Positions 1 through 32,466 of a stretch of 32,466 nucleotides of DNA are shown in pieces; the first letter of the stretch is position 1, and the number at the start of each line of letters is the position of its first letter. This stretch comes from Acidimicrobiaceae bacterium. Its GTDB lineage: Bacteria; Actinomycetota; Acidimicrobiia; Acidimicrobiales; RAAP-2. Position numbers and translations under genes: made by a program. The notes below the pieces were generated by a model, which saw nothing but the letters and a program-made list of their open reading frames with translations, was not told the origin of the DNA and searched no databases. Location of the stretch: the NCBI GenBank assembly GCA_003133325.1, contig PKXA01000090.1, positions 7,717 through 40,182 of the forward strand. Direction: 5' to 3'.

Positions 1-22
1 GGGGGGGGGGGGGGGGGGGGGG
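1..22. other. poly-G run at window edge (probable artefact)
   Basis: The window opens with 22 consecutive G residues, directly followed by sequence that reads as ordinary coding DNA on the minus strand. The minus-strand frame passes into it as a run of proline codons. Long poly-G at a sequence end is the known no-signal artefact of two-colour Illumina chemistry, so this is probably not genomic. The neighbouring gene should be treated as cut here rather than ending in polyproline. Confidence 0.85.
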
Positions 23-1349
23 CAAGAACGGCAGGAAAGCGCTGTAAGGACACCTCGACTGCTCCGTCCCGCTCGTCCGAGAGCGGGAACGCGGCGAGGG
101 CGAGCTGGGCGGTGACGGCGGCGAGTGCGACGTCTGGGCGCCCGACGGTGAGGACTCGGGGGGGTTCGGGGGGTTCCTCTAGATCGATGATCCGGTAGAT
201 CGCCTCACGCATGATTCTCAGCGACTCGCCGGGAGCCCCTGTCATTCGTCCGACCACACTCTGGTGACGACCCGGCTCAAACTCCCGGATCGCCTTATCG
301 ATCTGGGGGCGAAGAAGGGCAGCGACGTCGAGCGCCGGAGCGATGCGCCCCAGCTCGGCGAGGGGTGAGGACTCGACCAACTTGTCGTGCTCGAAAGAAC
401 AGAGCAGGACTGGCCTTCCGATCGAAGCGGCATAGAAGGCCACGGAGCCATGGTCCGCCACGAAGAGATCGGCGGCGATCGCTACGCCGCGCCAGGAGTC
501 GCCACGCGGCGGCGACAGGATGGCCCCCGCGTCGATCGCGCGACGAAGCCACGTCCGCACCTGCCACGGACCATGCCCGTACCAGATATTGGGATGGATG
601 ATCATGGCTACTCGGTACTCATCCAGTGGCAACTCGCTGAGCAGTCGCACTGCGAGGCCCGGATAGCGTCCCAGCTGCGCGCTCGGCCCCCATGTCGATG
701 AAAGGACGATTAGTTTCTGCTCGGATCCGATCCCGAGACTTGCGCGGTAATGGTCCCGGAACGGCAGGCTCGCCTCCAGCCGGTCGTACGCCGGGTCGCC
801 GGCCATAAGCAGGCTGACGTCCGGGGGATGGCCAGCGAAGAGGGATGCCTGGTCGGGATGGGAGATGACGACCGTGGTGGCTGGCACGTCGCCGCGCCTT
901 TGATCGGTATCAGCAAAGACTGGCAGCGGGACGGTCCCACCGGGTCGGACACTCGCCGGCTTACCAAATCCGGGTCCATGCGGCAAGATCATGAGCGGGC
1001 TCCGCAGATGTTCGAGGTTGCCGGTGTGGGTTGAGCAGATGGCAAGATCGAACCTCGTCGCCATCGCCTGAGCCCAAGGCATGATGGGAACGCCTACGTC
1101 CCGCAAGAGGTCCAGGGCGCCTTGGTGGTACACCGATGGTGCCTCGTCTTCCACCGTGAACACGAGCTGCACCCGGGGATCCGGGAAGATCTCCGAAAGG
1201 AAGTCAAGCAACCATTCGGTGGTGGTAACGGTCCTCGCAACGATGAGGACCTTCCGGACGAATGGCACCGACAGGTAGGGCGCAGACCCTTCGCCCACTG
1301 GTACCCGGATCCAACCCGGGAAAGGCCCAGATGTACCGGCCGGATTCAC
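1..1349 (-). CDS. GT-B / CDP-glycerol-transferase-like protein (3' end missing)
   Basis: The frame is open from a GTG at 1349, just after an in-frame TAG, to the window edge, giving at least 443 meaningful residues before the poly-G run. The N-terminal half begins with a Rossmann-like strand (VRKVLIVART, residues 31-40), then CSTHTGN (105-111) and HGPGFGK (124-130). The second half has KLIVLSSTWGPSA (212-224), IIHPN (250-254) and VADHGSVAFYAASIGRPVLL (298-317). The DHGS segment followed by a conserved Gly-Arg-Pro is typical of the acceptor-proximal half of CDP-glycerol glycerophosphotransferase and UDP-GlcNAc-epimerase-like GT-B folds. The substrate cannot be told. It lies 72 bp downstream of the amyloid-motif gene on the same strand, so the two may be co-transcribed. 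Fold assignment is from motif recall. Confidence 0.6.
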   Translation of the reverse strand, partial: MNPAGTSGPFPGWIRVPVGEGSAPYLSVPFVRKVLIVARTVTTTEWLLDFLSEIFPDPRVQLVFTVEDEAPSVYHQGALDLLRDVGVPIMPWAQAMATRFDLAICSTHTGNLEHLRSPLMILPHGPGFGKPASVRPGGTVPLPVFADTDQRRGDVPATTVVISHPDQASLFAGHPPDVSLLMAGDPAYDRLEASLPFRDHYRASLGIGSEQKLIVLSSTWGPSAQLGRYPGLAVRLLSELPLDEYRVAMIIHPNIWYGHGPWQVRTWLRRAIDAGAILSPPRGDSWRGVAIAADLFVADHGSVAFYAASIGRPVLLCSFEHDKLVESSPLAELGRIAPALDVAALLRPQIDKAIREFEPGRHQSVVGRMTGAPGESLRIMREAIYRIIDLEEPPEPPRVLTVGRPDVALAAVTAQLALAAFPLSDERDGAVEVSLQRFPAVLAPPPPPP

Positions 1350-1372
1350 CTGCGACTACCTGACGACGCGCT

Positions 1373-1420
1373 GGGTCCATGCAGGAGGAAGGTGTTGGGC
1401 CCATGCAGGAGGAAGGCGGA
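1373..1420. repeat. 24-bp tandem direct repeat, two copies
   Basis: Two adjacent 24-bp units, 1373-1396 and 1397-1420, share the core CCATGCAGGAGGAAGG and differ at few positions. They fill most of the gap between the stop of the small amyloid-motif gene and the start of the glycosyltransferase-like gene. They could be a replication-slippage duplication in a leader. No hairpin or clear regulatory role is visible. Confidence 0.8.
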
Positions 1421-1421
1421 T

Positions 1422-1787
1422 TTAGTTGAACCGGACATTCTGAATATCGCGAGCTTGGACAACGGGGCCAGACGGGTCTCCCACGATCGTGTTCGAAACT
1501 TCGGAGTGGGAATCGATCGTGACCGCCGCGTCTAGCCACAAGCGGAGCTCGTGCCCGAATTCCCGATTGGCTTCTGACTCGCGAGCGAGTAGAGCGGCCA
1601 GGGATTCGATCCCATCAGGGTCGAGGTCGGTAGGGTCCTCTGGGAGGTGGGTCGACGCGAACGTCCGGCCTAGGGCCCGCCGAACGAGCGTGGTGAACTC
1701 GTCACACAGGCGGGCACCCGCCTCGCCCATCGAACCTCCAGCCACTCCCGAAAGGACGCTCGTCACCAGCGGTTCGATACCAGTCAT
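1422..1787 (-). CDS. small protein with C-terminal RHIM-like amyloid signature
   Basis: A 121-residue protein with a strong ribosome binding site (AAAGGAG, 8 nt before ATG 1787). Residues 1-90 are predicted mainly helical with alternating hydrophobics and no membrane segment. The C-terminus has Asn99, Gly103 and Gly107, then PVVQARDI (108-115) and a final NVRF. This N-x-x-x-G-x-x-x-G-x-VVQA-R-D-I pattern matches the short repeats found at protein ends in actinobacterial NLR, effector and adaptor proteins. Such motifs are proposed to be amyloid signalling motifs related to the VQxG core of eukaryotic RHIMs. In known cases the motif templates aggregation between a sensor and an effector. It is a plausible adaptor for the genes on either side. 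The motif is seen directly; the signalling role is inferred from the family. Confidence 0.6.
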   Translation of the reverse strand: MTGIEPLVTSVLSGVAGGSMGEAGARLCDEFTTLVRRALGRTFASTHLPEDPTDLDPDGIESLAALLARESEANREFGHELRLWLDAAVTIDSHSEVSNTIVGDPSGPVVQARDIQNVRFN

Positions 1788-1826
1788 CGGTGTATCTCCT
1801 TTGAAGTGGCCACATCCGCTGTCTGC

Positions 1827-1832
1827 AATCTA
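1827..1832 (-). promoter_or_regulatory. probable -10 box for the amyloid-motif gene
   Basis: TAGATT on the minus strand lies about 40 nt upstream of ATG 1787, leaving room for a short leader that includes the AAAGGAG ribosome binding site. The divergent membrane-protein gene starts at 1940, so this 152-bp gap must hold both promoters. No clear -35 element is visible. Confidence 0.4.
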
Positions 1833-1939
1833 GCTCCCAGTCCTCGGATCGGCCTCAGAGGGCGAAGGGGACCGATCCGCACCCCGGCATCACCTTCCCT
1901 CCCTTTGGGTACCGCTGACCGCCCTGCCAAACTCATCTT

Positions 1940-2962
1940 GTGAACGGCGATGCTGATCAGGGTGCGAGTCCAACCGAGCCTGGCTCTGCCCGCTCCCAAC
2001 AGACCTCCAACGGCTCCCAGCAGACAGGGAAAGAGCAGGCACTCAGCCGGCTGCTGACAGCACTCCTTTCATTGATCTTTGCCGGACTTGTCCTAATTCT
2101 TCCCCCGATCGTCAACAAGCAGCTGGCGGGCGCCGAGCACACCCTCGAGAAGCCGCTCGTGGGTTTCATCGTGGCCGCTGCCGTTTTCCTCGTGGCCGCG
2201 TGGCGGAAACGCTTCGCTATCGGAATTCTGGCGATCTGCGTCATCATCAGCGCGACCCAGCTCACCTACTACTTCGTCAGCACGGCGAACTCACGGCGGG
2301 CAGCCGCCGAGACAGCCTCATGGATCAACCTGCCGGTCGCTGACTTCTACCGCCACATTGTGCCGATCGACAAGCCTGATGTCTTTGGTTACGCGACTGT
2401 GGAGTGGCACGAATCGGACATCACTCTGAAGTTGCGGTCGAAGACGGGAACTACGCAGCAGGGCATCCGTCAAAGCCCACCTCAAGGAACTCGAGGAATC
2501 TACTTTGCAGCCACAGTTACCAACACGGTTGGTGGTAGCGCCGTTGTCTGCCCGCTCATCTACGGCATCACGAGCATCAGGAACTACTTCACGTTTCGGG
2601 TCCAGGATGCTCCCAATGGGACACCAGAAGCCGTGAGCTATCAAATAATCCAAAACTCAGGAGTTTTCACATCGGGCTTCCACGCACTCCTACTCGATAA
2701 TGACACTGACATCCCGTACTACGACAGCTGGAACATCCTCCAGCCGAGCGCCGACACTCAAACGAGGCTGGCAATGCTCATTGAAGGTGACAACGGAAAG
2801 TTCTTCGTAGACGGTCGCCTCGTGTTCGAGCGTGTTATCGATGACCTACCGAACTACACAGTCGCCGTCGGCACGACGGTGCTGGCGGATGATTTGCAGG
2901 ACGCTGCGAACTGCACCTTCACCGATGTGGTCTTCCGTGCTGAGCCGCTGGCATCCTCGTGA
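1940..2962 (+). CDS. three-TM membrane protein with lectin-like outer domain
   Basis: A 340-residue protein starting at GTG 1940. Residues 1-35 are hydrophilic, rich in Ser and Gln, and include a near-duplicated SQQT segment. Three hydrophobic helices follow at about 37-56, 72-88 and 92-113, so the large C-terminal part (about 125-340) is probably outside the membrane. That domain is beta-rich, with segments such as YFTFRVQDAPNG, LAMLIEGDNGKFFVDGRLVF and FTDVVFRAE. This spacing resembles concanavalin-A-like (LamG or glucanase-fold) domains seen C-terminal in actinobacterial membrane kinases. No catalytic motif was recognised. Its codons are AT-richer than those of genes after 3.6 kb. It is divergent from the amyloid-motif gene and could be a surface sensor or pore-forming partner, but that is conjecture. 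Confidence 0.6.
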   Translation: MNGDADQGASPTEPGSARSQQTSNGSQQTGKEQALSRLLTALLSLIFAGLVLILPPIVNKQLAGAEHTLEKPLVGFIVAAAVFLVAAWRKRFAIGILAICVIISATQLTYYFVSTANSRRAAAETASWINLPVADFYRHIVPIDKPDVFGYATVEWHESDITLKLRSKTGTTQQGIRQSPPQGTRGIYFAATVTNTVGGSAVVCPLIYGITSIRNYFTFRVQDAPNGTPEAVSYQIIQNSGVFTSGFHALLLDNDTDIPYYDSWNILQPSADTQTRLAMLIEGDNGKFFVDGRLVFERVIDDLPNYTVAVGTTVLADDLQDAANCTFTDVVFRAEPLASS

Positions 2963-3243
2963 TGAGCCGCTGCTCCCCCGGACTCGGGACACCCAGCCGA
3001 CAATCCACATCAGCTTCCCTCCTTTGGATCAGGCTGGCTGCTGCGACGTCTCAAGATGGGGTCGAACTCCTCGAGCCACTGTTCAAATTCCGCCTCGTAA
3101 CCCTCCATCCACTCGATCAAGTCCCCGTACCGAAACGTCGGAAACCCATGTTTCATCAAAGTGGCCAAGGCGTGCGAAACTGCAGGTCATCAACCTCTTA
3201 TGCACAGGGCGATGTCCGTCTTCCTCATGATTCAGTTAACCAC
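2963..3243. other. low-GC intergenic stretch, mostly without recognisable genes
   Basis: About 280 bp between the membrane-protein gene and the repeat array before comM. Plus-strand frames here read as low-quality, composition-driven protein. The only protein-like frame is the short minus-strand ORF at 3010-3156. No terminator with a T-tract and no RNA gene was seen. Base composition is clearly lower in GC than in the housekeeping genes to the right. Confidence 0.5.
3010..3156 (-). CDS. short hypothetical ORF, 48 aa, possible gene remnant
   Basis: ATG 3156 to TGA 3010 encodes 48 residues beginning MKHGFPTFRYGDLIEWMEG and ending in a charged tail. The sequence is rich in Glu, Trp and Phe with a natural helical pattern (YEAEFEQWLEEFDPILRRR), unlike the Arg/Pro/Ser-rich shadow frames typical of this DNA. 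No ribosome binding site precedes it, and the protein-like character continues about ten codons upstream of the ATG to an in-frame TGA. It may therefore be the tail of a degraded gene. No family was recognised. Confidence 0.3.
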   Translation of the reverse strand: MKHGFPTFRYGDLIEWMEGYEAEFEQWLEEFDPILRRRSSQPDPKEGS

Positions 3244-3309
3244 TGCGGACTTTTGGTGGCCACAGGTGCGGACCGCTCATGGCCATAAGTGCGGACTTGG
3301 CCATTGACA
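3244..3309. mobile_element. 23-bp repeat array resembling an insertion-sequence end
   Basis: TGCGGAC occurs at 3244, 3267 and 3290, an exact 23-bp period. Each copy is followed by TGGCCA (3257, 3280, 3298). Read on the minus strand, the array starts with TGTCAATGGCC at 3309. Multiple short terminal repeats of this kind are characteristic of IS21-type elements and some other insertion sequences, so this could be the outer end of an element extending to lower coordinates. No transposase gene or target-site duplication is visible, so if real it is a remnant. Confidence 0.4.
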
Positions 3310-4892
3310 ATGGCCGCCTCTATTGCTCCCGCGAGCGGCGCGGAGAGAGCCACTGGAGCACGGCATTGCTGACCGGTTCTCAATCATTTCGACTGAACGT
3401 CCGACCATTCCTGGGTATGAACTATTGGGACTGCTGGCTCCTCTCCATCGCCTTGGCTCACCTATTGGCGCACTGGCAATTTGGGCGGCAGTCCTGCAAG
3501 TCGACAACCCAAGGACGACCCCTTCTCCTTTGGACAAGCAGGGAGGCGCCCAGGGGTCCGCAAGGTCGCTCAGGTAGTTCCCTCGATCTCCCGATTGCCG
3601 TCGGGCTGCTGGTTGCGTCCGGGGAGTTGGATCTCGGCACGGTCACAGGAATGGCATTCATCGGCGAGTTGGGTCTCGACGGATCCCTCCGCGGGGTGCC
3701 CGGCACGGTCGTGTTGGCCGAAGCCCTCGGGAACCATGTATTGGTGGTCCCCGAAGCCGGAGCCTGTGAAGCCGGTCTGTCGGGAGACCACCCGGTGCGA
3801 TCGGCACCGACACTCGCCATTTTGGTGGAACGTTTGTTGGGGCACCGGCCGTGGGACCAACCGGTTCCGCCCCACCCCGGCACCTGCCCGGCCGCCGGGG
3901 GCCGGCCCCCGGGGGGATCCGCCTCCCGGCATGGTGACCTGTCCGATGTTCAGGGCCAGCGCCTGGCTCGTCGTGCCTTGGAGGTGGCGGCCACCGGCGG
4001 GCACCACCTGTTATTGGTGGGACCCCCGGGCTCGGGGAAGACGATGCTGGCCAACCGGCTCCCGGATCTGTTGCCGGCACTGGTGAGGTCGACGGCCCTG
4101 GAGGTCAGCCGGGTGCACTCGGTGGCGGGTTTGCCGCTTCCTCCCGGCGGCCTGATGGTTCGGCCGCCGTTCCGCGCCCCTCATCACGGTGCGTCGCCGG
4201 TGTCGATGATCGGGGGTGGGACGACGTGGATGCGGCCGGGTGAAATCAGCTTGGCCCATGGGGGAGTGTTGTTCCTCGACGAACTGGGCGAGTTCCCCAC
4301 CGTGGTACTCGACGCCCTCCGCCAACCGCTGGAGGAAGGCCAGGTCCGGGTGAGCCGGGCCCGGGGGTCCACCGCCTTTCCAGCCCGGTTCATTCTGGTC
4401 GGAGCCATGAACCCGTGCCCGTGTGGTGAAGGCGGTGCACCCGGTTGGTGCCGGTGTAGCGAGAGCGCCAGGGAGCGCTACGCCCGACGCCTGTCCGCAC
4501 CGCTCCTCGACCGGTTCGACATCGCTGTCCGGGTCGACCGGCCTGACGTCGACGATCTCATGGACGGGACGCCGGGCGAATCGACGGCAGTGGTGGCCGA
4601 GCGGGTCGTGGCTACTCGACGTATGGCCGCCCGTCGACACGTACTCACGAATTCGGAGTTGCCCGGGGCAACCCTCCGGAGTGATGCCCCGATGAGCGCC
4701 GCCGCCTCGAAGCTGGTGGAGATGCAGATGCGATCGGGGACGCTCAGTGCCCGTGGTCTGCACCGGGTCCATAGGATCGCACGCACCATCGCCGATCTCG
4801 AAGGGGCCGGTGACATCGAGGCCTCCCATATGCACGAGGCACTACTCCTGAGGTGCCGGCGGGATCTTCTGCTGGGAATGGAGCAACGATGA
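3279..4892 (+). CDS. comM: ComM/YifB-family Mg-chelatase-like ATPase, 5' part lost
   Basis: From about 3580 the frame is a clear ComM/YifB protein. It has SSLDLPIAVGLLVASGEL, the end of the LonC-like N-terminal domain, a Walker A GPPGSGKT near residue 248, Walker B VLFLDELGEF near 329, the zinc-type Cys cluster (NPCPCGEGGAPGWCRC) and the C-terminal GLHRVHRIARTIADLEG segment. ComM is a hexameric helicase that extends branch migration during natural transformation. The first 100 or so residues (3279-3578) have no resemblance to the family, and the usual N-terminal segments are absent. In another frame just upstream PGVRKV can be read, the expected lead into this motif, about 5 nt out of register. 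The gene therefore appears 5'-truncated and frameshifted, probably non-functional. It overlaps dprA by an ATGA. Confidence 0.7.
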   Translation: MAISADLAIDNGRLYCSRERRGESHWSTALLTGSQSFRLNVRPFLGMNYWDCWLLSIALAHLLAHWQFGRQSCKSTTQGRPLLLWTSREAPRGPQGRSGSSLDLPIAVGLLVASGELDLGTVTGMAFIGELGLDGSLRGVPGTVVLAEALGNHVLVVPEAGACEAGLSGDHPVRSAPTLAILVERLLGHRPWDQPVPPHPGTCPAAGGRPPGGSASRHGDLSDVQGQRLARRALEVAATGGHHLLLVGPPGSGKTMLANRLPDLLPALVRSTALEVSRVHSVAGLPLPPGGLMVRPPFRAPHHGASPVSMIGGGTTWMRPGEISLAHGGVLFLDELGEFPTVVLDALRQPLEEGQVRVSRARGSTAFPARFILVGAMNPCPCGEGGAPGWCRCSESARERYARRLSAPLLDRFDIAVRVDRPDVDDLMDGTPGESTAVVAERVVATRRMAARRHVLTNSELPGATLRSDAPMSAAASKLVEMQMRSGTLSARGLHRVHRIARTIADLEGAGDIEASHMHEALLLRCRRDLLLGMEQR

Positions 4893-6127
4893 CACGGATC
4901 GATGACCGCCTGGTCCATGCCGCGGCTTTGGCCGGACTCCCCGGCATCACCCCTGTCCGCCTGGTCTCGCTGATGGCCGGGTTCGACCCGGTGGAAGCGT
5001 GGGAGGCTCTGGAGCACGGGCGCCACCCGGCGGATCCGGATCGACGGTTTGCCGCCGCCGCCCGCGCCACTGATCCGGTGGAAGTGGGGGAACGATACCG
5101 ACGGGCCGGTTTCGAGATACTGCTACCCGGCGCAGAACAGTATCCGTCCATGCTGGTGGACGACCCCGGTGCGCCCGCAGTGCTCTTCGCCCATGGGGAT
5201 CCTTCGGTGTTGGAGGGCCGGCCCCGGGTGGCGATCGTGGGCACCCGGTCCGCCACTCCGTATGGGCGCCAGGTCGCGGTCGAACTCGGGCGTGATCTGG
5301 CCTTCTCCGGCGTGGTGGTGGTATCGGGATTGGCCCGGGGAATCGACGGTGCCGCCCACGCCGGGGTGCTCCAGGTCGCCGAAGGAGAGGGTGCCCCTCC
5401 GGTGGCGGTGGTGGGTACCGGGCTCGACGTCGCCTACCCGTCCTCCAACGCCCGGATCTGGGATGGGGTGGTGGCCCGTGGCGTGGTGCTGTCGGAGTCA
5501 CCCCTGGGTACCCAGCCAATCCCCAAAGTGTTTCCGGCCCGGAACCGCATCATCGCCGCCCTCAGCGATGTGGTCGTGGTGGTCGAGAGCCACCATGGAG
5601 GTGGTTCGCTCTATACCGTGGACGCCGCCGCCCGCCGGGGCATCCCCGTCGCCGCCGTCCCCGGGTCGGTGAGAAGCAGGGCTTCCGGGGGCACCAATGG
5701 GCTGCTGGTCGACGGCTGTATTCCGGTCCGCGACGCCACTGATGTGATGGTGGCCATTTCGCTGGCCCGATCCGGGCGTGATGCACCGGCCCCGGCCCAA
5801 CAAGCTGCCACCCTGGTAGCCGCCCGAGGAAAGAGGGCGATGCCACCGGTCGGCACAGCCGGTGCATCACCCGGCGTGGCCCATGGCCCGTCCACACCGG
5901 GAATCACCGAGAAGGCCCGATCGGTGCTGGGTGCCGTCGACGACACGCCCACCTTGTTCGAGACGATCCTGTTGCGAACCGGCCTGACCATCGCCGAGGC
6001 TGCGCAAGGGTGTGACGAGCTGGTGGCGTCCGGCCGGCTGCTGGCCGGGGCGGGGTGGTGGTCGAAGCAGCAGCCGGGTCGCTCAGGCGCTGGGAAAGTC
6101 GCCTTGGCGCCAACCAATCGCGGTTGA
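4889..6127 (+). CDS. dprA: DNA processing protein DprA
   Basis: A 412-residue protein. DprA loads RecA onto incoming single-stranded DNA in the cytoplasm during transformation. I chose ATG 4889 because it overlaps the comM stop (ATGA) and is preceded by GGAG at a suitable distance; an in-frame ATG at 4853 lies inside comM. Residues 1-65 form the SAM-like N-terminal part. The Rossmann core starts with RVAIVGTRSATPYG (about 113-126) and includes VVSGLARGIDGAAHAG (144-159), then VFPARNRIIAALSD and GGGSLYTVDAAARRG. The C-terminal winged-helix-like domain (TLFETILLRTGLTIAEAAQG) follows a Pro/Ala-rich linker. Its 3' end overlaps the convergent pilin-like gene by 45 bp. Confidence 0.93.
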   Translation: MTRIDDRLVHAAALAGLPGITPVRLVSLMAGFDPVEAWEALEHGRHPADPDRRFAAAARATDPVEVGERYRRAGFEILLPGAEQYPSMLVDDPGAPAVLFAHGDPSVLEGRPRVAIVGTRSATPYGRQVAVELGRDLAFSGVVVVSGLARGIDGAAHAGVLQVAEGEGAPPVAVVGTGLDVAYPSSNARIWDGVVARGVVLSESPLGTQPIPKVFPARNRIIAALSDVVVVVESHHGGGSLYTVDAAARRGIPVAAVPGSVRSRASGGTNGLLVDGCIPVRDATDVMVAISLARSGRDAPAPAQQAATLVAARGKRAMPPVGTAGASPGVAHGPSTPGITEKARSVLGAVDDTPTLFETILLRTGLTIAEAAQGCDELVASGRLLAGAGWWSKQQPGRSGAGKVALAPTNRG

Positions 6128-6634
6128 CGACACCGCCGACGCCGTCGGGGCAGAATCGAGAGGAGGGGCCGTGCACGAGGTCTGGTTGGTCTGGGCGCCG
6201 TACCAGGTGTCACCGGACCCGGCCCACACCAGCCAGCAGGTCCCGCTCGATGCCCGAACCACCATGGTGATGGCTCCACCGCCGGCCGAGTTGGCCACGC
6301 TGACCACCGACGAACTGGTCGACGGCCCGTCCACGTAGGTGATGGATGGATTGGCCGCGGCGAGGAAGGCGACGGTGACGGTGCTGTAGTCGCCGCCGCC
6401 GGCTGCCTCTGCGATGGCGGTGGTCAGTGATGTCGACAGGGCCTGTTGGGCTTGCATATCGTTCGCCAGGCCCACACCCGGTGCATTGGCGATGCCCGGT
6501 TTGGACTGCCCGTGCGAACCGAGCGTGCTGATCAGAATGAGTGCCACCAGAATGGCGCTCGCCAGCAGGCTCAGCATGGTTGCCACCATCGAGAACCCGG
6601 AGTCGGCGGTGGGCAGGTGTCTTGGTGCGTCCAC
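6083..6634 (-). CDS. type IV pilin-like protein (class III signal)
   Basis: A 183-residue protein. GTG 6634 was chosen because AGGGGAG lies 4 nt upstream and because it places the prepilin signal near the N-terminus: a short leader, then DSGFSMVATMLSLLASAI and a further hydrophobic stretch to ILISTLG. Gly-Phe-Ser-Met followed by about 20 hydrophobic residues is the pattern cleaved and methylated by a prepilin peptidase. The mature part is Ser/Thr/Ala-rich and has two cysteines framing WLVWAGSGDTWYGAQTNQT, as in disulfide-closed pilin D-regions. The usual Glu5 is replaced (GFSMVAT), so a minor pilin or pseudopilin is likely. Its position beside dprA and comM suggests a link to DNA uptake, an inference. 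The 3' end is antisense to the last 45 bp of dprA. Confidence 0.65.
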   Translation of the reverse strand: MDAPRHLPTADSGFSMVATMLSLLASAILVALILISTLGSHGQSKPGIANAPGVGLANDMQAQQALSTSLTTAIAEAAGGGDYSTVTVAFLAAANPSITYVDGPSTSSSVVSVANSAGGGAITMVVRASSGTCWLVWAGSGDTWYGAQTNQTSCTAPPLDSAPTASAVSSTAIGWRQGDFPSA

Positions 6635-6756
6635 TGGTCTCCCCTCGACCCATTGGTCCGGACCGTATCGGTGCGAACGCCGTAGGTGGAGTCCCTCGGA
6701 TGACACGGTACCGCACAGGACGAGAGACATCGGGGTGTGCCCGGATCGACGCCGGG

Positions 6757-6762
6757 TACCCT
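6757..6762 (+). promoter_or_regulatory. -10 box TACCCT, leaderless-type start
   Basis: TACCCT ends 7 nt before GTG 6770. With no ribosome binding site there, this spacing puts the transcript start at or next to the start codon. It decides the start in favour of GTG 6770 over the upstream GTG at 6737. Confidence 0.5.
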
Positions 6763-6769
6763 TGGCCCG

Positions 6770-7654
6770 GTGATCGATTCGGTTGACGTGGTGCAGCTCC
6801 CCCGGCGGGGATTGCGGATGCCCAATCCGAGGGCCAATCCGAGGGCCAATCCGAGGGCCAATCCGAGGGCCAATCCGGAGACCGGTGGTGAGTTCGAGCG
6901 TCTCGTTGCCATCGCCCAACTGGCCGAAGACAGCGGCTTCGATTCGCTGTGGGTCTCCGATGATGCGGGCCGAGCCAGAGATGAGCAGGGTCGATCGGAC
7001 ACGGTGTTCGAGGCGTACTCGCTGCTCGGCGCGCTGGCGGCCCGCACAACCCGGGTCGGGCTCGGGGTGTTCCCGCTGGGTCCCACGGTTCGGTCACCTT
7101 CGATGGTGGCCAAAATCATCACCGGGGTCGATGTGATCTCCCACGGTCGCGGCATCCTGGCGCTGGGGGTAGGTGGGAACCGTGATCAGCAGTCGATCGA
7201 TCGACTCTCCGAAGAGCTGCAGGTATGTCGACAGATGCTCACGGAGGAGGCACCTTCGTTCGACGGCCGGTTCTATCGCCTCGTCCAGGCCGTCAACCGA
7301 CCTCGTCCGGTGCGGGCCGGAGGCATCCCTCTGGTGGTGGTGGCCGACAGCCCCGCCGTGGCCGACCCCATTGCCCGCTGGGCGGATGCCGTGGTGGTGG
7401 TGGGGAAGCCACCGAACGTGGAAGCCATGGTCAGTGGGCTCGATCAGCGGTGCCGGGCGGTCGGGCGGGCCCGCGACGCGGTGGGCGTCATCTGGAGCGG
7501 CGAGATCGACGGGGGACCTGACCGGCTGGCCGATCAGGTGCAGGCGATTGCCGAGATCGGTGTCGCGGGGTGTGTGGTGTCCATCGCCGACAGCTATGAC
7601 CGCGACACCATTCGTGCCACCGGGGAGGCCCTATCAGGTGTGACGTTCGAGTAG
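6770..7654 (+). CDS. F420-type LLM-class oxidoreductase with RANP repeat
   Basis: A 294-residue luciferase-like (bacterial luciferase/F420) TIM-barrel oxidoreductase. Diagnostic segments are LVAIAQLAEDSGFDSLWVSD, TTRVGLGVFPLGPTVRSPSM and GRGILALGVGGN, then FDGRFYRL, the family's loop after the barrel insert, and a C-terminal helix after GVAGCVVSIAD. Members transfer hydride between coenzyme F420 (or FMN) and varied substrates; this one's substrate is unknown. Between strand 1 and the first helix the protein carries four to five copies of Arg-Ala-Asn-Pro, encoded by a 12-bp tandem repeat. This lies where the family has a substrate or cofactor loop. The gene is divergent from the pilin-like gene. 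Confidence 0.8.
   Translation: MIDSVDVVQLPRRGLRMPNPRANPRANPRANPRANPETGGEFERLVAIAQLAEDSGFDSLWVSDDAGRARDEQGRSDTVFEAYSLLGALAARTTRVGLGVFPLGPTVRSPSMVAKIITGVDVISHGRGILALGVGGNRDQQSIDRLSEELQVCRQMLTEEAPSFDGRFYRLVQAVNRPRPVRAGGIPLVVVADSPAVADPIARWADAVVVVGKPPNVEAMVSGLDQRCRAVGRARDAVGVIWSGEIDGGPDRLADQVQAIAEIGVAGCVVSIADSYDRDTIRATGEALSGVTFE
6822..6869. repeat. 12-bp tandem repeat inside the LLM gene
   Basis: Four perfect copies of CCAATCCGAGGG (6822, 6834, 6846, 6858) plus a partial fifth. Because the unit is a multiple of three, copy-number changes by slippage would add or remove one Arg-Ala-Asn-Pro tetrapeptide without shifting the frame. Confidence 0.95.
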
Positions 7655-7676
7655 AGCCGAGCCGAGCCGCTGCGAC

Positions 7677-8084
7677 CTACTTCGTGTCGACCGGCTGCAT
7701 CACCACGTGGTCGGCCCGCACCCGATAGATGATTCTGACCTCGCCGGGTCGCCGCATCGGGTAGGTGTCGACATCCAGATATTTCTTGGCCAACGCATCG
7801 ATGTGGGCGTCGGCCCCATCCTCGGTCGCCTCAACGGTGCCGCGGACGATCACGACGTTGTAGGGATCGTCGGGATCGACCACCGAGACGGCCACCGACG
7901 GGTTGCGGGCGAGATTGGACTGCTTGGCCCGACCCTTGGCTGTATTGAACACCAGGTCGTCGCCGTCGATGTCGATCCAGACCGGGGTGAGCTGGGGCTT
8001 ACCCTCCTGATCGACCGTCGCCACATTGGCGATCACCGGTCGGCTGATCAGGGTGCGGGCTGCCTGTGTCAACTGGGTGCTCAT
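7677..8084 (-). CDS. PPOX-class F420-dependent enzyme
   Basis: A 135-residue split-barrel flavin/F420-binding protein. ATG 8084 was chosen because AAGGAG precedes it and the family begins near here. The sequence shows the fold's typical order: LISRPVIANVATVDQEGKPQ, LTPVWIDIDGDDLVFNTA, KGRAKQSNLARNPSVAVSVV, DPYNVVIVRGTVEA and the YPMRRPGEVRIIYRVRADHV end. Members of this TIGR03618-like group reduce varied compounds with F420H2. Length and order match full-length relatives. It is divergent from nfo across an 81-bp gap. Confidence 0.85.
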   Translation of the reverse strand: MSTQLTQAARTLISRPVIANVATVDQEGKPQLTPVWIDIDGDDLVFNTAKGRAKQSNLARNPSVAVSVVDPDDPYNVVIVRGTVEATEDGADAHIDALAKKYLDVDTYPMRRPGEVRIIYRVRADHVVMQPVDTK

Positions 8085-8154
8085 GCTGTCGTTTCTCCTT
8101 GGTACGGCGGTTGTGGGCACGAGCCTACCGACCCGTCCGGCCGGTCCGCACTGG

Positions 8155-8160
8155 TACGGT
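8155..8160 (+). promoter_or_regulatory. -10 box TACGGT upstream of nfo
   Basis: TACGGT ends 5 nt before ATG 8166 and no ribosome binding site is present, consistent with a leaderless transcript. Confidence 0.5.
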
Positions 8161-8165
8161 GCGCC

Positions 8166-9041
8166 ATGCGCATAGGTGCTCACGTCAGAGCGGGAAAGGG
8201 CCTTGTCCCTGCCCTCGATCGCGGGGCCGAGATCGGTGCCGACGTGGTGCAGATCTTCACCCAGAGCCCCCGGATGTGGAAGCCTTCCCAATACGGCCCC
8301 GAAGTGCTGGCGGCCTACCGGGAAGCCCAAAAGGACCGCCCTGAAGTGTCATCGACCTTCTGCCATGCCACCTATCTGATCAATCTGGCCACTCCCGACC
8401 CCGAGCTGGCCGACAAATCACGGGCGTGTCTGCAGGCCAACCTGGCCACCGCCGACGGGATGGGAGCTGAAGGCCTGGTGCTCCACATCGGCAGCCACCG
8501 GGGGAGTGGATTCGAGGCCGCCTTGCCCGGGGTGGTCGATGGGCTCCTCGAGGCTCTCGATTCCGTGGAGGTGGTCGGCGCACCCTGCCCGATTCTGCTC
8601 GAGAACGCCGCCGGAGCCGGTGACACGGTCGGGCGCTCCTTCGAGGAACTGGCTCAGGTCATCGACGGCGCCGGTGGCGACGAGCGTCTCGGGGTCTGCC
8701 TCGACACCCAGCATCTGTGGGCTTCCGGGGTTCCCTTCACGACCGTTGAGGAAGCCGATGCGCTGATGTCCCTGGTGGCAGCCACCGTGGGTCTCGATCG
8801 CCTGCTGTGCCTACACCTGAACGACTCCAAGGTGCCGTTCGGTGCCAACAAGGACCGACACGAGAACATCGGGGACGGTTCCATCGGGGCCGACGGCCTG
8901 GCCGCTCTGTTGGGTCATCCCGACCTCCAAGGGTTGCCGGCCATCCTCGAGGTTCCCGGAGACGGCGACGGTCCCCGGGCAGAAGACGTGGTGGTGGCTC
9001 GTTCCACCTGGCAACAGGGCCTGTTGCTCCGCCAGGGCTGA
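8166..9041 (+). CDS. nfo: endonuclease IV (AP endonuclease)
   Basis: A 291-residue AP endonuclease of the TIM-barrel Nfo family, which cleaves DNA 5' to abasic sites in base excision repair using three zinc ions. It starts MRIGAHVRAGKGL. The metal-site segments are present in order: FCHATYLINLATP, LVLHIGSHRGSG, ILLENAAGAGDTVG, GVCLDTQHLWASG, LCLHLNDSKVPFGANKDRHE with NIGDG, and AILEVPGDG. Length is normal for the family. Longer upstream reading frames run into the antisense of the PPOX gene and are not credible. Confidence 0.95.
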   Translation: MRIGAHVRAGKGLVPALDRGAEIGADVVQIFTQSPRMWKPSQYGPEVLAAYREAQKDRPEVSSTFCHATYLINLATPDPELADKSRACLQANLATADGMGAEGLVLHIGSHRGSGFEAALPGVVDGLLEALDSVEVVGAPCPILLENAAGAGDTVGRSFEELAQVIDGAGGDERLGVCLDTQHLWASGVPFTTVEEADALMSLVAATVGLDRLLCLHLNDSKVPFGANKDRHENIGDGSIGADGLAALLGHPDLQGLPAILEVPGDGDGPRAEDVVVARSTWQQGLLLRQG

Positions 9042-9074
9042 CGAGGCGCCCCGGAGGAGAGGTGGAATTTGGAA

Positions 9075-9089
9075 TAGGAATCATTCTTG
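9075..9089. promoter_or_regulatory. Fur/Zur-type operator palindrome
   Basis: The sequence TAGGAATCATTCTTG is an imperfect palindrome centred on C9082 with GAAT-C-ATTC at its core. Its AT-rich arms and single central base resemble Fur-family boxes. It sits 42 bp before the metal-transport operon, whose last gene is a Fur/Zur regulator, so autoregulation by metal is likely. Confidence 0.5.
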
Positions 9090-9130
9090 GATAACATCGT
9101 AGGCGATCAGCTCACGAAAGACCTCCGTCG

Positions 9131-10102
9131 ATGAACCCGTTCGCAACTGCCGCAGGGCCCCGGATCACACGCCTTCCTCGAGTGGGAACGGTAGCGGCCA
9201 TCCTGGTGATGGCCTGTGGTTTGCTGGGTTCATGTGCTATGCCGGCTGCGGTTTCCGGCAGAGGCAGCGCCTCCGGGCGAACCGGCAACCGTGTGATCGA
9301 GGTGGTGGCCGCTGAGGACGTCTGGGGTAGTATCGCCGCCCAGATCGGCGGAGAACATGTGCACGTGGTAAGTATCATTACCAATCCAAATGTCGATCCG
9401 CACGGGTATGAGCCGACGGCCGCCGATGCCCGGTCCGTGGCGGAGTCCCAGGTGGTGGTCGAGAACGGGATTGGGTACGACCCCTGGGCCCCCAAGCTCG
9501 TGAAGGCGGATGGCGGGACCGTCACCGTCCTCGACGTCGGCAATCTCCTCGGCATCGCCGACGGGGGGAATCCCCACCGGTGGTACAACCCGGCAGACGT
9601 ACTGGTGGTGATCAATCGGCTCGTCACCGAGTACCAGAAGCTCGATCCCACCGATAGCGCCTATTTCGCCGGGCAGCGGACCGCCTACGAGACGACGGGG
9701 CTGGAGCAGTACCACGCGCTGATCGCCTCGATCTCATCGGCCTACCGGGGCACGCCGGTGGGCGCGTCGGAGTCGATCTTCTCCATGTTGGCGCCGGCAT
9801 TGGGTCTCGACCTGATCACGCCCAGTGCATTCCTGAAGGACATCAGCCAGGGCACCGACGTGTCGGCCGCCGACAAGGAGACGATCGATGCGCAGATCGA
9901 GCAACACCTGATCAAGATCTACGTGTACAACAGTCAGAACGTCACGCCCGATATTCAGGTGCAGCTCCGCGAAGTGAAAGCGGCCCACATTCCCTACGCC
10001 ACCATCACCGAAACCCTTCAGCCCGCCGGCGCCAGCTACCAGGCCTGGCAGACCGAGCAGTTGCTCGGCATCCGGGCGGCATTGGCCCGGGCGGCGGCGT
10101 AG
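9131..10102 (+). CDS. Zn/Mn ABC transporter substrate-binding lipoprotein
   Basis: A 323-residue cluster-9 (ZnuA/TroA-like) metal-binding protein. The signal is lipoprotein-type: a hydrophobic core VAAILVMACGLLGS followed by Cys35 in an LxGSC lipobox. The mature protein shows VIEVVAAEDVWGSIAAQIGG, NVDPHGYEP with a candidate metal-ligand His, VVENGIGYDPW and GGNPHRWYNP with a second His. The long His-rich loop of many ZnuA proteins is absent. It delivers zinc or manganese outside the membrane to the two permeases encoded downstream. It is first gene of the operon, behind the Fur-like box. Zinc is favoured over manganese because of the linked Zur-like regulator. Confidence 0.9.
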   Translation: MNPFATAAGPRITRLPRVGTVAAILVMACGLLGSCAMPAAVSGRGSASGRTGNRVIEVVAAEDVWGSIAAQIGGEHVHVVSIITNPNVDPHGYEPTAADARSVAESQVVVENGIGYDPWAPKLVKADGGTVTVLDVGNLLGIADGGNPHRWYNPADVLVVINRLVTEYQKLDPTDSAYFAGQRTAYETTGLEQYHALIASISSAYRGTPVGASESIFSMLAPALGLDLITPSAFLKDISQGTDVSAADKETIDAQIEQHLIKIYVYNSQNVTPDIQVQLREVKAAHIPYATITETLQPAGASYQAWQTEQLLGIRAALARAAA

Positions 10103-10109
10103 AGGACCG

Positions 10110-11033
10110 ATGACCGAATCCGCCACCAACCGGACTCCCGATACCCCTGGGTCTCCCGAGCCGACCCGTTCGCCAGGCAGTGCCCCGGCAGTGCAGATGA
10201 TGGATGCCGCCGTCCGGCTCGGCGGACGGATGATCTGGTCCGAGGCGACGCTCGAGGTGGCTTCAGGGGAGTTCGTGGCCATCCTCGGCCCCAATGGCGC
10301 GGGCAAATCGACCCTGGTCAAGGTGCTTCTCGGCGCCCTCCCCCTCGCGGCGGGACGGGCGGTGGTACTCGGGCGCCCACCGGGGGAGGCGGGCAGGGAC
10401 ATCGGGTACGTACCGCAACGCCGGAACTTCGACCCCGGGCTGAGAGTGAGGGGCGTCGACATCGTCCGGCTGGGCATTGACGGTGACCGTTGGGGTGTTC
10501 CGGTTCCCGGTGGCCACCGCCTCTTCGCGAACCGGAGGGAGCAACGGCATCTGGTCGACGAGGTCATCGAACTGGTGGGTGCCACCGCCTATGCATCTCG
10601 TCCGATCGGAGAGGTGTCAGGAGGGGAGCAGCAGCGCCTTCTCATCGCCCAGGCCCTGGTGCGTCGACCCCAACTGCTGCTCCTCGACGAGCCGCTCGAC
10701 AGTCTGGACCTTCCGAACCAGTCGTCGGTGGCTGCACTGATCTCCCGTCTTTGTCGAGAACGCGGGGTCACCGTGATGATCGTGGCCCACGATGCCAACC
10801 CGATCCTCTCGTATCTCGACCGGGTGGTCTACCTGGCCGGGGGACGGGCGGTTTCCGGGACGCCCGCCGAAGTCATCACCTCGAACACCCTGACGTCCCT
10901 CTACGGGACGCCGATCGAAGTGTTGTCCGCCTCCGACGGCCGCCTGGTGGTGGTGGGTGAGCCCGAAGCGCCTGCCCACCATACCGACCGCCACTCCGGC
11001 CACTCCGGCCACGATCCGGGGCCGGCCCGATGA
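10110..11033 (+). CDS. metal ABC transporter ATP-binding protein
   Basis: A 307-residue ATPase subunit, 7 bp after the lipoprotein gene with AGAGGA as ribosome binding site. It shows Walker A GPNGAGKST (60-68), Q-loop near YVPQRR (100-105), signature VSGGEQQR (169-176), Walker B LLLLDEP (189-195) and switch His in IVAHDA. An insert between about 120 and 147 (GIDGDRWGVPVPGG) is typical of the metal group. The first 28 residues are a Pro/Ser/Thr-rich tail, and the C-terminus carries HHTDRHSGHSGHD, a likely metal-binding or sensing stretch. The last codons overlap the next gene by ATGA, implying translational coupling. Confidence 0.93.
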   Translation: MTESATNRTPDTPGSPEPTRSPGSAPAVQMMDAAVRLGGRMIWSEATLEVASGEFVAILGPNGAGKSTLVKVLLGALPLAAGRAVVLGRPPGEAGRDIGYVPQRRNFDPGLRVRGVDIVRLGIDGDRWGVPVPGGHRLFANRREQRHLVDEVIELVGATAYASRPIGEVSGGEQQRLLIAQALVRRPQLLLLDEPLDSLDLPNQSSVAALISRLCRERGVTVMIVAHDANPILSYLDRVVYLAGGRAVSGTPAEVITSNTLTSLYGTPIEVLSASDGRLVVVGEPEAPAHHTDRHSGHSGHDPGPAR

Positions 11034-11944
11034 ACCAGACCGTCAGCCGGCTCACCTGGAACATCCCCGGTGACCTCCACCAACTCTTCGGCTTCCATTT
11101 CATGGTCAACGCCTTCCGGGCCGGGACAGTGGTGGCGATCGTGGCAGGGGCGGTGGGATGGTTCATGGTGTTGCGCCGGGCCAGCTTCGTGGGCCACACC
11201 CTGGCGGTGGTTTCCTTTCCGGGGGCGGCCGGGGCCATCTGGTTGGGGATCAGTGTCACCGCGGGCTACTTCGCCGCCAGCATCGCCGCCGCCCTGGTGA
11301 TCGCCATGGTGCCGCCATCGAGGACCGGAGGAAGCACCAGCGGGGAGGCGGCGGTGATCGGCACTGTCCAAGCCTTCGCCCTGGCTTGTGGCGTGCTCTT
11401 CGTGAGCTTGTATAGCGGCATTCTCGACAGCGTGACCGGTCTGCTCTTTGGTACCTTCCTCGGCATATCCGACGAACAGGTACTCACCCTCCTGATTGTC
11501 GGTGCCGCGGTATTGGTAGCGCTGGGGGCCATGGCCCGCCCCCTGTTCTTTGCCAGTGTCGACCCCGACGTGGCCTCGGCTCGCCGGGTTCCGGTCCGTC
11601 TGCTCTCCACCCTCTATCTGGTACTGCTGGGGTGTACCGCCGCGGAGGTGAGCCAGATCACCGGAGCACTGCTGGTCTTTGCCCTCCTGGTGATGCCGGC
11701 GGCGGCGGCTCAACAAGTGACGGTCCGTCCCGGGTGGAGTTTCCTCCTGACCATCACCCTGGCGCTGGCGGTGACCTGGCTGGCCCTGGGGGCCGCCTAT
11801 TTCTACAGCTACCCGGTGGGTTTCTATGTCACGAGCTTCGGGTTCGCCGCCTACGCCCTGGCGGTAGCCGGCCGGGCCATCAGTGGATGGGCCGGCAGCC
11901 GGGCATCCGCCGACATGAGGCCCCTGGCGATGGTGGACGGATGA
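11030..11944 (+). CDS. metal ABC transporter permease 1
   Basis: A 304-residue ABC-3 family membrane permease with about eight or nine hydrophobic helices. Recognisable segments are VGWFMVLRRASFVGHTLAVV, the GEAAVIGTVQAFALACGVLF region, FGTFLGISDEQVL and VSQITGALLVFALLVMPAAA, which hold the conserved cytoplasmic loop and metal path. It starts with an ATG overlapping the ATPase stop and itself overlaps the second permease by ATGA. Together with that paralogue it would form a heterodimeric channel, as in the TroCD and MntCD arrangements. Confidence 0.9.
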   Translation: MNQTVSRLTWNIPGDLHQLFGFHFMVNAFRAGTVVAIVAGAVGWFMVLRRASFVGHTLAVVSFPGAAGAIWLGISVTAGYFAASIAAALVIAMVPPSRTGGSTSGEAAVIGTVQAFALACGVLFVSLYSGILDSVTGLLFGTFLGISDEQVLTLLIVGAAVLVALGAMARPLFFASVDPDVASARRVPVRLLSTLYLVLLGCTAAEVSQITGALLVFALLVMPAAAAQQVTVRPGWSFLLTITLALAVTWLALGAAYFYSYPVGFYVTSFGFAAYALAVAGRAISGWAGSRASADMRPLAMVDG

Positions 11945-12882
11945 CCGTCCTGGTCGCCAACCCGTTCATCGGTGGACTGCACATGCTCGACCATCCGTTC
12001 CTCCGCTACGCGTTCGCCGCCGGCACCTGCATCGCGTTGGCCTCGGGTCTGATCGGCTACTTCGTGGTGTTGCGCAGTCAGGTGTTCACCGGGGACGCGC
12101 TGTCCCACGTCGCCTTCACCGGCTCCCTGGCCGCGCTGGCCCTCGGCCTTGATCTCCGGGTCGGGCTCTACGGGGCGTGCATCGGGTTCGCCCTCTTGTT
12201 GGCATTCCTCGGGCGACGGGCCAACGCCGACGACACGGTGATCGGCACCGTCTTCGCTTGGATCCTCGGGATTGGTGCTCTGTTCCTCTCCATCTACACC
12301 ACCACCCGGAGTGGCAGTGGCGGATTCACCGGAAACGCCGGCGTCAACGTACTGTTCGGCTCGATCTTCGGCCTGTCCTCCGGCCAGGCCCTCACCGACG
12401 CGGTGGTGGCCTTGGCGGTGGTCCTGGCCGTGGTCTTCATCGGCCGTCCGCTGTTGTTCGCCAGCCTCGACGAGGCGGTGGCATCGGCCCGGGGCGTCCC
12501 TGTCCGCTGGCTCGACTACATCTTTTTGGTGCTGGTGGGCATCACTGCCGGCGAGGCCACCCAGGCGGTCGGCGCCCTGTTGTTGCTCGGGTTGCTGGCG
12601 GCACCGGCGGGAGCGGCGCAGCGGTTGACGCCGCGGCCGTTTGCCGCTCTCTGGCTGTCGGCGGCCATCGCGGTGGTCTCGGTCTGGGTGGGTCTCACCC
12701 TGGCCTACGCCTTCCCGCGGATTCCGCCCAGCTTCGGCATCCTGTCGGTGGCCACCGCTTGTTACCTCCTCTCGTTTCTGGTCACCACGGGAGCACGCCG
12801 GGTGGTCGATCGCGGCGGGGCCAGCCGCCGCGGCCCCGGCAACCGCCGAAACCTGGTCATTTCACACGGCGAGGCATCGTAG
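11941..12882 (+). CDS. metal ABC transporter permease 2
   Basis: A 313-residue ABC-3 permease paralogous to the preceding gene. It has GLIGYFVVLRSQVFTGDALS, ANADDTVIGTVFAWILGIGA, GVNVLFGSIFGLSSGQALTD and GEATQAVGALLLLGLLAAPA. I chose ATG 11941 because it overlaps the upstream stop (ATGA); longer upstream frames are antisense-like noise over permease 1. The C-terminal 30 residues are basic and cytoplasmic. Two distinct permeases in one operon suggest an obligate heterodimer rather than the single ZnuB homodimer of enterobacteria. Confidence 0.9.
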   Translation: MTVLVANPFIGGLHMLDHPFLRYAFAAGTCIALASGLIGYFVVLRSQVFTGDALSHVAFTGSLAALALGLDLRVGLYGACIGFALLLAFLGRRANADDTVIGTVFAWILGIGALFLSIYTTTRSGSGGFTGNAGVNVLFGSIFGLSSGQALTDAVVALAVVLAVVFIGRPLLFASLDEAVASARGVPVRWLDYIFLVLVGITAGEATQAVGALLLLGLLAAPAGAAQRLTPRPFAALWLSAAIAVVSVWVGLTLAYAFPRIPPSFGILSVATACYLLSFLVTTGARRVVDRGGASRRGPGNRRNLVISHGEAS

Positions 12883-13346
12883 TGTCAGGGTCGGTGATCA
12901 TCAGCCCGTCTGTTCACGATCTGGTTGCTTTGCGGCTCGCGGGACGAGAACAGCGCTATACGCCGCTGCGCCAAGCTCTGGTGGGGACACTGGCCACCGC
13001 GGGACGGCCGCTTTCAATTCCGGAAATCCTGACCCGTACCGACGAGCTGCCACAGAGCAGCGCCTATCGCAATGTCACCGCTCTCATCGACGCCGGGGTG
13101 GTCCGACGGGTGACGGGAACCGATGATCATGCCCGTTTCGAACTGGCCGAGGAGTTGGCCGGGCACCATCACCACCTGGCCTGTGGGCGGTGCGGGAAGG
13201 TCGAGGATGTGGCTCCGTCGCCCCGGCTCGAGCGGGCCATGGCCGAGGCCGCCCGGGTGGTGGCCGATGAGCACGGCTACGAGGTCACCGAGCACAACTT
13301 CGATCTGGTGGGGCTGTGCCCAGCGTGCCGTGATCTGAACAGCTGA
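12882..13346 (+). CDS. zur: Fur-family regulator, probably Zur
   Basis: A 154-residue Fur-family repressor. GTG 12882 shares a base with the permease stop and has a GAGG upstream; GTG 12894 is an alternative. The N-terminal winged helix is visible (RYTPLRQALVGTLATAGRPL, then SSAYRNVTALIDAGVVRRV). The metal part has GHHHHLACGRCGKVEDV with His95-98, Cys101 and Cys104, and a second zinc pair at Cys146 and Cys149 (LVGLCPACRD). The link to a zinc-type transporter operon and the palindrome at 9075 favours Zur over Fur or a peroxide sensor; this is an inference from context. Confidence 0.85.
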   Translation: MSGSVIISPSVHDLVALRLAGREQRYTPLRQALVGTLATAGRPLSIPEILTRTDELPQSSAYRNVTALIDAGVVRRVTGTDDHARFELAEELAGHHHHLACGRCGKVEDVAPSPRLERAMAEAARVVADEHGYEVTEHNFDLVGLCPACRDLNS

Positions 13347-13445
13347 TCACCTGCTTGCCCGACGCCGACCGCGCCAGGGGGTAGGGTCAACGCCCGGAAT
13401 CGTTGGGGGAATTCTCGAAGGACCCGACACCGAGAGGAGCTGGCT

Positions 13446-14840
13446 ATCACTACCAATCCAACCCGTACGGAAACCGACAGCATGGGTGCCACCGAGGTAC
13501 CGGCTGACCGGTACTACGGGGCCCAGACCGCCCGGTCCCTCCACCACTTCCCGATCGGCATCGACGTGATGCCTCCATCGCTGATTCGCGCCTTTGGCAT
13601 TCTGAAAGAGGCCTCGGCCCGGGTCAACGCGGATCTGGGCAAGCTGGCCCCCGAAAAGGCGGAGCTGATCATCGCCGCGGCCCGCGAGGTGTCCTCGGGT
13701 GTGCTCGACGACCACTTCCCCCTGAAGATCTGGCAGACAGGGAGTGGTACCCAGACGAACATGAACGCCAACGAGGTGATCTCCAACCGGGCCATCGAGA
13801 TGGCCGGAGGAGTGATGGGATCCAAGGCACCCATTCACCCCAATGACGATGTGAACATGTCCCAGTCCTCCAACGACACCTTTCCCACCGGCATGCACAT
13901 CGCCGCCGTCGAGGAGCTGACCCACCGGCTCATTCCCGCCGTCCGTCGCCTACGCGACTCCCTGGCCGACAAGTCCCGGGCCTTCGCCGGCATCACCAAA
14001 ATCGGTCGGACCCACTTGATGGACGCGGTGCCTCTGACCCTCGGTCAGGAGTTCTCGGGGTACGTGGCCCAGCTCGACGCCGACCTCCGGAGGGTCGAAT
14101 TCTCGTTGGTGGACCTCTACGAGTTGGCCGCCGGCGGTACCGCGGTGGGTACCGGCCTCAACACCCACCGCGAGTTCGGTGGCCGGGTGGCCGCCGCGGT
14201 GGCTGAGATCACCAGCCTCCCCTTCGTGACCGCCCCCAATAAGTTCGCCGCCCTGGCCGCCCACGACGCCTTGGTGGCATCCAGTGGCGCGCTCCGCACG
14301 TTGGCCGGGTCACTGACCAAGATTGCCGATGACCTCCGGTGGCTCGGGTCCGGCCCCCGGTGCGGGCTGGGTGAGCTGCAACTCCCCGAGAATGAGCCCG
14401 GCTCGTCGATCATGCCGGGAAAGGTGAATCCGACCCAGTGCGAGGCGATGATCATGGTGTGCATCCAGGTCATCGGCAACGACACCGCGGTGGCGGTGGC
14501 CGGATCACGGGGGAATCTCGAGCTCAATGTGTGCAAGCCGGTGATCATCTACAACCTGTTGCACTCGATCACCCTGCTGACCGGGGCATGTGGATCGTTC
14601 ACCGAGTTCTGTGTCGACGGGCTCGAGCCCAATGAGGACCGCATCCGCCAGCACCTCGACAACTCGTTGATGCTGGTCACCGCCCTCAACCCGCTGATTG
14701 GCTATGACAATGCGGCCACCGTGGCCAAACACGCGCACAAGCAGGGAATTACGCTGAGGGAAGCCACCGTGGGCCTCGGGTTCCTGACCGGGGAACAGTT
14801 CGACCAAGCGGTACGACCGGAGTCGATGACCCACCCATGA
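13446..14840 (+). CDS. fumC: fumarate hydratase class II, apparent ATC start
   Basis: A 464-residue class II fumarase, which interconverts fumarate and malate in the TCA cycle as a homotetramer. Seen are [60 protein letters not shown] and the signature [17 protein letters not shown]. Family N-termini include an Arg-x-Glu-x-DSMG segment, and here TRTETDSMG spans codons upstream of the first ATG (13482). In frame, [14 protein letters not shown] would begin at codon ATC 13446, placed 6 nt after a strong ribosome binding site GAGAGGAG. No ATG, GTG or TTG alternative fits that site. ATC is therefore the likely start, or a sequencing error for ATG. A possible -10 TAGGGT lies at 13382. Confidence 0.93.
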
Positions 14841-14893
14841 CGGGATCGGCAACCGCCGACCGTTGATCGCCGCCGGGTGAAAGGGGGAAGACC

Positions 14894-16189
14894 GTGACAT
14901 CGGGAACGACTGCTCTGAAAGACGTCGACCTCACCGATCTCGATGTCTTCGCCGACGGATTTCCCGACGCCGTGTTCACCCGGTTGCGGGCCGAGGCGCC
15001 GGTGTGGTGGCACCGCCCGACGGCCCACACTCCCGGCGGGGTCGGATTTTGGGTGCTCAGCTCCTACCAGATGATCATGGCGGCGGTATCCGACGCCGGG
15101 CTCTTCTCCTCCGAGCGGGCGCCCGGCGCGGGCGGGGGAGGCACCATCATCGAGGACCTCCCCTACGGGTTCGCCTCGGGGGTACTGCTCAACATGATGG
15201 ACGACCCGCGCCATCACCGGATTCGCCGGCTGGTCACCCCGTCATTCACCCCCCGGGCGCTGACGCTGATGGAAGCAGGGATCCGCTCCCGGTCGCGGGC
15301 CATCGTGGATGGGATCGCCAAGAGGGGATCGTGTGACTTCCTGGCCGAAGTTGCGGTCGAACTACCGCTGCAGGCGGTGGCGGCGCTGATGGGGGTTCCC
15401 GACTCCGACCGGGCCGACCTGATGGCCTGGTCGACTACCACTCTCGACTACGAGGGGAGGGAGCTGGGCGAGAGCAACGACGCAGTGAGCCGCGCCGCCG
15501 CATCGATGGCGGAGTACGGGAACCGATTCATCGGGGAGAAGAAGGTGTGCCCGGGCCAGGACATCATCAGCGCAGTGGTGGGCGCCACCATCGATGGTGG
15601 CGACGACGGCAAGTCGGAACCGCTCACCGATCTTGAAATGGTGATGTTCTTCAATCTGTTGGTAGTGGCCGGTACCGAAACGACCCGGAACTCGATCGCC
15701 CTGGGCATGGTGGCTCTCATCGACCACGCCGAGCAGCTCTCGGCCCTCCGCGACGACCGATCGTTGATGCCGGGCGCGGTGGAGGAGATCCTGCGGTGGA
15801 CGAGCGCCACCCTGTACAACCGACGTACGGCCACCCGGGACACGGAGCTCGATGGGCAGACCATTCGCCAGGGTGACAAGGTGACGTTGTGGTGGCCGTC
15901 GGCCAATCGCGACGAGTCGGTCTTCGAGGACCCGTTCCGTTTTGATATCCGGCGGGACCCGAACCCGCATCTCACCTTCGGCTATCGCACCCACTTCTGC
16001 CTGGGGGCCAATCTGGCCCGGATGGAGATCCGGTGCATCCTCGATGAACTGCTCGATCGGCTGGAGGGTTTCACCCTGGCCGGCCCGGTGGAGCGGGCCC
16101 GTACCAACAAGCACGCCGGCGTCTGGCATGTCCCGATGACGTTCCGCCCGCGCCAAACGACCCTTACCCCGGCAGGACCGGGCAGTTGA
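14894..16189 (+). CDS. cytochrome P450, CYP125-like
   Basis: A 431-residue soluble P450. GTG 14894 is preceded by AAAGGGGGAAG. The I-helix oxygen-binding motif is VAGTETTRNS, ExxR is EEILRW and the haem loop is FGYRTHFCLGANLAR with axial Cys369. The stretches MMDDPRHHRIRRLVTPSFTP and ELPLQAVAALMGVP match the CYP125/CYP124 steroid and fatty-acid omega-hydroxylase group of actinobacteria. Such enzymes oxidise the terminal carbon of branched lipids or sterol side chains with electrons from ferredoxin. The exact family needs phylogeny. No ferredoxin gene is adjacent. It is followed after 118 bp by a second P450. Confidence 0.9.
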   Translation: MTSGTTALKDVDLTDLDVFADGFPDAVFTRLRAEAPVWWHRPTAHTPGGVGFWVLSSYQMIMAAVSDAGLFSSERAPGAGGGGTIIEDLPYGFASGVLLNMMDDPRHHRIRRLVTPSFTPRALTLMEAGIRSRSRAIVDGIAKRGSCDFLAEVAVELPLQAVAALMGVPDSDRADLMAWSTTTLDYEGRELGESNDAVSRAAASMAEYGNRFIGEKKVCPGQDIISAVVGATIDGGDDGKSEPLTDLEMVMFFNLLVVAGTETTRNSIALGMVALIDHAEQLSALRDDRSLMPGAVEEILRWTSATLYNRRTATRDTELDGQTIRQGDKVTLWWPSANRDESVFEDPFRFDIRRDPNPHLTFGYRTHFCLGANLARMEIRCILDELLDRLEGFTLAGPVERARTNKHAGVWHVPMTFRPRQTTLTPAGPGS

Positions 16190-16207
16190 CCTGCATGTCT
16201 GCCGCGG

Positions 16208-16223
16208 TTGGACAAGTGTCCAA
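16208..16223. promoter_or_regulatory. inverted repeat between the two P450 genes
   Basis: TTGGACA-AG-TGTCCAA, perfect 7-bp arms around two bases, lies 85 bp before the second P450 start. A related half-site TTGTCC occurs at 16231. This is operator-like, for example for a TetR-type repressor, but no regulator gene is nearby and it does not match the KstR consensus as I recall it. Confidence 0.45.
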
Positions 16224-16307
16224 ACGTATGTTGTCCTTTATCGCACCACCCGTCGTGACGCAGTGGGGTGGGCAACCCTACGACTGCAGTCGGAGAGACC
16301 GAGGACC

Positions 16308-17519
16308 ATGACCGCTCACCCGGACGACCTGTACATCGGGCTGACCGACGGTGCGTTCTACGGCGGTGATCCGTTTCCGGCCTTTGCGTGGATGCGGGAC
16401 AACGCCCCGGCGTACTTCGACGAGGAGGCGGGCGTGTGGGGCATCACCCGCTACGCCGACGTGAAAGAGATCTCCAAGGACCCCGACACGTACTCCAACG
16501 CCGGTGGTATTCGCCCCGACTCGGGAGCGCTGCCCATGATGATCGATACCGACGCCCCCGAACACGTGAGGCGGCGGCGGCTGGTGAGCAAAGGCTTCAC
16601 CCCTGGGCGGATACGCGAGAGCGAGCCGGGTATCCGGGCGGTGTGCGACGACATCATCGACCGGGTGTGCGAGACCGGATCTGCCGACTTTGTTCGCGAT
16701 ATTGCCGCCCCGCTGCCGATGGTGGTGATCGGGGACAGGCTGGGCGTGGCCCCCGAAGATCGCGAAGACCTGCTGCGGTGGTCCGACGACATGTTGAAGG
16801 CCCTGGGCTCGCCCGATCCCGGCCTGATGGACAACGCCGCGGCCGCCGCCATTGAATACGCCGGCTACGTGACAGCGGTGATGGAACAGCGACGGAAGGA
16901 CGGTAGGTCGGATGACCTGATCGGAACGCTGGTGCACGCTGAGATCGACGGCGATCGGCTCGACGACCAGTCACTGGTCTACGAGTCGCTGCTCATCCTC
17001 ATCGGTGGCGACGAGACGACCCGCCACGTGATCAGCGGTGGCATGTACGAGCTGCTGCGCCATCCCGACCAGATGGAGGCGCTGCGGGCCGACCGGTCCC
17101 TGATGACCACTGCGGTGGAGGAGATGTTGCGGTGGGTGACCCCCATCAAAAACATGGCCAGGACGATCACCAAAGACGTGGAGTTGCACGGCGAGACCCT
17201 GGATGAGGGCCAAAAGCTGCTGCTCCTCTATCCGTCGGCCAACCGCGACGCCCGGGTATTCGACAATCCTGACCAGTTCGACATCACCCGGAGCCCCAAC
17301 GACCATGTGGCATTCGGCTTCGGGGCCCACTTCTGCCTGGGGAACCGGCTGGCCCGGATGGAGCTTCACGTGATGTTCGATCGGCTCCTCGATCGGCTCC
17401 CCGATCTGACGCTGGCCACCGACGCCGAGCCGCCCCGTCGAGAGGCCAACTTCGTGTCCGGGTACGAGACCATGCCGGTGGTCTTTACGCCCACGGCGCC
17501 GGTCGGTGCCCGAGCCTAA
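16308..17519 (+). CDS. cytochrome P450, CYP142-like
   Basis: A 403-residue P450. ATG 16308 is chosen because GAGG precedes it and the family starts near here; an upstream GTG extension is unlike the family. Motifs are I-helix IGGDETTRHVISGG, ExxR EEMLRWVTPIKNMAR and haem loop FGFGAHFCLGNRLARME with Cys343. The C-terminal stretch REANFVSGYETMPVVFTPT is close to what I recall of mycobacterial CYP142, which hydroxylates C26/C27 of cholesterol and cholestenone. Together with the preceding CYP125-like gene and the SCP2 gene at 21.6 kb it suggests sterol or terpenoid side-chain oxidation. The substrate is inferred from family only. Confidence 0.9.
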   Translation: MTAHPDDLYIGLTDGAFYGGDPFPAFAWMRDNAPAYFDEEAGVWGITRYADVKEISKDPDTYSNAGGIRPDSGALPMMIDTDAPEHVRRRRLVSKGFTPGRIRESEPGIRAVCDDIIDRVCETGSADFVRDIAAPLPMVVIGDRLGVAPEDREDLLRWSDDMLKALGSPDPGLMDNAAAAAIEYAGYVTAVMEQRRKDGRSDDLIGTLVHAEIDGDRLDDQSLVYESLLILIGGDETTRHVISGGMYELLRHPDQMEALRADRSLMTTAVEEMLRWVTPIKNMARTITKDVELHGETLDEGQKLLLLYPSANRDARVFDNPDQFDITRSPNDHVAFGFGAHFCLGNRLARMELHVMFDRLLDRLPDLTLATDAEPPRREANFVSGYETMPVVFTPTAPVGARA

Positions 17520-17547
17520 GGTGGGGTGAGCGAACGGAGGCCCGGCC

Positions 17548-17850
17548 ATGAGTGAACCCGTACTGGGCGAGACAGACCTTGGTGCGGCGATGAGCGGTCC
17601 CGGTGCCCCAGATTGGAAGCTGGTCGACGGAGCGCTGGTCAAGACGGTGACCTGTGCCGGTTTCGCCGGGTCACTGGCCTTCGTCAACGAAGTGGGAGTG
17701 CTGGCGCAAGCCGCGGACCATCATCCCGACATCGATATCCGTTACAACCAGGTGAAGCTGGCACTGGTGACCCACGATTCGGGTGGGATCACCCAAAAAG
17801 ACATCGACCTGGCCACCCGCATCGACGGGGTCTCCGCCGGGACGAAGTAG
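17548..17850 (+). CDS. phhB: pterin-4a-carbinolamine dehydratase
   Basis: A 100-residue PCD/DCoH protein, starting at ATG 17548 with GGAGG upstream. It shows the family core AADHHPDIDIRYNQVKLALV with His58 and His59, THDSGG and the end ITQKDIDLATRID. The enzyme dehydrates 4a-hydroxytetrahydrobiopterin after aromatic amino acid hydroxylation, or has a Moco-related role in bacteria lacking the hydroxylase. No hydroxylase gene is present in the window, so the role is open. Confidence 0.88.
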   Translation: MSEPVLGETDLGAAMSGPGAPDWKLVDGALVKTVTCAGFAGSLAFVNEVGVLAQAADHHPDIDIRYNQVKLALVTHDSGGITQKDIDLATRIDGVSAGTK

Positions 17851-17903
17851 GACCCGGGGCTCCCGGTCCCCCCCCGCAGCCAGAGTGCCCCGGGCGACGA
17901 GGC

Positions 17904-18518
17904 TCAGCCGACCGGCAGGTCCCACAAGGGGAACCAGCGGTCGAGGTCTGCTTCGATGGCCAGATCGCCGGCCACCAGGCTGTTCAGTTTCAGCTCCTGT
18001 TCGGTGTTGCGGTGTTCGGGGCCGTCGGGGACGAACGGATAGAACGTGCCCCGCTTGAACAGGTAGACCAGAAACCCCGTCGAGGTGAGCACCGTGGTGG
18101 GCCCGGGAGGCGAGTCGGCGGCCGAGTCGGCGGAGTCGGGGAGGGTGGCCACGCCGAAGACCGAGCAGAGAAGTTGGGGTCCCCATCCGGCGTCGGAAAG
18201 TGACGAGTTGACCAGATGGACCTGGGTGACCAGCGATTCGATATCGGGGTTCTCCACCACCACCCAGTGGTAGCCGTAGCGGTCCTCGGCCGTCCGCAGC
18301 TTGCCCTCCCCGTCCATGGTGAGCAGCTTCATCACCTCAGCCTGCATGTCCTCGAAGCCTTGCCCGGTGGGGGGTTTGTAACAGACGCCGGCCCGCCCGG
18401 AGGTGGTCATCCCCGCCGCGCTCTGGAGGGTGATGGCGGCCGACGGCAGTCCGAACAGCGAGTCGAGGTTGGCCTGCACCGGTTTGGTCCGGCCCAGCAG
18501 GGTGTTGAGCAGTCCCAT
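17904..18518 (-). CDS. pspAB: PspA-associated protein PspAB
   Basis: A 204-residue protein, last gene of the minus-strand psp operon. It begins MGLLNTLLGRTKPVQANLDS and continues FGLPSAAITLQ and AGVCYKPPTGQGFEDMQAEV, as in PspAB proteins of actinobacteria. The middle carries a Pro/Ser/Asp-rich stretch (LPDSADSAADSPPGP). The stop of htpX and the start of this gene share one base (TGATG), suggesting coupled translation. Biochemical function is unknown; the link to PspA and membrane stress is from conserved context. Confidence 0.85.
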   Translation of the reverse strand: MGLLNTLLGRTKPVQANLDSLFGLPSAAITLQSAAGMTTSGRAGVCYKPPTGQGFEDMQAEVMKLLTMDGEGKLRTAEDRYGYHWVVVENPDIESLVTQVHLVNSSLSDAGWGPQLLCSVFGVATLPDSADSAADSPPGPTTVLTSTGFLVYLFKRGTFYPFVPDGPEHRNTEQELKLNSLVAGDLAIEADLDRWFPLWDLPVG

Positions 18519-19456
18519 CAGACCGGACGGCCCAACTCGACCTCGATCTTGGCCAGTTGGTCGAGGCGCTTCTCGAGCGTCGGGTGAGTGGAGAATATCG
18601 TGGAGAGGCTGACCCCCTTGGTGGCAATAGCGGGGGTGAAGTAGAAGGCGTTGAAGCTCTCCGCCGCCCGTAGGTCCCGGGTTGGGATACGGGACATCTC
18701 GCCCGTCACCTTCACCAGGGCCGAGGCCAGAGCCGAGGGTTGCCCGGTCAAGAGCGCCCCCGAGCGATCGGCGGCCAACTCGCGGTAGCGGGAGAGCGCC
18801 CGGGTGAGTAGGAAGCTGATGGCGTAGACCAACACGGACACCACCAATACGGCCATCTCCACCAGGGCGGCGTTGTCGTTCGAGTTGCTGTTGTTGCTGT
18901 TGTTGCTACCCCCGAAACCGCCCATCATCCCGGTCCAGAACATGATGCGCGTGATCAACCCGGCCACCACTCCGAGAAAACTGGCGATGGTCATCACTGC
19001 CACGTCGCGGTGGGCCACATGGGAGAGCTCGTGGGCCAGTACCGCCTCGAGTTCGGCCTCGTCGAGGCGGCGCATCAATCCGGTGGTGGCGCACACCACC
19101 GCGCTGTTCGGGCTCCGACCGGTGGCGAAGGCGTTGGGGACGTCGGAGTCGGCGACGGCCACCCGCGGCTTCTTCATGTCGGCCAGCGCGCACAGTCGGT
19201 CGATGACCCCGTGGAGCTGGGGTGCCTGCTCGGCGGTGACCACCCGGCCACCCATTCCGAACAAGGCGATCTTGTCCGAGAACCAGTACTGGCAGAAGAG
19301 AATGATGGCGGCGATCACCAGCACTGCCATGTAGGAGATACCGAAGGCGATCAAGAGGCCGACCACCGCCCCGTAGAGGATGACCAGCATCAGGCCGGTG
19401 GTGAACATCCGGAGGTTGAGACCCCGGTCGGAGGGAATGTTGCCGGCGGTACTCAT
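18518..19456 (-). CDS. htpX: HtpX-like membrane M48 metalloprotease
   Basis: A 312-residue zinc protease for membrane-protein quality control. Two N-terminal helices (about 18-56) are followed by the zinc motif AHELSHVAHRD (141-151) and a pair of C-terminal helices. A third ligand is the Glu in SRYRELAADRSGA. Between helices 3 and 4 lies an unusual Asn/Ser-rich loop of about 18 residues (GGSNNSNNSNSNDN). ATG 19456 lies 10 bp after the pspAA stop. The ending LEKRLDQLAKIE is typical. In actinobacteria this gene sits between pspAA and pspAB, as here. Confidence 0.92.
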   Translation of the reverse strand: MSTAGNIPSDRGLNLRMFTTGLMLVILYGAVVGLLIAFGISYMAVLVIAAIILFCQYWFSDKIALFGMGGRVVTAEQAPQLHGVIDRLCALADMKKPRVAVADSDVPNAFATGRSPNSAVVCATTGLMRRLDEAELEAVLAHELSHVAHRDVAVMTIASFLGVVAGLITRIMFWTGMMGGFGGSNNSNNSNSNDNAALVEMAVLVVSVLVYAISFLLTRALSRYRELAADRSGALLTGQPSALASALVKVTGEMSRIPTRDLRAAESFNAFYFTPAIATKGVSLSTIFSTHPTLEKRLDQLAKIEVELGRPV

Positions 19457-19466
19457 GAGTTGGCTG

Positions 19467-19748
19467 TCACCCTTGGTCGGAAGGAGCCGAGTCGGCCAGC
19501 AGCCGCTTGGTTTCGGCCAGGGTGGCATCGGCGAACGGGACCACCAGCTCGGAGGGCGTGAAGGCGTCGTCCGGCAGGGTCTGTCCCACCTGTCGCACCT
19601 CGGCGGTCAAGGCCAACAGGGCCGAAGTGAAGGCAGTCTCGTCATCGGCGTCGACCGCGTGCACCAGGGTGGTGTCGAGATCGTCGAGAGCCGCCCGGTG
19701 CTGCTCGGGAACGTCGTACTGGGCCTCTCCGAGAATCCGGACGATCAT
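19467..19748 (-). CDS. pspAA: PspA-associated protein PspAA
   Basis: A 93-residue protein beginning MIVRILGEAQYDV and rich in Asp and Ala, with an alternating charged helix (HRAALDDLDTTLVHAVD). It matches the PspAA family that accompanies PspA in actinobacteria and archaea. The ATG overlaps the pspA stop. Function in the Psp membrane-stress response is inferred from conserved context. Confidence 0.85.
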   Translation of the reverse strand: MIVRILGEAQYDVPEQHRAALDDLDTTLVHAVDADDETAFTSALLALTAEVRQVGQTLPDDAFTPSELVVPFADATLAETKRLLADSAPSDQG

Positions 19749-20512
19749 GAGGCCGGCTGTTCGGGATTCGCCGGGGAGGCAGCGGCAGCGGAGGGGAGCT
19801 CGCCAACCGGGGCACTGGCGCCGATTTCGGCCTTCAGGGCGGCAAGTTCGGTGTCGACCGTATCGGTGGTGGACACCTTGTCCAACTGAGCCTGAATATC
19901 GTCGACCGGCTGACTCAGGTTGGTGAGGGCCCCCGATGCCAACAATTCGTCCATGGCCCCGGCCCGGGCCTGCATGCCATCGATTTTGTCCTGGGCCCGT
20001 TGCATCGACATGCCGGCGTCGCTCATCGACTCGGAGATGCCCGAAACGGCTTCACCGATCTTCGTCTGGGCCTCGGCCGCGGTGTAGGTGGCCTTCATGG
20101 TCTCCTTCTTGGTGCGGAAGGAGTCGACCTGGGTCTGCAGTCTCTGGGCGGTGCTCACCAATTTCACTTCTTGGCCGGCCACCTGCTCGTGTTGGGTCTG
20201 CAGGTCGGTGAGCTGCTCGGCGAGCGCGGCCCGGCGGGCCAGCGCCTCCCGGGCCAGGTCCTCATTTCCCTGGCCGAGCGCTGCCTTGGCCTGCTGTTGC
20301 AACTTGTCGGCCTGCTGCTGGAGCTGATTGGCCTGCAGTTCGATACGCTTCTTGGCCGTGGTGACATCGGCCACGCTGCGGCGGACCTTTTGGAGACTCT
20401 CCAACTGCTTCTGGTAGGAGAGGTCGAGGGATTCCCTCGGATCCTCAGCCTTGTCGAGCAGCTTGCTTGTCTTTGCCTGCACAATTCCGGACAGGCGCTT
20501 CATGACACCCAT
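19745..20512 (-). CDS. pspA: PspA/IM30/Vipp1-family membrane-stress protein
   Basis: A 255-residue ESCRT-III-like coiled-coil protein that binds the inner face of a stressed membrane. ATG 20512 (MGVMKRLSGIVQAKTSKLLD) is chosen because the ribosome binding site GGAGGA sits 9 nt upstream; a TTG three codons earlier is an alternative. Residues about 1-25 are the membrane-binding helix, then DPRESLDLSYQKQLESLQKV, a long Gln/Leu-rich coiled coil (LQQQADKLQQQAKAALGQ) to about 155, and a helical end. The last 45 residues are Ala/Pro-rich. First gene of the pspA-pspAA-htpX-pspAB operon. The promoter lies in the 68-bp gap shared with mca. Confidence 0.92.
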   Translation of the reverse strand: MGVMKRLSGIVQAKTSKLLDKAEDPRESLDLSYQKQLESLQKVRRSVADVTTAKKRIELQANQLQQQADKLQQQAKAALGQGNEDLAREALARRAALAEQLTDLQTQHEQVAGQEVKLVSTAQRLQTQVDSFRTKKETMKATYTAAEAQTKIGEAVSGISESMSDAGMSMQRAQDKIDGMQARAGAMDELLASGALTNLSQPVDDIQAQLDKVSTTDTVDTELAALKAEIGASAPVGELPSAAAASPANPEQPAS

Positions 20513-20567
20513 GGTGGTCAATCCTCCCTCGCTCTTCGCCAGGGGAGCTTAGGTGCTCACCGGCCGG

Positions 20568-20573
20568 TAGCGT
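20568..20573 (+). promoter_or_regulatory. -10 box TAGCGT upstream of mca
   Basis: TAGCGT ends 7 nt before GTG 20581 and overlaps the alternative GTG at 20572. This favours GTG 20581 as the true, leaderless start. Confidence 0.5.
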
Positions 20574-20580
20574 GATCACC

Positions 20581-21498
20581 GTGTCCGAACCACTTTGCCT
20601 GCTGGCAGTCCATGCCCATCCCGACGATGAGGCGTCCAAGGGCGCCGGGACGGTGGCCCGCTACCACCAGGACGGCGTCCACACCGTATTGGTGTGTTGC
20701 ACCGGGGGCGAAGAAGGGGAAATCCTCAACCCGGCGCTCGACACCCCCGACGTCCGGTCCCGACTGACCGAGGTTCGCCGAGAGGAGTTGACCCGGGCCG
20801 CCACCATCATTGGCTATGACGACGTCGAGATGCTCGGCTACCGCGACTCGGGTATGGCCGACTCGGAGGCCAACGCCAACCCCGCCTGTTTCGCCCGGGC
20901 GCCGCTCGACGAGGCGGTGGAGCGACTGGTGGCCATCGTCCGCCGCAGCCGGCCCCAGGTCATGGTCATCTACGGGGACGAGCAGTCCGGCTACCCGCAC
21001 CCCGACCATCTCCGAGTCCATGAGGTCGGGATCGTCGCCTTCCGGGCGGCCGGAGATCCCCGCCAGTTCCCTGACGCCGGCGAGCCGTGGCAGCCGACGA
21101 AGCTCTACTACACGACGTTTTCGGTGGCTCGTTTCCGCGAGCTCCACCTCAAGTTCGAGGAACTCGGGCTCGAATCCCCTTTTGACGACACTTGGCGGAA
21201 GCGGTGGGAAGGCATGACCGAAGCGCCCATCACCACATCGGTGGAGGTCTCGGCCTTTGGCCACGTCCGACGTGAGGCGCTGCTGGCCCACGCCACCCAG
21301 GTGGATCCGACCTCGCGGTTCTGGTTCGGGCTCCCTCCTGAGGTCATGGACGGGATCCACCCTCACGATGACTATCAGTTGGCCCTGCTGGCATCCGATT
21401 CCGGTGACGGCGTTGTGATCACCGAAGTGGATCCGCACTCCATGGTGGCCCCCGGCTCGATCGAGAGCGATCTCTTCGCCGGAATCTCCGGGTCTTGA
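20581..21498 (+). CDS. mca: mycothiol S-conjugate amidase-type deacetylase
   Basis: A 305-residue LmbE/GlcNAc-PI-deacetylase-fold zinc hydrolase. The metal site shows HAHPDDEASKGAGT (11-24) and SGYPHPDHLRVHE (136-148). The long insert CTGGEEGEILNPALDTPDVR, the ending DDYQLA and the overall length fit Mca rather than MshB or a lipid deacetylase. Mca cleaves mycothiol conjugates of electrophiles so the mercapturic acid can be exported, which implies a mycothiol-using actinobacterium. The GTG start is set by the leaderless -10 spacing. Confidence 0.88.
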   Translation: MSEPLCLLAVHAHPDDEASKGAGTVARYHQDGVHTVLVCCTGGEEGEILNPALDTPDVRSRLTEVRREELTRAATIIGYDDVEMLGYRDSGMADSEANANPACFARAPLDEAVERLVAIVRRSRPQVMVIYGDEQSGYPHPDHLRVHEVGIVAFRAAGDPRQFPDAGEPWQPTKLYYTTFSVARFRELHLKFEELGLESPFDDTWRKRWEGMTEAPITTSVEVSAFGHVRREALLAHATQVDPTSRFWFGLPPEVMDGIHPHDDYQLALLASDSGDGVVITEVDPHSMVAPGSIESDLFAGISGS

Positions 21499-21499
21499 G

Positions 21500-21573
21500 G
21501 AACCCGGAGGTCCGGTGCAGCGGGCATGTCACCGGTGAACCCGGAGGTCCGGTACAGCGGGCATGTCGCCGGT
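21500..21573. repeat. 37-bp tandem repeat upstream of the SCP2 gene
   Basis: Two adjacent 37-bp units, 21500-21536 and 21537-21573, begin GAACCCGGAGGTCCGG and end in CCGGT, with two mismatches. The second unit ends exactly where the SCP2 -10 box begins, so it could duplicate an operator. Confidence 0.9.
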
Positions 21574-21578
21574 AGCAT
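21573..21578 (+). promoter_or_regulatory. -10 box TAGCAT upstream of the SCP2 gene
   Basis: TAGCAT ends 9 nt before GTG 21588. No ribosome binding site is present. This is the leaderless pattern seen at several genes in this window. Confidence 0.45.
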
Positions 21579-21587
21579 CGGGGTTCT

Positions 21588-21974
21588 GTGAGCACCTGGC
21601 TGACTGACGAGTGGTTCGAAGAGACCCGGGCGCTGGCGGCCAACCAACCCGAGCGCCCCGGCCTGTCGGCCCGCATGCAGTTCATTGTCACCGGTGGAGC
21701 CGACGGTGAGGTGCGTTACTACTGGGTACTCGAGGACGGGCTCCTGTCCCAGAGTGGGGCCGGCGATGTCGACGACGCTGACGTCACCCTGACGACAGCA
21801 CGGTCGGACGCCATGGCCATGGCCAAGGGCGACCTAGATCCCAACGTCGCCTTCATGCAGGGTCGGATGAAGGTCACCGGTGCGATGGGCATCATGATGC
21901 GGCTGCTTCCGGCCACCAATACCCCCGAGTATCAGGAGCTACGCCGCCGGATCGCCGACATCACCGAGTTCTGA
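21588..21974 (+). CDS. SCP2 sterol-carrier-domain protein
   Basis: A 128-residue stand-alone SCP2-like protein, which would bind a lipid in a hydrophobic tunnel. Segments are SARMQFIVTGGADGEVRYYW, DADVTLTTARSDAMAMAKGD and LDPNVAFMQGRMKVTGAMGI, the last being the usual SCP2 pocket region. The C-terminus is MMRLLPATNTPEYQELRRRI followed by ADITEF. It may feed the sterol-type P450s upstream, an inference. Its last 87 bp and 40 bp of flank are duplicated at 24009-24135. Confidence 0.85.
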   Translation: MSTWLTDEWFEETRALAANQPERPGLSARMQFIVTGGADGEVRYYWVLEDGLLSQSGAGDVDDADVTLTTARSDAMAMAKGDLDPNVAFMQGRMKVTGAMGIMMRLLPATNTPEYQELRRRIADITEF

Positions 21975-22014
21975 GCTCTCCCATCGTTCCCGAGTCGGCT
22001 CCGCCGGGGAATGG
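21888..22014. repeat. direct repeat, copy A (end of SCP2 gene)
   Basis: 127 bp covering the last 29 codons of the SCP2 gene and 40 bp beyond. About 8 mismatches separate it from copy B at 24009-24135, in the same orientation. The two copies bracket a segment of about 2 kb. Confidence 0.9.
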
Positions 22015-22627
22015 TCCCTCGCTTCCTCGTTGACCACGTCGGGGGCCGGGAACCTGCTGCCCGGTGTGCACCGCGTCGATTGTCGCAAACCCCAGGCCCG
22101 GACACCGCTGCTGGGTTCGCCACCCGTCCGACATGGCCTCGAGGATCGGCGCCTCGTCGTGCCCGCCACATCGGACCTGTCGACGGCACTCATTTGAGCC
22201 CCCCCATCAGGTCCGAGTGCCTCATCGGGCCCCCTTCCGTGGTCGCAACCGAGGTGTGACTCGTTGTGGACTTTCCCACGATCACCTCGGAGCGAAGTGG
22301 GACTGCGATCACCATGACGGCTTTCCGTGGTGGTACCGGCTCTGGGGAATTCGCTCCGACCGGAAGTGATCCGAACCGCTCGACGCGTTCCCGTAGAAGT
22401 GGATGCTGTCGACGATTGGCCAGGTGCAACTGGCGAAGGTATCGGTGGGCCACCGATCCGGAAAACACCGGTGAAGATTGGTGTACCGACGGTAGATCTG
22501 GCGCGGGACCGCAAGATTACGGCTGAGTGGCCGTTCTTCTACACAAGATCAGAGTTCTTGTTCACCAAGTAATCGGCGATGCCAGCCTGCGTGGCACGTT
22601 GACGGTGGACAGAGGAGAAGGGGGAAC
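22015..22627. other. 613-bp stretch without a confident gene
   Basis: Six-frame reading shows only low-complexity Arg/Ser/Pro frames plus one plus-strand frame, 22327-22572, ending WPFFYTRSEFLFTK, that reads more naturally in its last 50 residues. That could be a gene remnant. A small hairpin (TGCCA-GCCTGCG-TGGCA) sits about 50 bp before the NlpC/P60 start. I looked for the c-di-AMP (ydaO) riboswitch pattern often found before such hydrolase genes and did not see it. Confidence 0.4.
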
Positions 22628-23773
22628 ATGACTTCCGATTGCCGACCGGACTTGCCGATGGTTCGAAGGGGGCCCGCCGGAAACCGGGGGATGTGGTGGC
22701 GCTGCTTCACCGTTGGAGGAGTGGCCATCGCTACGTTCTCGGTCGCCGCCGCGGGCGCATCAACTCCCGCTCCTCACACACTTGGGTTGCACCACCGTGC
22801 AGCCACAAAGACCTACGTGGCGACTGCATGGCCCGGGTTGATATCGCAGAACGCGCCAGCGTCACCAGCTGCGTCACCAGCTGCGTCACCAGCTGCGTTA
22901 TCGACGCCGGCACCTCCAGCGGTGGTGCCGCCAGACCCTTGCGCCGTCACGTCCCGCAATGCGGGGGCTACCCTGACCGCCGCCACCACGTCGGAAGCTG
23001 ATGCCAGTCACGGCACGACGGCGACCCTGACGGCCCTGTCGGTTGGGCCCACCGTCAACTCGACGCTGGGATCCATTGTTCCGTCGCAATCCGGCCAAGC
23101 AACCACCGGAGGTGGTGGCTCCGGATCGACGCTGCCTACTGGCGGGGGATTGCCCACGAGCGGTCTGCCCACTACCACCACCACTACCACTACCACTCCA
23201 AAGTCCTCCCCCAAACCTTCGGGCAGCTCCACGACCGTCCCGAGCAGCGCCTCACCGGCTCCGACGGCCTCCGCCTCTCAGAGCACCCCGTCGACCACGC
23301 TCCCGAAGTCGCCAGTTCTGTCCGGCGGGGGAACGTCCACGGGTATTGGCTGCGACCTCACAGGAAGTGCGACCGTCGGCGAGCTGGCAGCGGGTGAGAC
23401 GCCGACGGAAGTTGCGGCGGTGACCGATGCGCTGGGTCTGCTCGGCATTCAGTATCTATGGGGCGGTGAATCTACTCACAGCGGGTTCGACTGCTCGGGG
23501 CTCGCGCAGTACATCTACCGAGAAGTGGGGATATCTCTTCCACGGGTGGCCCAGCAGCAGTTCGACGCTGGTCCGGGCGTACCGCCCGGAACACTGGCAG
23601 AGCCTGGCGACCTGGTGTTCTTCGGATCATCGACCAAGGGCGTGGAGCATGTGGGGATGTACTTGGGGAGCGGTTTGATGATTGATGCTCCGCATACCGG
23701 CGCCGTCGTGCGCTTTGATCGAGTGCAGGGCTTTGGTCCGATTGTGGGAGTGACTGCGCCGGGCCAGCGATAG
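22628..23773 (+). CDS. secreted NlpC/P60 cell-wall hydrolase
   Basis: A 381-residue exported protein with a strong ribosome binding site (GAGGAGAAGGGGG). A basic N-terminus and a hydrophobic stretch (FTVGGVAIATFSVAAAGAS, about 27-45) form the signal peptide. Residues about 70-255 are a low-complexity Ser/Thr/Pro/Ala linker, with three SPAA repeats, nine Thr in a row and Gly-rich pieces, suited to spanning the wall. The C-terminal domain (from about 262) has TDALGLLGIQYLWGG, FDCSGLAQYIYREVGISLPR with catalytic Cys289, PGDLVFFGSS and KGVEHVGMYLG with His341; a third polar residue lies in DAPH (353-356). It probably cleaves stem-peptide bonds of peptidoglycan. The gene lies in a 2-kb segment between direct repeats. 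Confidence 0.9.
   Translation: MTSDCRPDLPMVRRGPAGNRGMWWRCFTVGGVAIATFSVAAAGASTPAPHTLGLHHRAATKTYVATAWPGLISQNAPASPAASPAASPAALSTPAPPAVVPPDPCAVTSRNAGATLTAATTSEADASHGTTATLTALSVGPTVNSTLGSIVPSQSGQATTGGGGSGSTLPTGGGLPTSGLPTTTTTTTTTPKSSPKPSGSSTTVPSSASPAPTASASQSTPSTTLPKSPVLSGGGTSTGIGCDLTGSATVGELAAGETPTEVAAVTDALGLLGIQYLWGGESTHSGFDCSGLAQYIYREVGISLPRVAQQQFDAGPGVPPGTLAEPGDLVFFGSSTKGVEHVGMYLGSGLMIDAPHTGAVVRFDRVQGFGPIVGVTAPGQR
22859..22894. repeat. 12-bp repeat coding the SPAA linker
   Basis: Three copies of GCGTCACCAGCT (22859, 22871, 22883) inside the NlpC/P60 linker, each adding one Ser-Pro-Ala-Ala tetrapeptide in frame. A run of ACC/ACT threonine codons follows near 23169-23202. Confidence 0.9.
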
Positions 23774-24008
23774 GGATGCGGCGCCCGACGGGAGTGGGGG
23801 GCAAGTTCAAGCGGCGCCCGATCGTCAGCGAACTGGAACGGGATGCAGCATGGAATGACGATTGGCGTGATCAGGTCAGTGCGTTCGCGCATTGAATCGG
23901 CGGGTCGTGACTGCGGACGGTCGCTCCAAGTGCGGCGGCTGTGGCGGTCGCACCTCGGTGATGGCATGCCGGATGTTCGCCTCGCACAAGGATTGCATCT
24001 CGGCGACC
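23774..24008. other. gap between NlpC/P60 gene and repeat copy B
   Basis: No gene is recognised. An ORF at 23892-24095 joins a Cys-rich stretch (KCGGCGGRTSVMAC) to the copied SCP2 tail in frame. It is most easily explained by the duplication rather than as a functional fusion. The 11-mer GCGGCGCCCGA occurs twice about 35 bp apart near 23778-23824. Confidence 0.4.
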
Positions 24009-24135
24009 GGCATCATGATGCGGCTGCTTCCGGCCGCCGATACCCCCGAGTATCAGGAGCTACGCCGCCGGATCGCCGACATCAAGGAGTTCTGAGCTCT
24101 CCCACCGTTCCCGAGTTGGCTCCGCCGAGGAACGG
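24009..24135. repeat. direct repeat, copy B (displaced SCP2 3' end)
   Basis: 127 bp about 94% identical to 21888-22014, same orientation. It contains the SCP2 tail codons, here reading LLPAADTPEYQELRRRIADI and KEF, and the stop. The stop and last ten codons of the convergent minus-strand gene (24082-24822) lie inside this copy. The ancestral order was therefore probably SCP2 directly facing that gene. Confidence 0.9.
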
Positions 24136-24822
24136 AATGTGGATGGAACCCGCGCTCTGGAGCACAATGAGGATGGCCACTGTCAACAGCACGACGATGA
24201 GCAGCACGGTGAGTACCGGCCGGATCTTCACCCAGGTGAGACCGGTGGTTCCGCCGGCTGCACCTCGCCCACCCTCGTCCGGCGGTGGGTGGGCGAACAC
24301 GGTCGTCGTCGACGATGATCCGGCCGGACCCTGGCGGTCGAAGGCAAACGCCGCCACTCTGGGACGTAGCTGGTCGGCATTCCCACCCGGCAACAAAAAA
24401 CGATAGGTGTTGAACATGGTCCGGAGACTGATGAGGGCACCGGCCCCGGTGTGGGGGCGCGATCGGTCGGTGGCATCGGGATCGATGATTTCGTCATCGT
24501 CCCCGACACCTTCACCTGTGCGGTTGAGCTCCGGATCCACCCACCACTCAGGGGTGATGCCCCCGCTCCATGGTTCGATGACGTGAGCGATGAGGGACGA
24601 CCAGGGCAACAGTCGCGACTGCTCTTCGGGACTGTGGATCACCCCGACGCCTTCATCGTCGAAGGTCAGTGTGATTCCATCAACCTGTAGAGGGGCACTG
24701 CCGTCACTACTCAGCAGCACCAGGCCCTCGAGCTGAAACGGTGCAGCAGGGGGCAGCGCGACGAGTACTCCGCCGGAGGTCTCCGGTGGAGTACTGCTCT
24801 TCGACTCGCCCTTTCCGACCAC
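24082..24822 (-). CDS. hypothetical protein with C-terminal TM anchor
   Basis: A 246-residue protein starting at GTG 24822 with GGGGAG as ribosome binding site. Residues about 15-160 are a soluble, beta-rich domain (VLVALPPAAPFQLEGLVLLS, LQVDGITLTFDDEGVGVIHS, LPWSSLIAHVIEPWSGGITP, FNTYRFLLPGG). An acidic stretch (GDDDEIIDPD) interrupts it. One hydrophobic helix (about 202-224) precedes a 20-residue end. The pattern suggests a cytoplasmic PH-like or GRAM-like beta domain tethered to the membrane, but I do not recognise a family. Its C-terminal codons lie within repeat copy B. Confidence 0.6.
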   Translation of the reverse strand: MVGKGESKSSTPPETSGGVLVALPPAAPFQLEGLVLLSSDGSAPLQVDGITLTFDDEGVGVIHSPEEQSRLLPWSSLIAHVIEPWSGGITPEWWVDPELNRTGEGVGDDDEIIDPDATDRSRPHTGAGALISLRTMFNTYRFLLPGGNADQLRPRVAAFAFDRQGPAGSSSTTTVFAHPPPDEGGRGAAGGTTGLTWVKIRPVLTVLLIVVLLTVAILIVLQSAGSIHIPFLGGANSGTVGELRTP

Positions 24823-24939
24823 GGCAGCTCCCCTAGGTGACCTGCCACGATACTTTCACTTGGCGGCACGGTGACAGTTCAGGCTGGGTCGAGGCAGGAC
24901 AGGCCGGTTCGGCCACATGCCGGAGAGAGACCAGTTCGG

Positions 24940-25773
24940 TCACCCCCGCCGCATGGCGTCGCGCAGCGAGCGGAATCCGATGAGGGTGACTCCGGCCTGG
25001 GCGATGATCTCTGGCATACCGCCATCGTCCACCAGCAGGGTGTGATCGGAGACCCGGTTTTGCCAGTCAGTGGTGATGGCTCGGAGCTCCGGTGTATCGA
25101 TGGCCGGGCGGAGGGTGACCTCGGTGACTCCGGGTTCCAGGTCGGACAGCAGGTCGATGAGGGCCTGGCGGGAGTGCAGTAACGAGAGCGAGGCACACCG
25201 GTCGGCAAAAAGGACTCCCTCATCCGCCGCCAGCTGCCGGAAGGGAAATCCGATGTTCGGCTCGGTGTCCTCCCCCAGTAGGCGCAGGGGCAGCGCGAAG
25301 TCGATGGCCATCTCGAGGTACACGTCGAAGAACTCGGGTCGGAGGATCAGAGCGTCGAGGTGAGTGTCGAGATGGCTGACGTCGAAGCCCCAGAGAACCG
25401 CCCGTTCCACCTGGGCCCGGCACTCGCGCCGGACTTCGTCCAGGTCGGCGTGGTCCCACATGTCGGTGATGGTCCGGGGGAACCCGCCGTCGCCATCGAG
25501 AAGGGATGGTGCCTGGGTGATGGGTCCCCACCGGAAGAGATCGTGCTCGGCATTGAGGGTGAGGCGAACTCCGACATCCTCGCCCCGGTAGCGGGAGGCG
25601 GCTTCGCGGGCCCAGGGCGCTGGCACCATCAGCGAGGCAGAGGTGCCGATGCCCCCGTCCAGTGCATCCAACACGCCCACGTTGGATGCGTGACAGAAGC
25701 CCAACTCGGCACAGTTGAGGAGAAGAAGTCTTGCTTCAGCTGGATAGTCGAGACGTTCAGCGACTGATGGCAT
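24940..25773 (-). CDS. ChbG/YdjC-like deacetylase fold with altered active site
   Basis: A 277-residue protein of the YdjC/ChbG carbohydrate-deacetylase group. The order of landmarks is right: LLLLNCAELGFCHASNVGVL, SASLMVPAPWAREAA, GVRLTLNAEHD, FRWGPITQAPSLLDGDGGFP, the AQVERAVLWGFDVSHLDTHL region and GVTEVTLRPAID. Two of the positions that bind metal or catalyse in the family differ. The usual ADD (NADDFG) reads CAE at 21-23, and the His of G-x-HLTL is Arg70. SHLDTH (133-138) is kept. It may be a non-catalytic or altered-specificity relative. A leaderless-type -10 (TACGGT, 25781-25786) precedes ATG 25773. Confidence 0.75.
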   Translation of the reverse strand: MPSVAERLDYPAEARLLLLNCAELGFCHASNVGVLDALDGGIGTSASLMVPAPWAREAASRYRGEDVGVRLTLNAEHDLFRWGPITQAPSLLDGDGGFPRTITDMWDHADLDEVRRECRAQVERAVLWGFDVSHLDTHLDALILRPEFFDVYLEMAIDFALPLRLLGEDTEPNIGFPFRQLAADEGVLFADRCASLSLLHSRQALIDLLSDLEPGVTEVTLRPAIDTPELRAITTDWQNRVSDHTLLVDDGGMPEIIAQAGVTLIGFRSLRDAMRRG

Positions 25774-25780
25774 GGACTCG

Positions 25781-25786
25781 ACCGTA
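25781..25786 (-). promoter_or_regulatory. -10 box TACGGT, leaderless-type
   Basis: On the minus strand TACGGT ends 7 nt before ATG 25773 of the YdjC-like gene, with no ribosome binding site between. Confidence 0.5.
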
Positions 25787-25799
25787 GCGTGCGCTTTGG

Positions 25800-26066
25800 T
25801 CAGGCGGCGCGTCCAGTATTCCGGCGGCGTGGAGGCTCGACCGGGTGCTGAACTGCCACCGGCTGCTGATCGGTACGGGCATGGGCTGCGAGCAGGGCCC
25901 GGGCGGCCGCTATCCCTCGGTGGCCGATGAGCCGGGTCTGTTCATCGAGGCGCCATTCGTGTGGATGACTGTCGGGTGTCGGCTGGCCGGAGGCAGGAGG
26001 CGGCACGATCGGCAGTGGCAGTTCGGGTTGCTGTGCCCGGCATGGTTTTGGTTGGTCGGTTCCCAT
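25800..26066 (-). CDS. small conserved-looking hypothetical protein
   Basis: An 88-residue ORF from ATG 26066. Residues about 42-65 (LDEQTRLIGHRGIAAARALL) resemble a short helical motif that I recall from small actinobacterial proteins encoded beside metabolic genes. The flanks are Pro/Gln/Arg-rich and disordered. No ribosome binding site is evident. It is divergent from the LLM gene starting at 26102. Real but functionally unknown, or possibly spurious. Confidence 0.45.
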   Translation of the reverse strand: MGTDQPKPCRAQQPELPLPIVPPPASGQPTPDSHPHEWRLDEQTRLIGHRGIAAARALLAAHARTDQQPVAVQHPVEPPRRRNTGRAA

Positions 26067-26101
26067 GGGTACAGCATGGCAAGAGGGTGTATTACAGGGT
26101 C

Positions 26102-27094
26102 ATGAGTGCAACCTCGGTCGCCCCTCCCCCCTCACCGCGCTATGGGATCACCATCCCGTTCGATGGGGTCACGCTGGTGGAACATCGCAGGTGGTATCGG
26201 GAATTGGTCGAACTCGGCTACACCGACGTGTGGTCGGCGGAGACGGATGGGACCGACGGTTTCACCCCGCTCGCCCTGGCCGCGGCGTGGGAACCCGAAC
26301 TCCGGCTCGGGGTGGCCATCATCCCGGCATATACGCGGGGACCGGCGTTGTTGGCCCAGAGCGTGGCCGCCATGGCCGAGGCCGCACCCGGCAGGTTCGC
26401 CTTTGGTCTGGGGACTTCGTCCGACGTCATTGTCGGGCGTTGGAACGCGGCTCAGTTCGTCGAGCCCTACAAGCGGGTGCGGGACACCATCAGGTTCCTC
26501 CGCTCGGCGTTGGCGGGGGAGAAGGTGGACCACGAGTACGACACGTTCACCGTGCGCGGCTTCCGATTGGCCCGCCCGGTCGAATACCCACCTCCCATCT
26601 TTTTGGCCGCGCTGCGCTCGGGCATGTTGCGCCTGGCCGGGCGCGAGGCGGATGGCGTCATCGTCAACTGGCTGTCCGCCGAGGATGTGGCCACCGTCAA
26701 GCCCGAGGTCGGCGCAGACATACCCATGGCGGCCCGGATCTTCGTTTGTCCCTCAGAAGACGTCGATACCGTGCGCAAGGTGGGTCGCCGGATGATCGCG
26801 GCCTACCTCAATGTGGGCGTCTATGCGGAGTTCCACCGGTGGTTGGGACGGGGTCCCGTACTCGAGCCGATGTGGGAGGCGTGGAAGGTCGGCGACCGCA
26901 AGCGTGCGCTGGACGTCATCCCCGACGAGGTGGTCGACTCGTTGATCGTCCACGGCTCGTACGACGAGTGCCGTGCCCACATAGGCCGGTACGTGGCCAA
27001 TGGGATCGACATCCCCATCATGGCGGTGATGCCGATCGGGATGGAACTGGGCGAGGCCGTCCGCGGCTTGGCTCCCCCCTGGGCCGCCGCGTGA
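26102..27094 (+). CDS. LLM-class F420-type oxidoreductase
   Basis: A 330-residue luciferase-like TIM barrel. ATG 26102 is chosen because the family's first strand (YGITIPFDGVTL) follows closely; the 47-residue upstream extension is antisense to the small hypothetical gene. Landmarks are YRELVELGYTDVWSAE, LRLGVAIIPAYTRGPALLAQ, RFAFGLGTSSDVIVGRWNA, EKVDHEYDTFTVRGFRL and MLRLAGREADGVIVNWLS. Members usually use F420 for hydride transfer; the substrate is unknown. No ribosome binding site; a weak -10 (TATTAC) lies 6 nt upstream. Confidence 0.85.
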   Translation: MSATSVAPPPSPRYGITIPFDGVTLVEHRRWYRELVELGYTDVWSAETDGTDGFTPLALAAAWEPELRLGVAIIPAYTRGPALLAQSVAAMAEAAPGRFAFGLGTSSDVIVGRWNAAQFVEPYKRVRDTIRFLRSALAGEKVDHEYDTFTVRGFRLARPVEYPPPIFLAALRSGMLRLAGREADGVIVNWLSAEDVATVKPEVGADIPMAARIFVCPSEDVDTVRKVGRRMIAAYLNVGVYAEFHRWLGRGPVLEPMWEAWKVGDRKRALDVIPDEVVDSLIVHGSYDECRAHIGRYVANGIDIPIMAVMPIGMELGEAVRGLAPPWAAA

Positions 27095-27116
27095 GGGTTG
27101 ATGGGCTGACGGTCGC

Positions 27117-27146
27117 CGGTTCGGCCCCCGGTTCGGTCCCCGGTTA
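27117..27146. repeat. 12-bp tandem repeat between convergent genes
   Basis: CCGGTTCGGCCC, CCGGTTCGGTCC and a half unit CCGGTT follow each other at 27117, 27129 and 27141, between the LLM stop and the purE stop. No hairpin with a T-tract is formed. Confidence 0.8.
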
Positions 27147-27635
27147 ATCGTTGTACCGGGCCACGATTTCCGCATCTTGGTCACGAACCTGATCGGCAAG
27201 TTCCTTGCGGAACCTGTCCTGCTCGGACGCCAGCCGTTCGTCAGAGAGGGCCATGATCCTCACGGCCAGAAGCCCGGCATTGCGGGCCCCGTTGACGGCG
27301 ACCACGGCTACCGGAACACCCGTGGGCATTTGGACCATGGCCAGGAGCGAGTCGAGACCACCCAGGTTGCCCAGGGCGATCGGCACTCCGATCACCGGCA
27401 GCGGGGTGGCGGCGGCCAGCACCCCCGCCAGATGGGCAGCGCCCCCGGCCGCGGCGATGATCACGTTGATTCCGTTGGCCGATGCGGTCCGGGCGAACTC
27501 AATGGCGTCGTCGGGGGTGCGATGCGCCGAGATGACCCGGACTTCGACCGCCACCCCGAAGGTTCGCAGAACCTGGACGGCATCATCCATGATCGATGCG
27601 TCGGAGGCACTTCCCATGACGATGGCTACTGACAT
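27144..27635 (-). CDS. purE: N5-carboxyaminoimidazole ribonucleotide mutase
   Basis: A 163-residue class I PurE, which converts N5-CAIR to CAIR in purine synthesis; the octamer is cytoplasmic. The sequence shows VAIVMGSASDASIMDDAVQV, VISAHRTPDDAIEFA with the catalytic His, VIIAAAGGAAHLAGVLAAAT and VIGVPIALGNLGGLDSLLAM. ATG 27635 starts exactly at the family N-terminus; longer upstream frames are not supported. A CAGAAT 6 nt upstream may be a leaderless -10. Neither purK nor other purine genes are adjacent. Confidence 0.93.
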   Translation of the reverse strand: MSVAIVMGSASDASIMDDAVQVLRTFGVAVEVRVISAHRTPDDAIEFARTASANGINVIIAAAGGAAHLAGVLAAATPLPVIGVPIALGNLGGLDSLLAMVQMPTGVPVAVVAVNGARNAGLLAVRIMALSDERLASEQDRFRKELADQVRDQDAEIVARYND

Positions 27636-27798
27636 AGGAGCATTCTGCCCGAACCGGGAGTGACGGGCACGTTGACGACGACAATTGCCGGGGCAAGCGG
27701 AGAGTCGGGGCCGGCCGGTACGGTGGTCGGACGTCGTGGTCGCCGCGATCACGTGAGAGGTGGACCGCGCCGTGAGCCGGTCCCAAAGGAGAGCCAGC

Positions 27799-28704
27799 GT
27801 GCGCATCGGAGTGATGTTCGATATCGACCAGTCCATCGACAACGTGGTCGGTCAGGTATCCTCGCTGGCCGCGGCGGGCATCGAGACGGCCTGGACGTCG
27901 CAGATTTTCGGATACGACGCGCTCACGGTGTTGGCCCTCATCGGTCGTGAGGTCCCCGACATCGGCCTGGGCACGGCGGTGGTTCCCACCTATCCCCGCA
28001 ATCCGGTGATGTTGGCGGCCCAGGCCCTCACCGTGCAAGCCGCCACCGGGGGCCGCCTGACACTGGGAATCGGCCTGTCCCACAAGATGGTTATCGAACA
28101 CGTCTTTGGGCAGTCATTCGAGAAGCCGGCCCGCCACATGCGTGAGTATCTCTCCATCCTGGTTCCCATCATCGAGGGTGAACAGGTGTCCTTCATCGGC
28201 GAGACGCTCCGGGCCTCCACCTTCGGTCCCCTGGGAATCACCGCCCCACCGGCCCCGGTGCTGGTGGCGGCGCTCGGGAGCGCCATGTTGGGCATCGCCG
28301 GTCGGATGGCATCGGGCACCATTACCTGGATGACCGGGCCCACCACCGTCGAAACCCACACTGTGCCCACCATCCGGGCCGCCGCCACCGAAGCGGGTCG
28401 TCCCGAGCCTCGGGTGGCGGTTGGCCTGCCGATCTGCGTGACAACCGATGCGGCCGCGGCCCGGGCCAAAGCCGCAGAGGTATTCGCCATCTACGGAACC
28501 CTTCCCTCCTACCGGGCGATGCTCGACCGGGAAGGTGCTGACGGACCCGCCGATGTGGCGATCATCGGCACCCAGTCAGAGGTGGCCTCACAGGTTCGTC
28601 GCCTGGCCGATATCGGCGCCACCGACTTCTGCGGTGCGCCCTTCGGTTCGACCGAGGAGATCAAGGCTTCGGTCGGCGTCCTGGCCGAACTGATCAAAGG
28701 CTGA
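27799..28704 (+). CDS. LLM-class F420-type oxidoreductase
   Basis: A 301-residue luciferase-like protein. GTG 27799 is chosen because AAAGGAGA sits 6 nt upstream and the first strand VRIGVMFDID begins there. Landmarks are VSSLAAAGIETAWTSQIFGY, DIGLGTAVVPTYPRNPVMLA, GRLTLGIGLSHKMVIEHVFG, ARHMREYLSILVPIIEGEQV and LGIAGRMASGTITWMTGP. It fits the TIGR03564-like F420 group. Substrate unknown. It is transcribed away from purE across a 163-bp gap with a possible -10 TACGGT near 27719. Confidence 0.87.
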   Translation: MRIGVMFDIDQSIDNVVGQVSSLAAAGIETAWTSQIFGYDALTVLALIGREVPDIGLGTAVVPTYPRNPVMLAAQALTVQAATGGRLTLGIGLSHKMVIEHVFGQSFEKPARHMREYLSILVPIIEGEQVSFIGETLRASTFGPLGITAPPAPVLVAALGSAMLGIAGRMASGTITWMTGPTTVETHTVPTIRAAATEAGRPEPRVAVGLPICVTTDAAAARAKAAEVFAIYGTLPSYRAMLDREGADGPADVAIIGTQSEVASQVRRLADIGATDFCGAPFGSTEEIKASVGVLAELIKG

Positions 28705-28725
28705 GCGGCCGGGTCGACGGGTGCC

Positions 28726-29334
28726 CTATCGGGTGAGGCGGGTGTCTTTGAACTCGTTCAACTCGGGATGGGCGTCCACCAACCGGACGATCCGGTCGAT
28801 GGTGGCCCGGGCGGTCTCGCCGTCTCCTTGGGGACGGGTCATCAACCGGACGAAGACGGCCCGATCACCCACGATGAAGGTGGGCACGCCGAAGACGTCC
28901 CGATCCTCGACCATCCGCTCGTGCTCGGCACGTGCCACTTTGCCAGGCCAGCCGGCATCGACTTCAGCGAGGACGGCATCGGCGTCGACGCCGGCCCGGG
29001 CCAGGGCGCTACGAACGACCACCCGGTCGCGCAGATCCCCGCTGTCATCGTGGCGGGCGGAGAACAGGGAGCGATGGACCTTGAGGAAATGCTCCGGAAA
29101 CCGGTCTCGCACCACTACGCCGGCCTCCAACGACAACAGATCGGGGATGTGGGCCGGGTCCTCCCACGAGGGCGTGGCGCCCTCCTCGACGTGGGTCTGA
29201 TTCAGAAAGAAGGGGACGAAGGTCACGTCCCAGTCGGCACCGTCGGCCAACCCGTCGAGAATGTGCTCGTGGGCATTGCGGGCGAAGGGGCATCGGTAGT
29301 CCCAGGTGACGGAGAACGGCGGAGTGGCGACCAT
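28726..29334 (-). CDS. DsbA-family thioredoxin-fold protein, CPFA site
   Basis: A 202-residue DsbA/FrnE-like protein. It begins FSVTWDYRCPFARNAHEHIL, where the thioredoxin active site reads Cys15-Pro-Phe-Ala18 with the second cysteine replaced. The helical insert (HFLKVHRSLFSARHDDSGDL, then VVVRSALARAGVDADAVL) and the cis-Pro strand FGVPTFIVGDRAVF are present. There is no signal peptide, so it is cytoplasmic. A single-cysteine site would suit mycothiol-dependent reduction or glutathione-transferase-like chemistry rather than disulfide formation; this is inference. ATG 29334 is the best start although no ribosome binding site is clear. Confidence 0.8.
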   Translation of the reverse strand: MVATPPFSVTWDYRCPFARNAHEHILDGLADGADWDVTFVPFFLNQTHVEEGATPSWEDPAHIPDLLSLEAGVVVRDRFPEHFLKVHRSLFSARHDDSGDLRDRVVVRSALARAGVDADAVLAEVDAGWPGKVARAEHERMVEDRDVFGVPTFIVGDRAVFVRLMTRPQGDGETARATIDRIVRLVDAHPELNEFKDTRLTR

Positions 29335-29404
29335 GCCTGTGCAACCCCGGCCGGCCTCGCTCCATTCCTCTGCGGGGTTGGACCCCACAGGTGGGCCGCC
29401 CCGG

Positions 29405-30013
29405 TCAGACCAGGCGTCTACCCACCAGGCCGAGGACGGTGCCGATGGCCATACCCCCCAGGACATCCGAGGTGTGGTGGGCTCGAAGGTGAATGCGGCT
29501 GATCCCGATGAGCCCGGCGCAGGCGAACAACAGGGCGTTACCGCTTAGATCGTCGCGCTCGGACAGAACGGTGGCAGCGCAGAATGCCGCCAGGGTGTGA
29601 CCACTGGGGAAACTGCTGGTGGTCGGCTCACGGAGTGGAACGATGTTGTCGCCCAGGCGTAGATCGGCAGTGTCGGGCCTTGGGCGCCCGATGACCGCCT
29701 TGAGGGCGGCGTTGACCACGCTCGACTCGGCGCCGGCCACGGCCAAGGCGCGGACCGCCCGGTTTCGGCGTGACCCGGGCCGGCGGGCCCGCCAGGCCGT
29801 GGATGCGGCCCAGAGCAACCCCCGGTCGCCGAGGCCCGACACGATCCTGGCCATGGCGTCAACGACGGGTTGGCCACGCCACGGTTCGAACCAGGCGTCG
29901 ACCCGGTCATCGATCGCCGCGACCACGTCTCCGAAACCGATCGAGCTGGGATCCACCGGGCCGGTGGGGTTGCCCCTCGTTTCACCCCGGCTCGAACCGT
30001 TGACCGGGGTCAC
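29405..30013 (-). CDS. PAP2-family phosphatase
   Basis: A 202-residue type 2 phosphatidic-acid-phosphatase-like protein. The three signature motifs are present: KAVIGRPRPD, SSFPSGHTLAAF and SRIHLRAHHTSDVLGG, giving the catalytic His pair and Arg. Hydrophobic stretches around them fit four to six membrane helices. It may dephosphorylate lipid phosphates or polyprenyl diphosphate. GTG 30013 overlaps the stop of the nuclease gene (GTGA), so the two are probably translated from one transcript. Confidence 0.88.
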   Translation of the reverse strand: MTPVNGSSRGETRGNPTGPVDPSSIGFGDVVAAIDDRVDAWFEPWRGQPVVDAMARIVSGLGDRGLLWAASTAWRARRPGSRRNRAVRALAVAGAESSVVNAALKAVIGRPRPDTADLRLGDNIVPLREPTTSSFPSGHTLAAFCAATVLSERDDLSGNALLFACAGLIGISRIHLRAHHTSDVLGGMAIGTVLGLVGRRLV

Positions 30014-30834
30014 GTCGCACCCTCGGTGGCGAGGGCGGCAAACGCCGGGGCGGCGTCATCCGGATTTCCGCCGAAGGCGGGACAGAAGGTCTGAAACCGG
30101 CAGTAGTTGCACAACGGCGATGTCTTGGGCCGGAAGTCCTCTGCCTCGCACGCCCGTTCGATCGCCGACCATACGGCCAGAGCCTTCTGGCGCTGACCCC
30201 GGAGCACCTGTTCGGAAGGCTCGGCGGTGATCACGGTGGGCTCCTTCAGGTGAAGGAGGCGAACCGCCACCGGACGCCGGCCGAGCACCTCCTGACAGAG
30301 AAGGGCGTAGATCTGTACACCCACCAGTTTCGACTGTTCGAAGGCGGGCGGGGGCGCTCGCCCCGTCTTGTAGTCGACTACCACCAGATCGCCGTGGGGG
30401 GTCAGATCGAGCCGGTCGATGATGCCCCTCAGGCGGAGATCGCCCAACCGTGCCTCCAAGGTCACCTCGATGCCGACCGGGGTGACGTCGTTGGGGTCTT
30501 CGATCTGGAAGTAGTTCTTCACCAGCATCTCGGCGTCGCCCCGGAAGCTATCGGCATCACCCGGGGACAGCGCCAGTTCGATCCACTCCGGGTCGACCTG
30601 GAGGTGGTCCCATGCTGACGCCAACTCGGCCAATGCCGCGGCCTGGCTACGTTGTCCCCGTTGGTGGCGCCAGAACAGGCGCTCCAAGGCGGAGTGGACG
30701 AGTGTCCCTTTGACAGTCCACACCGTGGGGGGTTCGGGAAGCCGTTCAATGGCGGTGAAGCGGAATGCCAGGGCACATTGGCGGAACGCCGTCACCTTGG
30801 AGGGGGACAACGACCGCGGGGGTTCGAATGGCAT
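30010..30834 (-). CDS. RecB/Cas4-type PD-(D/E)XK nuclease with Fe-S cluster
   Basis: A 274-residue stand-alone nuclease of the PDDEXK_1 (PF12705) type. Active-site segments are the His of VKGTLVHSALERLF, the Asp of GIIDRLDLTPHG and DYK in LVVVDYKTGRAPPP, followed by the QxxxY-like helix LVGVQIYALLCQEVL. Four cysteines, Cys20 (FRQCALAF) and C242-x2-C245-x5-C251 (CNYCRFQTFC), match the iron-staple 4Fe-4S arrangement of AddB and Cas4. No helicase, addA or cas gene is nearby. A leaderless-type -10 precedes ATG 30834. It overlaps the PAP2 gene. Confidence 0.87.
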   Translation of the reverse strand: MPFEPPRSLSPSKVTAFRQCALAFRFTAIERLPEPPTVWTVKGTLVHSALERLFWRHQRGQRSQAAALAELASAWDHLQVDPEWIELALSPGDADSFRGDAEMLVKNYFQIEDPNDVTPVGIEVTLEARLGDLRLRGIIDRLDLTPHGDLVVVDYKTGRAPPPAFEQSKLVGVQIYALLCQEVLGRRPVAVRLLHLKEPTVITAEPSEQVLRGQRQKALAVWSAIERACEAEDFRPKTSPLCNYCRFQTFCPAFGGNPDDAAPAFAALATEGAT

Positions 30835-30841
30835 CGAGGAC

Positions 30842-30847
30842 AGCCTA
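30842..30847 (-). promoter_or_regulatory. -10 box TAGGCT, leaderless-type
   Basis: On the minus strand TAGGCT ends 7 nt before ATG 30834 of the nuclease gene. It lies just before, and overlaps by three bases, the stop of the upstream hydrolase gene. Confidence 0.45.
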
Positions 30848-31744
30848 CGGCGCGGGTGTCCCATCGAGAAGACGGAATGCCCCGGTGATCGAAGTCGCGA
30901 CCTGGTCGGGACGTTGCAGCGGGCCGAAATGACCGATTCCCGGCAAAATCTCGACGGTGCTGGAGCGCAACTGCCCGGCATCTTCATTGAGGAAGGAGAC
31001 GCCCAAGGCGTCGGTTCGTTCACCACAGGTCAACCAGACGTGGCAGCCGATCTCGTTGAGGTGCGCGAACGCGTCGTGTGAGGTCCCGTGGGCATAGACT
31101 TCGGCTTCGTCTTCCCGGCGGCACAGCAGTCGTATGGTTTCGCCGTCGCCACCCTCCTCATCGGGCACCAATTCGAAGCCGCAGTCGACGTAGGCCTGGA
31201 GCGCATCAGGATCGAGGTCGCCGAATGGTGGCTTGGAAGAGAAATTGAGGAACGCGTCAGTGGCGGAGGGGAACGATTCCCGACGCCGACGGGCACCGTC
31301 CGAGAGGGGGTTGGCCAGGGCCCCCATCGGTGGGCCGGAGAAGACCACCGGTTCGAAGCAGTACATGGAGCGGAAGGTATCCGGCCGGCTCTCCTCGGCA
31401 AGGAGCAGGGATGCGCCTCCACAGGAGTGCCCGAAGCCAAGGGGCCGGTCCAGCCCGAGGTGATCAATGGCTGTCAGCACGTCGACGGCAAACCCGGACC
31501 AGGCGAAGTCACCATTGCCGGGAGACTCGGACCGACCGTGAGCCCGGAGATCGAGACCCCAACAGTGATAGTCCCCGGCCAGATGGCGGGCCAGCGGTGC
31601 CAGGACGCCGGCGCAGAAACCGGTGGCGTGCACCAGCAACAGGTCAGGGCCGTCCCCGCCGAAATCGTAGGTGGCGATTCCGAGCCCGTCAGGTGTGGTG
31701 CAGTTGCTACGAGCTGGCCCGTCCTGGTCAATCGTCGTACCCAC
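30845..31744 (-). CDS. alpha/beta hydrolase
   Basis: A 299-residue alpha/beta hydrolase. Oxyanion region LLLVHATGFCAG, then LDLRAHGRSESP, nucleophile elbow GHSCGG with Ser107, and the C-terminal catalytic His272 in GIGHFGPLQRP. The acid is probably Asp in CGERTDALG. No signal peptide. GTG 31744 is chosen because -10 TAACGT ends 7 nt upstream. Substrate unknown; related to epoxide hydrolases and esterases. It ends 11 bp before the start of the nuclease gene on the same strand. Confidence 0.85.
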   Translation of the reverse strand: MGTTIDQDGPARSNCTTPDGLGIATYDFGGDGPDLLLVHATGFCAGVLAPLARHLAGDYHCWGLDLRAHGRSESPGNGDFAWSGFAVDVLTAIDHLGLDRPLGFGHSCGGASLLLAEESRPDTFRSMYCFEPVVFSGPPMGALANPLSDGARRRRESFPSATDAFLNFSSKPPFGDLDPDALQAYVDCGFELVPDEEGGDGETIRLLCRREDEAEVYAHGTSHDAFAHLNEIGCHVWLTCGERTDALGVSFLNEDAGQLRSSTVEILPGIGHFGPLQRPDQVATSITGAFRLLDGTPAP

Positions 31745-31751
31745 CCCGGTG

Positions 31752-31757
31752 ACGTTA
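31752..31757 (-). promoter_or_regulatory. -10 box TAACGT, leaderless-type
   Basis: On the minus strand TAACGT ends 7 nt before GTG 31744 of the hydrolase gene; no ribosome binding site is present. Confidence 0.5.
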
Positions 31758-31814
31758 TCCGAGGAGACGCTCTTCTAAATTCTGACACGGCCCATGCCAG
31801 TGGTCGCGGTCCGG

Positions 31815-31820
31815 TAGATT
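31815..31820 (+). promoter_or_regulatory. -10 box TAGATT upstream of the DedA gene
   Basis: TAGATT ends 9 nt before ATG 31830 with no ribosome binding site between, as for the SCP2 gene. Confidence 0.45.
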
Positions 31821-31829
31821 GACGCCCTC

Positions 31830-32462
31830 ATGGAGCACTTTTTGGAAAACTGGGGCTATCTGGCCATCTTCGCCTTGACCTTGATGTCCACCATGCTCAT
31901 TCCGGTGGGATCGGAACTGTCGATGATCTACGGCGGGGTGCTGGCCAGCGGCCAGGTGCTCAACGAACCCCATCACTTGCAACTGGCACTGGTGATTGCT
32001 TCGGCGATTCTCGGTGAGCTGGTGGGCTCGTTCCTCGGCTACGGCATCGGATACTACGGGGGCAGACCGCTGGTGGATCGACTGGGCAAATACGTCCTGC
32101 TCACCCACAAGGATCTCGACCGGACTGAGGCATGGCTCGATCGTCGGGGTGACCCTTTCGTATTCTTTGGTCGTCTGATCCCATTGGTGCGGTCCTTCGT
32201 GTCGGTGGCCGCGGGCTTGGGCGAGATGGCACTGGGTAAATTCACGGTCTTCACCGTGGCCGCCTGTGCCATCTGGTCGACGGCGCTGTGCAGCCTGGGT
32301 TACAACCTGGGAACTACCTACAAGAATGTTGTCAAGGACTTCAGCTATGCCGGGTACGTGGCGGCAGTTCTGGTGGTGATCGTTATCGTGGTGATGTTCG
32401 CCCACCGGATTCGCGTGGTGCGCACCGAGCGGGGGGCAGGTCCGGCTCACCGCCGCCGGTGA
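31830..32462 (+). CDS. DedA-family membrane protein
   Basis: A 210-residue DedA/SNARE-associated-type membrane protein, a family linked to undecaprenyl-phosphate or phospholipid flipping. Typical pieces are the N-terminal ENWGYLAIFALTLMSTMLIP with VGSELSMIYGGVLAS, ILGELVGSFLGYGIGYYGGR, FFGRLIPLVRSFVSVAAGL with its conserved Arg residues, and the C-terminal helix YVAAVLVVIVIVVMFA before a basic tail. Length is usual. The stop falls 4 bp from the window end, so downstream context is unknown. Confidence 0.92.
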   Translation: MEHFLENWGYLAIFALTLMSTMLIPVGSELSMIYGGVLASGQVLNEPHHLQLALVIASAILGELVGSFLGYGIGYYGGRPLVDRLGKYVLLTHKDLDRTEAWLDRRGDPFVFFGRLIPLVRSFVSVAAGLGEMALGKFTVFTVAACAIWSTALCSLGYNLGTTYKNVVKDFSYAGYVAAVLVVIVIVVMFAHRIRVVRTERGAGPAHRRR

Positions 32463-32466
32463 GCCC

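Follow-up and report, generated by a model that had tools for sequence, protein, structure and literature searches.

A 2-kb insertion carrying an NlpC/P60 hydrolase gene, bracketed by a 127-bp duplication of an SCP2 gene end, and its empty site in a related Acidimicrobiales genome

Some integrating elements, such as e14 at icd, target the 3′ end of a protein-coding gene, and such elements leave that 3′ end duplicated at both borders, with one copy at the empty site. The genomic island SGI1 likewise targets a gene 3′ end, that of trmE (PMC8409611). A different arrangement is found at the wzy locus of Salmonella Typhimurium DT8, where 113-bp direct repeats lie around about 2.5 kb of DNA carrying one gene; the report describes identical repeats, a single copy after deletion, and excision with a circle shown experimentally, and it identifies no integrase (PMC12074656). 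Finally, in the MMBIR model, sequence from elsewhere appears at the junction, and the site becomes duplicated when, after a template switch, replication restarts behind the break (PMC2621351). MMBIR is a model for human rearrangements that draws partly on E. coli data (PMC2621351). The locus that we describe shares features with each of these systems; it is a known kind of event, here well documented by relatives.

The locus lies in a window of 32,466 nucleotides (the whole stretch of DNA analyzed) from the genome of an Acidimicrobiaceae bacterium, here called G000, which comprises 4.05 Mb in 133 contigs and is 96.6% complete with 3.1% contamination. The original prediction held that 127 bp spanning the 3′ end of an SCP2 gene recur 2.1 kb away at about 94% identity, and that the bracketed DNA carries an NlpC/P60 hydrolase. 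Both statements were borne out (Table 1). The two 127-nt copies differ at 8 positions (94% identity), their starts are 2,121 bp apart, and a wider unit of 133 nt (21882 to 22014 and 24003 to 24135) is 92% identical. A BLAST search of the 4.05-Mb genome returned no copies beyond these two, the second at E 2e-50. The left copy spans the 3′ end of SCP2, whose orthologues in two related genomes, G001 and G004, are 94 to 96% identical, and the DNA between the copies includes the hydrolase gene. A convergent gene ends within the right copy, as had been claimed, and matched no Pfam or NCBIfam family; by eye it has a hydrophobic segment near the C terminus, and in this group it has stayed next to SCP2. 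The 12-bp sequence GCATCATGATGC, a perfect palindrome, occurs at 21889 to 21900 and 24010 to 24021 and nowhere else in the window; in both repeat copies it sits a single base in from the 5′ border and hence at one breakpoint.

Table 1. Features of the SCP2/NlpC locus (window coordinates)
Feature	Coordinates	Strand	Basis or remark
SCP2 (sterol-carrier-type) gene, intact	21588..21974	+	PF02036, E 2.7e-11
Left copy of the 127-bp repeat	21888..22014	+	Repeat comparison with the single copy of G004
Left-copy remnant of the 14-bp tail-to-tail overlap	21961..21974		Both stop codons remain
Inserted DNA, 1,994 bp	22015..24008		Absent from G004; left part common to G001 up to 22919
Probable relic of a tyrosine-recombinase N terminus, about 30 codons	22075..22155	-	tblastn and family HMM
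Candidate structured leader, a conserved noncoding block upstream of the NlpC gene	22366..22510	+	G000/G001 comparison and folding
NlpC/P60 cell wall hydrolase gene, 381 aa	22628..23773	+	PF00877, E 1.5e-23
Right copy of the 127-bp repeat	24009..24135	+	Contains the 3′ end of the convergent gene
14-bp tail-to-tail overlap of the convergent gene stop and the SCP2-copy stop	24082..24095		Same as at empty sites
Convergent gene, 246 aa, original tail-to-tail partner of SCP2	24082..24822	-	Adjoins SCP2 in 10/10 loci where detected

We searched relatives for a site with a single junction copy, as the original prediction had proposed, and found it in G004 as well as in more distant genomes, so the relatives do not all carry both copies. 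In G004, which belongs to the same genus, the flanks are 95.4% and 94.4% identical to those of G000 and are joined in one repeat copy of 133 bp (L053, 5386 to 5518), where the two flank alignments converge. The bracketed 1,994 bp is a derived insertion. In G001, the left copy, an insert beginning at the same point and its sequence through 22919 are all present, and the first 40 or so insert bases align ungapped with those of G000. The next G001 contig starts at 24212, its contigs ending on either side of the right junction, which was thus observed in one assembly only, that of G000. Each end of the insert was also searched against 397 genomes of the order, and the matches besides self were short: 25 to 79 bp in 19 genomes for the left end and 24 to 43 bp in 5 genomes for the right. 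Twelve of the 19 left-end matches cluster at 22092 to 22190, which we considered as a shared gene relic and rejected when tblastx against nine of these loci gave inconsistent frames.

The ancestral gene order was assessed in 39 SCP2 loci of named genomes. Ten of these, that of G004 included, have a detected convergent gene, which adjoins SCP2 in every case, with no NlpC gene between the two; the idea that SCP2 originally faced this gene was therefore well founded. One further locus, L102 of G001, carries NlpC, and in the remaining 28 the convergent gene was not found at the sensitivity used. Seven of the 10 loci (L101, L103 to L107, and L136, one of them that of G004) have a tail-to-tail overlap of exactly 14 bp between the two genes; the other three have values of +4, −3, and +67. 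The right repeat copy in the window retains this overlap. The anatomy of the locus follows from this overlap: DNA inserted here leaves both genes whole only when the overlapping bases are copied. The insertion broke neither SCP2 nor the convergent gene, and the 127-bp duplication spared both. The locus is a clear natural example of DNA entering the overlap between two genes, both left unbroken thanks to a long target duplication.

The differences between the repeat copies bear on how exact this duplication was. The left copy shows no differences from the single copy of G004 in its SCP2 part (21888 to 21974) and four after the stop codon, while the right copy shows four in the SCP2 part and two after the stop; one post-stop site, counted for both copies, is private to G004, and all of these counts are too small for a statistical test. 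Three of the post-stop changes are private to the left copy of G000, being absent from the right copy and from G004. In G001, the left copy lacks all three of these derived changes, showing the native base at two of the sites and a third base at the other, and the duplication was therefore probably exact at its origin. From this pattern we infer that the copies, once made, drifted mostly where they were unconstrained. A similar pattern of differences would be expected from a Campbell-type crossover located between the repeat's two parts. The age of the insertion can also be gauged, as the copies differ by 6% and the species by 5 to 8% in the flanks.

Whether G004 never had the insert or lost it was addressed with the genes around the site. 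The tree and site counts used 18 genes, up to seven outgroups and three MAGs; a 19th gene, dedA, at the window edge, was dropped beforehand for identities out of line with the others (82 to 93%). Of 169 shared-derived sites, 77 united G000 with G004, 62 united G001 with G004, and 30 united G000 with G001. On the flanking-gene concatenation, the AU test rejected the tree in which G000 and G001 are sisters (p 0.002), gave the best support to G001 with G004 (0.889), and allowed G000 with G004 (0.116). The rejected tree is the only one that needs no loss, and G004 therefore probably lost the insert; recombination between the repeats would have removed the insert and left one clean copy of the repeat. 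The genes conflict in their signals, PIG-L favoring G001 with G004 by nine sites to two and a hydrolase-like gene, hyd, favoring G000 with G004 by 18 to 6. Recombination among species could produce such disagreement between single genes and mimic the signal of loss, and an empty site imported into G004 from another strain is a possible alternative to loss. Deletion between direct repeats 1.5 to 10.5 kb apart has been measured in Deinococcus (PMC4627823), and by analogy an exit through the repeats would need no special enzyme.

The NlpC/P60 domain of the predicted hydrolase scores 83.2 bits against a curated cutoff of 23, and the protein can be aligned with NlpC/P60 peptidases of solved structure, RipA among them. 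In G008, from another genus, a homologue with different neighbors is 75% identical at the DNA level over the domain; relative to it, dN/dS is 0.17 in the domain and 0.47 in the N-terminal part, and the comparison with G001 gave 0.45 over the first 96 N-terminal codons. The gene is thus, as far as its sequence tells, probably functional. Matches at E ≤1e-30 were found in 34 of 172 genomes of the family, most of them 33 to 62% identical. Elsewhere in G000, the insert is represented solely by a 68% identical NlpC paralogue (4 of 99 candidate places scored). No viral contig with the NlpC gene was confirmed; 414 phage records match the protein, all below 60% identity and none covering 80% of the query, and the insert DNA matched no plasmid.

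Upstream of the hydrolase gene, the block at 22366 to 22510 differs between G000 and G001 at 7 of 145 positions (138/145 identical), with no codon periodicity. The segment 22366 to 22540 folds with a z score of −1.98, 5 of 200 shuffles folding equally well, and the same multibranched core is predicted for G000 and G001. In the alignment of these two sequences, no pair is changed on both sides and two are changed on one side. The block is possibly a structured 5′ leader of the hydrolase gene. Rfam gave no match at E ≤1 on 21900 to 24200 and none at the gathering threshold on five sources. A covariance model search for homologues of the leader returned 8 of 396 other genomes of the order at E ≤1, all of which we took as chance; the best (G455, 3.3e-4) falls inside an ORF that by eye reads as a short-chain dehydrogenase, and the others lie at 0.24 to 0.92; L099 and L100 scored 0.34 and 0.47. 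No convincing homologue was found outside G000 and G001. The preceding part of the insert, 22045 to 22334, has no matching stretch in G001.

The original prediction also stated that no integrase is present. No intact gene is: nine reading frames in or overlapping the insert were negative in Pfam. A stretch of about 30 codons near the left border is, however, a probable, not proven, relic of one, as judged by similarity. It lies in a minus-strand frame (22018 to 22200) that reads toward the left border, 60 bp further on, and its best nonself match in 21 genomes was the N terminus of a 371-aa integrase (PF00589) on contig C48 of its own genome (50% over 28 aa; tblastn E 0.0041, a post hoc value, the frame having been chosen by eye before testing). 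The tblastn score was equaled by 1 of 500 shuffles. An HMM of the family, built from 25 members, gave the relic 7.1 bits, a score reached by none of 500 shuffles (478 scored; maximum, 5.7). Pfam gave no match to the relic, NCBIfam gave only an unrelated match at E 0.07, and plasmids gave none; the relic search also matched G007 (E 0.0096), whose listed ORFs by eye seem to be without an integrase. The integrase also gave a second weak match (E 0.010), at the insert's right end, which the family HMM did not pick up and which we discarded. The relic was not detected in the 767 bp of insert that the G001 contig carries; it may be older than the split of G000 and G001 and lost in G001, or younger and confined to G000.

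The family of the C48 integrase occurs in 24 of 397 genomes of the order at E ≤1e-20 and in 401 plasmid records, with no confirmed viral contig, and is so widespread that a relic of it is no rarity. In the 20 kb around the C48 gene there is one direct repeat pair (50 bp, 82%). G000 is a recombinase-rich genome or bin, with 42 PF00589 matches (for example on C63, C27, C105, and C20; L163 to L181) against 3, 6, and 7 in G001, G002, and G003, respectively. Several of the G000 matches lie close together on one contig.

We favor, with moderate confidence, the view that the insert arose by nonhomologous capture with target duplication and was later lost through the repeats. About 2 kb of foreign or ectopic DNA, made up of the NlpC/P60 gene, its upstream region and debris possibly including an integrase gene fragment, would have reached a common ancestor of three or more close Acidimicrobiales species. 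It would have entered at the 14-bp overlap with a 127-bp target duplication, SCP2 being served by the left copy and the convergent gene by the right, and the two copies would then have decayed independently. The least certain step is the entry itself, whose mechanism is unproven, the choice being between nonhomologous break repair or template switching and a recombinase. By template switching, about 2 kb would have been copied elsewhere before return to a point 127 bp behind the break, and this or another form of nonhomologous repair explains an exact duplication of arbitrary length without terminal repeats. Had the break instead been staggered, filled in and joined to a captured fragment by Ku/LigD end joining, we would also expect an exact long target duplication; no Ku gene (PF02735) was found in G000, G001, G002, or G003 (G003 being only 64% complete), whereas the same search was positive for G037 and B. 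subtilis, and we consider this version highly improbable. Transposition by an insertion sequence or DNA transposon finds no support, given a duplication of 127 bp, the absence of terminal inverted repeats joining both insert ends among the 20 inverted pairs listed (arms of at least 12 nt), no Pfam transposase in the frames scanned, and, among the candidate places scored (4 of 99), no other place of the insert in G000 beyond the NlpC paralogue. An assembly chimera might be suspected in a fragmented MAG whose right junction was seen once; it is hardly credible when the left junction is independently present in G001, both flanks are syntenic with G004 and G001, and the copies differ at eight sites.

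A more serious alternative, though one we hold to be somewhat unlikely, is that the insert is the relic of a site-specific integrating element whose attB was the 3′ end of SCP2, whose attL and attR are the repeats, and whose integrase gene has since been deleted but for part of the N terminus near the left border. A degraded element of this kind explains the relic, which lies near the left repeat and reads toward it, as well as the many recombinases of G000, and together these favor a mobile-element origin. The locus is like 3′-end-targeting islands in its duplicated SCP2 end at both borders and its one-copy empty site, and unlike them in lacking an intact integrase, an element-supplied 3′ end and any sign of reuse of the site. 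The suggestion that the repeats are att scars of such an element was not supported as stated: the left copy matches the empty site at every position of its SCP2 part, leaving no element-supplied 3′ end in view. Across the 39 SCP2 loci, none carries its SCP2 gene end twice (three show chance matches of 14 to 15 bp) or has another insertion at the same site; five of them have just 159 to 1,179 nt of downstream DNA, among them the filled G001 locus, which ends ahead of the expected right copy. The left border is common to G001 and so already existed in the common ancestor, yet the relic was not detected there, and at 7 bits the relic itself is a weak match. An element-supplied 3′ end could still be hidden if the crossover separated the SCP2 part of the repeat from the post-stop part. 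It is unlikely that the insert is a currently excisable cassette without an integrase, a 2.1-kb circle that leaves and re-enters by homologous recombination as at wzy. The anatomy is the same, in that the wzy report gives 113-bp repeats, a 2,558-bp deletion and a circle detected by PCR (PMC12074656); the locus has long direct repeats, a single copy at the insert-free site and no intact integrase, and the presence and absence of the insert do not follow the flanking-gene tree. Differences at 8 of 127 repeat sites, unlike the identical wzy repeats, argue against frequent recent exchange, and mismatches lowered deletion between repeats in Deinococcus (PMC4627823). Very unlikely, in our view, is a fuller version in which the 2.1-kb unit is a nonautonomous, still excisable hydrolase cassette with its own structured RNA leader, moved in trans by a host tyrosine recombinase or RecA through long repeats spanning the 14-bp overlap; if it were true, populations would switch the hydrolase on and off without harm to either neighbor.

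Capture followed by loss through the repeats, the account we prefer, would mean that gene gain and loss without an integrase can resemble att scars. Our literature searches, which were not aimed at the locus by name, found no report of this SCP2/NlpC locus, and the closest published anatomy appears to be that of wzy in Salmonella, with 113-bp repeats and a 2.56-kb deletion. Unlike wzy, the repeats here differ by 6% and span an overlap of two genes, and loss is inferred from relatives; the locus combines an empty site, a junction common to a second species and a probable clean loss in a third. A separate, smaller repeat was also seen nearby: two tandem 37-bp units, 95% identical, lie between the PIG-L gene and SCP2 at 21500 to 21573.
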